From: Candidatus Binatia bacterium
GTDB taxonomy: Bacteria; Desulfobacterota; Binatia; UBA12015
Length of the DNA stretch: 64,000 bases
Assembly: GCA_029243485.1 (NCBI GenBank)
Contig: JAQWRY010000047.1
Location: 62,001 to 126,000, forward strand
Direction of reading: 5' to 3'
This document shows positions 1 through 64,000 of the stretch, in pieces. The translations under genes were made by a program, and so were the position numbers. Every line of letters starts with the position of its first letter. Positions within the stretch are counted from its first letter, which is position 1. Below the pieces are notes generated by a model, which worked only from the letters and a program-made list of their open reading frames with translations, did not search any database and was not told the origin of the DNA.

Positions 1-305
1 TCACGGTCGCCCGGGCGCTCGTCGGCAACGCACCAGTGCTGCTCTTCGATGAGCCAACGGCGTCTCTCGATGTCGTGACGGAGCGGCGCTTGCTCGCGGC
101 GCTCGAGCGGGAGCGGGGAAAGCGCACCTGCATCCTCATCGCCCACGGTCCCGCGGCCCTTGCTTGGGCAGACCGGGTTGCGGTCCTGCGCGACGGCCGG
201 ATCGTCGCCGTCGGCACACCCGCGGAACTGCGGGATCGAGCCGAACTGCGCGACGCCAATGCTTCCGAGCGCCGAACGCCCGAGGGGTCCGCTGGTGAGC
301 AGTGA
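1..305 (+). CDS. ABC transporter ATP-binding protein, C-terminal part
   Basis: The gene is cut by the left window edge; the reading frame is open from base 3. The visible part begins just after where the ABC signature motif should lie and holds the Walker B stretch LLFDEP, the D-loop SLD and the H-loop histidine in LIAHGP, followed by the usual VAVLRDGRIVAVGTPAEL tail. These are the catalytic parts of an ATP-hydrolysing nucleotide-binding domain, acting on the cytoplasmic face of the inner membrane. The tail resembles exporter-type (ABCB/MsbA-like) half transporters more than importers, but the membrane domain is outside the window, so the substrate is unknown. It overlaps the next gene by 11 bases, so the two are probably co-transcribed and the transporter may serve a glycan or lipid pathway with the glycosyltransferase. 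Confidence 0.85.
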   Translation, partial: TVARALVGNAPVLLFDEPTASLDVVTERRLLAALERERGKRTCILIAHGPAALAWADRVAVLRDGRIVAVGTPAELRDRAELRDANASERRTPEGSAGEQ

Positions 306-1461
306 TCGGATTCTCGTGCTGGGCCTGATGGGGCGGTTCCCCATGGCGGGGATTGGTTGGCAGGCGCTGCACTACCTGATCGGCCTCCAACGGCTCGGGT
401 ACGACGTGTACTACGCCGAGGACTCCGGCGCGCCACCCTACGATCCAGAAGCCGTCGGCATCGGCACGGACGCCGAGCGCAACGTGCGGTTCGTACGAAC
501 GGTGATGCAGCGAACGGCGCAGCCGGATCACTGGATGTACTGGGACAGTATCGAGAATCGTCACCATGGCCTGGGCGCGGAGGCTCTCCATGAGCTCTAC
601 GCCACGAGCGACCAGATCTGGAATCTGTCCGGCGCGACCCGACTGCGCGAGGAACATCGGGCCGCGGGAGCGCGGGTGTACCTCCAAACGGACCCCGGCC
701 CGGAACAAGTCGGGCTGGCTGCGAACGATCCCGAAGTTGTCGCGCAGATCGACGCCCACGACGTTCTGTTCACATACGGAGAGAACCTGACGCGCTCCGG
801 GGCCAGGATCCCGACCTCGGGACGAACGTGGCACCCGACCCGACCTCCGGTCCTCCTCGACGAGTGGGAGGCTGACGCCCCGGACGGCACCGCTCCGTTC
901 TCGACGATCGGCTCCTGGCGAACCGAGGGGAAGGACGTGTCGTGGGACGGACACGAGCACAGGTGGTCGAAGCACGAGAGCTTCCTGGAACTGCTCGAAG
1001 CGCCGCGAACCGCCGGCGTCGAAGTCGACGCGGCGCTCGCGCCACCCCCCGATGTGGCGGCGCGGATGATACGCGCAGGTTGGTCGCTGCGCGATCCGTA
1101 CGAGGTCTCCGCGGACCTCGAGGCGTACCGGCGCTTCGTGCACGCATCGTGCGGGGAGTTCACGGCGGCAAAGGACGTCTACGTTCGTTCTCGCTCCGGT
1201 TGGTTCAGCGATCGTAGCGCGTGCTACCTGGCGAGCTCTCGCCCAGTGGTGACCCAGGACACCGGAGTCGAGGATGTCCTGCCGGTAGGAGAGGGGGTGG
1301 TCGTCTATGACGGCCCTGATGGGGCGACCGAGGCCCTGCGAGACGTGCACGGCGCGCTCCCGGCCCATGCCACGGCGGCGCGTGGGCTCGCCGAGGCCTA
1401 CTTCGACGCGGCCCGCGTACTTCCACGGATGCTGGACGTGATTGCGGCTAGTCGTCCTTGA
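295..1461 (+). CDS. glycosyltransferase (CgeB/GT4-like)
   Basis: A 388-residue protein predicted to transfer a sugar from a nucleotide-sugar donor. The C-terminal third carries the segment SRSGWFSDRSACYLASSRP followed by VVTQDTGVEDVLP and GEGVVVYDG, a pattern known from family-1/CgeB-like glycosyltransferases, where the Glu/Asp-containing loop binds the nucleotide sugar. The N-terminus has a hydrophobic strand-turn start (RILVLGLMGRFPMAGIGWQ) like the first beta strand of a GT-B fold. The GTG at 295 is preferred because it puts this domain start at residue 4; an upstream in-frame ATG at 160 would run deep into the ABC gene. No signal peptide or membrane helix is seen. Acceptor and donor cannot be told from sequence. 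Confidence 0.65.
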   Translation: MSSDRILVLGLMGRFPMAGIGWQALHYLIGLQRLGYDVYYAEDSGAPPYDPEAVGIGTDAERNVRFVRTVMQRTAQPDHWMYWDSIENRHHGLGAEALHELYATSDQIWNLSGATRLREEHRAAGARVYLQTDPGPEQVGLAANDPEVVAQIDAHDVLFTYGENLTRSGARIPTSGRTWHPTRPPVLLDEWEADAPDGTAPFSTIGSWRTEGKDVSWDGHEHRWSKHESFLELLEAPRTAGVEVDAALAPPPDVAARMIRAGWSLRDPYEVSADLEAYRRFVHASCGEFTAAKDVYVRSRSGWFSDRSACYLASSRPVVTQDTGVEDVLPVGEGVVVYDGPDGATEALRDVHGALPAHATAARGLAEAYFDAARVLPRMLDVIAASRP

Positions 1462-2623
1462 CGTGCGCGGGGCGCTTATATCCGGCGCGCTTCAGGAGCC
1501 CCTTTGCGATGACGAGCCGTTGGATCTCGTTTGTGCCTTCGCCGATGATCATGAGCGGCGCATCGCGGTAATATCGTTCGACGTTGAACTCCTGGCTGTA
1601 GCCGTAGCCACCGTGGATCCGCATCGCTTCGAGGGCGACCTCCTGACAGATTTCCGACGCGAAGAGCTTCGCCATGCCCGCTTCGATGTCAGTGCGTTCG
1701 CCCCGATCCTTCTTCGCCGCGGCGTTCCGCACGAGCAGTCGTGCGGCCTCGATCTTCGTCGCCATGTCGGCGAGCTTCAGCTGAATCGCCTGGTGCTCGC
1801 AGATCGGCTTGCCGAACGTCTCACGCTCTTGCGAGTACTTGAGCGCGTCATCGAACGCGGCCTGCGCGACACCTACGGCGCGAGCCGCGATGTTCACGCG
1901 CCCGACCTCGAGCCCTGCCATGATGTACTTGAAGCCCTTGCCCTCACTCCCGACGATGTTCGCCACGGGTACGGGGAAGTCCTCGAAAGCGACCTCGGAC
2001 GACTCGACGCCTTTGTAGCCGAGCTTCGGCAGGTCACGGCTGATCACGCAGCCCGCCGGCCCCTTCTCGGCCAGCAGCAGGCTGATGCCCGTATGTGCGG
2101 GTTCGGCCTTGGGGTCGGTCTTCACGACCAGCCCAAACATCGTGCCGGTCCGGGCGTTTGTCGACCACATCTTGCTGCCGTTCACGACGTAGGCGTCACC
2201 CTCGCGCTTGGCGACGGTACGGATCTGCTGGGCATCGCTGCCGGCGTGGGCTTCGGTGAGCCCCATCGCGGCGCGCTTCTCGCCGACCGCCATCGCGGGA
2301 AGGAACCGCTGCTTCTGTTCGTCGTTGCCGAACGTCCGGATGATGTACGCGATCATGAGGTGCGTATTCAGGATCCCGGAAAGACTCATCCAACCGCGAC
2401 ACAGTTCCTCTACGATACACGCGTAGGTGGAGACCGTGAGGCCGAGCCCGCCGAACTCTTCGGGGATCGTCGCGCCGAAGAGCCCGAGCTCTTTCATTCG
2501 GTCGACGAGAGCCTGCGGGTACTCGTTTGCGTGCTCGAGCTCGTTCGCGACCGGCATGACCTCCTTGTCGACGAATCGCCGAACGCCCTCGATGACGTCG
2601 CTGTCGATCTGATCGGTTCCCAC
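1448..2623 (-). CDS. acyl-CoA dehydrogenase
   Basis: A 391-residue flavoprotein, the normal length for the family. It oxidises an acyl-CoA to the trans-2-enoyl-CoA with FAD, passing electrons to ETF. The family is shown by the N-terminal helical domain, the MGLTEAHAGSDAQQI segment of the middle beta domain (FAD contact), and the C-terminal helical domain with QAIQLKLADM, IHGGYGY and IGEGTNEIQ. Glu362 in the last motif is at the usual place of the catalytic base. The gene is convergent with the glycosyltransferase (14 bp overlap at the 3' ends) and divergent from the RNase HII gene. Chain length specificity is not readable; the motif set fits short-chain, glutaryl-CoA-like or branched substrates alike. 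Confidence 0.92.
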   Translation of the reverse strand: MGTDQIDSDVIEGVRRFVDKEVMPVANELEHANEYPQALVDRMKELGLFGATIPEEFGGLGLTVSTYACIVEELCRGWMSLSGILNTHLMIAYIIRTFGNDEQKQRFLPAMAVGEKRAAMGLTEAHAGSDAQQIRTVAKREGDAYVVNGSKMWSTNARTGTMFGLVVKTDPKAEPAHTGISLLLAEKGPAGCVISRDLPKLGYKGVESSEVAFEDFPVPVANIVGSEGKGFKYIMAGLEVGRVNIAARAVGVAQAAFDDALKYSQERETFGKPICEHQAIQLKLADMATKIEAARLLVRNAAAKKDRGERTDIEAGMAKLFASEICQEVALEAMRIHGGYGYSQEFNVERYYRDAPLMIIGEGTNEIQRLVIAKGLLKRAGYKRPAHVKDD

Positions 2624-2755
2624 GTGAGACTCCTTCCCGGCTCGCGCCGCCTTACAGATTCGGCTCCAGCTTCAACAGGCGTCTCGATGAGCCGCAAGCC
2701 GATGCGCTTTCGACGCCTGGCCGAGGGGAGTATAGCCACAAAGGGGAGGGTCGCG

Positions 2756-3463
2756 GTGGCGGAGACGACGAAGAGGAAGACGGTGGCGGTCAAGCGAAAG
2801 CGGAGGCCGCACCCGAGCCCTGAGGAGATGTTGGTGCGCGAGCGCGAGCTCTGGGCTTCCGGTCTCGAGCACATCGCCGGGATCGACGAGGTGGGCATCG
2901 GACCGCTGGCCGGTCCGGTCGTCGCCGCGGCGGTGGTCCTTCCCCGCGACTCGGAGATCGAGGGCGTACGGGATTCCAAGACCCTCTCGCGCAAGCAGCG
3001 AGAGCGGCTCGATGGAGAGATCCGCGCGATTGCGCTCGGCATCGGCGTCGGGGTCGTGAGCCCGGACGAGGTCGACCAACTCAATCCGTATCAAGCAGGA
3101 ATTCGGGCAATGCAGCTCGCCGTCCGGTCGCTGCCCGAGAACCCCGACCATCTCTTGATCGATGCCCGGAAGCTTCCGGGCATCGACACCCCGCAGACCA
3201 GTATCGTCAAAGGCGACAGGCACGTCCGGGCGATCGCGGCCGCGTCGATCATCGCCAAGGTCCACCGGGACGGGCTGATGCAGCGAATCGACGAGGACTA
3301 TCCTGGATACGGTTTCGCGCGACACGTAGGCTACGCAACGGTGGCCCACCTCGAGGCCTTGCGCCGACTCGGCCCGTGCCCGATCCATCGCCGGTCGTAT
3401 GCTCCGGTCCGGGCGCTGCTTGGGAGGATGCCGCCGATGGACGATACACCTCGCGGGAACTAG
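2756..3463 (+). CDS. rnhB: ribonuclease HII
   Basis: A 235-residue cytoplasmic nuclease that cuts the RNA strand of RNA-DNA hybrids and single ribonucleotides in DNA. Conserved pieces appear in order: GIDEVGIGPLAGPVVAAAVV with the first two acidic metal ligands, RDSKTLSRKQRE, LLIDARKLPG with the third Asp, IVKGDRHVRAIAAASIIAKVHRD with the fourth, and the end block YPGYGFARHVGY plus LGPCPIHRRSYAPV. The GTG at 2756 is chosen because a GGGGAGG sits about seven bases upstream; an in-frame ATG at 2687 would add a basic tail. A Lys/Arg-rich N-terminal extension of about 40 residues precedes the domain. Odd point: the usual DEAGRGP reads DEVGIGP, without the arginine of the GRG element. Confidence 0.93.
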   Translation: MAETTKRKTVAVKRKRRPHPSPEEMLVRERELWASGLEHIAGIDEVGIGPLAGPVVAAAVVLPRDSEIEGVRDSKTLSRKQRERLDGEIRAIALGIGVGVVSPDEVDQLNPYQAGIRAMQLAVRSLPENPDHLLIDARKLPGIDTPQTSIVKGDRHVRAIAAASIIAKVHRDGLMQRIDEDYPGYGFARHVGYATVAHLEALRRLGPCPIHRRSYAPVRALLGRMPPMDDTPRGN

Positions 3464-3477
3464 GAGGACGAAACACC

Positions 3478-4899
3478 ATGCCGGACATCACCATGCCAAA
3501 GCTCTCCGACACGATGGAGGAGGGCAAGATCCTGCGCTGGCTGAAGCAGCCCGGCCAGCCGGTCGAGATCGGCGAAGTCCTCGTCGAAGTCGAGACGGAC
3601 AAGGCCGACATGGAGATCGAGGCGGAGCAGGGCGGCGTTCTTCGCGAGATCCGGCTGCAGGAAGGTGATTCAGGGCCGGTAGGTGCCGTCATTGCGGTCG
3701 TGGACGACGGGAGCGTTGCCGACGCAGCACCCGGCGCCGCTCCCGAGGCGCCTGCGGCCACCGAGGCCCCGAGTGCCGCCGCCGAAACGCCCGCCGCGGC
3801 CCCGGTCGTAACGCCAACCCCGACTTCCGCTGCCGCCTCGGCACCGGCTCCCGCAGCGACGCCTGCGACACCGGCCGCCGCGTCCACGCAGAGCCCCGCG
3901 GGGACGTCGGCAGCGCACGCCGCCTCCACGGCGCCTCCCGCCGCCGGGACCGCGAAGGTCTCACCGCTCGCCCGCACGCGAGCCGCTGAACTGGGGGTCG
4001 ACCCGACGACGTTGCGCGGCACGGGCCCCGGGGGCCGGGTGACCCGAAAGGACGTCGAAGCCGCCCACGCAGCAAGCACGCCCACCGCTCCCGCACCGGC
4101 GAAGCCGGAACCGGGGCAGCCGGGCTCCGGCACCGTGACGGTCCGACCGCCGCCGGCGAAGGCGGCCCCTTCGTTCGCACCTCGATCCGGCGATGCCGCC
4201 GCGATCCGACGGATTCCGCTCACGGGAATGCGCGCCGCGATCGCGCGACGCATGACAGAGAGCAAGCGCGAAGCCCCTCACTTCTACGTGACGACGGTCG
4301 CCGACATGGACCGAGCCGTCGAACTTCGCGCGGGTCTAAAGGCAAGCGGGGGCGTCGCGGCCGGGGTCACCTACAACCACCTCATCCTGAAGGCGTGCGC
4401 GGATGCGCTCGTTGCCGTCCCGGAGATGAACGCGCGCTTCGCGGGCGACGCCATCGAGGTCCTGCCCGAGGTGAATCTCGGAATGGCGACTGCGGTCCCC
4501 GAGGGGCTCATCGTGCCGGTACTGCACGACGCGGATCGCTCGAGCCTGTTCGACATCGCGGCGCGTGCGAGAGAGCTCGGAGAGAAGGCGAAGCAGCGGA
4601 CCTTCGGGGGTAAGGACCTCTCGGGGGGAACGTTCAGCGTCTCGAATCTCGGGATGTACGACGTCGAGAGCTTCGTCGCGGTGATCAACCCTCCGCAGGC
4701 AGGTATCCTCGCCGTGGGGTCGGTCGCGCAGCGGCCGGTCGTACGCGACGGAGAGCTCCGCGTGGGCCACACGGTGCACCTCACCGTGTCGTGTGATCAC
4801 CGGGCGGTGGACGGAGCACGGGCGGCGGAGTTCTTGACCGAGGTTCGCAAGCGACTCGAGAACCCCGTGTCCCTTCTCGTGCCCCAGGGCGAGGAGTAG
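3478..4899 (+). CDS. pdhC: dihydrolipoamide acetyltransferase, E2 of the pyruvate dehydrogenase complex
   Basis: A 473-residue E2 component of a 2-oxoacid dehydrogenase complex, most likely pyruvate dehydrogenase. A single lipoyl domain (about 1-80) has Lys42 in ETDKADMEIEA as the lipoylation site. A long Ala/Pro/Thr-rich flexible linker follows (about 85-160). The peripheral subunit-binding domain is at about 160-195 (SPLARTRAAELGVD, GTGPGGRVTRKDVE). The catalytic acyltransferase domain (about 240-473) ends with SCDHRAVDGA, in which His441 is the active-site base. The ATG at 3478 has AGGAGG ten bases upstream, overlapping the end of rnhB. The downstream gene is E3, and LipB/LipA follow, so the complex and its cofactor assembly are co-expressed. 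No E1 gene is present in the window. Confidence 0.93.
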   Translation: MPDITMPKLSDTMEEGKILRWLKQPGQPVEIGEVLVEVETDKADMEIEAEQGGVLREIRLQEGDSGPVGAVIAVVDDGSVADAAPGAAPEAPAATEAPSAAAETPAAAPVVTPTPTSAAASAPAPAATPATPAAASTQSPAGTSAAHAASTAPPAAGTAKVSPLARTRAAELGVDPTTLRGTGPGGRVTRKDVEAAHAASTPTAPAPAKPEPGQPGSGTVTVRPPPAKAAPSFAPRSGDAAAIRRIPLTGMRAAIARRMTESKREAPHFYVTTVADMDRAVELRAGLKASGGVAAGVTYNHLILKACADALVAVPEMNARFAGDAIEVLPEVNLGMATAVPEGLIVPVLHDADRSSLFDIAARARELGEKAKQRTFGGKDLSGGTFSVSNLGMYDVESFVAVINPPQAGILAVGSVAQRPVVRDGELRVGHTVHLTVSCDHRAVDGARAAEFLTEVRKRLENPVSLLVPQGEE

Positions 4900-4902
4900 T
4901 CC

Positions 4903-6285
4903 GTGGCCGATCGATACGACCTGGTGGTGGTCGGCGGAGGGCCGGGTGGCTACACGGCGGCGATCCGCGCGGCCCAGCTCGGCATGCAAACCGCCGTGGT
5001 GGAACGCGACCGACTGGGAGGCGTCTGCGGGAATTGGGGCTGCATCCCGTCGAAGGCGATCATCCGCTCCGCCGACGTCTACGACCGAGCGAAGCGCGGT
5101 GAGAAGCTCGGGATCGTGGCCGGTAGTCTCTCGTTTGACTATGCGAAGATCGTCGCCCACAGCCGCGGGGCCGCCGACCGGGTCGCGCGCGGGGTGAAGA
5201 GCCTCATGAAGAAGAACGCGATCACGGTGATCGCCGGGGAAGGTCGACTGAACGCAAGGGGACAGCTCGTGGTCGGCACCGACGTCGTCGACGCCGAACG
5301 GATCCTCCTCGCTACGGGTTCGGGCGAGCGGGTCCTGCCCGGACTCGAGCCCGCACCGCCCCAGGTCGTGACGTCGCGCGAACTGCTCGAGGAGACCACA
5401 CTGCCCGGGAGCGTCGTGATCGTGGGCGGCGGCGCGATTGGCGTGGAGTTCGGCTACGTGTTCTCGAGTCTGGGCGTGAAGGTCACGATCGTCGAGCTCG
5501 AAGCGCAGCTGCTGCCGGGAACCGACGAGACGATCGCCAAGGAACTCGAACGCGTCTTTTCGCGGCGTGGAATCGAGATCCGTACGAAGACCGGGTACCG
5601 TTCGATCGACAAAACGTCGGATGGGGTCGTCCTCCACGTTGAGAAGGACGGGCAGGTCGAGGAGATCCGCGCGGAACGGTGCGTGGTCGCGGTCGGGCGG
5701 CGCGCTCGAGTCGAAGAGCTGGGCCTGACCGGGGCGGGCGTGTCCACCGAACGCGGCCTCATCACGATCAACGATCGGTTCGAAACGAGCGTCCCGCACG
5801 TCCTGGCCATCGGCGATCTCGTAGACTCGCCGCAACTCGCGCACGTCGCCGCGGCGGAAGGCATCGCGGCCGTGGAGATCGTCGCCGGGCGTAGGCCGCC
5901 CGGGCGTTTGGATCCGCTCCGGATCCCCGGCTGCGTCTACTGCCACCCGGAAGTGGCGACCATCGGGCTCAGCGAAGCCGCCGCTCGGGAGCGTGGCTAC
6001 GACGTGAAGGTCGGAACGTTCCCGTACCGCGCGCTGGGAAGAGCCGTTGCGAGCGACGAGATGGAAGGCGTCGTGAAGCTCGTGACCGAGGCCCGCTACG
6101 GCGAGATTCTCGGTTGTCACGTCATCGGCGGCTCCGCGACCGACATCATCGCGGAAGCTGCCATGACGATGGGCCTCGAAGGAACCGTCTGGGACCTCGG
6201 CGGAACCGTCCACGCACACCCGACGTTCGCCGAGGGCGTGATGGAGGCGGCGCTCGCGGCGACGGGCGAAGGTGTGAACGCGTGA
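4903..6285 (+). CDS. lpdA: dihydrolipoyl dehydrogenase (E3)
   Basis: A 460-residue FAD flavoprotein that reoxidises the dihydrolipoyl group of E2 with NAD+. The N-terminal FAD motif GGGPGGYTAA, the redox disulfide Cys42/Cys47 in GGVCGNWGCIPSK, the NAD-binding VIVGGGAIGVEFG, the second FAD motif VLAIGDLV and the C-terminal HAHPTFAEG (His439/Glu444 dyad) are all present. The first cysteine motif has Gly where Leu is common (CLNWGC), a minor change. The start is a GTG three bases after the E2 stop. Its 3' end overlaps lipB by four bases (GTGA). Mercuric reductase is excluded by the HxHPT motif and the lack of a C-terminal Cys pair. Confidence 0.95.
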   Translation: MADRYDLVVVGGGPGGYTAAIRAAQLGMQTAVVERDRLGGVCGNWGCIPSKAIIRSADVYDRAKRGEKLGIVAGSLSFDYAKIVAHSRGAADRVARGVKSLMKKNAITVIAGEGRLNARGQLVVGTDVVDAERILLATGSGERVLPGLEPAPPQVVTSRELLEETTLPGSVVIVGGGAIGVEFGYVFSSLGVKVTIVELEAQLLPGTDETIAKELERVFSRRGIEIRTKTGYRSIDKTSDGVVLHVEKDGQVEEIRAERCVVAVGRRARVEELGLTGAGVSTERGLITINDRFETSVPHVLAIGDLVDSPQLAHVAAAEGIAAVEIVAGRRPPGRLDPLRIPGCVYCHPEVATIGLSEAAARERGYDVKVGTFPYRALGRAVASDEMEGVVKLVTEARYGEILGCHVIGGSATDIIAEAAMTMGLEGTVWDLGGTVHAHPTFAEGVMEAALAATGEGVNA

Positions 6286-6965
6286 CCGCGGCGCCGCGCC
6301 CGAACACCGACGTCTCGCACCGTTGGCTCGGCCGCATCACCTTTGACGAAGCACTCTCCATGCAGGAGGAGATCGTCCGGAGTCACGCGGAGCTCGGCGA
6401 CACGATCCTCCTCCTGGAGCACGAGCCGGTCTACACGACCGGCCGGCTCGGCAAAGACGAGAACCTGCCCCCGGCTGCCGGCGCCGTGCCGTTGCGACGC
6501 ATCTCCCGCGGCGGCGACGTGACGTATCACGGCCCCGGCCAACTTGTCGGCTACGTCCTCGCGGACCTCCGAGCCCGCGGCGGGGACGTACATCTCTTCT
6601 TGCGATCGCTCGAGGCCGGTGTCATCGCTCTACTTCACGACCTCGGGGTCGCTGCGAGCCGCGTGTCGGGTCGCACGGGAGCATGGGTGCTTGACGGAAA
6701 TGACCAGAACGATGCACGCAAAATCGCCTCGATCGGAATCGGCGTGCGACGCGGGATCTCTATGCACGGATTCGCCGTGAACGTCTCGGTCGACCTGGCG
6801 GCGTTCGACGCGATCGTTCCCTGCGATCTCGAGGGAGTCCGCATGACGTCGGTCGAGCGCGAGACCGGTCGGCCGGCCCCGTCGATCGAGCAGGCCAGCG
6901 CACTCGCCGCCGAGCGGATTCGCGAGGCGCTGCCGCCCCGGACCTTCGCCGGAGCACGGGCATGA
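6282..6965 (+). CDS. lipB: octanoyltransferase LipB
   Basis: A 227-residue cytoplasmic enzyme that moves octanoate from octanoyl-ACP to the lipoyl-domain lysine of E2 and related proteins, the first step of de novo lipoate synthesis. The family block RRISRGGDVTYHGPGQLVGY is present, along with Lys147 (ARKIASIGIGVRRG) and Cys181 (IVPCDLEGVRMTSV), the Lys/Cys pair used for the thioester intermediate. The GTG at 6282 overlaps the lpdA stop (GTGA), a coupled start that agrees with the family's N-terminus. A short insertion (DGNDQND) lies just before the catalytic Lys. LipA follows with a four-base overlap. Confidence 0.94.
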   Translation: MTAAPRPNTDVSHRWLGRITFDEALSMQEEIVRSHAELGDTILLLEHEPVYTTGRLGKDENLPPAAGAVPLRRISRGGDVTYHGPGQLVGYVLADLRARGGDVHLFLRSLEAGVIALLHDLGVAASRVSGRTGAWVLDGNDQNDARKIASIGIGVRRGISMHGFAVNVSVDLAAFDAIVPCDLEGVRMTSVERETGRPAPSIEQASALAAERIREALPPRTFAGARA

Positions 6966-7834
6966 GCGCCGCCGTTCGCCCGGGGCGCCGTCACCCCGAC
7001 TGGATCCGCGTCCGACTTCCGTCGGGAGACGGCTATCGCCGCACCAAGGGGATCGTCGCCGAGTCTAAGGTCGCCACGGTCTGCGAAGAGGCACACTGTC
7101 CGAATCTCGCTGAATGTTGGGCCCACGGCACCGCGACCTTCATGCTGATGGGCGACACCTGCACGCGGAATTGTGGGTTCTGCGCGGTATCTCACGGCCG
7201 TCCAGCCGCGTTGGACCCGATGGAGCCGACCCGGCTTGCAACCGCCGTGGAGCGCCTCGGCCTTCAGCACGTCGTCATCACCTCCGTCGACCGCGACGAC
7301 TTGGACGATTTCGGAGCCGGTCACTTCGCCGCGACCGCGCGGGCGCTGCGAGCGCGGGTGCCGGCCTGTCGAATCGAAGTGCTCACGCCGGACTTCCAGG
7401 GCAACCAGGAAAGCGTCGCCACCGTGGCCACGGCACCGATCGAGATCTACAACCACAACCTCGAAACGGTCCCGCGCCTCTATAAGCGCGCCCGAGCCGG
7501 CGCCCGCTACGAGCGCTCCCTCGACGTCCTTCAGGTCGCAAACGACACCCGCGCGGATCTTCTCACCAAGGCCGGATTGATGCTGGGCCTGGGAGAGGAA
7601 CGCGAAGAGGTCCTCCAGGTCCTACGCGACCTGCGGACCGTGGGGTGCGACATCCTCACCTTGGGCCAGTACCTGCAGCCGTCTCGCGACCATTTGCCGG
7701 TCGAGCGGTACCTCGATCCCGAGGAGTTCGCGGTCCTCGGGGAGGACGCGCGCAAGCTCGGCTTTCGTCACGTGGAGTCCGGTCCGTTGGTCCGCAGTTC
7801 GTACCACGCCTGGAGCCACGTTCCCGACGAGTAG
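6962..7834 (+). CDS. lipA: lipoyl synthase (radical SAM)
   Basis: A 290-residue radical-SAM enzyme that inserts two sulfurs into protein-bound octanoyl groups. The auxiliary cluster ligands Cys41, Cys46 and Cys52 (CX4CX5C) and the radical-SAM cluster CTRNCGFC (Cys67, 71, 74) are visible. The conserved C-terminal RSSYHA (Ser279/280) supplies the serine ligand of the auxiliary cluster. Length is typical. The ATG overlaps the lipB stop (ATGA). A perfect 9-bp inverted repeat follows about ten bases after the stop and may end the E2-E3-lipB-lipA transcript. Confidence 0.96.
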   Translation: MSAAVRPGRRHPDWIRVRLPSGDGYRRTKGIVAESKVATVCEEAHCPNLAECWAHGTATFMLMGDTCTRNCGFCAVSHGRPAALDPMEPTRLATAVERLGLQHVVITSVDRDDLDDFGAGHFAATARALRARVPACRIEVLTPDFQGNQESVATVATAPIEIYNHNLETVPRLYKRARAGARYERSLDVLQVANDTRADLLTKAGLMLGLGEEREEVLQVLRDLRTVGCDILTLGQYLQPSRDHLPVERYLDPEEFAVLGEDARKLGFRHVESGPLVRSSYHAWSHVPDE

Positions 7835-7843
7835 GGCCGCCTA

Positions 7844-7881
7844 CCGCCCGAATCCCTGGCTTCACGGAGTCTTTCGGGCGG
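7844..7881 (+). terminator. candidate hairpin terminator after lipA
   Basis: CCGCCCGAA (7844-7852) and TTCGGGCGG (7873-7881) form a perfect 9-bp stem with a 20-base loop, just after the lipA stop. There is no clear T tract downstream, so it may act as a weak or Rho-assisted terminator or as an mRNA-stabilising 3' hairpin. Confidence 0.4.
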
Positions 7882-7965
7882 ACCCGCGTTGCTTCCGTCT
7901 CTGGTTTCCTCTAGGGAGACCAGCCGACTCTCGGTTCGGAAGACCGGGTCCGGGGGAATAAACGA

Positions 7966-8604
7966 ATGCTCAAGCTCTACGATTATCCGCAATGCCCTTT
8001 CAGCCAGAAGACGCGCATCGTCTTGGCCGAGAAGCAGCTCGATTACGAGAAGATCCACGTCGATCTTCGTAAGCGTGAGCAGTTCGAGCCCGGCTTTCTC
8101 GCTCTGAACCCGTTCCACAAGGTTCCGGTCATCGTCGACGAGGAAGAGGGTGACCCTCAGACCACGATAGTCTACGACTCCACGGTCATCGACGAGTGGC
8201 TCGAAGACGAGTACCCGGAGCCCGCGCTCATGCCTCCCCCGGAGGATGCCGCCGGGCGCGCCCGGATCCGTCAGCTCGAGGATTTCGCGGACATCGCCTT
8301 CGTTCTGCCAGCCGGCAACCTGCTGACCGAGCACGTGAAGCGCGAGGAAGAGCGTGAAGTCGACCGCCTTCGTCGGGCAAAAGACGAGGTCGATAGGGCC
8401 TTCCTGCTCCTCGAGCACGAACTCGCAGGCGGGAAGCAGTTCCTCGGCGGTGAGCAGTTCACCCTGGCGGACGCCGCCTTCGCACCCAGGCTTCTCCTGC
8501 TTATCAGCCGGAACGTGGAGCTTCCCGAGGGCACCCGCGCTCTGCGGGGCTACATCGACCGCCTGCGCCAGCGCGAGAGCATCCGCAAGCTCGACGGCAT
8601 CTAG
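7966..8604 (+). CDS. glutathione S-transferase family protein
   Basis: A 212-residue protein with the two-domain GST layout. The N-terminal thioredoxin-like half begins LYDYPQCPFSQKTRI (Cys10/Ser13, a CPxS active-site position) and contains NPFHKVPVIVDEE with the cis-proline and DSTVIDEWLEDEYP. The C-terminal helical half includes FLGGEQFTLADAAFAPRL, the N-capping box of GST cores. The CPFS start is like that of stringent-starvation, omega or beta-type GSTs. The real substrate is unknown; detoxification, thiol transfer or a structural role are all possible. It appears to be a single transcription unit between the lipA hairpin and the BFD-type gene. Confidence 0.85.
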   Translation: MLKLYDYPQCPFSQKTRIVLAEKQLDYEKIHVDLRKREQFEPGFLALNPFHKVPVIVDEEEGDPQTTIVYDSTVIDEWLEDEYPEPALMPPPEDAAGRARIRQLEDFADIAFVLPAGNLLTEHVKREEEREVDRLRRAKDEVDRAFLLLEHELAGGKQFLGGEQFTLADAAFAPRLLLLISRNVELPEGTRALRGYIDRLRQRESIRKLDGI

Positions 8605-8700
8605 GGCCCTGAACCCTCCCGGACTGGCTCGAGGCGTGCTCGTAAGCCAGAATGGTCCGACGGGGAAGCTGCGCCTGCGCAACGACCTTGGCCGAAACCG

Positions 8701-8922
8701 ATGGATCAGGAAGAAGAAGAGCGACGACGCCAGGCCGTGATCGACTCGTACAAAGTCGTGTGCATCTGCAACAAAATTCGGCGGGGCGTGATTGATCGCG
8801 CCATCGCCGGAGGCGCTACGTCGATCGATGACATCCGTCGGCGAACCCGGGCCGCCACCGGCCCCTGCGGGTCCAAGCGGTGCGGGCCCGTCATCAAGCG
8901 TATGCTGAGGAAGCCTCAGTGA
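8701..8922 (+). CDS. BFD-like [2Fe-2S]-binding small protein
   Basis: A 73-residue protein with four cysteines in the pattern of bacterioferritin-associated ferredoxin domains: CIC (Cys21, Cys23) and CGSKRC (Cys56, Cys61), with IRRGVIDRAIAGGATSIDDIRR between. The family binds one [2Fe-2S] cluster and acts in electron transfer or iron release, either alone (Bfd) or fused to oxidoreductases. An acidic/basic N-terminal stretch (about 1-12) precedes the domain. Its stop overlaps the start of the next gene by one base (TGATG), so the two are translationally coupled. No bacterioferritin gene is adjacent; the nearest ferritin-like gene is at about 16.5 kb. Confidence 0.8.
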   Translation: MDQEEEERRRQAVIDSYKVVCICNKIRRGVIDRAIAGGATSIDDIRRRTRAATGPCGSKRCGPVIKRMLRKPQ

Positions 8923-9575
8923 TGGACTTCGCGGACACGATATCGATTTTTCCCCTGCCGAACGTCGTCCTGTTCCCTCAGGTCGAGCTTCCGCTGCACA
9001 TCTTCGAGCCGCGCTATCGCGAGATGGTGACGGATGCGATGGACGGCGACCACCTCATCGGGATGGTACTGCTTCGCGCCGGTTGGCGTGAGGCCGCCGG
9101 CGGCCCGCCGGCGATCTATCCCATCGGCTGTGTCGGCCGGATCGAGAAGTACGATCTGGTCGAGGACGGCCGATCCAACCTCGTGCTCCACGGGCAGCGT
9201 CGCTTCGAGGTGAAAGAAGAACTCGAGGGGAAGCCCTATCGCCGCGCTCGCGTCGAGTGGGCCCCGATGCCCTCGACCGACAACGACGAGCGCGTTCGCG
9301 ACCGCCTGCGTACCTGCGTGATCGGACTGCTCGAGCGCGCCGGCAAGACCGGCCCCGGGGAGATCTGGGACCGGCTCCCGAAGGAGTGGACCAAGCTCGT
9401 GAACTTGCTGGCCTTCGGTCTCCCGCTGAAGGAGGTCGAGAAGATGGCCCTGCTCGAGTGCACGGGCTGCGCCGCACGCGCCGAACGCATGATCGAAATC
9501 CTGGAGTTTCGACTCGCCGAGCACCAAAGCCGCAACAGCAGTGGCAGCAGTGGCAGCGGCGAGTCCTGGCACTGA
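8922..9575 (+). CDS. Lon-type substrate-binding domain protein
   Basis: A 217-residue protein that resembles the N-terminal domain of Lon protease on its own, without AAA or protease domains. It begins with SIFPLPNVVLFPQVELPLHIFEPRYREM and continues GMVLL, GCVGRIEKYDLVEDGRSNLVLHGQRRFEV and a helical C-terminal half. Stand-alone LON-domain proteins are common in proteobacteria, but their job is not established; peptide or protein binding is the usual guess. The ATG at 8922 overlaps the previous stop. The tail is Ser/Gly-rich (about the last 15 residues). Co-translation with a [2Fe-2S] protein may hint at a shared client, but this is inference. Confidence 0.85.
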   Translation: MDFADTISIFPLPNVVLFPQVELPLHIFEPRYREMVTDAMDGDHLIGMVLLRAGWREAAGGPPAIYPIGCVGRIEKYDLVEDGRSNLVLHGQRRFEVKEELEGKPYRRARVEWAPMPSTDNDERVRDRLRTCVIGLLERAGKTGPGEIWDRLPKEWTKLVNLLAFGLPLKEVEKMALLECTGCAARAERMIEILEFRLAEHQSRNSSGSSGSGESWH

Positions 9576-9577
9576 CG

Positions 9578-9835
9578 ATGGGGACGATTACCGCACTGCT
9601 CGTCGCCCTGTCCTTCGTGACGGGCTGCGTGACCCTCGTCGTCGGGTATCAGGTCGGCCACGGTGAGACGCCGCTGGTCACCCACCTCAGTTGGGCCATG
9701 GGCACGCTCTTGCTGCAGTTCGCAGCGGCGTGCATCGCAGTCATGCACGCCCGCGCGGAGCGTCGGTACGTTTCTTCGCTCGAAAAAGCCCTCGAAGCGG
9801 CCAGTCTGGACGTGGAATCAGGGGGGTCGGCATGA
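9578..9835 (+). CDS. small membrane protein of unknown function
   Basis: An 85-residue protein starting two bases after the Lon-domain gene. Two hydrophobic segments are visible (about residues 4-24 and 38-60), then a charged helical tail (RAERRYVSSLEKALEAASLD) likely to be cytoplasmic. I do not recognise a family. The tight spacing suggests it belongs to the same operon as the BFD and Lon-domain genes. Confidence 0.6.
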   Translation: MGTITALLVALSFVTGCVTLVVGYQVGHGETPLVTHLSWAMGTLLLQFAAACIAVMHARAERRYVSSLEKALEAASLDVESGGSA

Positions 9836-9888
9836 CCGGCGGGGGTCTGTTAGAACCGGATTCCGAAGTCTTTCCTCGGAGGTGACCC

Positions 9889-11079
9889 ATGAAAAAGACG
9901 TTTGATGACATCATGGCAGACGCCAAGCGCGTCGTGCCCGAAGTACGGGTCGACGAGGTCCGTGGACGTCTGGCGGGCAACGGTAGAGCCGTCGTCATCC
10001 TCGACGTTCGTGAGAAGGAAGAGTACCGCGAGGGCCATCTGCCAGGCGCGATCTCGATCCCCCGCGGATTCCTCGAGATGAAGATGGAAACCGAGGTTCC
10101 CGAGCGCGACGCCGAGATCATCGCGTACTGCCAGGGCGGCACGCGATCGCTCATGGCGGGCGTCGTGATGAAAGAGATGGGCTACACCAACGTCGTGTCG
10201 ATGACCGGCGGTTTCGGCTCCTGGAAGCAGGCCGGCAACGACTGGAGCGCCGACAGGCAATTCACGCCCGACCAGTTGCAGCGGTACAGCCGCCACTTCA
10301 TTCTCCCCGAGGTTGGCGAGGCGGGGCAGTCGAAGCTCCTCGACGCCAAGGTTCTGTTGATCGGAGCCGGGGGCCTGGGCTCCCCGACCGCGTACTACCT
10401 CGCCGCAGCGGGTGTCGGCACGCTCGGCATCGTCGATGACGACGTCGTCGATCGCTCCAACCTCCAGCGACAGATCCTGCATACCGACGACCGGGTTGGC
10501 ATGCCGAAGATCGAATCCGCCGAACTCACGCTGAAGGGCCTGAACCCGGACCTCAACGTGATCGGTTACCGCGAGCGCGTCGACTCCTCGAACGTGAAGC
10601 GCCTGTTCGAAGGCTACGACATCATCGTCGACGGCTGCGACAACTTTCCGACACGCTACCTCGTGAATGACGCCTGTGTGTTCATGAACAAGCCGAACGT
10701 GCACGGCAGCATCTTCCAGTTCGAAGGACAGACGACTGTCTTCGATCCGGCGAGCGGGCCTTGCTACCGCTGCTTGTTCCCGGAGCCGCCGCCTCCCGGC
10801 GCCGCGCCGTCGTGTCAGGAAGCCGGTGTCCTCGGTGTTCTGCCCGGCTTGATCGGTTCGGTGCAGGCGGTCGAGACGCTGAAGCTGATCCTCGGCATCG
10901 GGAACTCCCTGGTCGGTCGCCTCCTGCACTTCGATACGCTGTCGATGGACATCAAGACGCTGAAGCTGCGCAAGGATCCGGAGTGCCCGGTCTGCGGCGA
11001 TCAGCCGACGGTGACCGAGTTGATCGACTACGAGGAGTTCTGCGGTCTGCGCGGCGACGACGCCGGCGCCACCACCTGA
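9889..11079 (+). CDS. rhodanese-ThiF/MoeB fusion, E1-like sulfur-carrier adenylyltransferase
   Basis: A 396-residue two-domain protein. The N-terminal rhodanese domain (about 15-118) has LDVREKEEYREGHLPGA and active-site Cys81 in AYCQGGTRS. The C-terminal E1-like domain (about 130-375) begins YSRHFILPEVGEAGQ and has the ATP motif GAGGLGSP, the Arg finger in SNLQRQILH, a catalytic-Cys region SCQEAGVLGVLPG and two zinc CxxC pairs (CYRC, CPVC). Such proteins adenylate the C-terminal glycine of a MoaD/ThiS-type carrier and, with the rhodanese, convert it to a thiocarboxylate for molybdopterin, thiazole, cysteine or thiouridine synthesis. The order is the reverse of MoeZ/MOCS3 (E1 first). GGAGGT at 9878 sets the start. 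The MoaD/ThiS-like partner gene lies at 11776. Confidence 0.9.
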   Translation: MKKTFDDIMADAKRVVPEVRVDEVRGRLAGNGRAVVILDVREKEEYREGHLPGAISIPRGFLEMKMETEVPERDAEIIAYCQGGTRSLMAGVVMKEMGYTNVVSMTGGFGSWKQAGNDWSADRQFTPDQLQRYSRHFILPEVGEAGQSKLLDAKVLLIGAGGLGSPTAYYLAAAGVGTLGIVDDDVVDRSNLQRQILHTDDRVGMPKIESAELTLKGLNPDLNVIGYRERVDSSNVKRLFEGYDIIVDGCDNFPTRYLVNDACVFMNKPNVHGSIFQFEGQTTVFDPASGPCYRCLFPEPPPPGAAPSCQEAGVLGVLPGLIGSVQAVETLKLILGIGNSLVGRLLHFDTLSMDIKTLKLRKDPECPVCGDQPTVTELIDYEEFCGLRGDDAGATT

Positions 11080-11083
11080 GAGC

Positions 11084-11779
11084 ATGCAACCGTTCCCCGG
11101 CCGCGGACGGCTCTTCCTGCTGCGGCACGGCGAGACCGAGTGGAATCGGGCCCGCCGGGTGATGGGTCGGCGGCCCGTGCCGCTGTGTGACGAAGGCAGG
11201 GCCCAACTCGAGCTGCTGACGCCGCACCTCCCGGGGCTGGGCATCAGCTGCATCTGGACCAGCCCGATGGTGCGCGCACGGCAGACCGCCGAGATCGCGT
11301 CCGCGGCAGTCGGGGGCGTCCCCATCCGTGAAGACGACGGTCTGGCCGAGGTGGATTACGCCGACTGGGAAGGCTGCGGCTTCGAGGAACTCCTCGCTGA
11401 CCCCGGATACCACGAGTTCCACAAAGACCCACTCCGCTCCCGCGTTCCAGGCGGCGGCGAGACGCTGTTCGAAGTTCGGGAGCGGGTCTTCGATGCCGCC
11501 GCCCGCGCACTGGCCGAGACGACCGACGGCCACCCGCTGTTGGTTTCGCACGGCGACCCGCTGCGCCTCGTACTGGCCGCCTGCATGGCAACCCCGCCCA
11601 CGGAGTTTCGCCGCCTACGCGTCGACAACGGCGCCCTGTCGGCCATCGATCTGACCGGAACCTGGTCCGAGGCAAAGTTTGTGAACATGCGGCCGGATCT
11701 CGGCGTGATGCTCGATGCCGAGATGGACGGTGCCCGCGCGCTGCGCGAGGGCGAAGCAGAACCTACGGAGTCGAAATGA
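11084..11779 (+). CDS. histidine phosphatase family protein
   Basis: A 231-residue member of the phosphoglycerate-mutase-like superfamily. LLRHGETEWNR at the N-terminus holds the phosphorylated histidine, TSPMVRARQTAE gives the second arginine, and VSHGDPLR the second catalytic histidine. The GGETLFEVRERV segment is as in cobalamin/adenosylcobalamin phosphatase-like and other small-molecule phosphatases. Substrate unknown. It starts four bases after the E1-like gene and overlaps the MoaD/ThiS-like gene by four bases (ATGA), so it sits inside the sulfur-carrier operon. Confidence 0.88.
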   Translation: MQPFPGRGRLFLLRHGETEWNRARRVMGRRPVPLCDEGRAQLELLTPHLPGLGISCIWTSPMVRARQTAEIASAAVGGVPIREDDGLAEVDYADWEGCGFEELLADPGYHEFHKDPLRSRVPGGGETLFEVRERVFDAAARALAETTDGHPLLVSHGDPLRLVLAACMATPPTEFRRLRVDNGALSAIDLTGTWSEAKFVNMRPDLGVMLDAEMDGARALREGEAEPTESK

Positions 11780-12012
11780 ACGTCACGATCAAACTGCACA
11801 CCACGCTCAAGAAGTTCGCCCCGCCCGAGACCAAGGGCACGATCCCGATGGAGTTCGACCCCGGCGCGACCGCCAAGACGGCTGCCGCCCACTTCGAGAT
11901 CCCAGACGACTTCGTCGGCGCGGTCTTCATCGACGGCCAGCGCGCCGACATCGACACGCCACTCGCCGAAGGGATGGAAGTGAACTTCCTGGCTCCGATC
12001 GGCGGCGGCTAA
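11776..12012 (+). CDS. MoaD/ThiS-like sulfur carrier protein
   Basis: A 78-residue beta-grasp protein ending in FLAPIGGG. The terminal Gly-Gly is the part that the E1 enzyme adenylates and converts to a thiocarboxylate. The MNVTIKLHTTLKKFAPP start is typical of the MoaD branch. It overlaps the phosphatase gene by four bases and is very probably the substrate of the rhodanese-E1 fusion upstream. Whether the sulfur goes to molybdopterin, cysteine (CysO-like), thiamine or another product cannot be seen: no moaE, thiG or cysM gene is in the window. The ending GGG rather than GG may matter for processing. Confidence 0.85.
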   Translation: MNVTIKLHTTLKKFAPPETKGTIPMEFDPGATAKTAAAHFEIPDDFVGAVFIDGQRADIDTPLAEGMEVNFLAPIGGG

Positions 12013-12039
12013 TCCGTCGGCCGCTGGACCGATCCCCAT

Positions 12040-12116
12040 AAAAAAACCCCGAGGGCAAGCTCTCGGACAGTTCAAAGCGTCCGGCCTCGTCCGGTGTTGA
12101 CGAGGAGCCCTCGGGG
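12040..12116 (-). terminator. strong Rho-independent terminator, minus strand
   Basis: Read on the minus strand, a 10-bp perfect stem ACCCCGAGGGC-type (plus 12107-12116 with 12047-12056) is followed by seven T (plus 12040-12046, A run). The 50-base loop folds further, including a 6-bp stem at plus 12085-12090/12100-12105. On the plus strand the repeat has no T tract, so it ends transcripts coming from the efp side. It lies about 365 bases beyond the efp stop. Confidence 0.75.
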
Positions 12117-12481
12117 TCGGTGGTGACTGGTATACTCCCAGTCGACCACGAAATTCGCGGAGCGGCCTAGGAGGCCACCACCTCACAGAACACCGAATTG
12201 GGACTACTCACTGTCTGACCACCCCCTTTCTCGGCGCCGACGCAATCGACTCGCATTCGTTCGATCCGCCTTCCGTGCGGGTACCACCCGCTTCCGGTCC
12301 GAAACCGCCGATTATCCCGGCACCGGCCACGGCTCACCGACCAAGAGAGGCCATCCCGCCCCCAGCCGACTCAACGGGTGCTGTTTCACCCGAACCGCTC
12401 AAAAGAATCCTAGGCCGATCTGCGACGGTAGTCTAGACGATCTGACGCAACGTTTGTGGAACAGTGCGTCAGTGGCGGGTC
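12117..12481 (-). ncRNA. candidate structured RNA or long efp 3' leader, unassigned
   Basis: There is no open reading frame of note on either strand. Read on the minus strand, several stems are visible: 8 bp at plus 12442-12449/12465-12472, 6 bp at 12375-12380/12387-12392, 6 bp with a 3-base loop at 12277-12282/12286-12291, 5 bp at the GGCCT..AGGCC near 12164-12176, and a two-part stem at 12120-12130/12138-12149. All end at the terminator at 12040-12116. I looked for the diagnostic motifs of tmRNA, RNase P RNA, SRP RNA and common riboswitches and saw none. It could be an independent small RNA, a long 3' UTR of efp, or only a relic. Confidence 0.35.
12442..12472 (-). other. inverted repeat just after the efp stop
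   Basis: CTGACGCA (12442-12449) and TGCGTCAG (12465-12472) make an 8-bp perfect stem with a 15-base loop, ten bases downstream of the efp stop codon. There is no T tract on the minus strand. It could be an end hairpin of the efp mRNA or the first stem of the RNA candidate. Confidence 0.45.
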
Positions 12482-13048
12482 TCAGCTCTTGGCGCGTGAA
12501 ACGTAGTCGCCCGACTCGGTGTCGACGCGAATGACCTCGTCCACATTGATGAATTCGGGGACCTGCACGACCAGCCCGGTCTCCATCGTGGCGGGCTTCA
12601 GCGTGTTGGTGACCGTGGCGCTCTTCAGCCCCGGCGCGGTCTCCACGACCTTCAGTTCGACGTTCTTCGGGAGCGAGACACCAATGGGCGTGGTCTCGTG
12701 GAACTCCACTTCGACCTTCATGTTCGGCAGGAGGAACTTCTCACGGCCGGTGAGGTCTTCGGAGGTGAGCTCGATCTGTTCGTAGTTCTCGGTGTTCATG
12801 AAGTGGTGCTGCTCGCCGTCGGAGTACAGGTACTCCATCTCGTTCTGCTCGAGCGTGATGCGCTCGACCTTGTCCTCCGAACGGAAGCGATGCTCGCTCG
12901 AGTTGCCCGAGCGCATGTTGCGAACCTTGGTCTGCACCATCCCGCGCCAGTTCCCCGGCGTGACATGAACGACGTTCAAAACGCGATGCAGGTCGTCTTT
13001 GTGCATGATGACCATGCCGGCGCGGAGTTGCGTGGCAGAGATGTGCAT
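12482..13048 (-). CDS. efp: translation elongation factor P
   Basis: A 188-residue EF-P of normal length with three beta-barrel domains. EF-P enters the ribosomal E site and helps peptide-bond formation at polyproline stretches. Domain I runs 1-65 (QLRAGMVIMHKDDLHRVL, HVTPGNWRGMVQTKVRNM) and domains II/III run to the C-terminal SGDYVSRAKS. The ATG at 13048 has GAGGAG about eight bases upstream. The tip of domain I reads PGNWRG: Asn33 stands where E. coli has the beta-lysylated Lys34 and others have the rhamnosylated Arg. It is third in a minus-strand operon with a cupin and a membrane protein, 13 bases after the cupin gene. Confidence 0.94.
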   Translation of the reverse strand: MHISATQLRAGMVIMHKDDLHRVLNVVHVTPGNWRGMVQTKVRNMRSGNSSEHRFRSEDKVERITLEQNEMEYLYSDGEQHHFMNTENYEQIELTSEDLTGREKFLLPNMKVEVEFHETTPIGVSLPKNVELKVVETAPGLKSATVTNTLKPATMETGLVVQVPEFINVDEVIRVDTESGDYVSRAKS

Positions 13049-13061
13049 CGGGAACTTCTCC

Positions 13062-13382
13062 TCAGGGCTTGGGGGCCATGAACACGAGGACAGTCGCGCG
13101 CTCGGGGCCTGGATTGGTCGCGCCGTGGGGAACACCCGGGCCGGCGTGGGCCAGCTCTCCGGCCTCGAGGCGACGTGTATCGTCGCCAATCTGAATCTCG
13201 ACGACACCGTCGAGCACGTAGTAGACCTTGTCGGAACCATCGTGCGCGTGCGCCTTCTGCACTTGCCCGGGTTCGAAGCAGTAGGCGTCGCAGAACATGT
13301 TGGCCGAGTCGAAGATGTTGCACTTGGCCATCTTCTCGGCCGAGAAGGCGATCTTCTCCTGCAGCGTCGCAAACGCGGTCAT
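13062..13382 (-). CDS. cupin domain protein
   Basis: A 106-residue single cupin barrel. The two cupin motifs are recognisable: HAHDGSDKVYYVLDG (His, His and Glu-type metal ligands partly kept) and AGPGVPHGATNPG (second His). The ATG at 13382 is chosen because the family domain starts shortly after it and an AGGAAGG lies upstream; the open frame continues 20 residues further without a likely start. Small cupins may be sugar-binding, dioxygenase or sensor proteins; nothing here decides. It lies 5 bases after the membrane-protein gene and 13 bases before efp. Confidence 0.82.
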   Translation of the reverse strand: MTAFATLQEKIAFSAEKMAKCNIFDSANMFCDAYCFEPGQVQKAHAHDGSDKVYYVLDGVVEIQIGDDTRRLEAGELAHAGPGVPHGATNPGPERATVLVFMAPKP

Positions 13383-13387
13383 GGAGT

Positions 13388-13861
13388 CTACCTTCCTACC
13401 GCCACGGCGATCGTGGCAAGCGTCAGGAGGATCGTGAACCACGACATGCCGACGATTCGACTCATCATGCTGGCAAGGCGCTTCTCCGCCGCGTCGTCGA
13501 CTTCGTCACTCCAGTCGTCCTCACGAACGATGCGGTGTCCGATGCCCATCGAGATGTACACCCCGAAGAACAGGACGAAGAACGCGAGGCCGAGCTTCCA
13601 GGCCAGGAACTGCCCGAAGCTCTCGAAGTACGCGCCTCCGAGGCTCTGCTTCATGCCGGTGATGCTCCAAGCGCCGGTCATCAGCATGACCCCAAGGAGA
13701 CCGATGGCGATCGGATCGTAGGCCCGAAGGACCCGGGCGATCTGCCGGCGGCGGCGCAGCGGGTCTGCGACACGCCGAGCGCTCGGCACCGCGAACCACG
13801 CGAGCCCCGCGGTCGCGCCCAGGTAGAGCCCGGTCGCGACGAGGTGAGTCCAGAGCAACAC
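13388..13861 (-). CDS. four-helix integral membrane protein, CopD-like in pattern
   Basis: A 157-residue inner-membrane protein with about four hydrophobic segments (about 3-25, 52-72, 85-107 and 137-156). The opening LLWTHLVATGLYLGATAGLAW and GLLGVMLMTGAWSI resemble the helix pattern of CopD/YdjM-like membrane proteins in which His residues bind metal or heme, but similarity is by eye. The function is unknown. It is the first gene of a minus-strand operon with the cupin and efp. Confidence 0.65.
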   Translation of the reverse strand: MLLWTHLVATGLYLGATAGLAWFAVPSARRVADPLRRRRQIARVLRAYDPIAIGLLGVMLMTGAWSITGMKQSLGGAYFESFGQFLAWKLGLAFFVLFFGVYISMGIGHRIVREDDWSDEVDDAAEKRLASMMSRIVGMSWFTILLTLATIAVAVGR

Positions 13862-13944
13862 GCCTAGCGTTGGTAGCCAATCCCCCGCCCACGCGAAAGG
13901 GGCGGTTGCGCCGGCGGTCGGCGGTTGATTTGAATGCCCGACCG

Positions 13945-14304
13945 ATGGACGACGACGCCCTACTGGCCCCGAGCGAGCCCGATCCGGACGCTCCGCTGCA
14001 TTACAGCGGGCGGGTGATGCGTTTCTCGCCCATGCGCGGCATCGGTCAGATCCGCAGCGACACGGGCCGCGAGATCACCTTCGACGTCCGATTCCTCGAG
14101 ATGGCCGGGGTCGGGCGGGGCGATCGTGCCCGCGATGCGCTCGAAGAGGGCATGCGGGTCGGCTTCGACGTCGGCTGGACGTCCCGTGGGCTCCGGGTCA
14201 CCTGGCTCCGACAGCTCGAATCAGAGCGGGAGCCCCGTTCGGAAGGTGAAGTACCGGCCGAGGAAGCTGCCGACCAGAACCGCCAACGTGGCGATGTAGA
14301 ATAG
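13945..14304 (+). CDS. cold-shock-domain-like protein
   Basis: A 119-residue protein. Residues about 20-90 read like a divergent OB-fold cold-shock domain: SGRVMRFSPMRGIGQI, then ITFDVRFLEMAGVGRGDRA and VGFDVGWTSRGLRVTWL. Classic cold-shock RNA-binding motifs (KGFGFI, VFVH) are changed to RGIGQI and ITFDVRF, so RNA binding is only likely, not certain. The ATG at 13945 is chosen as it precedes the acidic linker to the domain. The last about 28 residues are Glu/Arg-rich and are encoded antisense to the 3' end of the convergent membrane-protein gene (84-base overlap). Confidence 0.6.
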   Translation: MDDDALLAPSEPDPDAPLHYSGRVMRFSPMRGIGQIRSDTGREITFDVRFLEMAGVGRGDRARDALEEGMRVGFDVGWTSRGLRVTWLRQLESEREPRSEGEVPAEEAADQNRQRGDVE

Positions 14305-15030
14305 GCCGGTTGCCGCCATCGTCTGCGGAATCGCGAGAACCCGCGCGATGAGGGCGGCGATGCCAAGGGCGGCCATCGGTCCGAGAAGTAGGCGCATTCC
14401 AGCGAGCTTCCAGTAGCCGTCCAGCACGTCTCCGGACTCGGGGCGAGGCAGCGCGATGCTCGCGAAGGCGAGGACCGCGACCAGGACGCTCACCTCGAAG
14501 AAAATCGAGCGCACGAAGAACCGAAAGCACTTGTGGAACGGTTCGATCTCCATTCCGGGATCGATGAGGTACCAGTGACCGATCAGCATGCCGCTGGTCA
14601 CGCCTCCGAGCGCCGCCGCACCTGCCCACACGTTCACAACCGCGAGACCGTCGAGTGCCGCCGACTCGCCCGACGCGATCCCGACGCCGCTCACGGCCAG
14701 AGCGACGAATCCGACGAGCAGGGTCGCAGCAAAGAGGCGAGCGCGTGCTTGAACCGCCTCTCCCCAGAGCGTCGCCAGATACGCGCTAGACAGCACCAGG
14801 AAAAGCGCCCAGAGAATTGCCTCCCCGGTTCCAACGCTTTCAACGCCGCGTGTCAGCCGCAGGTAGATCGCGCCGCCGCCGCCCACCCACGAACAGAAGA
14901 GGAACACGCCGCCGCTCGATTTGAAGTAGCCGCGCGCGATGTCGTGGAAGGGCGGAATGGCCAGAGCGAGAAAGCCGCCCACGCCCAGCTGGCAGAACAC
15001 GAGCAGGAAACATCGGGTAAATAGGGTCAT
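14221..15030 (-). CDS. polytopic membrane protein of unknown function
   Basis: A 269-residue hydrophobic protein with about eight transmembrane helices, starting MTLFTRCFLLVFCQLGVGGFLALAI. Polar residues inside the membrane part include His/Arg/Glu near the middle (MLIGHWYLIDPGMEIEPFHKC), which could be heme or quinone contacts, but I do not recognise a family. Its 3' end overlaps the convergent cold-shock-like gene by 84 bases. The promoter side faces the DsbA-like lipoprotein gene. Confidence 0.7.
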   Translation of the reverse strand: MTLFTRCFLLVFCQLGVGGFLALAIPPFHDIARGYFKSSGGVFLFCSWVGGGGAIYLRLTRGVESVGTGEAILWALFLVLSSAYLATLWGEAVQARARLFAATLLVGFVALAVSGVGIASGESAALDGLAVVNVWAGAAALGGVTSGMLIGHWYLIDPGMEIEPFHKCFRFFVRSIFFEVSVLVAVLAFASIALPRPESGDVLDGYWKLAGMRLLLGPMAALGIAALIARVLAIPQTMAATGLFYIATLAVLVGSFLGRYFTFRTGLPL

Positions 15031-15058
15031 TCGCAGCGGTCCCCGGTCGTGCTATCCT
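15030..15058 (+). promoter_or_regulatory. candidate sigma-70 promoter for the DsbA-like gene
   Basis: TTCGCA (15030-15035), 17 bases, TATCCT (15053-15058). Each hexamer matches the E. coli consensus at four of six positions. The predicted start near 15065 gives a leader of about 40 bases. Confidence 0.35.
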
Positions 15059-15105
15059 GGGCGGATTCCAATTCGGAGCACGGCTCCAACCAACGTGGGA
15101 GTATC

Positions 15106-15906
15106 ATGAGTAAATTCCTGAAAACCGCTGCTGGCGGCGCGACGATGATTGTAGCTGCCTGGATCCTTGTAGGATGCCAACCCAAACCAGATGAGGCGCT
15201 GAACGCCAAGGTTGCGGCGCTCGACGCCGCTGTAGCGGACCTCCGTAAGGAAATTAAGGTAAACCAGGCAGTCATTCTCAAGCAGTTCAAGGGCGTCAAG
15301 GGCGGTCAGCAGACGATGATCCGCCGCGGCGTAGTGATCGTCCCGGCCGGCACCGAGAAGCCGGTCCTGGGCGGAGACAAGACCGATATCACGATGGGGA
15401 CCGCGCCGACCCTCGGCGATTCGGACGCGCCCATCGAGGTCATCGAGTTCGGCGAGTTCCAGTGCCCCTACTGCATGAAGTACGCGAGCGCTCTTCGCGA
15501 CCTGACCGAGCAGTACCCCGGAAAGGTCCGCGTAGGCTTTAAGCACTACCCGTTGAATAAGCACGAGATGGCGCTTCATGCGGCCAAGGCCTCCTGGGCG
15601 GCCCAGCAGCAGGGCAAGTTCTGGGAAATGCATGATGCGCTCTTCGGTGCTCGCGGCCAGCTGGACCCGCTGATCATCCGAGCCCAGGCGCAGGCCATCG
15701 GGCTCGACATGGCCCAGTTCGACGAGGACCTGGCATCCCCTCTGGCGGCGAAGGCCGTGTTCACGGACCGCCGGGCAGGCAAGAAGGCAGGCACCAAGGG
15801 AACGCCCTCGTTTTACGTGAACGGCCGGTTCTACGGCGGGAGCCTGGGAGCGGTAGAGAAGGCCATCAAGGGGCAACTCGGAGGAGCCGCTCCGGCTAAG
15901 GGCTGA
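15106..15906 (+). CDS. DsbA-family thiol-disulfide oxidoreductase lipoprotein
   Basis: A 266-residue exported protein. The N-terminus has a signal peptide ending in a lipobox (ILVGC, Cys at about 24), so it is probably anchored as a lipoprotein. A short coiled-coil-like stretch follows (NAKVAALDAAVADLRKEI). The thioredoxin-fold domain with helical insert (about 95-260) carries the redox pair CPYC (Cys120/Cys123) and the cis-Pro loop GTKGTPSFYVNGRFYGG. It resembles the DsbA/BdbD/ScsC-type oxidoreductases rather than E. coli DsbA, and probably makes or isomerises disulfides at the membrane. The ATG at 15106 has GTGGGAG upstream. Confidence 0.9.
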   Translation: MSKFLKTAAGGATMIVAAWILVGCQPKPDEALNAKVAALDAAVADLRKEIKVNQAVILKQFKGVKGGQQTMIRRGVVIVPAGTEKPVLGGDKTDITMGTAPTLGDSDAPIEVIEFGEFQCPYCMKYASALRDLTEQYPGKVRVGFKHYPLNKHEMALHAAKASWAAQQQGKFWEMHDALFGARGQLDPLIIRAQAQAIGLDMAQFDEDLASPLAAKAVFTDRRAGKKAGTKGTPSFYVNGRFYGGSLGAVEKAIKGQLGGAAPAKG

Positions 15907-15915
15907 GAGCCTTTC

Positions 15916-15958
15916 TGCCCGCCGGGGGCCTTGCACCGGCCCCGCGTTGCGGGCACCT
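15916..15958 (+). terminator. nested hairpin after the DsbA-like gene
   Basis: An outer 6-bp stem TGCCCG/CGGGCA (15916-15921/15950-15955) encloses an inner 6-bp stem GGGGCC/GGCCCC (15925-15930/15938-15943). Only a short T run follows (ACCTTTG), so termination is probable but not certain. Confidence 0.5.
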
Positions 15959-15992
15959 TTGAGACGAGCGTGAACACAAGGGGGGGTGCGTC

Positions 15993-16454
15993 ATGTTGAG
16001 GCGAAACGAAGCGGGAATCGTGCAAGGATCTGTTGCGCGGAATCAGTGGATTCGGGTGTCGTGCGCGCTGGCTCTGGCCTTTGCCGTCGTTGCTTCGACG
16101 GCGGCCCCAGTGGCGGCGGAATCCGAAGTCATCATCCACAGCGAGCCCTGGCCCGGTGATCTGAGCCAGGTCTCCCCGGAAGACGACGCTTTCGCCGAAG
16201 ACCGCGCCCCGAGCAAGGGAGTCGGCTTCCTGGCCAGCATGGGCAGCATCGTCATGAGTGCAGTGACCTTCCCCGTGAAGATGGTCGTCGGGGTGACCGG
16301 TGCGATGACTGGCGGGCTCGCCGGTGCCATGAACGGTGGCGACGAAGAAGCGGCCGCCGGCATCTGGAACGTCAGCACAGACGGCTCGTACTACGTGTCT
16401 CCGCAGGTCCTCGAGGGCCGCAAGCCGTTCCGCCTGACGGGCGACCACCGCTGA
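15993..16454 (+). CDS. exported protein of unknown function
   Basis: A 153-residue protein with a long signal peptide (about 1-43: basic start, hydrophobic core VSCALALAFAVVASTAAPVAA, cleavage after AAE or AAES). The mature part is acidic, then has a hydrophobic Gly/Met/Ala-rich segment (GSIVMSAVTFPVKMVVGVTG and GGLAGAMNGG) which could be a membrane-inserting hairpin, and ends SPQVLEGRKPFRLTGDHR. No known domain is recognised. It follows the DsbA-like gene by 86 bases and is preceded by a strong GGGGGG Shine-Dalgarno. Confidence 0.65.
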   Translation: MLRRNEAGIVQGSVARNQWIRVSCALALAFAVVASTAAPVAAESEVIIHSEPWPGDLSQVSPEDDAFAEDRAPSKGVGFLASMGSIVMSAVTFPVKMVVGVTGAMTGGLAGAMNGGDEEAAAGIWNVSTDGSYYVSPQVLEGRKPFRLTGDHR

Positions 16455-16502
16455 GTCCGGCAGTTTCCGAAGCGTCGTCGGCCTTGCTACATTGACGGCA
16501 CA

Positions 16503-17090
16503 ATGACGTCTCAGGTTCGCAAGACGACCATCGTCGAGGTTCTCGACCTAGCGTTGGAGTTGGAGCGCAAGACCATGGCGCTCTACGCCGGCTTCCTGAC
16601 CACGTTCGAGCACGAGGACGACCTCCGCCAGTTCTGGTTCAACATGGCGCGGGGCGAGGCGGCACACTGCGGGGCACTCATGCTGGTCGAGTGCATCCTT
16701 CGCAACGACCCCGAGCTCGGGGGCGATGCGAAGATTCGGTTCGACATGTCGACCGGAATCCGCCTCCGGTCGCTCCTCGCCGGCTACAAGCGCGAGCAGC
16801 GCCGCGGCGTGACCGCCGGGCGCGCCTTCGAGATGGCCGTAGACCTCGAAGGCTCCGAACTCGAGGACGTCGTCGTGGACTTCCTGCAGGTCGTGCCGGA
16901 TCCCGGCTGGCGAGATCAAGCCGTGAAGATGCTCGTCCACGACATGGGCGACCTGAGCTACATGATCGAGCGCTTTACCGACAACGCAGAACTCCTGGCG
17001 CGTGCCGATGCACTCGTCGAAAGCCGCGTTGCGACGAAGCCTGAGCCGCGGCCACGCGCACGGTCGCGCAAGAAGAACACGTCGGCCTGA
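16503..17090 (+). CDS. ferritin-like/rubrerythrin-like protein
   Basis: A 195-residue all-helical protein. Helix 1 has ALELERKTMALYAGF with a candidate metal Glu; helix 2 has FWFNMARGEAAHCGAL, giving the Glu-x-x-His di-iron ligand pattern; a second helical pair begins FEMAVDLEGSELEDVV with further Glu. The layout is as in rubrerythrin-type ferritin-like domains, but there is no rubredoxin C-terminal domain; instead a Lys/Arg/Pro-rich tail (about 180-195). A role in peroxide reduction or iron handling is likely but not shown. It is transcribed alone by spacing. Confidence 0.7.
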   Translation: MTSQVRKTTIVEVLDLALELERKTMALYAGFLTTFEHEDDLRQFWFNMARGEAAHCGALMLVECILRNDPELGGDAKIRFDMSTGIRLRSLLAGYKREQRRGVTAGRAFEMAVDLEGSELEDVVVDFLQVVPDPGWRDQAVKMLVHDMGDLSYMIERFTDNAELLARADALVESRVATKPEPRPRARSRKKNTSA

Positions 17091-17182
17091 CGAGCCCCAG
17101 TTGAGCGAACGCTCGCGCAGCCCCCACACTCGTGGCAAAGCGACGGGTTGCGGCTTCGCGGTTCCGCTTTAGACTGACATTC

Positions 17183-17344
17183 ATGGAACCACGGGTTACG
17201 CAGAACGACCTGGCCATGCTGATGCTCGGCGAGGACGACCTGGTGGCGCTGGGAGCTATGTTGAGTCTCCCGGCCGGAGTTGTCGACCTGGCCGCGGAGG
17301 AGGGCGATGAGGGGGAACCGATCGTCCCCAGCCCCCACACGTGA
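17183..17344 (+). CDS. small hypothetical protein
   Basis: A possible 53-residue acidic protein (MEPRVTQNDLAMLMLGEDDLV start) ending three bases before the convergent XRE gene's stop. An earlier TTG/GTG start at 17132 is possible. No Shine-Dalgarno stands out. It could be a real small gene or only an open frame. Confidence 0.35.
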   Translation: MEPRVTQNDLAMLMLGEDDLVALGAMLSLPAGVVDLAAEEGDEGEPIVPSPHT

Positions 17345-17347
17345 GAC

Positions 17348-17578
17348 CTACATCTCCAGTTCTTCGCCCGGGCGCCGCGGAGTAGACTCCACGTAGATGC
17401 CGCGGCTTCCTGCGAGGCGGGTGATCGTCGCGCGAGCAAGCTTGCTCGGCGCCGAGTGGCCGTTCTCCCAGCGATTGACCGTGCTGACGGTGATACCCAA
17501 TTCGTGGGCGAACTCTTCTTGGGTCATCGAGAGTCGGCCACGCATGTCCCGAATCGACAGCCCGTTGCTCTTGATCAT
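17348..17578 (-). CDS. XRE-family helix-turn-helix regulator
   Basis: A 76-residue DNA-binding protein. The HTH is MTQEEFAHELGITVSTVNRW followed by ENGHSAPS, the Cro/C1-type pattern. It has no sensor domain, so it may be a short repressor that binds a partner or acts alone. The start has AGGAGG about ten bases upstream. Its divergent neighbour, across about 296 bases, is the mevalonate operon, which it might regulate; this is inference from position. No clear palindromic operator was found by eye in that gap. Confidence 0.85.
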   Translation of the reverse strand: MIKSNGLSIRDMRGRLSMTQEEFAHELGITVSTVNRWENGHSAPSKLARATITRLAGSRGIYVESTPRRPGEELEM

Positions 17579-17874
17579 AGTCTCATTGCCTCCTGGTCCG
17601 CGTTTGGGAGCGGATCTTGTACGTGCGATCGGCTGGCACCCCGCCGAACCGTCTTCGTCACGTGGCAGGAGGACAGAGCAAGCAACGTGCCTGGCCCCAC
17701 GTGGATTTGCGCTGCCTTTGCGTCCAAACAGGAGGTCTCGGCGGCATTATCTTGCCGATGCGTTGCGTCGGGGATCACGCACCGGCCATGGCGCGCCCGC
17801 GCCGATCGGCGATTGCGAGTGGGCCACCTGCCGGTTATCTCATCCGCAACGAATGCTCCGGATGGTGGCATAGG
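17579..17874. other. 296-base divergent intergenic region, XRE gene to mevalonate operon
   Basis: This holds the start region of the minus-strand XRE gene and the promoter side of the mevalonate operon. It includes in-frame upstream codons of the MVD reading frame (possible ATG at 17788), so part of it might be coding. I see no convincing sigma-70 promoter, operator palindrome or riboswitch motif. Confidence 0.5.
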
Positions 17875-18870
17875 GTGCCCGAGGCGGTTGCACGAGCGAG
17901 CGCGAACGTCGCTCTGGTCAAGTACTGGGGCAAACGCGATGAGGTTCGCAATCTTCCCGCCGTCGGAAGCATTTCGATCACGCTTGCCGACCTGCTCGCG
18001 AGCGCGCGTGTCCGCGTTGCGAACGATTCGTCCGCCCGGTTCACGAGTCGTGGGCATGTGGTCACGGGCTCCGCAGCCGAGCGGATGGCCGCGTACCTCG
18101 ACTGGATCGCCGAGGCGCTGGGTAGTGAGGAACGCCTCACGACCGACGTCGATGCGAACTTCCCGGTCGGGGCCGGCCTCGCTTCGTCAGCAGCGATCCA
18201 TTGCGCGGTGGCGGCTGCGTCCGCGTCTGCGCTAGCGGCGTCTGTCGATCTGCCGCGGCTGTCGCGCCTGGCGCGCGTGGGCTCCGGGTCAGCGGCACGC
18301 TCGGTGTACGGTGGCTGGGTCGAGTGGCATCATGGCAAGCGGACCGATGGAGAGGATTCCGGCGCGACCCAGCTTCTCGAACAAAAAGAGTGGCCGGTCG
18401 CTATGGTCGTCGCGGTCGTGAACGAGGGGCCGAAAGAGATCCCGTCACGCGATGCCATGCGCCATGTAGCTCGCTCGTCGCCGCTGTACCCCGCGTGGAT
18501 CGAGGCACAGGGGGCGGACCTCGCCGCGATGCGGACCGCGATTGCTGCGCGCGATTTTACCGCGGTCGGTACGATCGCCGAAGAGAACTGCCTGCGCATG
18601 CACGCCATCACGTTCGCGGCCCGGCCTCCCGTCGTCTACTGGTCGCCCGTGACGATGGCGGCCATGGAGGCCGTTTGCGCTCTGCGCAAGTCGGGCTGCG
18701 AGGCCTACTTCACGATCGATGCGGGTCCCCAGGTGAAGGTCCTGTGTGCCCCCGGCGACGTCGAGACCGTGGCCGAAGCCATGGGTCAGGTTCCCGGGGT
18801 CATACGTGTTCTCCGGTCCGCTCTCGGCGGCGGGGTCGAGGTCCTCGAGGGGCCGACTCCGTGGAAGTGA
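17875..18870 (+). CDS. mvaD: diphosphomevalonate decarboxylase
   Basis: A 331-residue GHMP-fold enzyme that converts mevalonate 5-diphosphate to isopentenyl diphosphate with ATP. Visible motifs: SANVALVKYWGKRD (ATP/substrate Lys), the GHMP loop FPVGAGLASSAAIHCAV, SGSAARSVYGGWVEW, and FTIDAGPQVKVL with the catalytic Asp. The GTG at 17875 is chosen because it starts a few residues before the conserved ARASANVALVKYW block, matching the family; an ATG at 17788 would add 29 basic residues. First gene of the mevalonate operon; it overlaps the next gene by ten bases. Confidence 0.93.
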   Translation: MPEAVARASANVALVKYWGKRDEVRNLPAVGSISITLADLLASARVRVANDSSARFTSRGHVVTGSAAERMAAYLDWIAEALGSEERLTTDVDANFPVGAGLASSAAIHCAVAAASASALAASVDLPRLSRLARVGSGSAARSVYGGWVEWHHGKRTDGEDSGATQLLEQKEWPVAMVVAVVNEGPKEIPSRDAMRHVARSSPLYPAWIEAQGADLAAMRTAIAARDFTAVGTIAEENCLRMHAITFAARPPVVYWSPVTMAAMEAVCALRKSGCEAYFTIDAGPQVKVLCAPGDVETVAEAMGQVPGVIRVLRSALGGGVEVLEGPTPWK

Positions 18871-19952
18871 CCGCGTCGGCGCCCGGGAAGGTCTTCCTCC
18901 TCGGCGAGTATGCCGTTGCACTCGGAGCCCCGGCCGTCGTGGCCACGGTCGACCGCCGCCTGAGTTGCCGCGGCAGCACCGCGGCCGGCAGTGGGCGCCT
19001 CTCGATCCGGGTCGGCGCCGAGAATTACGTCGGCCCGCTCGATGCCGACACGCTCGAAGGGATCCCCGGTTCGTGCCGCTTCGTGGCGGCCGCGGTCCTC
19101 ACGAGTGCGCGGCGTCTCGGGATGCGCGGTGTCGATCTGGAGTTCACCACCTGGAGCGACCTCGACGGAGCCGGGCCCAAGGTCGGCCTCGGAGGCAGTG
19201 CCGCAGCCGTCGTCGCCGCAACGGCCGCGACCCATGCACTCGGAGGTCGGCCTGACGAAGACCGGAAAATACTGGCGGCTCTCGGTGTCGCGGCGCACCG
19301 GCTCGCGCAGGGCGGCGGTTCGGGAGCCGATGTCGTGGCCTCGACGCTCGGCGGCGTTCAGTGGATCAGCGATCTCGATGCGTCCGACGTCCCCTCGACT
19401 GTCGCCGCCTGTGGAACCGGTGCTCGGATGCGCACCGAGCCGCTCTCTCTTCCGGGAGATCTGTGTCTCGACGTCGTGGCGACCGGCACGTCAGCGAGCA
19501 CCGGACCTCGCATCCGGCGGTTCGTAGGACGAGCACGGGGCGAGGGCCCGCTGGGTGAGGGCGCGGCCAAGATCCTGGAGGCGTGGTCCGCCGGGATGAG
19601 CGCCGTCGTGACGGAGTTCCGGGATGGCTGCCTCGCCGGATCCGTGGAACGGGTGCTGCGTGCCACCGAACACGGCAGGGCCCTCCTGACGCGCCTGGGC
19701 GCCCTCACGGGTATCCGCATCTGGACGACGGCCCTCCACCGCGCCTGCGACGCCCTCGGGCCGACGAACGCGGTTGCGATCAAGCCGTCCGGCGCGGGCG
19801 GGGGCGACTGTGCCGTGGCGCTTGGCCCGGCCGGACGACGCTCCGAACTGTATGCTGCTTGGATGAGCGCCGGGTTGCAGCCACTCGAGGTGGAAGCGAG
19901 CCTGGACGGGGTGAGGGTCGAGATGACGAGGGAAGGGAACGGTCATGGCTAA
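18861..19952 (+). CDS. mvaK2: phosphomevalonate kinase
   Basis: A 363-residue GHMP kinase, predicted to phosphorylate mevalonate 5-phosphate. It starts SAPGKVFLLGEYAVALGAPAV, typical of PMK, has the ATP loop GPKVGLGGSAAAVVAATAAT, the segment GGGSGADVVASTLGGVQWI, and the end motif IKPSGAGGGDCAVAL. The GTG at 18861 has GAGGGG eight bases upstream; a second GTG at 18867 would give a four-base overlap. It is longer than mevalonate kinase and has the lysine/serine features of PMK, but assignment rests mainly on operon position with MVD, HMGR and MVK. It overlaps the IDI-2 gene by eight bases. Confidence 0.88.
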   Translation: MEVTASAPGKVFLLGEYAVALGAPAVVATVDRRLSCRGSTAAGSGRLSIRVGAENYVGPLDADTLEGIPGSCRFVAAAVLTSARRLGMRGVDLEFTTWSDLDGAGPKVGLGGSAAAVVAATAATHALGGRPDEDRKILAALGVAAHRLAQGGGSGADVVASTLGGVQWISDLDASDVPSTVAACGTGARMRTEPLSLPGDLCLDVVATGTSASTGPRIRRFVGRARGEGPLGEGAAKILEAWSAGMSAVVTEFRDGCLAGSVERVLRATEHGRALLTRLGALTGIRIWTTALHRACDALGPTNAVAIKPSGAGGGDCAVALGPAGRRSELYAAWMSAGLQPLEVEASLDGVRVEMTREGNGHG

Positions 19953-21026
19953 GCGGCGCACCGCAGCGGTCGACGAGATCGCAGACCGGAAGCAGGCGCA
20001 TCTGGACCTCTGCCTGCGAGAGGACGTCCAGGCGGCGACAAAGACGACACTTCTCGAAGAGGTGCAGCTCGTTCACGACGCGCTTCCGGACCTGGCGCTC
20101 GACGACATTGACACCAGTACGAAGTGGTTGGGCAAGAAGCTGGCGGCACCTCTGGTCATCACCGGGATGACGGGCGGCACCAAAGCGGCGTTCGAGGTGA
20201 ACCGCGACCTGGCACGCGTCGCCGAAGAAACCGGGATCGCATTCGGCGTGGGGAGCCAGCGGGCGATGCAGAGCCGGCCGAACAGCGGATGGACGTATCA
20301 GGTCCGTGAGTACGCGCCGTCCACCGTCGTGCTCGCGAACATCGGCATCGGGCAGGCGCGGGAGATGGAACTTGCGCAGTTCCAGGAGTTGATCGATGCG
20401 CTCCAGGCCGATGCGCTCTGTCTTCACCTGAACGTCGCGCAGGAGATGATCCAGCCCGAAGGCGATCGGTCCTTCACCGATGGAACGAAGGTGTTCCGCA
20501 GGCTGGTGCGGAAACTCGGCACCCCGGTCATTGCGAAGGAAACCGGGTGCGGGATCTCCCGCCAGGTGGGCGAACGCCTGGCCGCAGCGGGCGTTCGGCA
20601 TGTCGACGTCTCGGGCGCTGGCGGCACGTCCTGGGTTCGGATCGAAGCGCTCCGCGCCCCGAAGGCCGAGCGGCTCGGAGCGCTCTATCGCGACTGGGGC
20701 GTTCCCACCGCGGCGAGCCTGCTGCAGCTTCGCTCCACGAAACTACAGCTGATCGCGAGCGGCGGCATCCGGAGCGGTCTCGATGTAGCTCGTGCCCTGG
20801 CGCTAGGCGCGCAGCTCGCCGGCACGGCGCTCCCGGTCTATCAGGCCTATCAGGAGGGCGGGATCGACGGCGCGCGCGAGTTCGTCGGAGAACTCGTCCG
20901 CGAGCTCAAGGTCGCCATGCTCCTGACGGGTAACCGCACGCTCGCCGAGATGAGGCGGGCCGATGCCGTCCTAGGTCCCCGACTGCTCGCCTGGCAGCCA
21001 AAGGCCGGCAGCACCCGGAGGAAGAG

Positions 21027-21030
<4 letters not shown>
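19945..21030 (+). CDS. fni: type 2 isopentenyl-diphosphate delta-isomerase
   Basis: A 361-residue FMN-dependent IDI-2 (TIM barrel) that interconverts isopentenyl and dimethylallyl diphosphate. The family motifs are all clear: RKQAHLDLCL at the start, APLVITGMTGGT, GVGSQRAM, LHLNVAQEM(I), KETGCGIS, HVDVSGAGGTSWVRIE and ASGGIRSG. Length and start agree with the family. It sits within the mevalonate operon, overlapping PMK by eight bases and HMGR by four (ATGA), giving the terminal step after IPP. Confidence 0.95.
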
Positions 21031-22321
<1,291 letters not shown>

Positions 22322-22325
<4 letters not shown>

Positions 22326-23194
22326 ACGAAGGGCGCGGACTCGGCCACGGGAAGGTCATCCTCCTCGGCGAGCACGCCGTCGTCCATGGGCAGCCCGCCA
22401 TCGCGACGGCTCTGAGCCACGAGGTCCGGGTCCACGCGCGCGAACGACGCAAGGGCGACGCAGATCCGCCCGACGAACTACGTCCCGCTCTCGAGGCGGC
22501 CACCGCTGCCGTCGGCGGAAGGGAAGCGGCGGCCCTTCATTTCTCCTTCGAAGGCGATCTACCGATCGCGGTCGGACTCGGCAGCTCCGCTGCACTCGCC
22601 GTGGCCCTCGTTCGCGCGCTGGCCGCTGCGAACGGGCGAACGTTGGAGGACCGGGAAGCCGCCTTGGCCGCGAACGAAGTGGAGAAGGTCTTCCATGGGA
22701 CGCCCTCGGGGATCGACGCAACGACGGCCGCACATCGCGGCCTTCTGTGGTTCGAAGCGGGCTCACCACCGGTGTATGAGCGCATTGCACCGGCAGGACC
22801 TCTCTCCCTGGTGGTCGCGCTCTCGGGCAGCCGGCATCATACCGGGGAGACCGTCGGCAGCCTGGGCACACGTGCCGAGCGATCTCCCGCCGTCTTTCAG
22901 CCGATTTTCCGAGCGATCGGCGAACTCGTCAGGGGTGCGCGCGGGGCGCTCGAGAGCGGGGACCGGCGTCTGCTCGGAGAGCTCATGTCGATGAACCACG
23001 AGCTCCTCCGCGCTTGCGGGGTCTCCACGAGCGAGCTCGACCGGCTGGTCGACGACGCCCGCGCATGCGGCGCGCTCGGCGCGAAGCTAACGGGCGGGGG
23101 CGGGGGCGGAGCGGCGATCGCGCTACCCGAGGGCGACCCCGCGTCGCTCGCCCAAGAGCTGCAGGGACGTGGCTGGGAAACCTTTGTCGCGTGA
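22322..23194 (+). CDS. mvk: mevalonate kinase
   Basis: A 290-residue GHMP kinase that phosphorylates mevalonate. It begins GHGKVILLGEHAVVHGQPAIA, has the ATP loop PIAVGLGSSAALAVALVRAL, the segment NEVEKVFHGTPSGIDATTAA and the C-terminal KLTGGGGGGAAIAL. These are the classic mevalonate-kinase motifs. It starts with a GTG overlapping the HMGR stop. Last gene of the operon, so MVD, PMK, IDI-2, HMGR and MVK are one transcription unit; HMG-CoA synthase is not in the window. Confidence 0.94.
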
Positions 23195-23263
23195 GGCCCG
23201 GGAACGGAACCCGTCGGGGCGGCTGGACGCGAGAGCCATTGTCGTAGTAGGCCAGGCCACGCC

Positions 23264-23455
23264 ATGGCGAAGAAGAAGAGCGAGAAGCCCGCCCGCCGCG
23301 AGGTACGCCCGTCGAGCTGGGCTCTGGCGGCGATGGCCGCTGTGACGCTGCTGCTCGTGTACGCCGGCGTGAGTTCGGGGAACTGGCGAGGCGTCGTCGT
23401 CACCGAGATTCAGGTTCTCGTGGTGGGCTGCGCTGCCTGGTACGGCCTGCGCTAG
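23264..23455 (+). CDS. small membrane protein
   Basis: A 63-residue protein with a basic start (KKKSEKPARREVRP) and two hydrophobic stretches (about 19-38 and 46-62). No family is recognised. It may be a minor inner-membrane peptide. It has a plausible ATG but no strong Shine-Dalgarno. Confidence 0.5.
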   Translation: MAKKKSEKPARREVRPSSWALAAMAAVTLLLVYAGVSSGNWRGVVVTEIQVLVVGCAAWYGLR

Positions 23456-23552
23456 TGCGCTCCAGGAGCGGAGCACGCCCGGTCCCCTCGTTGGAAGGCG
23501 AAAGCGGCCTTTGCTACTTGAGATGTTCGTCGCTCCGAGGGGCGTTCCTGCT

Positions 23553-25085
23553 ATGACCAACGAAGGGCCCCCAACGGAGCCAACGACCGAAAACCCGGAA
23601 CCGACCGAGGCCACCGGTCCAGCCGAGGCTCCGGTCCCGTTCGACGACTTCGACCTTCCAGATCCGGTGCGCGCGGGCCTGAAACATGCCGGATTCACGC
23701 TCTGCACGCCGATCCAGGCCAAGGTCCTGCCGCTCACGCTCGCCGGGAAGGACGTCGCCGGCCAGGCCCAGACGGGAACCGGCAAGACCGCAGCCTTCCT
23801 GATCAGCCTGTTTACCCGGCTGTTGGAGAACCGGCACCCGCGACGCCCGGCCGCACCTCGCGCGCTCTGCATAGCACCGACGCGCGAGCTCGCCGTCCAG
23901 ATCGCCAAGGACGCCGAGCTCTTGGGCCACGGCAGCGGGCTCACGATTCAGGCCGTCTACGGCGGTGTCGACTACAAAAAACAGCGCGACAACCTTCGCC
24001 AGGACCTCGACGTCCTGGTCGGAACTCCCGGCCGCCTCATCGATTACCTCAAGCAGAACGTCTACGACCTCCGCGCGATCGAAGTACTCGTCATCGATGA
24101 AGCCGACCGCATGTTCGACATGGGCTTCATCCGCGACCTGCGGTTTCTCCTGAGTCGTTGTACGCCGGCGGACAAGCGCCAGTCTCTGCTGTTCTCCGCG
24201 ACGCTTTCACACGACGTCCTCGAACTCGCGTACATGTTCATGAACGAAGCCGTGAGCATCGAAGTGAAGCCCGAGCAGGTGACGGCGGAAGGCGTAGACC
24301 ACACGCTGTACCACGTGGGCGTGCACGAGAAGATCAGTGTCCTCATCGGCCTTCTGAAGCGGGAAGGCGCAAAGCGTACTCTCGTGTTCGTGAACATGCG
24401 CCGCACGGCGGACCAGCTCTGCAGAACGCTCGCGCTCAACGGATACCCGGCGGAGCAGATCACCGGCGACATCGACCAGCGCAAGCGACTCAAGATCCTC
24501 GAGGACTTTCGAAGCGGCTCGTTGCCCATCCTCGTTGCGACGGACGTAGCGTCACGCGGTCTGCACATCGAAGGCGTGAGTCACGTCGTCAACTACGACC
24601 TTCCACTCGATCCGGAAGACTACGTCCATCGGGTCGGCCGCACCGCCCGGGCGGGCGCGAGCGGCGCAGCGATCTCCCTCGCGTGCGAGCGCTACGTCGA
24701 GAGCCTCGAGGGAATCGAGAAGCTGATCGGGTTCAAGATCGACCACGACTTTCCCGAGGACGGCCTCATCGTCGAGTACAAGCCGGCGCCTCGGCGCCCA
24801 CGCCCCAAGGACCCCCGGGGACGGGACGGGCGCGGAGGGTCCGGTCGGAGCGACGGCCCCCGCGGACGCGGCGCTCCCGGCGGGCGACCGACCGAGAGCC
24901 GAGACACAAGACCGCGTGGCAGTACCCCTCCCGCCACCGAGACGCCGAAGCCCGTCAAAGCCGCAGCGGGGCCCGCCGGAGACGGCGCAGCGAAGAAACG
25001 TCGCCGCCGTAGACGCCGAAAGCCGAGTGGGACCGCCGGGGGAGAACCGGGCGGAGACGCCGGCGGTTCGAACGCGGCCGACTGA
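23553..25085 (+). CDS. DEAD-box RNA helicase
   Basis: A 510-residue ATP-dependent RNA helicase of the RhlB/RhlE/CsdA group. The motifs run in order: Q-motif (FDDFDLPDPVRAGLKHAG, TPIQAKVLP), Walker A AQTGTGKTAA, PTRELAVQIAK, GTPGRLIDYL, VIDEADRMFDMGF (DEAD), FSATLS (SAT), then the helicase-C domain LVFVNMRRTADQLC, VATDVASRGLHIEGV and HRVGRTARAG. An acidic low-complexity head (about 1-30) precedes the core and a basic tail, KKRRRRRRRKPSG, ends the protein, as is usual for RNA-binding tails. It is likely used in mRNA decay or ribosome assembly. Confidence 0.95.
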   Translation: MTNEGPPTEPTTENPEPTEATGPAEAPVPFDDFDLPDPVRAGLKHAGFTLCTPIQAKVLPLTLAGKDVAGQAQTGTGKTAAFLISLFTRLLENRHPRRPAAPRALCIAPTRELAVQIAKDAELLGHGSGLTIQAVYGGVDYKKQRDNLRQDLDVLVGTPGRLIDYLKQNVYDLRAIEVLVIDEADRMFDMGFIRDLRFLLSRCTPADKRQSLLFSATLSHDVLELAYMFMNEAVSIEVKPEQVTAEGVDHTLYHVGVHEKISVLIGLLKREGAKRTLVFVNMRRTADQLCRTLALNGYPAEQITGDIDQRKRLKILEDFRSGSLPILVATDVASRGLHIEGVSHVVNYDLPLDPEDYVHRVGRTARAGASGAAISLACERYVESLEGIEKLIGFKIDHDFPEDGLIVEYKPAPRRPRPKDPRGRDGRGGSGRSDGPRGRGAPGGRPTESRDTRPRGSTPPATETPKPVKAAAGPAGDGAAKKRRRRRRRKPSGTAGGEPGGDAGGSNAAD

Positions 25086-25118
25086 GCCGGCACGCCGGAC
25101 CTGCACTCTCGAGCGACC

Positions 25119-27386
25119 GTGGCGATCCTGCCTTCAGCCCCGAGCGATGCGCCTCGTCGCCACGTACTGCTCGCCGGCGGCGGTCACAGTCACGTTCACG
25201 TACTTCGCAGCTTTGCGATGCGACCTGAGCCGAACACGCGCGTCACTCTGATCAGTCCCTCGCCGCGGGCGGTCTACTCGGGCATGGTTCCCGGAACGCT
25301 CGTCGGCCTCTACGGGCCCGACGACGGCGCCATCGACGTGGCCGCGCTCGCCGCACGCGCTGGTGCGAGCTTCTACAGCGACACCGTCGTGCGCGTGAAT
25401 ACGGAAAGGCGCATCGTCGAGACCGCAAGCCGGGGTGAGATTCCCTACGACCTCCTCTCGTTGGACGTCGGCTCCCGTCCGCTCGGAATCGAAGCGGTCC
25501 GAGACCTGCCGGACGTCGTCGGCGCGAAGCCCGTAGAGGAGGCGGCACCGCGGATCGCAGCTTTCTTGGACCAAGCCCGTTCGCGCGGGACCGGTCGCGT
25601 CGTGGTGGTCGGCGCCGGGTCCGGAGGGATCGAGGTCGCCTTCGCTCTGCGCAAGCAGCTCCCCGCGACCCCGGGCGGTCACGTGACGTTGGTCGAGGCC
25701 GGCCCGGCGGTTCTCCCGGCCGGGTCCGATCGAATGCGGCGGCTCGTCGAGCGGTTGCTGCGTGACTACGGCATCGAAACCCACGTGGGTCGGCGCTTCA
25801 CCTCGTCGGAGGCTGGCACTGTTCGGCTAGACGACGGAACGACGATCCCCGCGGAGCTCGTCGTCTGGGCGACCGGTGCCGAGGGCCTGCCATTCCTTAC
25901 CGCGAGCGGACTTGCGACGGACGAGCGAGGCTTCGTGCGCGTAGATGATCACCTGCGCTGCGTAACGGCACCCGAGGTCTTCGCCGTCGGCGATTGCGCT
26001 CGAATGGAGAGCCATCCGGCGATGCCGCGGGCAGGCGTCTTCGCCGTGCGCCAGGGGCCCATCGTCGAGGAGAACCTGCGACGCAGCCTGCGTGGACGCT
26101 CCCTGTTGCGCTACCGGCCCCAAAGCGAGTTCCTCTCCTTGCTGTCCACGGGAGACGGGCGCGCCGCGATGAGTTACCGCGGCCTTGCCGCGCACGGACC
26201 GGCCTGGTGGCGCCTCAAGGACTGGATCGACCGCCGGTTCATCGAGAAGTACGCGCCGCCGAAGGCGAGCACTCTGCGACGTGGCCCCGACGTCGCCGCA
26301 ACCATGCCGATGGAAGCGTGCGGTGGTTGCGCGGCCAAGGTCGATCCCGACATGCTCGCGAGGGTTCTGAGCGGGCTCACCGACGGCCCAGGCATGGGCC
26401 TTCCCATCGGCCTCGCGGCGGCGGATGACGCGGCAGTTTTGACGCCGCCGAAGGAGGGCAACCTCGTGTTCACAGTGGATGCGTTCCCGCCGTTTCTCGC
26501 CGACCCACTGCTCGTGGGCGAGGTCGCTGCGTTGAACGCGCTGAGTGACGTCTACGCGATGGGCGGCACGCCGACCGCAGCACTCGCGCTCGTCGGCGTC
26601 TCGGCGCGAGACGGCGCAAGCCGCGAGGCCGATCTTCGACAGATGATGAGTGGGGCCCGAGCGGCGCTGGATCGACTCGACGTCCCTCTCGCCGGCGGCC
26701 ATTCGATCGAGACGGATGCGCCGCTCATCGGGTTCGCCGTCATCGGCTCCGTCCACCCGGACGCGACCATGACCAAAGGTGGAGCGTCCGTCGGAGACCG
26801 GATCGTCCTCACGAAGCCTCTCGGGACCGGAGTCGTGCTGGCCGCCACGCGGGCCGGCGAGTGCCCGCCCGAATGGACAGAGGCGACGATCACGTCCATG
26901 AGAGAGGCTAACGACGTCGCCGCGCGGTGTCTCAACGACGCGGGCGTTCGTTGTTGCACCGACGTCAGCGGCTTCGGGTTGGCCGGACATCTCGCCGAGA
27001 TGTTGCGCGCAAGCGACGTGGGTGCCGAGATCTATGCGGACGCCTTGCCGGCGCTCCCGGGTGCGCTCGAGCTACTGCGACACGAGTGGCGTTCCAGTGC
27101 AGACGAGGCGCTCGCCGACTCCCTTCGCCAGGCGGTTGCGCCGATAGATCTTCCGGGCGACGACCCACGTCTTGGGTTGCTCCGTGATCCGCAGACCTCC
27201 GGCGGCCTGGTGGCCGCGGTTCCGCAGCGGCTCTGGCCGGAGGTCCGCCGGCGTTTCGCGGATGCGAGCCTCGAACTCGTCCCCATCGGAACCGTAGTCT
27301 CCGAGGCTTCCGGACAGATCCGAGTTCGGTCCGGAGGGCTGGTCGATGACGGCGCATCTGGGCTACACCAGCCCCATGAGTCCTGA
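25119..27386 (+). CDS. selD: fused FAD-dependent pyridine-nucleotide oxidoreductase and selenide, water dikinase
   Basis: A 755-residue two-domain protein. The N-terminal half (about 1-370) is a pyridine nucleotide-disulfide oxidoreductase: LLAGGGHSHVHVLR (FAD motif), VVVVGAGSGGIEVAFAL (NAD motif) and EVFAVGDCARM. The C-terminal half (about 385-740) is SelD, which makes selenophosphate from selenide and ATP: CGGCAAKVDPDML with the catalytic Cys/Lys pair region, ADDAAVL, NALSDVYAMGGTPTAAL and LAGGHSIE. Both active-site positions in CGGC are Cys, so no Sec is used in this protein. The oxidoreductase probably feeds reduced selenium to SelD. The start is GTG. It overlaps the CoA-transferase gene. 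Confidence 0.93.
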   Translation: MAILPSAPSDAPRRHVLLAGGGHSHVHVLRSFAMRPEPNTRVTLISPSPRAVYSGMVPGTLVGLYGPDDGAIDVAALAARAGASFYSDTVVRVNTERRIVETASRGEIPYDLLSLDVGSRPLGIEAVRDLPDVVGAKPVEEAAPRIAAFLDQARSRGTGRVVVVGAGSGGIEVAFALRKQLPATPGGHVTLVEAGPAVLPAGSDRMRRLVERLLRDYGIETHVGRRFTSSEAGTVRLDDGTTIPAELVVWATGAEGLPFLTASGLATDERGFVRVDDHLRCVTAPEVFAVGDCARMESHPAMPRAGVFAVRQGPIVEENLRRSLRGRSLLRYRPQSEFLSLLSTGDGRAAMSYRGLAAHGPAWWRLKDWIDRRFIEKYAPPKASTLRRGPDVAATMPMEACGGCAAKVDPDMLARVLSGLTDGPGMGLPIGLAAADDAAVLTPPKEGNLVFTVDAFPPFLADPLLVGEVAALNALSDVYAMGGTPTAALALVGVSARDGASREADLRQMMSGARAALDRLDVPLAGGHSIETDAPLIGFAVIGSVHPDATMTKGGASVGDRIVLTKPLGTGVVLAATRAGECPPEWTEATITSMREANDVAARCLNDAGVRCCTDVSGFGLAGHLAEMLRASDVGAEIYADALPALPGALELLRHEWRSSADEALADSLRQAVAPIDLPGDDPRLGLLRDPQTSGGLVAAVPQRLWPEVRRRFADASLELVPIGTVVSEASGQIRVRSGGLVDDGASGLHQPHES

Positions 27387-28602
27387 AGAAAAACTCGGGC
27401 AGGCCGTCCGGCCCCCGTCGTTGCACGGAGTCCGCGTCCTCGATTTCAGCCATCAGGCTGCCGGCCCCTGGGCGACCACGCTCCTCGGTGACCTTGGCGC
27501 TGATGTCATCAAGGTCGAGAAGCCGGGCCGAGGCGATTCGATCCGCTACGGCCAGGGTGAGGACGGCTTCGAAGTCGGCAGTCTGAACTTCTGGGGGCTG
27601 AACCGCAGCAAACGCGGCATTACCATCGATCTGGGCAAGCCCGAAGGCATCGGTCTCGTCCACCGCCTCGTGCCCGAGTGCGATGTCGTCCTCGAGAACT
27701 TCCGCCCGGGCGTCATGGACCGGAAGGGAATCGGGTACGACGTCCTGAAGAAGCTCAACCCGCGACTCGTCTACTGCGGAATCACGGCGTTCGGAGCGAC
27801 GGGACCGATGGCCCAGAAGCCGGGAATGGATCTAATCCTCCAAGCGACAGGCGGCATCATGAGCATCACGGGCGAAGCCGAGGGACGCCCACCGGTGAAG
27901 GCAGGGCCACCCGTGGCGGACATCACGACCGGAGTCTACGCGGCCTTCGCGGTCGCTGCTGCCCTCCTCGAGCGGGAACGTTCCGGGCTCGGCCAGAAGA
28001 TCGATCTTGCGATGCTCGACGCGGTAATCTCCCTTCTCGCTGATGTCGGGTTGAAGACCCATGTCGGAGGCCGAGATTTCGCGCCGTTCGGCAGCGGGCA
28101 TCCGGACATCGCGCCGTATCAAGCGTTCCGTGCGAGTGACGGTTACTTCATCGTCGCGTGTCTCACCGGGGCGTTCTGGAAGCGCCTCCCTGCAGCGATC
28201 GGCCGGCCCGAACTTCTGGACGATCCGCGTTTTCGGAATATGAAGGCACGCGTGACGAATCGCGACGCGCTCGCCGACGAACTGAACGCCGTGTTCGGAA
28301 CGCAGCCCGTGGCTCACTGGATCGAGCGCGTCGAAGCCTCCGACATTCCAACGTGTCGGGTCAACAGCCTGCGCGACGTCTTCGCTCTCGAGCAGCTCCG
28401 TACGAACGAGACCCTCGTGCCCGTCGAGCATCCGACTCGGGGAACGATCGAGATCCTCAACTCGCCGATCAAGATGAGTGGCAGTCCGCACCACGTCACG
28501 CGGGGCGCTCCGACCCTTGGCCAGCACACCGACGAGGTCCTCAGCAGCTTCGGCGTGGACGATGCCGAGCGCGAGCGCCTGCGCGCCGCGGGCGTGGTCT
28601 GA
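27376..28602 (+). CDS. family III CoA-transferase (CaiB/BaiF)
   Basis: A 408-residue enzyme predicted to move CoA between carboxylic acids. It shows the family pattern RVLDFSHQAAGPWATTLLGDLGADVIKVE, SRGITIDL-like SKRGITIDLGKP, DVVLENFRPGVMDRKGIGY, and the catalytic Asp in KPGMDLILQATGG. The middle part IDLAMLDAVISLL is also typical. The ATG at 27376 is preferred over one at 27346 because the latter lies well within the SelD end. The gene overlaps selD by 11 bases, and the enoyl-CoA hydratase follows after eight bases. The donor and acceptor acids are unknown. Confidence 0.9.
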   Translation: MSPEEKLGQAVRPPSLHGVRVLDFSHQAAGPWATTLLGDLGADVIKVEKPGRGDSIRYGQGEDGFEVGSLNFWGLNRSKRGITIDLGKPEGIGLVHRLVPECDVVLENFRPGVMDRKGIGYDVLKKLNPRLVYCGITAFGATGPMAQKPGMDLILQATGGIMSITGEAEGRPPVKAGPPVADITTGVYAAFAVAAALLERERSGLGQKIDLAMLDAVISLLADVGLKTHVGGRDFAPFGSGHPDIAPYQAFRASDGYFIVACLTGAFWKRLPAAIGRPELLDDPRFRNMKARVTNRDALADELNAVFGTQPVAHWIERVEASDIPTCRVNSLRDVFALEQLRTNETLVPVEHPTRGTIEILNSPIKMSGSPHHVTRGAPTLGQHTDEVLSSFGVDDAERERLRAAGVV

Positions 28603-28610
28603 CTCTCCCC

Positions 28611-29411
28611 ATGAGCGAGTACCGCTACATCGAGTTCGAGTGTCGGGAGGACGGCGTCGCGACCCTGTTGTGGAACCGGCCGGACGTGAAGAACGCGATG
28701 CTGCCGGAAATGACCGACGAGGCCGGCGATGCCTTGCACCGCGCGGCGGCGGATCCGGCCGTCCGTGCTCTCGTTCTCTCCGGTGCCGGAGACGCGTTCT
28801 CGGCGGGCGCGGACTTGAAGAACCTCGCACGTCCCGACCGCCTCGGTCGCTCTGCCGAAGAAGGACGAGAGCGTGGCCGACACGGAACGGAGCGCGTGCA
28901 GCAGCTGCTCACGTTCCCGAAACCGACGGTCGGCGCCATCCACGGGCCGGTTGCCGGTATGGCGTGCGCGTGGGCGCTCGGGTGCGACGTTCTCGTCGCG
29001 TCGCCCGACGCTCGCTTTCATCTGAGCTGGGTCCGTGTCGGCTTCGTGCCGGACTGTGGCGCGAGCTGGCTGCTCGTCCGCCGCGTCGGCGTGGCGCAGG
29101 CGAAGCGACTCGTTCTGACCGGAGATCCGATCGACGGCGAGGAGGCGTGCCGCCTCGGGCTCTGCGAAGAAGTCAGCGCGCCGGGAGCGGATGTCGACCG
29201 GGCGATCGCGCTCGCCGCGCGGATCGCGGAGCAACCCCCGCTCGCAGTTCAGAACGCGCGACGCGTACTCGATTTCGCCGCCCAATCGAGCTTTCGCGAT
29301 GCCAGCGAAATGGAGTCGTGGATGCAGGGCAGGCTCGGGGAGACCGAGGATCACAAGGAAGCTGTGCGGGCCTTCGCCGAGAAGCGCCCGCCGCGCTTCA
29401 CCGGCTCATGA
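28611..29411 (+). CDS. enoyl-CoA hydratase/isomerase family (crotonase)
   Basis: A 266-residue crotonase-fold protein. The oxyanion-hole segments are visible: DAFSAGADLKNLA and AIHGPVAGMACAWALGCDVLVAS, followed by FHLSWVRVGFVPDCGASWLLVRRVG and MTLTG-like RLVLTGDPIDGEEACRLGL. The usual Glu positions in the second active-site helix are changed (PDCGAS), so isomerase, hydratase or hydrolase activity cannot be assigned. It overlaps the acyl-CoA ligase gene by four bases (ATGA). Confidence 0.88.
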   Translation: MSEYRYIEFECREDGVATLLWNRPDVKNAMLPEMTDEAGDALHRAAADPAVRALVLSGAGDAFSAGADLKNLARPDRLGRSAEEGRERGRHGTERVQQLLTFPKPTVGAIHGPVAGMACAWALGCDVLVASPDARFHLSWVRVGFVPDCGASWLLVRRVGVAQAKRLVLTGDPIDGEEACRLGLCEEVSAPGADVDRAIALAARIAEQPPLAVQNARRVLDFAAQSSFRDASEMESWMQGRLGETEDHKEAVRAFAEKRPPRFTGS

Positions 29412-31027
29412 TCGCCGCGCCCCCCGAGGGCGTACGAACGCTCGTCGACCTGATCATCCGCGGCGCCGAGCGGTTCGGAGACCGCGAGGCCGTGGTCTTC
29501 GGCGACACCCGGTGGAGCTACGACGATCTGGCGCGGGAGACCGGGCGCGTGGCGCACGGCCTGCTCAATCTGGGTCTACGGCCGGGCGAGCGCGTCGGTG
29601 TTCTGCTTCCGAATTGGCCCGAGTTCTTTGCCTGTGTGTTCGGAATCCAGGCCGCCGGGGGCACGGCGGTGTGTCTCAACACGATGGCCGCCGAGGCTGA
29701 GCTTCGGCAGCACGTCGAGCGGACGGAGCTCGTCCGCATCCTCTACACGCCTCGGTTCCTGAAACACGACTACGTGGCCCGGCTCGATGCGGTCGCTCAG
29801 AGCCTCGATTCCAAGGACCGGCTCACGGGCCGCATCGCAGTGGCCCGCGCCGAAGAAGCGCCGCCACCCGGCTCTTTAGCGTACGACCGGCTGGGTCGGG
29901 ACTGGGACGGAGGTGCTGCGGCCCTTCGCGCACTCGACCGGTCTGCGGCCTCGGAGCCGGCTGCGATCTTCTTCACCTCGGGCTCCACCGCCGAGCCCAA
30001 GGCCGTCGTGCACGCGCACCGGGCGCTCGTCCATCAGGCGTACGTCGCCGGAGATGCGTTCGGCGTGACCTCGGAGGACCGCGCGTGGGGCTCGCTGCCC
30101 CTGTTCTTCACCGGCGGATTCGTGGTCATCGGCCTCTTGCAACTCGCCGCGGGTGGCGCGGTCGTCCTGCAAGACCACTTCGATGCCGGCACGGCGCTCG
30201 ACCTTATGGAGCGCGAACGCATCACCTTCTACGCCGGATGGCAGCAGGCTCCTGCGCTCTGTGACCATGAGAGCTTCGGCCGGCGTCGACTCGATCTACG
30301 CAAAGGCATGTACGCCGACTCGCCGGTCGCCGAACGACTCCTCGCGAGAGGACACGTTTCGATTCAGGGCTATGGGCTCAGCGAGACCGCGACGACCGTC
30401 TGCACCGCTCGCTGGGACGATCCGCCGGACGTACGAACCCGCGGCTTCGGGCGCCCATTGCCCGGCGTGGAGATCGCGATCGTCGACGTCGAAACGGGCG
30501 AGCGCAGACCGGAGGGCGAGATCGGCGAAGTACGGCTGCGTGGGCCCTCGCTGATGCTCGGCTACCTGGGCGTCGCGCGGGAAGAGAGCTTCGATTCGAG
30601 CGGCTATTTCCGAACAGGCGACCTCGGCCGAATCGATGAGAGTGGAACCCTTTGTTTCGAGGGGAGGTTGAAGGACGTCATCAAGACCGCGGGCGTCAAC
30701 GTGGCTGCCGCCGAGATCGAAGCCTTTCTGGGTGGAGTGGCGGGCGTCCGGGCGGCCTACGTCGTGCCGGTCGCGCACTCGGCGCGCGGACAGAACGTCG
30801 GGGCCTTCGTTGTGATGTCGCCGGAGGCCCCGCTCGACGTGCCCCGACTACTGGCCCGGTGCCGCGAGGGACTCGCGTCCTACAAGGTCCCGCGTCACGT
30901 CTTCGAGTTGAGCGCGGACAGCGTGCCGCGCACGGGCACGCTCAAGGTCGACAAGCCTCAGCTTCGCAAGCAGGCCGACGAGTGGGCGGACGGCCCGCGC
31001 GACCTGATTCCCGCCGGCTCCGTTTGA
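29408..31027 (+). CDS. acyl-CoA ligase (AMP-binding)
   Basis: A 539-residue ANL-superfamily enzyme that activates a carboxylic acid to its CoA thioester via an acyl-adenylate. Motifs: FFTSGSTAEPKAVVHAH (P-loop, A3), YGLSETATTVC (A5), FRTGDLGRIDESG (A7), GRLKDVIKTAGVNVAAAEIE (hinge, A8), and PRTGTLKVDK with the catalytic Lys (A10). The ATG overlaps the crotonase stop. The three neighbouring genes form a CoA-thioester pathway. Substrate chain type is unknown. Confidence 0.93.
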   Translation: MIAAPPEGVRTLVDLIIRGAERFGDREAVVFGDTRWSYDDLARETGRVAHGLLNLGLRPGERVGVLLPNWPEFFACVFGIQAAGGTAVCLNTMAAEAELRQHVERTELVRILYTPRFLKHDYVARLDAVAQSLDSKDRLTGRIAVARAEEAPPPGSLAYDRLGRDWDGGAAALRALDRSAASEPAAIFFTSGSTAEPKAVVHAHRALVHQAYVAGDAFGVTSEDRAWGSLPLFFTGGFVVIGLLQLAAGGAVVLQDHFDAGTALDLMERERITFYAGWQQAPALCDHESFGRRRLDLRKGMYADSPVAERLLARGHVSIQGYGLSETATTVCTARWDDPPDVRTRGFGRPLPGVEIAIVDVETGERRPEGEIGEVRLRGPSLMLGYLGVAREESFDSSGYFRTGDLGRIDESGTLCFEGRLKDVIKTAGVNVAAAEIEAFLGGVAGVRAAYVVPVAHSARGQNVGAFVVMSPEAPLDVPRLLARCREGLASYKVPRHVFELSADSVPRTGTLKVDKPQLRKQADEWADGPRDLIPAGSV

Positions 31028-31060
31028 CCCAGGCGCCGTCCGCGCGCACCATTGCCTCGA

Positions 31061-32107
31061 ATGGTTGAGGCACCGCAGCGAGGAGAGGACAACCTCGCCG
31101 ATCTTCGGATCCAAACCGTCTGCCTTCTGCTCATCGCAACGGTCGTCGCGGCCGTGGCCCTGTTCTGGCTGAAGTCGGTGATGATCCCGTTCGTCCTCGC
31201 GCTCTTGATCGCGCTCGGGCTCGCCCCGCTGGTCGATGGGCAGATCCGTTGGTTGCGGTTTCCGAAATGGCTGGCCGTCTTCGTGACCTTCCTGCTGTCG
31301 ATGGGGCTCCTGCTGCTGATGGTGTCCGTCGTGACCGGCGCCGTGACGCAGCTCGCTGCGAACGCCGGGGCTTACCAGGAACGACTCTCCCAGCTCCTCC
31401 ATTGGGCCGCCGACACGGTCCCGCTCGAACGCTTCGGCCTCTCGCGGACCGCAGTGCTCCAGCCATTGTCGAAACTGCCGATGGGCACGGTGAGCGGGAT
31501 CCTCCTCGGGACGACGAACGCGATCCTGGACCTGATGTCCCAGGCGATGTTGGTCACGCTCTTCCTCGTGTTCCTGCTGATCGGCTTCAGCGGCCGCGGC
31601 GACGACGGCCCGACGGGCATCTGGGCGGAGATGGAAGCCCGCGTGAAGGGCTTCATCCTCACGAAGACGCTCATCTCCGCGGTGACCGGAATCCTGGTCG
31701 GCTTGACGCTTCAGATTCTCGGCATCGAGCTTGCGCTCGCGTTCGGCTTCTTCGCCTTCTTGCTGAACTTCATTCCCACCCTCGGGTCGCTCATCTCGAC
31801 CGCGCTGCCGGTGCCGATCGTGCTGATGAATCCCGAGATCTCGCTCACCGTGGCGGTTCTCGCGATCGTAATCCCCGGCTCCGTCCACTTCCTGATCGGC
31901 AACGTCGTCGAACCCCTCGTCATGGGTGACTCTCTGGAGTTGCACCCTGTGACGGTCCTGCTCTCGTTGATGATCTGGGGAGCCATCTGGGGGATCGTGG
32001 GGATGCTCCTCGCGACGCCGATCATGGCGGTCCTGAAGATCCTAAGTGACCAGAACGACGCGACGCGGCCGATCGCCCGCCTGCTCGCCGGTCGAAGAGG
32101 TCCGTAG
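31061..32107 (+). CDS. AI-2E family (PerM-like) transporter
   Basis: A 348-residue inner-membrane protein with about seven or eight helices: two near residues 18-55, two at about 65-95, then a soluble region (about 95-150), and the C-terminal helix group with FFAFLLNFIPTLGSLISTALP and GNVVEPLVMGDSLELHPVTVLLSLMIWGAIW, the signature of the AI-2E/PerM/YdiK superfamily. The family includes autoinducer-2 exporters, sodium/proton antiporters and permeases of unknown cargo, so cargo is not assigned. The ATG at 31061 is chosen over an earlier TTG. Confidence 0.9.
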   Translation: MVEAPQRGEDNLADLRIQTVCLLLIATVVAAVALFWLKSVMIPFVLALLIALGLAPLVDGQIRWLRFPKWLAVFVTFLLSMGLLLLMVSVVTGAVTQLAANAGAYQERLSQLLHWAADTVPLERFGLSRTAVLQPLSKLPMGTVSGILLGTTNAILDLMSQAMLVTLFLVFLLIGFSGRGDDGPTGIWAEMEARVKGFILTKTLISAVTGILVGLTLQILGIELALAFGFFAFLLNFIPTLGSLISTALPVPIVLMNPEISLTVAVLAIVIPGSVHFLIGNVVEPLVMGDSLELHPVTVLLSLMIWGAIWGIVGMLLATPIMAVLKILSDQNDATRPIARLLAGRRGP

Positions 32108-32111
32108 CGCG

Positions 32112-32957
32112 CTAGAGCGCCGCGACGAACGCCGCGATTTCCGCGGCCACGTCTCCGGGTCGTTCGACGTGCAGGCTGTGGGTCACTTCCGGGATCTCGA
32201 CGCCTCGGCCCTGCGGTAGCCGCTCCACGAACGCGGCGTGATCGTCGGCGGAGAGAATCGTCGACTCGCCACCGCGCACGACGAGAGTCGGGACGGGAAC
32301 CCGTCCGACGTCCTCCGGGAAGCTGTGCAGCGGATGGGTCGAGCCGTCGACCGCCTGAAAGCGCTCCCAGTGGAACCGCGAAACGAATCCGCCATCGCCG
32401 CTCGGCTTGAAGCTCTCGTGTGCGATCTCGCTCAAGATGTCGTCGGGGACGACGTGCGGCGTGGGGTAGGGCTGAAAGCGTCGCACGGCCACGGCCATCG
32501 ATGGGTACCGAAGCTGTGGCATCCGGCGGAAGCTCTTCCCGGCACGTACGAGCGCAGGCGCACGCGGCTGGAACGGGGAGTCCAGAACGACGAGGGCGCG
32601 AAGCGGGATCTTCGCGCGAAGAGCCAGATGCACCGACAAGAGGCCGCCCTGCGAATGTCCGACCAGGACCCACGGGCCGTCGTCGAGCTCCGCGCTGACG
32701 CGCTCCGCGTCTGCGAGATCTTCGGCCCATCCGTAGTGAGCGACGTCCGCCCAATCGCTCTTCCCGTGGCCGCGCCGATCCAAGGCAAACGGTCGGAAGT
32801 CGGAACGCAGCTCACGGGCAAGCGGGGCGCACCAGGCCCCGTGCGCCATGCCGCCGTGCATGAGCATCAACGGAGGCGTTGTGGGCGGGCCGCCGTACGA
32901 GGTCACGTGCAACCGCAGGCCGTCGGCCTCGACGACGTGCGAGTCTACAGCGTCCAT
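32112..32957 (-). CDS. alpha/beta hydrolase
   Basis: A 281-residue cytoplasmic hydrolase. The oxyanion motif HGGMAHGAW, the nucleophile elbow VGHSQGGLL with the catalytic Ser, and the catalytic His in THSLHVERPG are visible; a candidate acid Asp is in the region VPVPTLVVRGGESTIL with SADD. The length and cap placement fit epoxide hydrolase, haloalkane dehalogenase or esterase types. The substrate is unknown. It is convergent with the AI-2E gene with four bases between the stops. Confidence 0.88.
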   Translation of the reverse strand: MDAVDSHVVEADGLRLHVTSYGGPPTTPPLMLMHGGMAHGAWCAPLARELRSDFRPFALDRRGHGKSDWADVAHYGWAEDLADAERVSAELDDGPWVLVGHSQGGLLSVHLALRAKIPLRALVVLDSPFQPRAPALVRAGKSFRRMPQLRYPSMAVAVRRFQPYPTPHVVPDDILSEIAHESFKPSGDGGFVSRFHWERFQAVDGSTHPLHSFPEDVGRVPVPTLVVRGGESTILSADDHAAFVERLPQGRGVEIPEVTHSLHVERPGDVAAEIAAFVAAL

Positions 32958-33024
32958 TGCGGCTGGGACTCTGAACCAAGATGGATCGGCGTCAGGTTGT
33001 CGTGAGCCACCTTCGGTCAGGTTC

Positions 33025-33345
33025 CTAGTAGCGCGGAATTTCCGGATCGATGAACAGTGACCAGGAGTCGATACCGCCGGTCAGGTTCGAGATGTGCGAA
33101 AAGCCCTGCTGTTCGAGGTAGCCGGCGACCCGTCCGCTTCGAATGCCGTGATGGCACAGGACCACGATCTCGTCTTCGCGACCGAGCTCTTCGAGGCGGG
33201 CGGGAATTTCACCCATCGGAATCTCGAGGGCACCGACGAATGGCGCGAGCTGCGTCTCGTCCGGCTCGCGAACGTCGAGAATCGTCGGCGTCTTCCCGCC
33301 TGCGAGCAGATCCCGCAGCGCCTCTACTCCGATCTCTCTGACCAT
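33025..33345 (-). CDS. rhodanese-like domain protein
   Basis: A 106-residue single rhodanese domain (GlpE/PspE-like). It has LDVREPDETQ, the CDC25-type loop with active Cys in CHHGIRSGRVAGYL, and NLTGGIDSW at the end. It is predicted to move sulfane sulfur in the cytoplasm. No neighbouring sulfur gene is close. The downstream gene on the same strand is the hydrolase, 67 bases beyond its stop. Confidence 0.88.
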   Translation of the reverse strand: MVREIGVEALRDLLAGGKTPTILDVREPDETQLAPFVGALEIPMGEIPARLEELGREDEIVVLCHHGIRSGRVAGYLEQQGFSHISNLTGGIDSWSLFIDPEIPRY

Positions 33346-33426
33346 GACCTCCCGCTACCCCTTGGACAGCAGCCGCACAAGGTCAACCGGCCCGCGGAGC
33401 GCATGCTGTAGCAGGAGCGACCCGCG

Positions 33427-35391
33427 TCAGATGTCCAGATCCGCGACGGCGGTCGCCCGGTCCATGATGAGGTCGAACCGCGGAGCTACTTCGCGTCCCA
33501 TGAGCGTCTGGATCGTGTCGTCCGTCGCGGACTTTTCATCGACCGTAATCTGCAAGAGGGTCCGCGTCTGGGGATCGAGAGTCGTCAGCTTGAGCGTCGA
33601 CGGGTTCATCTCACCGAGCCCTTTGAATCTCTGGACCTGGACGTTCCCCCGTTTGTCGCGCTTCGCGAGGATACTGTCCTTCTCGTCGTCGTCCTGCGCC
33701 CAGAACGTCTCCTTGCCGATGTCGATGCGATACAGCGGCGGGACAGACAGATAGAGATAACCGCCCGAGATGAGCTGCGGCATGTGACGGTAGAAGAATG
33801 TCATCAAGAGCGTCGCGATGTGATTGCCATCCGAGTCGGCATCCATCAGCAGGCAGATGCGATGGTAGCGTAGCTTTCGAGCGTCGAACTCCCTGCCGAT
33901 CCCCGAGCCCAGCGCCTTCACGATGTTGGAGAGCTCGACGTTTGCGAGCACCTTCGTCGTCGATGCCTGCTCGGTGTTCAGCACCTTGCCGCGCAGCGGG
34001 AGAATGGCCTGGAAGTGCCGATTGCGCCCCTGCTTGGCCGAGCCGCCTGCGGAATCGCCCTCGACGAGGAACAGCTCGGACTTCGAGGGATCCGTCGAGC
34101 TGCAATCCGCGAGCTTCCCGGGCAGGTTCAGCCGGTGTGAAACCGCCGACTTCCGTTGCACCTCCTTCGCAGCGGCGCGCGATGCCGAACGCGCCTTCGC
34201 AGAGAGGATCACTCGCTCGGCGATCGCGTCGGCCGACGAGCGGTTGCTCAGAAGCCAGTTCTCGAGCGAACTGCGGACGAAAGCGTCGACGACCGGGGTG
34301 AGCTCCGAGTTGTTCAACCGATCCTTCGTCTGTCCCTGGAACTGCGGTGCCGCGATGAAGCAGGACAGAAGTCCGACGACACCTTCGCGAACGTCCTCCG
34401 CTGCGATCTGCAGGCCCCGCGGGACGAGGTTCTGGAGCTCGAGGTAGTTCCGAACGGCCTTCACCATGCCGGACTTCAAGCCGTTCTCGTGCGTGCCCCC
34501 GGAACTCGTCGGGATGCTGTTCACGAACGACGAGAGCGTCTCGTTGGTGTCTTCGGTCCAGGCGAGGGAGCACTCGACGTGGACGCCGTCTTCCTCGCGC
34601 GTCGCGTAGAAGGTCTCGGCGGCCACACGCTTCCGCTTCTCCTTCGTGAGGACCTTGTCGAGATATGCGCGAATTCCGTCGTCGTAGTGGAAGGTGTGGG
34701 ACTCTTTGGACGCCTTGTCCTCAAAGGTGACGGTGAGGCCCTTGTGGAGATAGGCCTTCGATTCGAGCCGATCCTTGATTAGCTTCGGATCGAAGCAAAC
34801 GTTCGGAAAGATCTTGGGGTCGGGATGGAACTCGATCATCGTGCCACTGCCACGGGTGCGGCTCCCGACCTTCTTCAGCTTCGCCGTTGCAATGCCACGC
34901 GCGAACTTCTGTTCCCACTCGGCCCCGTCGCGCTTCACGCGGACGGTCATCTTGTCCGCGAGCGCGGTGACGACCGAGGCTCCCACACCATGCAGGCCAC
35001 CCGAGTGATAGTAATTCTTCGCCTCGAACTTGCCGCCGGCGTGGAGCGTCGTGAGGATCAGCTCGAGGGCGGGCTTACGGTACTTCTTGTGCATGTCGAC
35101 GGGGATGCCGCGCCCGTCGTCGCGCACGCGTACGGTCTCGCCATCCTTCTCGAGAGTCACGTCGATCCGCTTGCAGTGACCGTTCATCGCCTCGTCGACG
35201 CTGTTGTCGACGATCTCCCACACGAGATGGTGCAAGCCTGGCGAGTCAACCGACCCGATGTACATACCAGGCCTCTTGCGTACGGGCTCGAGTCCCTCGA
35301 GTACCGTGATGTCCTTCGCCGTATAGCTCCGCGCCACGCCCTTGCTCCTCTTCCTCTCCGCAGAGGCCGCTTTCGCCGACCCCACCGCCAT
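33427..35391 (-). CDS. parE: type IIA DNA topoisomerase subunit B (ParE/GyrB-type)
   Basis: A 654-residue ATPase subunit that, with subunit A, relaxes, decatenates or supercoils DNA. The ATPase domain has EIVDNSVDEAMNG, DDGRGIPVD and the lid GGLHGVGASVVTAL; the transducer has SFVNSIPTSSGGTHENG; the TOPRIM domain has VEGDSAGGSAKQGRNR and LLMDADSDGNHIATLLMTFF; and it ends with the QRFKGLGEMNP tail domain. The domain order and length match ParE and short GyrB, without the long GyrB insert. The partner subunit is at 38534-40879 on the same strand. The start is ATG with a basic head (about 1-20). Confidence 0.93.
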   Translation of the reverse strand: MAVGSAKAASAERKRSKGVARSYTAKDITVLEGLEPVRKRPGMYIGSVDSPGLHHLVWEIVDNSVDEAMNGHCKRIDVTLEKDGETVRVRDDGRGIPVDMHKKYRKPALELILTTLHAGGKFEAKNYYHSGGLHGVGASVVTALADKMTVRVKRDGAEWEQKFARGIATAKLKKVGSRTRGSGTMIEFHPDPKIFPNVCFDPKLIKDRLESKAYLHKGLTVTFEDKASKESHTFHYDDGIRAYLDKVLTKEKRKRVAAETFYATREEDGVHVECSLAWTEDTNETLSSFVNSIPTSSGGTHENGLKSGMVKAVRNYLELQNLVPRGLQIAAEDVREGVVGLLSCFIAAPQFQGQTKDRLNNSELTPVVDAFVRSSLENWLLSNRSSADAIAERVILSAKARSASRAAAKEVQRKSAVSHRLNLPGKLADCSSTDPSKSELFLVEGDSAGGSAKQGRNRHFQAILPLRGKVLNTEQASTTKVLANVELSNIVKALGSGIGREFDARKLRYHRICLLMDADSDGNHIATLLMTFFYRHMPQLISGGYLYLSVPPLYRIDIGKETFWAQDDDEKDSILAKRDKRGNVQVQRFKGLGEMNPSTLKLTTLDPQTRTLLQITVDEKSATDDTIQTLMGREVAPRFDLIMDRATAVADLDI

Positions 35392-35433
35392 CGCCGATCG
35401 AGCCTAGCAGACACCGGCTACGGCCGACGAACG

Positions 35434-36753
35434 ATGCTAGGTGTCAACGCGATGGCGGCACCGAGAAAGCCCGCGAAGGGCAAGGGCGCGCGCCGTCCGA
35501 CGAAACGTCGGACGGCCGGGCAACGCCCAGCGGCGCGCGGTACGGCCGAAACCCAGGCCAAGACGGGGGCCCGCTGCGAGCACTTCCCGCAGTGCGTGGG
35601 CTGCCCGTGGGTGGACCGGGCGTATGGTGCGCAGCTCGCGGAGAAACACGAGCGGCTCAAGGCCGCGCTCGAGCAACACCGCGAACTTGGGCGCTACCGT
35701 CTCGTCGACCCGAGCGGGAGCCCGCATCGATTCGGGTACCGGAACCATGCGAAGCTCGTCTTTCGCGCGCGCCGGATCCAGAAGGGCCGCGAGACGCTCC
35801 TTGGGGTCTACAAACCGGGCACCCACAGCGTGATGCCGGCGGAAGCCTGCTCGGTCCACGACCGACTGCTCCAGCCCTTCCTGCGAGATCTCCTGGAGGA
35901 GGTTCAGCAACGGGGTGTGTCGATCTTCGACGAGCGGCGACGCGGCGGAGACCTGCGCTACGCACTGGCTCGAAGTTCGCGCCTCAGTGGCAAGATCCAT
36001 CTCACGCTGGTCTCCGCCAGAAGTCGCCCGGCGTGGCTCGGCGAACTCATTCGTGCCCTACGCCGGCGACATCCCGAACTCGAGAGTGCCTTCCTGTGCA
36101 CGAACCCGACGCCGGGCAACGCCTTGTTGACCCGCGACATCCACAACATTTTCGGGCCGCCGGCGCTCCTCGAACGCCTTGGCGATCGTATCCTCGAATC
36201 GCAGCCCGACGCCTTCCTGCAGGCGAACCCGGACGTGGCAACAAACATCTACCGGGCAGCGGTGAAGGCGTTCCGTGGCCCGCCGTCCGCTCGGATTCTC
36301 GATGTCTACTGCGGGGTCGGTGCCATCGGCCTGTCCGTCGTGCGGCCGGGCGACCGACTCCTCGGCATCGAGTCGTCTGTGAGCGCGATCGCCTGCGCTC
36401 GGAGCAACGCGCGCCGCGCTCGGGTGCGGAACACACGTTTCGCCGCCGCGTCGGCCGAGGGGGTGAAGCACGTTGCGGCGCAGCACGGGATGCCCGAGCC
36501 CGACGTCGTTGTGGTGAACCCCCCACGCAAGGGGCTCGGCGCACCCGTCACGCAGCAGATCCTGGAGTTGGCGCCGGCGCAGGTCCTGTACGTGTCCTGC
36601 GACCCGGACACGCTCGCGCGGGACCTCCGGATGTTCACGACCCACGGCTACAAGCTCGAGCGCGTGCAGGCCTTCGACATGCTTCCTCAGACACCGCACG
36701 TCGAAGCGCTCGCGGTGCTGTCGCGTCACGGCGCGGTTAGTCCACGGCGATGA
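35434..36753 (+). CDS. RNA (uracil-5-)methyltransferase, RlmD/RumA family
   Basis: A 439-residue SAM-dependent enzyme making 5-methyluridine in 23S rRNA or tRNA. A Cys-rich [4Fe-4S] motif comes first (CEHFPQCVGCPW with a later Cys in ACSVHD). The catalytic methyltransferase domain has ILDVYCGVGAIGLSV (SAM), VVVNPPRKGLG, and VSCDPDTLARDL with the nucleophile Cys389, followed by QAFDMLPQTPHVE with the catalytic Glu. An N-terminal Lys/Arg-rich stretch (about 1-45) precedes it. The ATG at 35434 or 35452 could be the start. TRAM is absent, unlike E. coli RlmD. It is divergent from the topoisomerase B gene. Confidence 0.9.
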   Translation: MLGVNAMAAPRKPAKGKGARRPTKRRTAGQRPAARGTAETQAKTGARCEHFPQCVGCPWVDRAYGAQLAEKHERLKAALEQHRELGRYRLVDPSGSPHRFGYRNHAKLVFRARRIQKGRETLLGVYKPGTHSVMPAEACSVHDRLLQPFLRDLLEEVQQRGVSIFDERRRGGDLRYALARSSRLSGKIHLTLVSARSRPAWLGELIRALRRRHPELESAFLCTNPTPGNALLTRDIHNIFGPPALLERLGDRILESQPDAFLQANPDVATNIYRAAVKAFRGPPSARILDVYCGVGAIGLSVVRPGDRLLGIESSVSAIACARSNARRARVRNTRFAAASAEGVKHVAAQHGMPEPDVVVVNPPRKGLGAPVTQQILELAPAQVLYVSCDPDTLARDLRMFTTHGYKLERVQAFDMLPQTPHVEALAVLSRHGAVSPRR

Positions 36754-38488
36754 TTTCGAAGCCCTGGCGCTCGGTGAGCCACTTCACCGAGACGTCGTGG
36801 CCCTCGAAGTCCTGGAGGATGTAGGTCTTCTCGTCCGCCCCGCGCAAGAACGGAACCCCGAAGGTGCTCACGGTGTAGGTGCTCGTACTGACGACCACGC
36901 CGTCGGCGATGAGTTCGGCTGTGTGGAGCCCGTTGCCGTCGCGGTTGAAGTTGTACAGGAGGCTCACGCCGTTGTCGGCGTCGCCGCACACCGCCTTCGT
37001 GTCGTCGCGCGGCGTACCGTACGCGGCGACCATCGGCTCGCCTCCGTCCACGCGGATCAAAACGGACTTGGCGTCGCACAGCCAGGCAGTGAAGGCCCCG
37101 ATGCCGGTCGCGTAGCGGCCGTCGAGGGGAAACTCGAGCAATCCACGCGGGGCGACCCTGCCCTCCGCCACGGCGGAGAGGAGTGAGATGCGCGGCACGA
37201 TCACGCCGTTTCGGGCGTCCAGCACCGGGACACCCGTGGCGCGCAGAACCTCGACCAGTTCGGTCACGGAAGCCGACGTGGACTGCTGGCGCAGCAGGGC
37301 AAAAGCGCCAGACACGTGGGGCGCGGCCATCGACGTGCCGTTCATGACGCGGAACCCGTCCCCCGGCACTGAGGAATCGATGCCGACGCCGGGCGCGAGG
37401 AGAGTCAGGAAGGCGGCCGAGTTCGAGAAGCCGGCCACCGTATCGACAGCCGTCGTCGCCCCCACGCTGACGAGCGTCGAGATGCAGGCCGGACTCGTGA
37501 GTCCATCGGCCGACCGCTCGTTGCCGGATGCACCAACCGTAACGATCCCGATCGAGCGCAAGTGATCGATCACGGCCTTGCGCGCGGCGTTCGCTTCGTC
37601 GCAGGCCGAGGCGGATGTGAAGGGCACGGCCCCGCCGATGCTCATGTTCACCGCTGCGATCGGAAAGATGTCGGCAAGTGTAAGGACGCGTTCGAGCGCG
37701 GCCACCTGGTCCGAGGTGAACGAAGCGGCACAGGGAGTGGCCCCACCGCAAAAGGCACCGTTGAAGCGCGTAAAGATCTGAATCGAAATCAGATCGGCTC
37801 CAGGAGCAACGCCGGTGAAGCTCTCGCCGGCCCCCGCGGCAATCCCGGCGACGTGTGTGCCGTGTGCACAGTCCTCTGGTGCGTAGGTACACGGGGCACC
37901 GGCGCCGGCACCGGTCTGAGTCGAGCTGCCGTTGGGACAGTCGTCGCCGGAAGAGAAGCACGACTCGGAGACTACGCGGCCGGCGAGGAACGGGTGTGCG
38001 GAATCAACGCCGGTATCGAGAATCGCAATGGTCTGGCCGCTCCCGTCGTAGCCGGTCAGGTGGACGGCATTGGCTTCGATTTGCGGGACGCTCTCGTCGA
38101 GAATCGGGAAGGATAGTCTGTCCTCCTCGACTGCCACGACGAAGTCGGCCTGCTCGAGGGCATCGAGTCCGGCCTCGTCGACGTCCAGTGCGGCGAACGG
38201 AACCGTCTCGAACGCACGGAGCACCCGGCTTCCGGTCCCCCCGAGCGTGGTCGCAAGGCGCCGACCACTCGCCGCGATTCGCGCGCGCTGCCCGATGACC
38301 GCCGAACGGGCGGGAAGGGCGCCCTCCGCCGCCACCGACTCGTCCAGCTGGACGAGAACCCGAGCCGACCCTGCCCGGCGCACTGCGTCGGTGAGCCTCG
38401 TCGGCACTTTCCCGCCCTCGGCTGTCGTCGTCACCAGAAGAACGGCGAGGCAGGGCAGGGCAACATGGCGAAGCGCAAACATGGACAT
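36737..38488 (-). CDS. secreted subtilisin-like serine protease (S8)
   Basis: A 583-residue exported peptidase. It starts with a signal peptide (about 1-25) and an inhibitor-I9-like prodomain (about 30-140) with a KVPTRLTDAVRRAG start. The catalytic triad is Asp158 (AILDTGVDSAHP), His209 (CAHGTHVAGIAAG) and Ser386 (NGTSMAAPHVSGA). Many paired cysteines suggest disulfides. After about residue 430 a non-catalytic beta-rich domain extends to the C-terminus (LICR-like VLIRVDGGEPMVAAYGTPRD, LHTAELIADG). It ends 17 bases inside the convergent methyltransferase gene. Confidence 0.92.
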   Translation of the reverse strand: MSMFALRHVALPCLAVLLVTTTAEGGKVPTRLTDAVRRAGSARVLVQLDESVAAEGALPARSAVIGQRARIAASGRRLATTLGGTGSRVLRAFETVPFAALDVDEAGLDALEQADFVVAVEEDRLSFPILDESVPQIEANAVHLTGYDGSGQTIAILDTGVDSAHPFLAGRVVSESCFSSGDDCPNGSSTQTGAGAGAPCTYAPEDCAHGTHVAGIAAGAGESFTGVAPGADLISIQIFTRFNGAFCGGATPCAASFTSDQVAALERVLTLADIFPIAAVNMSIGGAVPFTSASACDEANAARKAVIDHLRSIGIVTVGASGNERSADGLTSPACISTLVSVGATTAVDTVAGFSNSAAFLTLLAPGVGIDSSVPGDGFRVMNGTSMAAPHVSGAFALLRQQSTSASVTELVEVLRATGVPVLDARNGVIVPRISLLSAVAEGRVAPRGLLEFPLDGRYATGIGAFTAWLCDAKSVLIRVDGGEPMVAAYGTPRDDTKAVCGDADNGVSLLYNFNRDGNGLHTAELIADGVVVSTSTYTVSTFGVPFLRGADEKTYILQDFEGHDVSVKWLTERQGFEIIAVD

Positions 38489-38533
38489 CTCATTGTAGCC
38501 GCGGGCCGCAAACTGGGCGAGACGGATCGCGCA

Positions 38534-40879
38534 CTAATTCTCGGGGGGCGCGATTGACTCAGGTGTGCCGCGCTTGATGACCTTCTGGCCCTTCGCTCCC
38601 CGCTTGAGCTGCGGGAAGGCCTCGCCTCGGACGCCACGCAGCGAACCCTTGGCGATCCCCACCCGGAACTCCGTCGTGCCGGCCCCGGACACGGCGCCCA
38701 GGAGCTTGTCGCTGGAGTCGAGGCGCATGAGGATCACGCCCCGCCCAACGCCCGAGAGGTCGGCGACGTCGGACAGAGGGAAGCGAACTCCCTTGCCACT
38801 CTTCGCCAGACAGAAGACTTCCTTGCCCGTGACATCGTGGATGGAGATCAACTCGTCTCCGGCCGCGACACGCGCAAACCGGCGGCCGCTCCGCGTGGTC
38901 GGCGAAAGGTCCGGGCCGGCCTGGAAGCCGTATCCTCGCGCAGACGCGACTAGGATCGCTTTCGTCGGCGCCGTGAGCTCGATCACGTCCCCCTCGTTGA
39001 AGAGGTTCGCCTGGGCCTTCTTGCCCTTACCTTTGGCCTTGGGCTTCGCCTTCGCTTTGGGTGTCGGGGCCGCACCGCCCTCGACGACGAGCATGCTGCG
39101 AATCACGCGTTCTCCGTCCTTGAACTTGAACAGCGACTGCACCGGCTCGCCGTAGCCGGTGGTGGCCGGCACGTCACTCGCGGGCAACACGTACAGAACG
39201 CCCAGCGTCGAAAAGAGGACGATCCGGTCGCGCGTCGTTCCGACGTGGATCGCCTCGAGCGAGTCACCTTCCCGAAGTCGCGCGGTGGAGGGATCCTTCA
39301 GCTCTCGCACACGGCGAATCCATCCGTCGCGCGTGAGGAGCACGGTTGTCTCTTCGTGAACGATGTAGGCGTCCGGATCGTACACGAGGTCTTCGCGGCC
39401 GCTCATCGACACCTTCGTGCGACGGGCGTCTCCGTACTTCTCCTTCAGTTCGAGAAGTTCGCGCCGGATCATCTTCCAACGCTCGGCCTTGCGTTTCAGG
39501 AGACGGTCGACCTCGGCGAGCCGCTTCTGCTTCTCCTTGCGTTCCGCCTCGAGCTTGTCGATCTCGAGCCGGGCCAACTGGTACAGCCTAAGTTCCAGAA
39601 TCGCGTCGACCTGCACGTCCTCGAGCTTGAAGGCGACCTTCAGCTTCTTGGCGGCGTCGGCGCGGCCCTCGGCGCGGCGAATGATCCGGATCGCCTTGTC
39701 GAGGTCGAGATGAATCTTGTGGAAGCCCTCGAGGATATGGAGCCGCGCCTCGAGCTTTCGCTTCTCGAATTCGAGCCGGCGGGTGACGACGTCCATCCGG
39801 AAGTCGAGGAAGTGCTGGCAGAGGTCGAGAAGCGAGACGCGCTCGGGGCTCGCGCCGCTCGGGCTATCCGAAGGTGTCAGGCAAGTGAGATTGACGTTAA
39901 AGTTGACCTGCAGGTCCGTGTGCTTGAACAGGAAGGCCATCGCGACCTGCGGGTCGATGTCCGCCTTCAGTTCCAGAACGACCCGGATCTCGTCGGTGGA
40001 CTCGTCGCGCACGTCGACGACCTGCGGCAGCTTCCGCTCGATGATGAGGCCACCGATACGTTCGACCAGCGTCGCCTTGTTCACGGCGTAGGGGATCGAG
40101 GTCAGGATGATCTGCACCTTGCCGCGGGGTGCCTTCTCGATCTTGTACTCGCCCCGGACGCGGAGGGCGCCGGTGCCGGTCTCGTAGACGCTGCGGATCT
40201 CGGCGCGGCTCGAAAGCAGCTCCCCACCGGTTGGGAAGTCAGGACCCTTGATGTGCTTAAGGAGGTCCGTCACCTCGAGCTTCGGGGCATCGACCAGAGC
40301 TACTAGCGCATTGCAGATCTCGGTGAGGTTGTGCGGCGGAATGTTGGTCGCCATGCCGACCGCGATCCCGGTGGAACCGTTCATCAGGAGCTGCGGGAGG
40401 CGGCTCGGCAGGACGATCGGCTCCTCGTTGGAGGCATCGTACGTGGGACGCCAATCGACTGTGTCGGCCCCGAGGTCGGCCAGGATCTCCTCCGCGATCG
40501 CGGTGAGCCGGGCCTCGGTGTAGCGGTAGGCCGCGGCCTGATCGCCGTCGAGCGAGCCGAAGTTCCCCTCGCCGTGGACCAGCGGGTATCGCAAGGAGAA
40601 GTCCTGGGCCATGCGGACCATGGCGTCGTACGCGGCGACGTCACCGTGTGGGTGATACTTGCCGATCACTTCGCCGACGATCTGGGCCGACTTCCTGGCC
40701 TTCGCCGAAGCCACCAGGCGCAGGTTCTGGAACATCGCGAACAAGATGCGCCGCTGGACCGGCTTCAGCCCGTCCCGAGCATCGGGCAGAGCACGGGCCG
40801 TGATTACCGAGAGCGCGTAGCTCAGATACCGCTGCTCGGCAGTGGTACGCAGATCTGCTTGGCGGGTCTCCCCCTCCAT
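38534..40879 (-). CDS. parC: type IIA DNA topoisomerase subunit A (ParC/GyrA-type)
   Basis: A 781-residue DNA-breaking subunit. Its first domain has [26 protein letters not shown] and the active-site Tyr120 in [11 protein letters not shown]. The coiled-coil tower is at about 360-460 ([20 protein letters not shown]) and the C-terminal beta-propeller region carries blade-like repeats ([36 protein letters not shown]). No clear GyrA box (QxRGGxG) is seen, which favours ParC over GyrA. It is on the same strand as the B subunit but separated from it by two genes on opposite strands. The ATG at 40879 has a GGGGGG about eight bases upstream. Confidence 0.92.
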
Positions 40880-41164
40880 CCTCCAACACCCCCCTTTCCC
40901 GGCGCGCCTTTTAAGCGGTCTAGACCGATTTCGCCAGCGGAGCCTGCGGCATCTGCATCGCAGTGACACATTCTGGCACCCGGACTGGCGATTCCGGCGC
41001 CCGGGTGACGGGATACGTCACCGTCAAAATGAGCAGAACGGCCGTACTGACAGGCTTTTCATCGACCCGGCAGTCGGTCCGTGTCTTGCATTTCCATTCG
41101 GGCGGTACTGGATCCGCATCCGGTCGGGGCCTCACCACAGACGAGTCAAATTGGGGAGCACGAG
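40880..41164. promoter_or_regulatory. divergent intergenic region, topoisomerase A to pilin
   Basis: This 285-base gap separates two divergent genes. It contains a perfect 12-bp palindrome CGGTCTAGACCG at 40916-40927, 37 bases upstream of the topoisomerase A start, which is a possible operator. A TGGCAC at 40974-40979 looks like half of a sigma-54 promoter but the -12 half is one base out of register. A GGGGAG Shine-Dalgarno (41153-41158) precedes the pilin. Confidence 0.45.
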
Positions 41165-41530
41165 ATGCAGAACAAACAAGCCGTGAGCGATCCGAGGGGT
41201 TTCACCCTGATCGAGCTCCTGGTCGTGGTTGCGATCATTGGCATCCTCGCCGCCATCGCATTGCCGGCGTTCTCGGCCTATAGGGCCGACAGTTACAACT
41301 CACATTCCTCCCAGGCTCTGAACACGCTGGCCAAAGCGGAGGAGGCCTATTTCGCCCGGAATGGGAACTACGCGCCGGCGATCGCCGATCTACCCTCGTA
41401 CTATCCGCCTACCGGCGTCGTGGTGACCCTGACCGGGGTCTCGGTGCAGGGCTTCTCGGCCGAGTCGCACCATCCCGAGGGGACCAAAACCTTCAACTGG
41501 GACTCGGCCAACGGCGGTTTGCAACCCTAG
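41165..41530 (+). CDS. type IV pilin-like protein
   Basis: A 121-residue protein with a type IV prepilin leader: a short positive leader of 12 residues, cleavage at Gly12/Phe13, and the hydrophobic helix [20 protein letters not shown] with Glu5 of the mature part conserved. It continues [34 protein letters not shown], typical of small pilins and pseudopilins. It may be a pilus or type II secretion pseudopilin subunit. No pil assembly gene is near. Start and Shine-Dalgarno agree. Confidence 0.92.
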
Positions 41531-41582
41531 GGGAAACCCGCACTTCATGGCGCCAGGCAAGGCTGTTTGCTAACCCGCCCAT

Positions 41583-43436
41583 GTGCTGGCGAGTTCTGAA
41601 GAAACCCCCACGGCCCCGCGCCGTTCGGACGTGCGCAACATTGCGATCATTGCGCACGTCGACCATGGCAAGACTACCCTCGTCGATGCACTGCTCCATC
41701 AGAGCGGTACCTTCAGCGCGCACCAGAACGTTGCCGAACGTGTGATGGACTCCGGCGCGATCGAGCGAGAGCGGGGCCTCACCATTCTCGCCAAGAACAC
41801 GTCGATCGTTTACAGCGACGTCCGGATCAATATCGTCGACACGCCGGGGCACGCTGACTTCGGCGGCGAGGTCGAGCGCACGCTCGCAATGGTCGACGGC
41901 GTGATCCTGCTCGTCGACTCGTCGGAGGGTCCGCTGCCGCAGACCCGGTTCGTTCTGCGCAAGGCATTGGAAGCCGGGCTCGCGCCGATCGTCTGCGTCA
42001 ATAAGATCGATCGGGCCGATGCGCGCGTCGCCGAAGTCCTCGACGAGATCTACGGGCTCTTCATCGATCTCGATGCCAACGAGACCCAGCTCGAGTTCCC
42101 TGTCGTCTACACGAACGCCAAGGCCGGCACGGCCACTCGCGAGCTCGAAGTCGAGGGGAAGGATCTGCGGACCCTCTTCCAGCTGATCATCGAGGCGCTC
42201 CCTGGCCCCGAGGTTCCCGAAAACGAGCCGACGCAGTTCCAGGTGAACAACCTGGGCTACGACGACTACGTCGGCCGACTCGCACTCGGTCGCGTTCGCT
42301 CTGGAGAGGTCGTCAACGGAGAGCACTACACGCTTTGCGGGGCGGACGGTGTGGAGACGCCGTTCAAGCTCACGCATGTGTACGGCTGGTACGGCCTGAA
42401 GCGGGTCGACCTCGACCGGGCGTCGGGTGGCGATATCGTCGCACTCGCCGGCATCGAGAATGTCGAGATCGGCGATACGATCGCCGACAGCGAAAACCCG
42501 CGCGCCTTGCCGCGCCTTCGGATCGACGAGCCGACGATCGCTATGATCTTCGGCGTGAACACGTCTCCGTGGGCCGGCCGCGAGGGCAAGTACGTCACGT
42601 CCCGCAAGCTCCGCGAGCGCCTCGAGATGGAGGCCCACAGGAACGTGAGTCTGAAGGTCGAGGAAACCGGCTTCCCAGACAAGATCCGTGTCTGTGGCCG
42701 CGGCGAGCTTCAGCTCGCCATCCTGATCGAGACGATGCGCCGCGAGGGCTACGAGATCGAGGTCTCGAAGCCCATGGTCGTAACGCGCGAGGTCGACGGC
42801 AAGCTCGAAGAGCCGATGGAGACCGCGATCATCGACACACCCGAGGAGTACGTGGGCGTGATCTCGCAGCTGCTGTCCATGCGCAAGGGGACCATGACGC
42901 ACATGGCGCCGCCGGCCTCTGGCCGAGTGCGGTTGGAGTTCTCCGTGCCGTCCCGCGGCCTGATCGGCTTCCGCTCCCCGTTCCTCACCGACACCCGGGG
43001 AACCGGGATCATCAACGCGATGTTCAACGGCTACGCACCGTGGGCCGGAGAGATCCAGCGGCGCACCAATGGCGCGATCATCTCGGACCGCGCCGGTGTC
43101 GCGACGCCGTACGCCTTGTTCCACCTCCAAGAGCGCGGCATCCAGTTCGTGCCGGCTGGCACCCCGGTCTACGAGGGCATGGTCATCGGTGAGTACTCAC
43201 GCGCCGGCGACCTCGATGTGAACGTGACCCGAGAGAAGAAGCTTACGAACGTCCGTGCCTCCGGGCGCGACGAGGCGATTCGACTCTCGCCGCCGCATAC
43301 GATGGGCCTCGAGGACGCTCTCGACTGGATCGACGATGACGAGCGTGTAGAAGTGACCCCGAAGTCGATTCGCATCCGGAAACAAATCCTCGCCCAGAAC
43401 GTCCGGCCCAAGAAGAAAACGAGGGAAGAGAAGTGA
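41583..43436 (+). CDS. typA: translational GTPase TypA/BipA
   Basis: A 617-residue ribosome-associated GTPase. The G motifs are visible: [19 protein letters not shown] (G1), [14 protein letters not shown] (G3) and [10 protein letters not shown] (G4). EF-G-like domains follow, and the C-terminal TypA-specific region has [20 protein letters not shown] and the [25 protein letters not shown] block. The only start that fits is a GTG at 41583. Typical stress and ribosome-assembly role; not regulated visibly here. Its stop overlaps the next gene by four bases (GTGA). Confidence 0.95.
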
Positions 43437-44050
43437 CGAACCTTACGAAGTCTGCACTCTGCTTCGCGCTGATAGGGTCCGTGACGATGCTCGCGGGCAA
43501 CGCCCTGGTCGCCGATGCGGCCGCTGCGAAGAACCCGGTCGTCACGATCAAGACCTCGATGGGCACCATCACCGCGGAGCTGTTCGCCGACAAGGCGCCC
43601 CTGTCGACCAAGAACTTCATCGACTACGCCAAGGCCGGCTACTTCGACGGAACGATCTTTCACCGCGTCATCGGCAACTTCATGATCCAGGGCGGCGGCA
43701 TGGACGCGACGCTCACGCCGAAGCCGGGCCAGCGCCGCCCGATCAAAAACGAAGCCGACAACGGCATCAAGAACACCCGCGGCACGCTCGCGATGGCCCG
43801 CACGAGCGCACCGGACAGCGCGACCGCACAGTGGTTCATCAACGTGAAGGACAACGGGTTCCTCGACCACCGGGGCAAGACCCCCCAGGGCTACGGCTAC
43901 GCCGTATTCGGCAAGGTGACCGAGGGCATGGACGTGGTCGACCGGATCAAGGAAGTTCCGACCGGCAACCGCGGCACGCACCAGGACGTGCCCACTGACG
44001 ACGTCACCATCGAGAGCGTCACCATCGAGGGCGTCACGGCGAAGGAATAG
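43433..44050 (+). CDS. exported cyclophilin-type peptidyl-prolyl isomerase
   Basis: A 205-residue protein with a signal peptide (about 1-31: basic start, hydrophobic core, AAAA-type cleavage region) and a cyclophilin domain (about 35-195). The cyclophilin core is shown by [29 protein letters not shown] and the [14 protein letters not shown] end. It is most like bacterial periplasmic PpiA proteins. The GTG start overlaps the typA stop, which is unusual for an unrelated function and may be only compact genome packing. It overlaps the gamma-carbonic-anhydrase-like gene by 17 bases convergently. Confidence 0.93.
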
Positions 44051-44561
44051 CGCCGCCGCTTGCGTACCGGCGCGCCAGCGCCACATAGTTCGCAGCCGAC
44101 GTTCGCAGGTGTTCGACTTCGGCCGGACGCAGCGCCCGCACGACACGGGCCGGCGACCCGACGGCGAGCTGACCGGAAGGAATTCGAGTCCCCGGCGTCA
44201 CGACCGCACCGGCCGCGACCATGCAGTCCGGCTCCAGGTGTGCGCTGTCGAGAACGACGGCGCCGATACCCACCAGAACCCGGTCCTCGACCGTGCACCC
44301 GTGCAGGACGGCCCCGTGGCCCACGGTGACGTCATCGCCGATCCGCGTCGGGTGACGGTCCGTCGCGATGTGGACCACGACCCGGTCCTGCAGGTTCGAG
44401 CGCTCTCCGATCGTGATGTCGTCGCCGTCGGCCCGAACGACGGCTCCGAACCAGACGCTGGAGCCCGCGCCGATCGTCACGCGCCCGATCACGTTGGCGT
44501 CCGGCGCGACGAAGACGTCCCCGGCGAGGCGCGGTCGGTGCTCTTCGAAGGGCAGAATCAT
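44034..44561 (-). CDS. gamma-carbonic-anhydrase-like/transferase hexapeptide protein
   Basis: A 175-residue left-handed beta-helix protein, trimeric in the family. Hexapeptide repeats are clear ([59 protein letters not shown]). The three candidate zinc His are in VVVHIA and VGHGAVLHG, so carbonic anhydrase activity is possible, although many such proteins (PaaY/YrdA) have other or unknown roles. The ATG at 44561 has GGGAG six bases upstream. It is convergent with the cyclophilin gene and divergent from guaB. Confidence 0.9.
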
Positions 44562-44603
44562 GTTCACTCCCAACCACAAGATGTTGTTATTGGGAACCCG
44601 ATG

Positions 44604-44632
44604 TTGCCACACTGATTGCGCTCTGATAGGAA
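44604..44632 (+). promoter_or_regulatory. candidate guaB promoter
   Basis: TTGCCA (44604-44609), 17 bases, TAGGAA (44627-44632). The -10 box is weak. The start would be near 44639, leaving a leader of about 95 bases that contains the hairpin at 44682-44705. Confidence 0.3.
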
Positions 44633-44681
44633 GCGCCATGGTTAGCCTCGAAAGAGACCGCGGTCACCGGATCACCCCAAA

Positions 44682-44705
44682 AAGCCCAGGCAAGCGTCTG
44701 GGCTT
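44682..44705. other. guaB leader hairpin with flanking A tract
   Basis: AAGCCCAG (44682-44689) and CTGGGCTT (44698-44705) form an 8-bp perfect stem with an 8-base loop. On the minus strand it is followed by TTTTT, like a terminator against antisense transcription toward the gamma-carbonic-anhydrase-like gene. On the plus strand it would lie in the guaB leader. Confidence 0.5.
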
Positions 44706-44733
44706 CGTTCGTTAGCGCAGGGAGGACCCGGTC

Positions 44734-46197
44734 ATGGAGCAGCACCGCCTCGGCGAAGGTCTGACCTTCGACGACATCCTTCTCGTCCCCGCTTCGTCTG
44801 AGATTCTTCCCCGGACGACGGATCTCTCCGCGCGCCTGACGCGCCGAATCTCCCTCCAGATCCCCTTGATCAGCGCGGCGATGGACACGGTCACCGAGTC
44901 TCGCACCGCCATCGCGATCGCCCAGGAGGGCGGCATTGGTGTCGTGCACAAGAACCTCACCGTCGAAGCGCAGGCCGCGCAGGTCGGGCGCGTGAAGAAG
45001 TTCGAGAGCGGCATGGTCGCCGACCCACTCACGGTGTCGCCCACGCAGACGCTCTCCGAAGCGCTCGGGCTCATGCAGCGCTCGCACATCTCAGGCCTGC
45101 CCGTCACGGAGAACGGCCGCCTCGTCGGGATCCTGACGAACCGGGACCTCCGGTTCGAACGCCGCCTCGAGCGCACCGTCGGCGAGGTGATGACCCACCG
45201 CAACCTGGTCACCGCCCCTCCTGGGGTCACTCTCGACGAGGCCACGCTCAAGCTGCACGAGCACCGCATCGAGAAGCTCCTCGTCGTCGAGGAGGACCTG
45301 CGTCTCGTCGGGCTCATCACGGTGAAGGACATCGAGAAGGCCAAGCAATTCCCCCACGCATGCCGTGACGACCGTGGCCGCCTTCGGGTCGGAGCCGCGG
45401 TCGGGGTCGGCGCCGACTGGCAGGAACGCGCGGAGGCCCTCATCGAGGCCGGCGCCGACATCATCTGCGTCGATACGGCGCACGGGCATTCCAAGAACGT
45501 GCTCGAGACCGTTCGTGCTCTGAAGAAGAGCCATCCGGATCTCGACGTTCTCGCCGGCAACGTCGGCACGGGCGACGGCGTCCGGGCTCTCATCGACGCC
45601 GGCGCGGACGCCGTGAAGGTCGGGATGGGCGTCGGCTCCATCTGCACGACCCGGATCATCTCCGGCGTCGGCATGCCCCAGGTCACGGCCATCGTCGATG
45701 CAGCCAAGGTCGCGCGCGACGCGAACATTCCGATCGTCGCGGACGGCGGGATCCGCTTTTCCGGCGACGTCGTGAAGTCGCTCGCTTGCGGAGCGGACGC
45801 GGTCATGATCGGAAGCTTGTTCGCGGGCACTGAGGAGAGTCCCGGAGAGACGATTTTGTATCAGGGGCGAACCTACAAGATGTACCGCGGCATGGGATCG
45901 ATCGAAGCCATGCGCGCCGGCAGCAAAGACCGTTACTTCCAGGACGACGAAGAAGACGCGATCAAGCTCGTGCCCGAAGGCATCGAGGGCCGCGTTCCGT
46001 ACAAGGGTTCGCTGTCGTCCAACATTCACCAGCTGGTCGGCGGCGTACGAGCCGGCATGGGCTACATGGGGGTTCCGACCCTCGACCAGCTCCGTGCCGA
46101 AGCCAAGTACATCCGCATCAGCGAAGCAGGCCACCGCGAGAGTCACGTTCACGACGTGGTCGTCGCGAAAGAGGCTCCCAATTACCGCCTGGGTTGA
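44734..46197 (+). CDS. guaB: IMP dehydrogenase
   Basis: A 487-residue NAD-dependent enzyme converting IMP to XMP, the committed step of GMP synthesis. It has the family start [16 protein letters not shown], two CBS domains (about 95-205) inserted into the TIM barrel, the flavin-like [17 protein letters not shown] loop with catalytic Cys304, and the flap [11 protein letters not shown]. The usual GIGPGS reads GMGVGS, a small change. The gene is immediately followed by guaA (three bases between stop and start), so both GMP-synthesis steps are co-transcribed. Confidence 0.96.
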
Positions 46198-46200
46198 ACC

Positions 46201-47730
46201 GTGATTCTCGTCGTCGATTTTGGAAGCCAGTACACTCAACTCATCGCTCGCCGAATCCGCGAGTCGAACGTCTACTGCGAGATCCTGCCGTGCACGGTCT
46301 CCGTCGAGGAAGTGCGCGAACGCGCCCCGACTGGCATCGTGCTGTCGGGCGGCCCGGCGAGCGTCTACGTGGAATCCGCGCCACGGCTCGCGAGTGGTAT
46401 TCTCGACCTTGGCGTTCCCGTGCTCGGCATTTGCTACGGGATGGCCATCCTCAACGTGAACGCCGGAGCCGACGTCGCGCGCGCGGAACGGGGCGAGTTC
46501 GGGCGCACCGCGATCGAGATCCTCGACGACACCGACCTCTTCAAGGGCTTCGACGTCGGCAGCGAGACCTCCGTCTGGATGTCCCACGGCGACCGGATGG
46601 AGTCGCTGCCCGAGGGCTGGGACGTCCTCGCGAAGAGTTCCAATGCTCCGATCCAGGCGTTCCGCGATCCGACGGGCCGTCTGTTCGGGCTCCAGTTCCA
46701 CCCGGAGGTCGTTCACTCCGAGAGGGGCGCGCAGATCCTCGGGAACTTCGTCCTCGGCGTCTGCGGTGCAAAGGCGGACTGGACGCCGGACTCCTTCATC
46801 GATTCCACGATCCAGGGCCTGCGAGAGAAGGTCGCCGAGGGGCGCGTGATCTGCGGCCTGTCCGGCGGAGTCGACTCCACTGTGGCTGCCGCACTCCTGC
46901 ACCGCGCGATCGGTGATCGGCTCACGTGCATCTTCGTCGATAACGGACTTCTGCGCGCAGGCGACCGCGAGATGGTGGAGACGTCGCTCGCGCACCTAGG
47001 GCTCGACATTCGAACCATCGACGCCACGGACCGGTTCTTCGAGGCGCTCGACGAGGTCCTCGACCCCGAGCTCAAGCGCAAGCGCATCGGCAACCTCTTC
47101 ATCGAGGTCTTCGACGAGGCTGCGGCGACCCTCGACGACGTCCGCTATCTCGCGCAGGGGACGCTCTATCCCGACGTCATCGAGTCCGTGTCCGTGCGTG
47201 GACCCTCGGCAACGATCAAGTCACATCACAACGTCGGCGGACTCCCCGAGCACATGAAGCTCAAGCTGGTCGAGCCTCTCCGCGAGCTGTTCAAAGATGA
47301 GGTCCGCGCGGTCGGGCGCGAGCTCGGCCTCGATGAGGAACTCGTATCGCGCGAGCCGTTCCCGGGGCCGGGACTGGCAGTTCGAATTGTAGGGGCCGTC
47401 ACCCGCGAGCGCGTGGCGCTCCTGCGGGATGCCGACGCCATCGTCCGCGAGGAGCTGAAGGGGCGCCCGGACGCGAAGAACCTATGGCAGGGCTTCGCCG
47501 TGCTCCTGCCCATCCAGACCGTCGGCGTGCAGGGCGACGAGCGGACGTACGACCAGGTGATCGCGGTCCGCGCCGTCGAAAGCCTCGACGGGATGACCGC
47601 GGATTGGGCGCGACTTTCGCACGATACTCTCGAGGTGTTGGGCCGCAGAATTCCGAACGAAGTGAAGGGCATCAATCGGGTGGTATACGACGTCTCGTCG
47701 AAGCCGCCCGCGACGATCGAATGGGAATAG
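46201..47730 (+). CDS. guaA: GMP synthase (glutamine-hydrolysing)
   Basis: A 509-residue enzyme that aminates XMP to GMP. The glutamine amidotransferase part (about 1-190) has the nucleophile Cys in LGICYGMAIL and the His/Glu pair in LQFHPEVVHSERG. The ATP pyrophosphatase part has the PP-loop GLSGGVDSTVAAAL, and the C-terminal dimerisation domain ends PATIEWE as expected. It starts with GTG. The dnaE gene begins four bases after its stop. Confidence 0.96.
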   Translation: MILVVDFGSQYTQLIARRIRESNVYCEILPCTVSVEEVRERAPTGIVLSGGPASVYVESAPRLASGILDLGVPVLGICYGMAILNVNAGADVARAERGEFGRTAIEILDDTDLFKGFDVGSETSVWMSHGDRMESLPEGWDVLAKSSNAPIQAFRDPTGRLFGLQFHPEVVHSERGAQILGNFVLGVCGAKADWTPDSFIDSTIQGLREKVAEGRVICGLSGGVDSTVAAALLHRAIGDRLTCIFVDNGLLRAGDREMVETSLAHLGLDIRTIDATDRFFEALDEVLDPELKRKRIGNLFIEVFDEAAATLDDVRYLAQGTLYPDVIESVSVRGPSATIKSHHNVGGLPEHMKLKLVEPLRELFKDEVRAVGRELGLDEELVSREPFPGPGLAVRIVGAVTRERVALLRDADAIVREELKGRPDAKNLWQGFAVLLPIQTVGVQGDERTYDQVIAVRAVESLDGMTADWARLSHDTLEVLGRRIPNEVKGINRVVYDVSSKPPATIEWE

Positions 47731-47734
47731 CAGA

Positions 47735-50700
47735 GTGGGGTTCGTACATCTCCATCTGCACACGCAGTACTCGCTGCTCGACGGCGCCAATAAAGTATCG
47801 GAGCTGATTCCGAAGATCTCTCAACTGGGCATGCCCGCGGTCGCGATGACCGACCACGGCAACATGTTCGGTGCGGTGGACTTCTACAGCGCGGCCGAGG
47901 CGGCCGGCATTCAGCCGATCATAGGGTGCGAGGCATACGTCGCGCCGAAGAGCCGCTTCGATAAGAGCCAGGCCCGCAGCGACGATCCGGAAACAGCCGG
48001 GAACTACCATCTCGTTCTGCTCTCTATGAACGAGAAGGGCTACCGAAATCTCTGCAAGCTCGTCTCGAGCGCGTACAAAGAGGGCTTCTACTACAAGCCT
48101 CGGATCGATCGTGAGCTGCTGGAGGAGTTCAACGAAGGGCTGCTCTGCCTGTCCGGCTGTCTTGGCAGCGAGGTCAACCAGGCCATCCAGCGCGGCGACG
48201 TCGGCCAGGCCCGGCGAGTGGCCAGCGAGTTCGCCACGATCTTCGACAAAGAGCGCTACTACATCGAAGTTCAGGACAACCACCTCGCCGAGCAGGAGGT
48301 CTCTAACCGCGAACTCTTCTCCATCGCGAAGGAACTCGGCCTGCCCCTCGTCGCGACAAACGATTGTCACTATCTCGGCGCGGACGATGCCGAGGCGCAC
48401 GAGGCGCTGCTCTGCATCCAGACCGGCAAGACGCTGGACGATCCCAACCGGTGGAAGTTCGGCACGGATCAGCTGTTCGTGAAGTCTCCCGAGCAGATGC
48501 GCGCCGCGTTTCCCCAGTACCCGGAAGCCATCGACAACACGCTGAACCTGGCGAAGCGTTGCGACTTCAAGATGAGCTTCGGGCAGTACGAGTTCCCGGA
48601 CTACGCCCTACCCGAAGGCGTGAGCCTCGAAGCTCAGCTCCGAGAGGAAAGCCGTACGGGTCTCGACCAGCGCCTCGCCGTGCTCCGCAAGGATTCCAGC
48701 TGGGACGAGTCGAAGGTCAAAGCCTACGACGACCGCTTGGAAGTAGAGCTCGGTGTCATCGAGAACATGGGCTTTCCCGGGTACTTCCTGATCGTTGCGG
48801 ACTTCATTCAGTGGTCCAAGCGCAACGGCATTCCGGTCGGCCCGGGACGCGGCTCGGCCGCGGGTAGCGTCGTCGCGTGGGCGATGCAGATCACCGACAT
48901 CGACCCGATCGTTCACGGGCTGCTCTTCGAGCGCTTCCTCAACCCCGAACGGAAGTCGATGCCCGATATCGACGTCGACTTTTGTTACGAGCGGCGCGAC
49001 GAAGTCCTGCAGTACGTTCGCGAGAAGTATGGTGAAGACCGCGTCGCACAGATCATCACCTTCGGAACTCTGAAGGGGAAGGCCGCGCTCAAGGACGTGG
49101 GTCGCGTGCTTGAGTTCGGCTACGGCGAGACCGACAAGATGGCCAAGCTGTACCCGGCGGCCCGACAGGGCCGGGACGTGCCGCTCAGGCGGGCGTTGGA
49201 GACCGAGTCCCGCCTGGCCGACATCCGCGCGAAAGGGCCGCGAGAAGAAAAACTCTTCGCGTACGCGCTCCGCCTCGAAGGCCTGATGCGTCACGCCTCG
49301 AAGCACGCCGCCGGCGTAGTGATCGGCGCGAAGCCGCTCGTGGAGTCGGTCCCTCTGTGCGTCGACAAGGAAGGCGTCGTTCTCACGCAATACCAGGGGA
49401 CCGATGTCGAGAAGGTCGGCCTCATCAAGTTCGACTTCCTGGGCCTGAAGACGCTCACCATGATCCAGGACGCCGTGAACCGGATCCGCGACGGCAAGGG
49501 CGTCAAGATCGACCTGGCGAACCTCCCGCTCGACGACAAGAAAACCTACCGCCTCCTCGGCCGCGGCGAGACCGTCGGCATCTTCCAGATGGAATCGAGC
49601 GGCATGGCGGGGCTCGTAAAGCGCCTCAGGCCCACGTGTTTCGCAGACATCGTCGCCTTGAACGCCCTGTATCGTCCCGGGCCTCTCGAGTCCGGCATCG
49701 TCGACAACTTCATCGATCGCAAACACGGTCGTGAGGTCACGGTCTATCCGCACCCACTCCTGGAGCCGGTACTGAAAGAGACGTACGGCGTCATGGTCTA
49801 CCAGGAGCAGGTCATGCAGGCGGCGCGCGTGCTCGCCGGCTACAGCCTGGGCGATGCCGACAACCTCCGCCGCGCCATGGGCAAGAAGAAACTCGAGGTG
49901 ATGGCGAAGGAGCGCAGCCGCTTTAGTGAGGGCGCCGCCAAGAACAACCTCGACGAGAAGCGGGCCGGCGACATCTTCGACACGATCGAGAAGTTCGCCG
50001 GGTACGGGTTCAACAAGTCGCATGCAGCCGCGTACGCGCTGATCTCGTTCCAGACGGCGTACCTAAAGGCGCACTACCCCGAGGAGTTCATCGCGGCGCT
50101 CATGACGCTCGAGATGGGCGACGCCGACAAGACCCACAAGAACATCGCAGAGGCGCGTGCTCAGAAGATCCCGATCCTCCCGCCGGATGTGAACGAGAGC
50201 CGCGAGAACTTCACCGTCACCGGCGAGAAGATCCGCTTCGGCCTCGGCGCCGTGAAGGGCGTCGGCGCGAAGGCGATTCAGGCGATCCTCGCAGAGCGCG
50301 ACGAGAACGGTCCCTTCGACGGCCTCGATCACCTAGTGTGCCGCATTACGTCGACGCATCTGAATCGCCGCGTGCTGGAGAGCCTCGTGAAGTGCGGCGC
50401 GTTCGACAGCACCGGCGTCGACCGCGCCAGTCTGCTCGCGAACGTGGAGGACCTGATCCGTTGGGCGGCCCTGGCGGCGGCCAACATCAACCAGGGCAAT
50501 CTCTTCGTCGGCGGCGGGAAGGGAGGGCGCGAGACCTACACCTACCAACGCGTCGACCCGTGGGGTGCCGAAGAACTCCTGAGACAGGAGAAGGAGACTC
50601 TCGGGTTCTTCATCACCGGGCATCCCCTCGATCGCTACCGCCGGCAGCTGAAGAAGCTCATTACCTGCACGACGATGGGCCTCCAGGGGCAACCGGCCCA

Positions 50701-51196
50701 GCAGAAGGTGACGCTCGCCGGTGTCGTCCAGGGCCTGCGACTAAAGAACAGCAAGAAGGGCGACCGCTACGCGACGTTCTTCTTCGAGGACCTCGAGGGG
50801 ATCGTCGAGGTGATCGCCTGGCCGGAGGTCTATCGGCGCAACGAGGCGCTCCTCGCTAGCAGCGAGCCGCTCTCGATGACGGGGAAGCTCGACATCGGCG
50901 ACGACCGCTGCCAGATCATCGCAGACCAGTTCGTGCGCCTCGACGAGGCAAGGGCCCGCGCGATCCGAGAGCTCAAGATTCTCATCGACGGGAGCCAGTT
51001 CACCCGGGCGGACCTCGAACGCCTCGGTCAGACCCTGGCACGGTACCCCGGGAACTGCCCCACGTACCTCCACGTGAAGCGCGAGGCCTTCGAAACCCGG
51101 ATTTCACTCGAGAAGCACGGCGTGGCAACCAACCATGAACTGATCGCGGCCCTGGCCGAGCGTCTCACAGGCGTGGAAGCAAGATTCGTCTCCTGA
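47735..51196 (+). CDS. dnaE: DNA polymerase III alpha subunit
   Basis: A 1153-residue replicative polymerase. The PHP domain opens FVHLHLHTQYSLLDGA and continues with MTDHGNMFGAVDFY. The catalytic palm has PDIDVDF, giving Asp411 and Asp413, and the KFDFLGLKTLTMI segment adds the third acidic residue. The fingers (PGRGSAAGSVVAWAM) and the C-terminal tail with the OB fold (VTLAGVVQGLRLKNSKKGDR) are normal. The PHP domain retains most metal-binding His, which suggests it may keep a proofreading-type site, but this needs alignment. The GTG start lies four bases after guaA, an unusual operon partner. Length is typical for DnaE1. Confidence 0.96.
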   Translation: MGFVHLHLHTQYSLLDGANKVSELIPKISQLGMPAVAMTDHGNMFGAVDFYSAAEAAGIQPIIGCEAYVAPKSRFDKSQARSDDPETAGNYHLVLLSMNEKGYRNLCKLVSSAYKEGFYYKPRIDRELLEEFNEGLLCLSGCLGSEVNQAIQRGDVGQARRVASEFATIFDKERYYIEVQDNHLAEQEVSNRELFSIAKELGLPLVATNDCHYLGADDAEAHEALLCIQTGKTLDDPNRWKFGTDQLFVKSPEQMRAAFPQYPEAIDNTLNLAKRCDFKMSFGQYEFPDYALPEGVSLEAQLREESRTGLDQRLAVLRKDSSWDESKVKAYDDRLEVELGVIENMGFPGYFLIVADFIQWSKRNGIPVGPGRGSAAGSVVAWAMQITDIDPIVHGLLFERFLNPERKSMPDIDVDFCYERRDEVLQYVREKYGEDRVAQIITFGTLKGKAALKDVGRVLEFGYGETDKMAKLYPAARQGRDVPLRRALETESRLADIRAKGPREEKLFAYALRLEGLMRHASKHAAGVVIGAKPLVESVPLCVDKEGVVLTQYQGTDVEKVGLIKFDFLGLKTLTMIQDAVNRIRDGKGVKIDLANLPLDDKKTYRLLGRGETVGIFQMESSGMAGLVKRLRPTCFADIVALNALYRPGPLESGIVDNFIDRKHGREVTVYPHPLLEPVLKETYGVMVYQEQVMQAARVLAGYSLGDADNLRRAMGKKKLEVMAKERSRFSEGAAKNNLDEKRAGDIFDTIEKFAGYGFNKSHAAAYALISFQTAYLKAHYPEEFIAALMTLEMGDADKTHKNIAEARAQKIPILPPDVNESRENFTVTGEKIRFGLGAVKGVGAKAIQAILAERDENGPFDGLDHLVCRITSTHLNRRVLESLVKCGAFDSTGVDRASLLANVEDLIRWAALAAANINQGNLFVGGGKGGRETYTYQRVDPWGAEELLRQEKETLGFFITGHPLDRYRRQLKKLITCTTMGLQGQPAQQKVTLAGVVQGLRLKNSKKGDRYATFFFEDLEGIVEVIAWPEVYRRNEALLASSEPLSMTGKLDIGDDRCQIIADQFVRLDEARARAIRELKILIDGSQFTRADLERLGQTLARYPGNCPTYLHVKREAFETRISLEKHGVATNHELIAALAERLTGVEARFVS

Positions 51197-51242
51197 CGTC
51201 TTCGGCCCTGGATCGGGGGCCAATTGCAGCGCACAATCAGTT

Positions 51243-52574
51243 ATGAGTCGAAAAGGGCCGATCGAGGTAGAAAGAACGACGGAGCGCGCGCTGCTCGTCG
51301 GGCTCGAGACCCGGGCCAGCGAGGCTCTGCACCCGATCGACGAGTCCCTAGCCGAGCTCGGGCGCCTCTGTGAGACCGCCGGAGCCGTCGTCGTCGGCTC
51401 CACGACACAGCGGCGCAACATGCCCGACGTGCGGACCTTCATCGGGTCGGGCAAGGTCGCCGAGATCCGGGAGATGGTGCAGGAGCTCTGCGTCGACCTC
51501 TTGGTCTTCGACGACCCGCTCACTCCAGCCCAACAGCGCAACCTAGAGCGCGTCGTGGATCCGCGCACCTTCGGCGACCCGACCGTGCGGATCATCGACC
51601 GAAGTCAGATCATCCTCGACATCTTCGCGCAGCGCGCTCAGAGCATCGAGGGAAAACTGCAGGTCGAACTCGCGCAGCTCGAGTACCTCTTGCCGCGACT
51701 CACGCGGCACTGGACCCACTTGTCGCGCCAGCAGGGCGGCGGTGTCGGCACGCGTGGTCCCGGTGAGACGCAACTCGAGGTCGACCGCCGACGGCTCCGC
51801 GAACGTGTCGCGATGCTGCGCCGGCGACTTCGCGAGGTCGCGCGCACGCGAGACCTGCACCGCAAGGAGCGCGCGGAGGTCCCGTTCCCGACGATCGCCC
51901 TCGTCGGCTACACCAACGCCGGCAAGTCCACGCTGATGAACGCCCTGACGGGCGCGGATGTTCTGATCGACGACAAGCTCTTTGCCACTCTCGACCCGAC
52001 GGTCCGACGTCTTGAACTCAAGCGAGCCGGTACGGCGCTTCTGAGCGACACCGTCGGGTTCATTCACAAGCTCCCCCACCAACTCGTCGAGGCGTTCAAG
52101 AGCACGCTCGAGGAGGTGCGCACGGCGGATCTTCTGCTCCACGTCGTCGACGGTTCGAATCCCGAGCGGGAGGTGCACCGCCGCGTCGTCGATGAGGTTC
52201 TCGAGGAGATCGACGTGCCCGACGCACCGACCGTGCTCGTGTGGAACAAGGCGGACCGACTCAGCGAGGCAGACCGTGCCGGAGTCGCCCACGAGGTCGA
52301 GCGAACCGGTGGAGTCCTCGCGTCGGCTCAAACCGGGGACGGGCTCCCAGACGTTCTCGCGGCGATCGATACGCACCTCGCCAAACGCGCGCAGCAGGTC
52401 GAGTTCTGGATCCCCTTCGGACGGGGAGAGATCCTCGCACGCGTTCACCGCGAAGGTAGGGTCCTCGAGCGCCAAGACGAGGAGACCGGCACGCGCGTTA
52501 CCGCCCTGGTGACCCACAAACTCGCCGGCCAGATCGAGAAACAGCTTGGGGACGTTGTATGCTCAACGCCCTGA
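51243..52574 (+). CDS. hflX: HflX GTPase
   Basis: A 443-residue ribosome-associated GTPase that splits stalled or heat-stressed ribosomes. The N-terminal HflX domain has VVVGSTTQRRNMPDVRTFIGSGK, and the glycine-rich switch part LSRQQGGGVGTRGPGETQLE is clear. The G domain has G1 GYTNAGKST (Gly222 to Thr230), G3 DTVGFIHKLPH and G4 NKAD. The 3' end overlaps the phosphatidyltransferase gene by 16 bases. Confidence 0.95.
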   Translation: MSRKGPIEVERTTERALLVGLETRASEALHPIDESLAELGRLCETAGAVVVGSTTQRRNMPDVRTFIGSGKVAEIREMVQELCVDLLVFDDPLTPAQQRNLERVVDPRTFGDPTVRIIDRSQIILDIFAQRAQSIEGKLQVELAQLEYLLPRLTRHWTHLSRQQGGGVGTRGPGETQLEVDRRRLRERVAMLRRRLREVARTRDLHRKERAEVPFPTIALVGYTNAGKSTLMNALTGADVLIDDKLFATLDPTVRRLELKRAGTALLSDTVGFIHKLPHQLVEAFKSTLEEVRTADLLLHVVDGSNPEREVHRRVVDEVLEEIDVPDAPTVLVWNKADRLSEADRAGVAHEVERTGGVLASAQTGDGLPDVLAAIDTHLAKRAQQVEFWIPFGRGEILARVHREGRVLERQDEETGTRVTALVTHKLAGQIEKQLGDVVCSTP

Positions 52575-53116
52575 ACGTCCCGAACGCGCTCACGATGCTT
52601 CGGATCGCCGCGATCCCGGCGATCCTGATCGCGCTCGACTCCGGGAGCTTCGGACTGGCGTTCTTCCTGTTCTTCGCAGCGGGCGTGACCGATGGCCTGG
52701 ACGGCTTCATCGCGCGTTACACAGATACGCGCACGGAACTCGGTGCGTACCTGGATCCGCTCGCCGACAAGGGGCTCGTCATCACGCTTCTGGTGAAGCT
52801 CTCGCTCGTCGGTGTGGTTCCGTTCTGGGTCCTCACGATCATTCTGACGCGCGACATCGTGTGCCTGACGGGCTACCTGACGCTGTTCTTCGTCACCGGC
52901 GAAACGATCGCGATCGAGCCAAGCCGGACCGGCAAGTGGGCGACCTTCTTCCAGATCGGCGGCCTGGGCGTCTGCCTCTTCCTCTTGTGGTATCCCGGCT
53001 TCCCGGTTCCCTGGCTCGGCGAGGTCCTGCTAGCGGTCGCCGCGGCCCTGACGGCCCTCGCCGGCGGTCAGTACGTCTGGCGTGGCCTGACCTGGTACCA
53101 GGCGCGGCCCGCATGA
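52559..53116 (+). CDS. CDP-alcohol phosphatidyltransferase (PgsA-like)
   Basis: A 185-residue membrane enzyme that joins a CDP-activated lipid to an alcohol. The catalytic CAP motif D-G-x2-A-R-x8-G-x3-D-x3-D is present in the stretch DGLDGFIARYTD, ending GAYLDPLADK. Five or six hydrophobic helices are seen. The early position of the motif and the short length fit phosphatidylglycerophosphate synthase (PgsA) or a close relative; cardiolipin synthase is another option. Co-transcribed with hflX (16-base overlap) and the LolA-like gene (ATGA). Confidence 0.88.
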   Translation: MLNALNVPNALTMLRIAAIPAILIALDSGSFGLAFFLFFAAGVTDGLDGFIARYTDTRTELGAYLDPLADKGLVITLLVKLSLVGVVPFWVLTIILTRDIVCLTGYLTLFFVTGETIAIEPSRTGKWATFFQIGGLGVCLFLLWYPGFPVPWLGEVLLAVAAALTALAGGQYVWRGLTWYQARPA

Positions 53117-53937
53117 GGCACGCGTATCGCCGGGCCGCCGCGGCGGGGCTCTTCGCACTGCTCTGGGTCTCACCGACGGCTCAGGCCGAGGAGGGGGCCT
53201 CGGCTCTGGCGAAGGCCCGGACCCTCGCGCGAACGGAGCGGTCCTGGAAGGACCGCAGTCAGGTGCTGGCGCTCAGGATCGTCGACGAGCGCGGCAACGA
53301 ACGCCTGCGGAAGATGAAGATGTTCACACGGCGTGAGCCAGACGGGGCCGAGAAGAGTCTCGGCGTCTTCCTCGAACCTCCGGAGGTCCGCGGGACGGCC
53401 TTTTTGCAGCACATTCCGAAGGCGGGCCCCTCGACGCAGTGGCTCTACCTCCCCGAGCTCGGACGGGTTCGGCAGATCAGCGCCCGCGCTCGCCGCAAGA
53501 GCTTCATGGGCACGGACTTCTCGTACGACGACCTGGAGATCCTCGAGAACGTCCTCCTGTGGACTGACGCCGACGCCACAGCTTCCCCGCTCGAGACCCC
53601 GGCCGAGAAGAAGCGACCCGGTCGTGTGTGGTTCAACCTGCGCCTGCAGGGCGACGATCCCAGCTACGACCGCCTGGCGGTCGAACTCTCGGAACCAGAT
53701 CTGCTGCTCCGCTCGATGGAGATGTACGTGGCTGGCGATGCGCCGACCAAGATCCTGACATTCGAGGACATTAGGGACGTAGGCGGAATTCCGTCCGCGT
53801 TCCGTCTCGAGCTGCGCCAGCCCGAGCCCGGTACGCACACGACCGTCGACATCTCCGATGTCGAGTACGATGGTGGAATCGACGACGTCGTGTTCACCAA
53901 GCGCGCGCTCGGGCGCGGCCTCGATCATGTCGACTGA
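53113..53937 (+). CDS. LolA-like outer membrane lipoprotein-sorting protein
   Basis: A 274-residue periplasmic protein. The signal peptide (about 1-25) ends at AQAEE. The rest is a LolA/LolB-like half barrel: SKS-like KDRSQVLALRIVDERGNERLRKMKMF, LPELGRVRQISARARRKSFMGTDFSYDDLEIL, and a C-terminal EIRFDD-like ISDVEYDGGIDDVVFTKRAL. This subfamily is usually found beside RND/MMPL-type exporters and carries lipids or lipoproteins; here it sits beside a phospholipid-synthesis gene and an IMPase-like gene. Overlap with both neighbours (4 and 11 bases) shows one operon. Confidence 0.82.
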   Translation: MRHAYRRAAAAGLFALLWVSPTAQAEEGASALAKARTLARTERSWKDRSQVLALRIVDERGNERLRKMKMFTRREPDGAEKSLGVFLEPPEVRGTAFLQHIPKAGPSTQWLYLPELGRVRQISARARRKSFMGTDFSYDDLEILENVLLWTDADATASPLETPAEKKRPGRVWFNLRLQGDDPSYDRLAVELSEPDLLLRSMEMYVAGDAPTKILTFEDIRDVGGIPSAFRLELRQPEPGTHTTVDISDVEYDGGIDDVVFTKRALGRGLDHVD

Positions 53938-54706
53938 GCGCAGTACCAAGACGAGTCGTCCGAGGAGCCCTTTCGACGCAAGAGGCCTCGCGCGCCTGGC
54001 ACGCCGCGCCGGCGCCATCGCGATCGACAACGCAGCGACGACTTCGGGGACCCGTCCACCGGCCGAACGGGTGACGCGTGCCATCGAATCGTGGATCTCC
54101 CGCGAAGCTCAAACCAGCCAGCCACGAACGCGGGTGGCGCTCACTCACGAGACCGGCCCCCTCCCCAAGGCCGACTGGGTCTTGTCGGTCGATGCGATCG
54201 ACGGGCTCGACGCATACCTCGCGGGCCTGCCCACGTGGGCCGTCTCGTTGGGCCTGTTGTATCGGGGCGAACCGTTCTCTGCGGCCGTCTACGCACCCGC
54301 GCTCCGCGATCTCTATGTCGCGAGTTCCGGAACCCTCCGATGGCAGGGGCGCGCCGTCACTGCGGATGCCACGAAGGAGCCCTCGCGCTTCGTGCTCGGG
54401 ACCGGGCTCGAGAAGCGTTCGATCCTCCGACTGCGGCGACGCCGCGAGGCCGAAGGTCCGATTTTTTACCATGCGTGCCTGGTCGCACGGGGCGCCGCGG
54501 AAGGCGCCGTGCTCGGGCGTCTCAATCACCGCCAGGCGGCAACGCTGGCCGCGCTTCTTGGGCCGGTCGGGGGCGAACTCGTGTCCGTGCGCACCGGCAA
54601 GCCGCTCGACCTCACGAGCCTGCTCCTCGGTCGGTCGACGCGCGACCCCATCCTTGCAACTGGGGCCGGTCGGGCCGAGGCGCTCTTCAGCCGGCTGAAG
54701 AAGTAG
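53927..54706 (+). CDS. inositol-monophosphatase-like protein, divergent
   Basis: A 259-residue protein that resembles the IMPase/FBPase/CysQ superfamily but is divergent. The DAIDG metal motif is seen in LSVDAIDGLDAYLAGLPTWA followed by VSLGLLYRGEPFSAAVYAP. The second acidic motif (WDxAA) and the usual GEES loop are not clear: there is THETGP where GEES should be. Catalysis is therefore uncertain. It starts 11 bases inside the LolA-like gene, and its 3' end overlaps the NRDE gene by 20 bases convergently. Confidence 0.65.
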   Translation: MSTERSTKTSRPRSPFDARGLARLARRAGAIAIDNAATTSGTRPPAERVTRAIESWISREAQTSQPRTRVALTHETGPLPKADWVLSVDAIDGLDAYLAGLPTWAVSLGLLYRGEPFSAAVYAPALRDLYVASSGTLRWQGRAVTADATKEPSRFVLGTGLEKRSILRLRRRREAEGPIFYHACLVARGAAEGAVLGRLNHRQAATLAALLGPVGGELVSVRTGKPLDLTSLLLGRSTRDPILATGAGRAEALFSRLKK

Positions 54707-55454
54707 CGGTCCACGGCAGTTCGACCCGCCCGTAAGCGGTACGACAGGGCGGGCCGTGCGCGTACAGGAAGGAGAGGGCGCCCACGTCGTCCATCAAGAC
54801 CAGGCTCGACGACCGTGTCCCGTAGGTCGGCGTGTGGATGCAAAGCTGGTCGGTCGGCTTGCGGTCGTCGAGGGCGATCTGGTGGTCCGCGAGGATGAGA
54901 TGGAGTTCGTCGACCAGCTTCGCGCGATCCGGGCGTGCCGCGTGCAGCGGTACTAGCTCGGCAAAGCGGTGCGTCGACCGCGAAATACGCTCACACTCGA
55001 TGTCGTTCAGGTCGAGATTCGTGAGCAGGTGCAGTCCGGGTGTCAGCTGCTCGATCGTAATCTTGCCGCCCCGGTTTTGCGCGACGTGGGCGTGGTGTTG
55101 ATCGGCGATCAAGAGGTTGAACGGGTTGTATTCCTCGGGATTCTGCACGCGGAGGAGAGCCAGCGCCTCGGGCAACGACGCCGTCTCGGCGAGCGCAACG
55201 CAGAGTGTGCCCCGCGAGAGGCAGGAAGGATCCGGCGCCTTCTCCGATCGGCGATTGAGAACGCCCACGACGAGCCCACTGCGGCCCACGGCGAGCCAGG
55301 TCCCCCCGGCGCAAAGATCGCGCCCCCCGAAGGCGGCGCCGTCCCCCAGGATCTCCGGCGGGACGGCCGGCCGGTCGAAGAACTCGTCCCGATTCGCCGC
55401 GACCACCAGTGGGAGGTCACTCCAGGCGTCCGTATAGACCGCGAGCGTGCACAC
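54687..55454 (-). CDS. NRDE/TANGO2-family protein
   Basis: A 255-residue protein with the family start VCTLAVYTDA (Cys2) and VVAANRDEFFDRPA, the NRDE motif. Other parts are FGGRDLCAGGTWLAVGRSG, GVLNRRS and HLLTNLDLND. The true function of NRDE proteins (TANGO2, heme trafficking or Ntn-hydrolase activity) is debated. The GTG at 55454 is chosen because it makes Cys the second residue, which is the family hallmark; no Shine-Dalgarno is present, and a good -10 box lies only eight bases upstream, so the mRNA may be leaderless. Confidence 0.85.
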   Translation of the reverse strand: MCTLAVYTDAWSDLPLVVAANRDEFFDRPAVPPEILGDGAAFGGRDLCAGGTWLAVGRSGLVVGVLNRRSEKAPDPSCLSRGTLCVALAETASLPEALALLRVQNPEEYNPFNLLIADQHHAHVAQNRGGKITIEQLTPGLHLLTNLDLNDIECERISRSTHRFAELVPLHAARPDRAKLVDELHLILADHQIALDDRKPTDQLCIHTPTYGTRSSSLVLMDDVGALSFLYAHGPPCRTAYGRVELPWTATSSAG

Positions 55455-55462
55455 GATTGTCG

Positions 55463-55492
55463 ATAATAGCGTAGTGGGAACCGCGTTGTCTT
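55463..55492 (-). promoter_or_regulatory. candidate leaderless promoter of the NRDE gene
   Basis: Read on the minus strand: AAGACA (plus 55487-55492), 18 bases, TATTAT (plus 55463-55468), then eight bases to the GTG start codon at 55454. TATTAT matches the -10 consensus at five of six positions. Transcription should start at or next to the GTG. Confidence 0.4.
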
Positions 55493-55514
55493 GCTCTAAA
55501 GCCTGTGTTTTAGT
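55486..55514 (+). promoter_or_regulatory. candidate MoxR promoter, overlapping the NRDE promoter
   Basis: TTGTCT (55486-55491), 17 bases, TTTAGT (55509-55514), matching four of six at each box. Its -35 box overlaps that of the divergent NRDE promoter. Confidence 0.3.
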
Positions 55515-55535
55515 TGGTTTTTCCGCGAGGTTCCC

Positions 55536-56522
55536 ATGTTCGACTCCATCGAAGAAGTCATCGAGCAATTCGCCGAGCGCAAGTACATTTGCAATCGAGC
55601 GATCGCGACCGTCGTGTATCTCGCGACGAAGATGCACAAGCCCATCCTGGTCGAAGGCCCTGCTGGTGTCGGCAAGACCGAGCTCGCCAAGGTCGTATCG
55701 GCCTGCCTCGGACAGAAGCTCATCCGTCTGCAGTGCTATGAGGGTCTAGATGAAGCGAAGGCTCTGTACGAGTGGGAGTACGGCAAGCAGCTGCTCTACA
55801 CGCAGATCCTCAAGGACAAAATCAGCGAAGTTCTCGCCGGCACGAACACCCTGGAAGAAGCCGTCGATCGCATCGCCGATCAAGACGGAGTATTCTTCTC
55901 GGAACGCTTCATTCTGCCGCGCCCGTTGCTCCAGGCGATCACCTCCGACGAGCCCGTCACCCTCCTGATCGACGAGATCGACAAATCGGATTCGGAGTTC
56001 GAGGCCTTCCTGCTCGAGATCCTGAGCGACTACCAGGTCAGTGTTCCCGAACTCGGCACCATCGAAGCCAAGAACCTGCCCGTCGTCCTCCTAACCAGCA
56101 ACAACTCGCGCGAGATGTCCGACGCGCTGAAGCGACGCTGCCTGCACCTCTTCATCGACTTCCCGGACACCGAGCACGAGCACAGGATCGTGCGTCTCAA
56201 GGTCCCCGAGGTCCCCGAGGCGCTGGCCTCCGAAGTCGTCGCGCTCGTACAGAGAGTGCGCCGGCTCGACCTGAAGAAGTCCCCGAGCATCAGCGAGACC
56301 CTCGACTGGGCCCGCGCGCTCGCACTCCTCAACGTGGAGACCCTCGGCGACGAGGCCGTGCGCGACACTCTGAGTGCGATCTTCAAGTACGAGACCGACA
56401 TGCGAAAAGCGGAGAAGGAACTTCGCGAACACGTCTCGCGTCAGCGCGCCCGCCAGACCGAGAGTGACAAAGGAGACAAAGGCGGCGAGGGCGGCGGCAA
56501 CAACGAGGGCGTGCTGCACTGA
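55536..56522 (+). CDS. MoxR-family AAA+ ATPase
   Basis: A 328-residue AAA+ chaperone ATPase. Walker A is GPAGVGKTELAK (about 41-52), Walker B is LLIDEIDKSDSEFEAFLLEIL (about 145-165) and the sensor 1 region is VVLLTSNNSREMSDAL. MoxR proteins work with VWA-domain partners to insert cofactors or assemble complexes (for example CoxD/CoxE, RavA/ViaA). The next gene encodes such a VWA protein. A Gly/Glu/Asp-rich tail (about 305-325) is unusual and may be a flexible linker. No metal-enzyme gene is adjacent, so the client is unknown. Confidence 0.92.
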   Translation: MFDSIEEVIEQFAERKYICNRAIATVVYLATKMHKPILVEGPAGVGKTELAKVVSACLGQKLIRLQCYEGLDEAKALYEWEYGKQLLYTQILKDKISEVLAGTNTLEEAVDRIADQDGVFFSERFILPRPLLQAITSDEPVTLLIDEIDKSDSEFEAFLLEILSDYQVSVPELGTIEAKNLPVVLLTSNNSREMSDALKRRCLHLFIDFPDTEHEHRIVRLKVPEVPEALASEVVALVQRVRRLDLKKSPSISETLDWARALALLNVETLGDEAVRDTLSAIFKYETDMRKAEKELREHVSRQRARQTESDKGDKGGEGGGNNEGVLH

Positions 56523-56577
56523 GCCGTAGGGCTGAGCGCCTTCGTGCTCCGCCCGCGGATCGTTTCGGAGAGATCCT

Positions 56578-57990
56578 GTGGAAGCCCGCATTCTCGAATT
56601 CGGCGCTCTCTTACGCCACCACGGAATCCGCCTCTCCACCTCGGAGACGCTCGACGCGCTGAACGCGCTCCAAGGTACGGGGCTCGCCTCGCGTGAACTC
56701 GTGAAAGAGGTCCTTCGCGCCACGATGGTGAAGCGCTCGACTGATCTTACGACGTTCGACGAGCTCTTCGACCTGTTCTTCTCGGGACTCGGCGCCGCGA
56801 TAAAAGAGGTCGGCGAAGAGGGCGGCCAGAAGGTCGCCGAATCGGCTGCCGACTACCAAGATCTGCTCGATCAGCTGAAGAACCTGCTTGAAGAAAACGA
56901 CCGCGAACTCTCCGAGATCGCCGAAGCGTTGATGCAACACGACGACGGAACGCTCGAGCAGAAGATCCGCGAAGCCATGGAGCAGGCCAAGGGCGAGGGC
57001 GGAGAAGGGCGGACCCGCGAGGGGCGCCTCGGGCACGCACTCGGCGAGCAAATGGGCCTCTCCGACATCGCGCGCGAGTTGGGGCAGCTCTCTGAAGAGT
57101 TGGAAGGCATGGGGCTAGACCCCGAGATGGCGGCGAAGCTTCGCGAACTCATCCGCCAGCGGCTCGCTGATCTCGCCGACATGATGAAGCGCGCGGCCAA
57201 GCTGGAAACCGCACGCGAAGAGAAACGCCCCGGTGACGAGACCCGCCTCGGCGAACTCGGCGAAAAGAGCTTCTACTATCTCAGCGAAGATGAGATCCGC
57301 CGTATGAAGGAGGCGGTGGCACGGCTCGCGCAGCGACTGAAGAACGTCGTTTCCATCAAACGCTCACGCGCCAAGCGCGGAACGTTCGATCTCCAGCGCA
57401 CGCTCCGACACAATACCCAGTTCGGCGGCGTACCGTTCGACGTCCAGTTCGACCGGCGCAAGAAGCACAAGCCGCAGATCGTCGTGCTCTGCGACGTCTC
57501 CGACTCGGTGCGCAACGTGTCGCGCTTCATGCTGCAGTTCGTGTATTCGCTGCAGGATCTTTACTCGAAAGTCCGGAGCTTCATCTTCGTTGCCGACATC
57601 GGCGAAGTAACGCGCCTGTTCGAGGACCTCGAGATCAACGAGGCCGTCGATCAGGCGCTGCGTGGCGACGTGATCAACGTGTTCGCGCATTCCGACTTCG
57701 GGCGCGCGTTCAAGTCGTTTCACACCGACAATCTCTCGATCATCAATCGCCGCACGACGGTGATCATCCTCGGCGACGCCCGGAACAACTACAATCTGCC
57801 TCACGAATGGGCCATTCGGGACATTCAGCAGCGCGCCAAGCAGGTCTTGTGGCTCAACCCCGAGAGCCAGAACACGTGGGGTTTCGGCGACAGCGAAATG
57901 GACCGGTACGGGCCGTTTTGCGACTTCGTCGAGGAATGCCGCAACCTGAATCAGCTCTACCGCGTGATCGATCGCCTCTTGGTCTCCTGA
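56578..57990 (+). CDS. VWA-domain protein, CoxE-like MoxR partner
   Basis: A 470-residue protein. The VWA domain is C-terminal, with the MIDAS motif CDVSDSVRNVSRFML (Asp306) and the second acidic site ILGDARNNY. The N-terminal half is helical and charged, with a possible coiled coil at about 90-190 and many Glu/Lys. CoxE-like proteins use the MIDAS metal site to bind a client while the MoxR ATPase supplies energy. A GTG start 56 bases after the MoxR stop is used. The pair is a stand-alone MoxR-VWA operon. Confidence 0.9.
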   Translation: MEARILEFGALLRHHGIRLSTSETLDALNALQGTGLASRELVKEVLRATMVKRSTDLTTFDELFDLFFSGLGAAIKEVGEEGGQKVAESAADYQDLLDQLKNLLEENDRELSEIAEALMQHDDGTLEQKIREAMEQAKGEGGEGRTREGRLGHALGEQMGLSDIARELGQLSEELEGMGLDPEMAAKLRELIRQRLADLADMMKRAAKLETAREEKRPGDETRLGELGEKSFYYLSEDEIRRMKEAVARLAQRLKNVVSIKRSRAKRGTFDLQRTLRHNTQFGGVPFDVQFDRRKKHKPQIVVLCDVSDSVRNVSRFMLQFVYSLQDLYSKVRSFIFVADIGEVTRLFEDLEINEAVDQALRGDVINVFAHSDFGRAFKSFHTDNLSIINRRTTVIILGDARNNYNLPHEWAIRDIQQRAKQVLWLNPESQNTWGFGDSEMDRYGPFCDFVEECRNLNQLYRVIDRLLVS

Positions 57991-58053
57991 CGGGCTCCAG
58001 CCGTTGACCGCGCGCGGACCGCTGGGTAGGAAAGGGGCCACAGGGCCAACGGC

Positions 58054-58572
58054 ATGAATCCTGCAGACAGCATAAAAATGAGTGTGGACGGACTCACGCT
58101 CGACCCGGCGACGAAAACGCCGATCCTGGTGCTGCGCGACGCCGACAACAAAATCAGTCTCCCCATCTGGATCGGCCTCCTCGAGGCCACCGCCATTGCG
58201 ACGGAGCTCGAGAACATCGAGATGGCCCGGCCCATGACCCATGATCTCCTTCAGACGATCATTGGCGACCTCACGGGCTCGGTCGAAGCTGTCGAGGTGA
58301 GTGCCCTAAAGGAGAACACCTTCTACGCGACGATCCACCTGAAAGCCGGCGATCGCGAACTGCAGATCGACTCACGCCCGAGCGACGCTCTGGCGCTGGC
58401 GATTCGCGCGAAGTGCCCGATCTACGTCGCCAAGAAAGTACTCGAACAATCGAGCATCCTGCAGCAAAAGCAGGACGACGGACAGGAACAGAATCTTTCG
58501 AACGTGTCTCCGGAAAAGTGGGCCGACATTCTCGACCGCATGACGCCGGACGACTTCAAGTACAAGATGTGA
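58054..58572 (+). CDS. bifunctional nuclease family protein (DUF151)
   Basis: A 172-residue protein with the DUF151/BFN core: MSVDGLTLDPATKTPILVLRD, LPIWIGLLEATAIA, RPMTHDLLQTII and SRPSDALALAIRAKCPIYV. In plants a relative has RNase and DNase activity; in bacteria the function is unproven. A short C-terminal tail (about 140-172) is hydrophilic. It follows the VWA gene by 63 bases and precedes the YfgM-like gene. Confidence 0.9.
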   Translation: MNPADSIKMSVDGLTLDPATKTPILVLRDADNKISLPIWIGLLEATAIATELENIEMARPMTHDLLQTIIGDLTGSVEAVEVSALKENTFYATIHLKAGDRELQIDSRPSDALALAIRAKCPIYVAKKVLEQSSILQQKQDDGQEQNLSNVSPEKWADILDRMTPDDFKYKM

Positions 58573-58633
58573 TGCAGCGCCTGAGAGAGAGCGATCTCTC
58601 ACACCAAGCTGCCCAGACGAGGAAGTATAGAAC

Positions 58634-59365
58634 ATGAGCGCGCGGGCGAAGAAACTCACCCAGAAGGAACTGAAGCAGCCGGACGAGTTCGTCACGGCTT
58701 CCGGCAAGGTCGTCCAGTGGGCGAAGGAGAACCAATCGACCGTTCAGTACGGCGCGATCGGTCTCGTTGCCCTCCTCATTCTGATCAGCCTCGCGGGCTG
58801 GTGGAACTCGTCGCGTAACGCGAGCGCCAACCAGCAGTTCTATTCGGCGATCGAACTGTATCAAGCAGATCAGTGGCAGGAGGCCTACGACGGTTTTTCC
58901 GCGCTCGCCGGAAGCCTTGGTGGCACCGACTACGGGCGACTCGCGACGTTGTACGCCGGACGCGCAGCGCTCCAGCTCGACAAGCCAGACGAAGCGATCA
59001 AGTTTTACAAGGAGTATCTCGGAGGCTCCACGACCGTCTCGCTCGAGCAGTTGGCGCGCCTGAACCTCGGCCGTGCACTGGCCAAGAAAGGCGATACCGC
59101 CGGAGCCAAGAGCGAGCTCGACAGCGCGCTCAGTCTCTCTGGGCCGGCCAAGCCAGAGGTCACGCTCGAGCTCGCAGCCGTCGAAGAATCCGTGGGCGCG
59201 AAGGACCGTGCGCTCGACCTCTACGCTGCGTACCTGAACGACAATCCGCAGGCGCCGGCCAAGGAATTCGCACGCGCCCGGATCATGGCGTTGGGCGGAG
59301 AGCTTCCGGCACCGGCGAACCCGGGTTTCGGCGGGATCAACCCGCTGCAATTCCAGACGCAGTAG
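58634..59365 (+). CDS. YfgM-like TPR membrane protein
   Basis: A 243-residue protein with a cytoplasmic N-terminus (about 1-38), one transmembrane helix (about 40-60: GAIGLVALLILISLAGWW), and a periplasmic TPR-like region (about 65-225) with repeats such as SAIELYQADQWQEAYDGF and ARLNLGRALAKKGDTAGAKSELDSAL. The layout resembles E. coli YfgM, an ancillary partner of SecYEG and chaperones. The end FGGINPLQFQTQ is not repeat-like. Well-supported start ATG. Confidence 0.82.
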   Translation: MSARAKKLTQKELKQPDEFVTASGKVVQWAKENQSTVQYGAIGLVALLILISLAGWWNSSRNASANQQFYSAIELYQADQWQEAYDGFSALAGSLGGTDYGRLATLYAGRAALQLDKPDEAIKFYKEYLGGSTTVSLEQLARLNLGRALAKKGDTAGAKSELDSALSLSGPAKPEVTLELAAVEESVGAKDRALDLYAAYLNDNPQAPAKEFARARIMALGGELPAPANPGFGGINPLQFQTQ

Positions 59366-59449
59366 CGACGGACACGTGCCGGCTCCGCGCCGGCGAAGGT
59401 CGACGGAGACTGACGCCAGCTGGCCACAAAGGCACCCGGAATTCGATGT

Positions 59450-59620
59450 GTGACCTACGGCAAGCCACCTGAGCCGCGGGGAACCATCCTCATCTCGATC
59501 GATACCCTGCGCGCCGACCATCTCGCGGGGCCTACGGATACGGGCGGGATACGAGCCCACAATTCGATGCTCTGGCGAAGGAGGGCTCGACACCTTGGGC
59601 GACCGGGTCCGCCCGCTGCC
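59450..59620 (+). pseudogene. sulfatase relic, frameshifted and truncated
   Basis: A short frame opens PPEPRGTILISIDTLRADHLAG, which matches the N-terminal start of sulfatase-family enzymes. After a G run at about 59527-59530 the similarity continues in another frame as YGYGRDTSPQFDALAKEG, then stops. A full sulfatase would be about 450-550 residues, so this is a degraded fragment of at most about 55 codons. The Cys-type active-site motif (CxPSR) is not present. Confidence 0.7.
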
Positions 59621-59680
59621 CGTCATAGGCCGCGCTTCGAAGCCGAGGAGGACCTCTCTCGGACACAACGCGGAGATTGA

Positions 59681-59707
59681 GAAGGGCCCTTCTTTTGGGC
59701 CTTTTTC
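59681..59707 (+). terminator. Rho-independent terminator after the YfgM-like gene and sulfatase relic
   Basis: GAAGGGCCC, a seven-base loop, then GGGCCTTTTT: a GC-rich stem with G-U closing pairs and a T run. It is a standard intrinsic terminator for transcription entering from the left. Confidence 0.8.
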
Positions 59708-59757
59708 ATCTGGCGTAATGTCCGATAAGATAGATTATGACAAATAGATAAATCTGC
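59708..59757. other. AT-rich intergenic patch
   Basis: About 50 bases just after the terminator are clearly AT-rich compared with the rest of the window, with an imperfect inverted pair CGTAAT (near 59714) and ATTATG (near 59734). This may be part of the promoter for the membrane glycosyltransferase gene at 59829. A Xer/dif-like site was considered but the spacing does not fit. Confidence 0.35.
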
Positions 59758-59828
59758 ATGAGGCCACCCGGCCTCTTGCCGGCAGAAGCGCTCCAGAACC
59801 GGCCCCATCGTGCCGAAGCCTCTGTCAG

Positions 59829-61511
59829 GTGCAGGAGAACGTCTACGAGAGCGTCACGGAGCGACCAACTCGTTCGAGAGACGCCGTGCGGCTGGCGCTG
59901 CTGGCGCTGATCGTCCTGGGCGGCGTCGGCGTAAAGCTCGCGGCGTGGCCGGCGCCGGTGGGACATCACGCGCTCGACGGCAGCAATTACTATCAAGTCG
60001 CCGGCCACGTGGCGGCTGGCGACGGACTCCAGACCCGGCTCTCGCTCTACCATCAGGGATTCCAGTCGTTCCCGCACGCGAGCAACATCTATCCGCTGTG
60101 GCCGCTGCTTCTCGGGCACACGGCTCGGATCGTAGACCTGGCGACCGCAGCCGTTGCGCTGCCGGTCGCGCTGTACGGGCTCTCGCTCGTTTTATTGTAC
60201 GGGCTCGCGAATCGATTGGCCGTGGCGTTTTCGGGCGGAAACGACGTTTCGTGGTCGCGTGCACCGAACCTGACCGTGGGGCACGTGGCGGCGCTTCTCT
60301 TCGCGTTGAATCCGGTGTTCTTCCGACACACGTCACTGCCGTACGCCGAAGGTTTGGTATACGCGACGACGTTCGCGAGCCTCCTTGCGGTCGATAAGAC
60401 GCGAGAACGCGCATCGCTCTCGTGGGCATTCATCGCCGGCGTGCTTGCCGGATGCGCTTTTCTGTCGCGACCGCAGCTGCTGCCGCTTGCGTTGGCTGTG
60501 CCCGCCAGCGTGTTCGTGACGGCGCACGATGCCCGAGATCTTCGAGCGTCCGCCGTAGCCTTGCTCTCCGCGGGTTCCGTCGTCGCGCTTTGGGCGTGGC
60601 ATCTGAGCGGTTTCGTCGTTCCGTTCTCACCGCTTGTATTGCTCGACTACGCATCGTATCGCGAGACAGACGGGCTTGCGCCGTTCCCGATCACACTCGG
60701 TGCCGAGAGCTGGACTGCCTACCTGTCGGATCGACTCACCGGGTTCGTCGCCGCGTTCGACCCCACGCACCCCAATGCGTATGCGCGTTCGTTCGGGGCT
60801 GCGGTCTACCTCGTTCCGCTCGCGCTGGTCGTGGTTGCGCTCCGTGCGCCGACGTTGCGCGCGTTCTGGAGTTGGCTCCGTGCGAAAGAGTCGCGTACGG
60901 TCGTGGCCACGCTTGCAACTGGCGTCGGCGCACTTGCTGCGGTGCACGTCCATCACGGCACGCTCATCTGGGAATGGTGGTTTCATTGGCGGCACGGGCT
61001 GCCGATGATCCTTCCCATCACGCTGGCTCTCGCGCTGTTGCTCACCAGTGCGCCAGGCTGGCTTCGGGCCGTTTCCGTCGTGCTCATCGCCGGGAGCCTC
61101 GTCACCGGTGCCGTCGCCGTACACGACAATGCCGTGTTCCTGCGTTTCGCGACGGCCGGACCTTCCGAAGACGAACGTGCGCTCGTGCGCTGGGCCGATG
61201 AGAGCGAGGAGCCCGTTCGGCTCGTGAGCACGAAGGCGCAAGCGCTCGCCGCGTTCTCGACCCGTGCCGGGTTCCATTGGACAGTCTGCGGCGACGATCC
61301 GAGGCAAACCGCGCGGCTCCTGAGTGCTGCCGGAGCCGATTACCTCGTCGTGTATCCCGGCGAAGAGAACTGCCGGGCGATTCGCGCGCTGCTGCCGGAA
61401 CTGCGACCTGTCGAGGCTTTCGGAGACCTGCGAGTGCTGGCTCCGCCGTCCGTCGCGCGCACGAGAGAGCCTCAGGTGAGCGGCGGCTCGCCCTCTTCCT
61501 TGACCGGCTGA
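59829..61511 (+). CDS. polytopic membrane glycosyltransferase-like (GT-C) protein
   Basis: A 560-residue membrane protein with roughly ten to twelve helices. An acidic loop early in the protein (HALDGSNYYQVAGHVAAGDG) resembles the catalytic Asp loop after helix 1 of GT-C enzymes (PMT/ArnT/GT39-like) that use polyprenyl-phosphate sugars. The C-terminal soluble part (about 430-545) is a small domain (RLVSTKAQALAAFSTRAGF and YLVVYPGEENCRAI). The GTG at 59829 is the likely start. The acceptor is unknown. The 3' end overlaps the convergent TPR gene by 40 bases. Confidence 0.7.
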   Translation: MQENVYESVTERPTRSRDAVRLALLALIVLGGVGVKLAAWPAPVGHHALDGSNYYQVAGHVAAGDGLQTRLSLYHQGFQSFPHASNIYPLWPLLLGHTARIVDLATAAVALPVALYGLSLVLLYGLANRLAVAFSGGNDVSWSRAPNLTVGHVAALLFALNPVFFRHTSLPYAEGLVYATTFASLLAVDKTRERASLSWAFIAGVLAGCAFLSRPQLLPLALAVPASVFVTAHDARDLRASAVALLSAGSVVALWAWHLSGFVVPFSPLVLLDYASYRETDGLAPFPITLGAESWTAYLSDRLTGFVAAFDPTHPNAYARSFGAAVYLVPLALVVVALRAPTLRAFWSWLRAKESRTVVATLATGVGALAAVHVHHGTLIWEWWFHWRHGLPMILPITLALALLLTSAPGWLRAVSVVLIAGSLVTGAVAVHDNAVFLRFATAGPSEDERALVRWADESEEPVRLVSTKAQALAAFSTRAGFHWTVCGDDPRQTARLLSAAGADYLVVYPGEENCRAIRALLPELRPVEAFGDLRVLAPPSVARTREPQVSGGSPSSLTG

Positions 61512-62137
61512 TCGTCGTCCGCCAGCTGCGTCGTCCGCAGTTCGGACGGCGGGTCTTCTGCGATCGTCTCGCGGATGCGTCGGGCATCTTCCGGCATCAG
61601 GCGCGCGTGTGCCGTTCGCGCGCGCTTGTCGTTCGGATCCATCTGCAGCAGGAGCTCGAGGTATTCGCGGGCCGCCAGCGGCCGTTCGTCGTGCAGCGCG
61701 ATCTCTGCAAGAAGCCGGAGCACATCGCAGTCGTCCGGAGCGACCTCTCGTGCGCGCGTGAGATAGTACCTCGCCTCGTCTCGCTGCCGGCTTCGATAGT
61801 ACAGTCGGCCGAGGCCCTTGAGAGCGTGCTCGTTCAGGGGCGATAAGCGAAGCGCTTCCTCGAACTGGCCGAGGGCGCCCTTCATGCGACCGGCGCGCAT
61901 CATGTCGCGCGCCATCCGCACGAGGTTCTGGCTTTCCTCGGCGAACTCGCGAACATCAGCCTCGACGCGCAGAACGGAATCGTCCACCTCGACTTGCTTC
62001 AGCTTGGCGTGCGGCCCGAGGTAGTTCTTGAGCAGCTCGAGACAGCGCTCGGGCTCCAGCGCGCCGAGAAAGACCAGTCCGAGAGCGTCGTTCTTGTGAT
62101 CCTCTCGGTGGATCTCGAGGTAGACGCGGCGTCTCAT
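61472..62137 (-). CDS. TPR-repeat protein
   Basis: A 221-residue soluble protein. TPR-like motifs run from about 80 to 190 (MKGALGQFEEALRLSPLNEHA, ALKGLGRLYYRSRQRDEARYY, LAEIALHDERPLAAREYLELL). A positively charged first part (RRRVYLEIHREDHKND) and an acidic tail (DDDQPVKEEGEPP) flank it. The function is unknown; TPRs usually bind proteins. Its ATG overlaps the dGTPase-like gene's stop by four bases (ATGA), so it is co-translated with it. It is convergent with the GT-C gene. Confidence 0.8.
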   Translation of the reverse strand: MRRRVYLEIHREDHKNDALGLVFLGALEPERCLELLKNYLGPHAKLKQVEVDDSVLRVEADVREFAEESQNLVRMARDMMRAGRMKGALGQFEEALRLSPLNEHALKGLGRLYYRSRQRDEARYYLTRAREVAPDDCDVLRLLAEIALHDERPLAAREYLELLLQMDPNDKRARTAHARLMPEDARRIRETIAEDPPSELRTTQLADDDQPVKEEGEPPLT

Positions 62138-63285
62138 ACGCGCTCCAGCGGATCGTACAGCTTGCGGTACTCTTCGAGAGCGAAGCGGTCGGTCATGCCG
62201 GCGACGTAGTCGGCAATCACGCGCGGCGGATCACTGCCATTCGCGATCTGCTCGTAGACATGTTCGGGCATCTGTCGCGGCTCCTCCAGGTAGCTCTCGA
62301 AGATTCCGGTCAGAACCGTTTTCGCTTTCACCCCCATCCGCACCACCCGTACGTGCTTGTAAAGGTTCTCCATCAAGAAGTCCTTGAGTTCGCGGATTTT
62401 CGGCGCCATGTCGTCGCTGTACCGCGCGAGTCGCGGGCGAACGTGCCGCAGATCGTCGATGGTCTGCACTTTGTGATCCATGATCCCCTGCCCCACGGTC
62501 GTGACGAGGTCGGAAACCATCGCATCGAGAACGCGACGAACCGTCTGGTAGCGCAGGATCGAGAACGGTGCGTCCGGCGAACGATCGATGGCCTTCGCAT
62601 AAGCTTCGCGCCACAACGCGACGTCTGCCATTCGATTGGCATCGAGCATCCCGCTTTGAACGCCGTCGTCGATGTCGTGGCAGTTGTACGCGATCTCGTC
62701 GGCGAAATCCGCGACCTGTGCTTCCAGCGTGGGTGCGATCTCGGGATCGAACAGTTTCACCAGCGGTCGATCGTACTCCGACGAGTGCTTGACGATCCCC
62801 TCGCGCACTTCCCAAGTGAGGTTCAGCCCGGGGAACTCGGGGTAGCGCTCCTCGAGCTGTTCGACGATCCGAAGACTCTGCGCGTTGTGCTCGAAGCCGC
62901 CGTACGGCTCCATCAGAGCATCGAGCACATGCTCCCCCGCGTGACCGAACGGCGTGTGGCCCAGGTCGTGTGCAAGAACGATGGCCTCGGCCAGATCTTC
63001 GTTCAGTCGCAGGGACTTCGCGATGGTCCGGGTGACCTGCGCCGCCTCCATCGTGTGCGTCAGACGCGTGCGGTAGTAGTCGCCTTCGTGGTTCACGAAG
63101 ACCTGCGTCTTGTATTCGAGGCGACGGAACGCAGTTGAGTGAATCACCCGATCGCGGTCGCGCTGGAACGCGGTGCGAAGGTCGTGCTCTGGCTCCGGAT
63201 GCTTGCGACCGCGGCTGTCGGCGCTCCGCATCGCCCAGGACGCCAGCCAGACGTCCTCGTGGGTCTCGAGTTCCTGGCGGTTCAC
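62134..63285 (-). CDS. dgt: dGTPase-like HD-domain nucleotidohydrolase
   Basis: A 383-residue HD-superfamily protein of the dNTP triphosphohydrolase family. The metal site is visible in RLTHTMEAAQVTRTIA (His), VLAHDLGHTPFGHAGE (His-Asp) and NCHDIDDG (Asp). FRRLEYKTQVF and the C-terminal VRVVRMGVKAKTVL are also family-like. The GTG at 63285 is chosen because it has a GGGGGGAGGG just upstream and gives the usual family length; an earlier start would add about 145 residues without homology. It is upstream in the operon with the TPR protein. Confidence 0.92.
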   Translation of the reverse strand: MNRQELETHEDVWLASWAMRSADSRGRKHPEPEHDLRTAFQRDRDRVIHSTAFRRLEYKTQVFVNHEGDYYRTRLTHTMEAAQVTRTIAKSLRLNEDLAEAIVLAHDLGHTPFGHAGEHVLDALMEPYGGFEHNAQSLRIVEQLEERYPEFPGLNLTWEVREGIVKHSSEYDRPLVKLFDPEIAPTLEAQVADFADEIAYNCHDIDDGVQSGMLDANRMADVALWREAYAKAIDRSPDAPFSILRYQTVRRVLDAMVSDLVTTVGQGIMDHKVQTIDDLRHVRPRLARYSDDMAPKIRELKDFLMENLYKHVRVVRMGVKAKTVLTGIFESYLEEPRQMPEHVYEQIANGSDPPRVIADYVAGMTDRFALEEYRKLYDPLERV

Positions 63286-63777
63286 GCCCTCCCCCCGATG
63301 GGCCCGAAATCGGCCCTCCCCGTACGCCTCAGCTTCACCACACCCCTCCTTCGGTCGGCCACGGCCCACGCCGCCCTGCCGTAGCCGCTCACGTCCTCGG
63401 CCTGAGAACATTCTGGGCGAAAACAGGGGGGGGTAGCAAGGGCGGGTTCGACAAGGCTTGGTTTCCCTGTACTTGTCAGCAAGGTGGCTGCACGCCGGCT
63501 GTGCAGACCCTCTTGTCAGCACACGGTCACGAGTGGTCGCAGTGCCTCGACGTCGTCGACCTCCCCACCCTGGATCGTGTTGAGCGCAGGGAGAACCGCT
63601 ACGCCGACAACCTTCCGCGGACGCTGAGCCGAGGCGGCTATCGGACCTGGCAGGGCGGCAAGCTCTGGGCCAGGCTCTTGTCCGAGGTCCGTTTCGATGA
63701 AGTCCTCGCAACTCGACGATCAATGGCGATATCTGCAGTTCGACGATGGCCGTGAGGAGCCTCGAACCGCGCTGATC
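63286..63777. other. 492-base region with no intact gene
   Basis: This stretch between the dGTPase-like gene and the last minus-strand gene has no complete gene. On the plus strand, codons from about 63450 to 63755 read as a sulfatase-like fragment (separate entry). A run of seven G at about 63426-63433 is notable. The upstream minus-strand promoter of the dgt-TPR operon must lie here, but no clear -10 or -35 box is seen. Confidence 0.5.
63450..63755 (+). pseudogene. possible sulfatase-like fragment
   Basis: An open frame contains GGCTPAVQTLLSAHGHEW followed by VVDLPTLDRVE and LPRTLSRGGYRTWQGGKLW. This order is like the C-x-P-x-R/LLTG, PTLDxL and LPxxLxxxGYRTxxxGKxW blocks of sulfatases. It lacks the N-terminal metal-binding strand and stops about 25 codons after the GKLW block, so it is a fragment. 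The resemblance is moderate and by eye only. The relic at 59450 is a separate piece of a different region of the same superfamily. Confidence 0.4.
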
Positions 63778-64000
63778 TCAGGGCGCCGCGGGTTCGTCCG
63801 GCTTCACGTTCTGGCGTCCGCCCGGGAGGTACCGGTCGTAGGCCATCTCGCCCGCGGGCTTGGGCTCGAGACCCAAGGCCTTCGCCTGCTTCCGAGCGCT
63901 CTCGTTGGCCGCCTCGTCGTCCACGAGGCCGCCCGAGAAGACGACGTAGAGAACCATCACCGAGAAAACGGCGAGGACCACCCAGATGGTGCGCTGAACC
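63778..64000 (-). CDS. small membrane protein, 5' end cut by window edge
   Basis: The frame is open to the window edge. The visible C-terminal 74 residues have one hydrophobic helix (IWVVLAVFSVMVLYVVFSGG) and a short charged tail (DDEAANESARKQAKALGLEP). No family is recognised. It could be a small single-pass inner-membrane protein, or the end of a longer one. The stop is at 63778. Confidence 0.55.
   Translation of the reverse strand, partial: VQRTIWVVLAVFSVMVLYVVFSGGLVDDEAANESARKQAKALGLEPKPAGEMAYDRYLPGGRQNVKPDEPAAP

Follow-up and report, generated by a model that had tools for sequence, protein, structure and literature searches.

A putative ribosome-loading RNA gene beside efp in a Binatia bacterium, apparently related to the actinobacterial sRNA Ms_IGR-5

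What occupies the long interval between the end of efp and the terminator behind it on the minus strand of this Binatia contig? In the window (the whole 64,000-nt stretch of DNA that was analysed), efp ends at 12482, and about 365 nt separate it from a strong minus-strand terminator (12117-12040, with its T-run at 12046-12040). The initial annotation had drawn attention to this gap, describing 12013-12481 as a structured minus-strand RNA without a reading frame, either new or an unusually long efp 3' UTR. The strand does fold more stably than its shuffled counterparts, with a minimum free energy of -174.1 kcal/mol against a shuffle mean of -154.6 (z = -3.74; one of the 100 shuffles was at least as stable). 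A gathering-level Rfam scan of the whole window (4227 families) was empty and ARAGORN found no tRNA or tmRNA, in agreement with the earlier failure to recognize motifs of known RNAs. All sequence evidence points to minus-strand 12435-12040 as a gene in its own right, present once and about 360 nt long, which carries its own promoter, folds into a covarying structure, and ends in an intrinsic terminator (Table 1); about 50 nt directly behind efp (12481-12436) and about 27 nt past the terminator, both included in the span first annotated, lie outside this unit.

The promoter-like pair and the terminator end would together place the transcription start near 12400 and give a transcript of about 360 nt. 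In most scored loci of the window's own family, a TxGACx or TTTACx element lies 203-212 nt before the GGTG of the first Shine-Dalgarno (SD) site, while outside the family a -35-like element mostly lies 165-190 nt before it. Two architectures can be told apart by this offset: members with a folded 5' domain, the window's type, have their promoter approximately 165-212 nt before the first site (SD1), and members without that domain (Zixibacteria, Actinomycetota, and several Binatia families) approximately 49 nt before it, this -49 promoter being read by eye in several Zixibacteria in which the automatic scan chose other sites. A DNA search recovered the region in 12 of 14 genomes of the window's family (class Binatia), with one copy in each of the 12 except for a weak second match in G004 (E 0.008). 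The family alignment alternates near-identical blocks with variable stretches; the conserved blocks are the promoter, the 5' hairpin, the helix directly before AAAGGAGGTGATCC, the stretch CTGTGAGGTGGTGGCCTCCTAGGCC, the CCAGGCACCACCG element, and the terminator.

Table 1. Elements assigned to the RNA gene and the evidence for each; coordinates are those of the window
Feature	Position	Strand	Evidence
Promoter -35 element, TAGACT	12430..12435	-	Position conserved among relatives
Promoter -10 element, TAGGAT, 17-nt spacer	12407..12412	-	Position conserved among relatives
5' hairpin CGGGTG-AAACAG-CACCCG (leader helix 1, ACACAG-type loop)	12375..12392	-	4/4 consensus pairs changed on both sides
Helix 2, 5' strand CGGCG, closes leader domain	12306..12310	-	94.5% of cells paired; 2 pairs changed on both sides
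Leader hairpin GCGGGT-GGT-ACCCGC	12277..12291	-	Aligned motif GCGGG-NCTGG-NCCCGC in relatives
Helix 2, 3' strand CGCCG, adjoins Shine-Dalgarno site	12232..12236	-	Same alignment test as 5' strand
SD1, AAAGGGGGTGGTC (relatives AAAGGAGGTGATCC), complementary to canonical 16S 3' end	12217..12229	-	Sequence complementarity
Micro-ORF GTG...TAG, 14 codons, MSSPNSVFCEVVAS*	12167..12211	-	Homologues open in frame, 120/120 distinct sequences
SD2, GAGGTG inside ORF, nine nt before stop	12179..12184	-	Invariant in 90/90 covariance-model loci
3' strand CTGGGAG-(bulge)-CCAGTCACCACC, pairs with ORF end including stop	12119..12141	-	Swapped-partner test, z = -7.6
Branched intrinsic terminator, CCCCGAGGG...CCCTCGGGG then TTTTTTT	12040..12117	-	9/12 consensus stem pairs changed on both sides

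The fold is conserved among relatives in several phyla. In a 22-sequence alignment, 96% of consensus pairs are kept and 17 of 30 pairs show changes on both sides, amounting to 73 such cells against 27.4 in shuffles (0/500 shuffles as many); sliding the partner strand by one base brought pairing below 50%. These data bear out the structured RNA proposed at the outset. The single-sequence MFE fold of the window leaves part of SD1 paired. The element GGGTGGTACCCGC resembles a T-box motif, but it forms a closed hairpin with a variable loop and there was no T-box match; a T-box was rejected.

The description of this RNA as new holds in part: it is conserved, covarying, and by its sequence independently expressed, but it also appears to be a distant relative of a family already in Rfam. 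A permissive Rfam search matched the window's minus strand to RF02471 (Ms_IGR-5, "Actinobacteria sRNA") at 28.5 bits, below the gathering cut-off of 45; the match is full-length (model positions 1-184 of 184), with an E-value of 1.2e-4 in 551 nt and 3.3e-4 in the genome. Sub-threshold matches to anti-hemB and M23 overlapped the terminator or were weak and were treated as chance. Searching the class with the RF02471 model gave matches in 45 of 148 genomes, three of them above the cut-off (49.1, 49.1, and 47.5 bits), and none in 14 control genomes; all 30 loci from the class search carry the same SD site and micro-ORF. Among named loci, Mycobacterium scores 140 bits, Streptacidiphilus 72, and Binatia 49 and 47.5, and four loci (L015, L016, L061, L081) pass the cut-off. 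The full-length match and the Binatia loci above the cut-off indicate that the sub-threshold score reflects genuine homology to Ms_IGR-5, the window RNA being, on comparative grounds, a related variant outside Rfam's membership rule.

This distribution widens when 84,980 named species genomes are scanned for the pattern. Among the matches listed, the arrangement occurs in Binatia, Rokubacteria/Methylomirabilota, Zixibacteria, Planctomycetota, Nitrospirae (Manganitrophaceae), Acidobacteria, one Myxococcales MAG, and Actinomycetota, after removal by hand of chance pattern matches (L056, L057, L154, L158, L177, L179, L184). A phylum-wide scan of the window's own phylum outside its class yielded no homologue and a single chance-like match (L047). 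Model searches matched 48 of 246 genomes in the phylum of the Mycobacterium locus and 41 of 118 in that of the Zixibacteria locus. Phage and plasmid collections returned the second replicon of Nocardia farcinica and one unverified phage-labelled scaffold, neither of them informative; the latter (L186, MT835602.1, titled 'Bacteriophage sp.') has 57 nt at 84% identity to the mycobacterial RNA and may be a contaminant or a mobile copy. Two contigs titled as a Klebsiella pneumoniae MAG (L114, L116) carry Binatia-type sequence and are probably mislabelled records. With relatives in several phyla, the RNA is either old or widely exchanged.

The initial annotation reported no reading frame, overlooking the ORF because it is only 14 codons long. 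In the window, the ORF reads GTG AGT AGT CCC AAT TCG GTG TTC TGT GAG GTG GTG GCC TCC TAG and lies behind SD1, for which 13 nt of pairing with the 16S tail and a duplex of -20.9 kcal/mol are predicted, scored against the canonical tail; a search of the window's assembly found no 16S 3' end. In every family member, AAAGGAGGTGATCC is followed by a start codon, a short open frame, and TAG. Among 120 distinct homologues, 117 have an in-frame ATG, GTG, or TTG at the right distance (24 and 22 in the other two frames) and none has an in-frame internal stop (56 and 110 in the other frames); this set was partly picked by a pattern that fixes the stop position, and the test was repeated on model-found loci. 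Between the SD site and the conserved core lie 17 to 32 nt, with all three phases represented; the start is thus displaced in a way that preserves the frame. The start codon varies among ATG, GTG, and TTG and the stop among TAG (105), TAA (9), and TGA (6), again with the frame constant. The marks of a translated micro-ORF (an in-frame start at SD distance, no in-frame stop, a conserved stop) are therefore all present, and the RNA appears to load a ribosome onto a frame of 9 to 14 codons. Actinomycetota model-found loci have a canonical start in 22 of 30 cases and only near-cognate starts in the remaining 8. Near-cognate CTG, ATT, ATC, or ACG codons stand at the right SD distance in L206, L208-L210, L213, L215, and L216 (Actinomycetota) and in L229, L230, L241, and L243 (Zixibacteria); such starts may be likened to infC-like initiation. 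Ribo-seq reads cover Ms_IGR-5 in M. abscessus and M. smegmatis, although the authors themselves caution that such reads may arise artefactually on non-coding RNAs of bacteria (PMC4974804).

The end of this frame is one strand of a conserved helix. From its GGTG through the stop, the ORF pairs with the 3' strand in two segments around a conserved AATCC-type bulge. RNAalifold recovers the helix in alignment A2 (22 sequences from Binatia, Rokubacteria, Planctomycetota, and Myxococcota) and separately in Zixibacteria (A3) and Actinomycetota (A5), with pair counts above those of shuffled and slid controls. It was not recovered for the Binatia families with a GAG/GGG-type ORF end, probably because of a large insertion; there the pairing is visible by eye. 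Within A2, the helix is mostly invariant (2 of 9 pairs doubly changed), so the stronger evidence comes from exchanging partners across lineages. An ORF end pairs more stably with its own 3' region than with a swapped one, the advantage being 2.25 kcal/mol (z = -7.6; 0/5000 permutations), or 2.67 kcal/mol (z = -6.0) when each distinct ORF end is represented by a single sequence, while upstream regions gave a z near zero (-0.5), the far 3' region little (-1.9), and the SD site against the 3' region a weak co-adaptation (-3.0). Examples of cognate ORF-end/3'-strand pairs are GGUGGCUGAG/CUCAGCCACC, GGUGGCUGGG/CCCAGUCACC, GGUGGCUGC/GCAGCCACC, and GGUGGCGGCG/CGGCGCCACC. In some long-leader lineages only, a third GGUGGU-like segment upstream of the 3' strand (window 12150-12119; L009, L021, L118, L126) could form a local hairpin, for example GUGGUCGACUGG...CCAGUCACCAC, which would compete with the ORF helix.

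The most constant part of the frame is a second SD-like word (SD2). GAGGTG followed by a stop exactly three codons later is found in 30/30 Binatia, 30/30 Actinomycetota, and 30/30 Zixibacteria covariance-model matches, the models themselves including GAGGTG and being biased toward conserved copies. In genes flanking the Zixibacteria loci, GAG makes up only 41% of Glu codons and GTG 28% of Val codons. One explanation for the conserved frame is a messenger for a functional micropeptide of 9-14 residues, ending in CEV-x-x-small in many lineages, whose structure tunes translation or stability. The frame is kept in 120/120 sequences, third codon positions in the helix vary more than most (entropy 1.27, 1.51, and 1.06 bits at codons 4-6), and the Cys codon is always TGY in the first set of sequences, all of which would suit such a product; a strictly conserved CEV peptide was indeed supported at first. 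That peptide lost ground, however, with the model-found actinobacterial and zixibacterial loci, in which Cys is replaced: the residue before GAGGTG may be Cys, Arg, Leu, Ser, Thr, Ala, Glu, Tyr, or Pro, the last residues also change (to G, R, C, or A), and the N-terminus is conserved neither in sequence nor in length. The preceding and final residues thus change around an invariant GAGGTG, and the nucleotide word, down to its wobble positions, and its spacing from the stop are better conserved than the peptide. The peptide motif had no match in the open literature searched. On balance, we consider a functional micropeptide rather unlikely.

GAGGTG is complementary to the anti-SD sequence, and once the A site holds the stop, six nt lie between this word and the P-site codon, as they would between an ordinary SD site and its start codon. 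This complementarity and spacing are the basis for the reading that we prefer, to which we give an even chance: a translation-gated regulatory RNA, in which a ribosome loads at SD1, translates through the helix, and is held at the stop by SD2. Following the folded 5' domain, SD1, complementary to the whole 16S 3' tail, would load the ribosome; the 9-to-14-codon ORF (14 in the window) would carry it through the ORF-end/3'-strand helix, opening it; and when the stop enters the A site, GAGGUG, six nt upstream of the P-site codon, would pair and hold the terminating ribosome. While the ribosome is held, the 3' strand, including its ...CACC, would stay free. In the window, the freed 3' strand could refold locally or pair with SD1, which would set a limit of one ribosome. 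In this way the RNA would sense or capture the ribosomes that are available, acting through its fold and not through the peptide. Pausing at internal SD-like sequences is disputed, and we know of no RNA that uses SD pairing at termination as a signal. Comparative sequence supports a separate gene, homology to Ms_IGR-5, a conserved frame, the invariant GAGGUG-N9-stop, and a co-evolving helix, and published data support transcription and ribosome cover of homologues; what we infer beyond these is that the ribosome pauses at the stop, that the RNA changes conformation, and that some downstream target exists. The wider proposition, that a cross-phylum class of RNAs parks a ribosome at the stop by a second SD site and thereby switches its 3' strand, is put forward tentatively and is more doubtful.

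The same anti-SD complementarity would serve a non-coding decoy, in which the two GGAGGUG-like sites bind the 16S tail of free 30S subunits or 70S ribosomes and sequester small subunits, the frame being incidental. The long predicted SD1 duplex and the repetition of GAGGUG fit this, and the near-cognate starts of some lineages suggest that efficient initiation is not constantly required. A pure decoy would nonetheless have no need of a frame, a start position, and an exact stop, all of which are kept despite divergent sequences and lengths, and we regard this explanation as improbable.

Genomic context bears on a cis-acting role, either as the leader of a downstream gene (an attenuator with a leader peptide) or as part of the efp transcript. 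An SD site, a short ORF, alternative pairings, and a terminator are the classical parts of an attenuator, and efp does lie near the RNA gene in the window's genus and some relatives. However, no same-strand gene directly follows the RNA in the window; the next gene, ThiS-like, is convergent (11776-12012, plus strand) and lies 28 nt from the T-run, and convergent neighbours follow the RNA gene in other Binatia families as well. The RNA also has its own predicted promoter, efp was not found in the 1.5-kb flanks of 5 of the 12 family loci, and the neighbouring genes vary by lineage, which together tell against the 3' UTR first suggested; a conserved operon partner was sought across lineages and none was found. 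In Mycobacterium and two other actinobacterial genomes, the RNA follows what we take, by sequence recognition, to be an aminodeoxychorismate-lyase-like gene, and a presumed nitrobindin-like gene, also named by recognition, lies near it in two of those three genomes and in Nocardia. A search of the literature for the Rv0812 neighbourhood found nothing. The S. lividans homologue is transcribed (PMC8079986), and that of S. avermitilis was published as a stand-alone sRNA transcription unit (PMC8780764). A cis-acting role is accordingly very unlikely.

Two features beside the gene were also observed. A hairpin, CTGACGCA...TGCGTCAG, at 12472-12442 on the minus strand directly behind efp has no T-run and may be the real efp 3' end. 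On the plus strand at 9889-12012, genes for a ThiF-rhodanese fusion, a histidine phosphatase, and a small ThiS/Ub-Mut7C-like protein with a terminal GG stand in series, plausibly a cluster for sulfur-carrier activation that runs toward the RNA gene.

A housekeeping RNA of a known type (tmRNA, RNase P, SRP, or 6S/Ms1) that the models had failed to detect would fit in length and abundance of structure but can be set aside almost entirely, given the gathering-level scan, the lack of tRNA-like ends with a tag ORF by ARAGORN or Rfam RF00023, the lack of an Rfam match to the 6S model, and the listing of IGR-5 and Ms1 as separate loci in M. smegmatis (PMC10454040), on which ground identity with Ms1 was rejected.

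Ms_IGR-5 has been known so far only as an actinobacterial sRNA of unknown function. This orphan appears to have relatives in Binatia, Methylomirabilota, Zixibacteria, Planctomycetota, Nitrospirota, Acidobacteriota, and Myxococcota, and all of them share a ribosome-linked layout in which a complete anti-SD complement precedes a tiny frame, with GAGGUG placed exactly nine nt ahead of the stop. The translation-gated reading provides a sharp hypothesis for it, open to testing in common laboratory strains such as M. smegmatis or Streptomyces, and bears on terminating ribosomes as a regulatory signal; ribosome parking, if confirmed, would be new in kind.

Compared with known systems, the window RNA is closest to Ms_IGR-5, with which it shares the order of parts (AAGGAGGUGGUC site, GUGAGGUGGC motif, 3' strand, terminator) and, in actinobacterial members also, the micro-ORF in frame; it differs in its score below the cut-off, its phylum, and the addition of some 170 nt of folded 5' domain. 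Rfam calls the family an sRNA, and the open papers searched make no mention of the ORF, the GAGGUG-N9-stop, the ORF/3' helix, or the wider distribution. Ms1/6S RNA is a stand-alone structured RNA of similar size, as the window RNA is predicted to be, and Ms1 is widespread in Actinobacteria; however, Ms1/6S binds RNA polymerase, whereas the evidence for the window RNA points to the ribosome. Leader-peptide attenuators and arrest peptides (trp, TnaC, SecM) share with it a short ORF whose translation would choose between RNA pairings, but the window RNA has no cis-regulated gene, and its invariant is the RNA word GAGGUG with its distance to the stop and not an amino-acid sequence. Dual-function sRNAs (SgrS/SgrT, RNAIII/hld) are independently transcribed sRNAs that carry an ORF, which the window RNA would resemble in this respect; in the window RNA, by contrast, the ORF end and its stop codon themselves form one strand of the conserved core helix.
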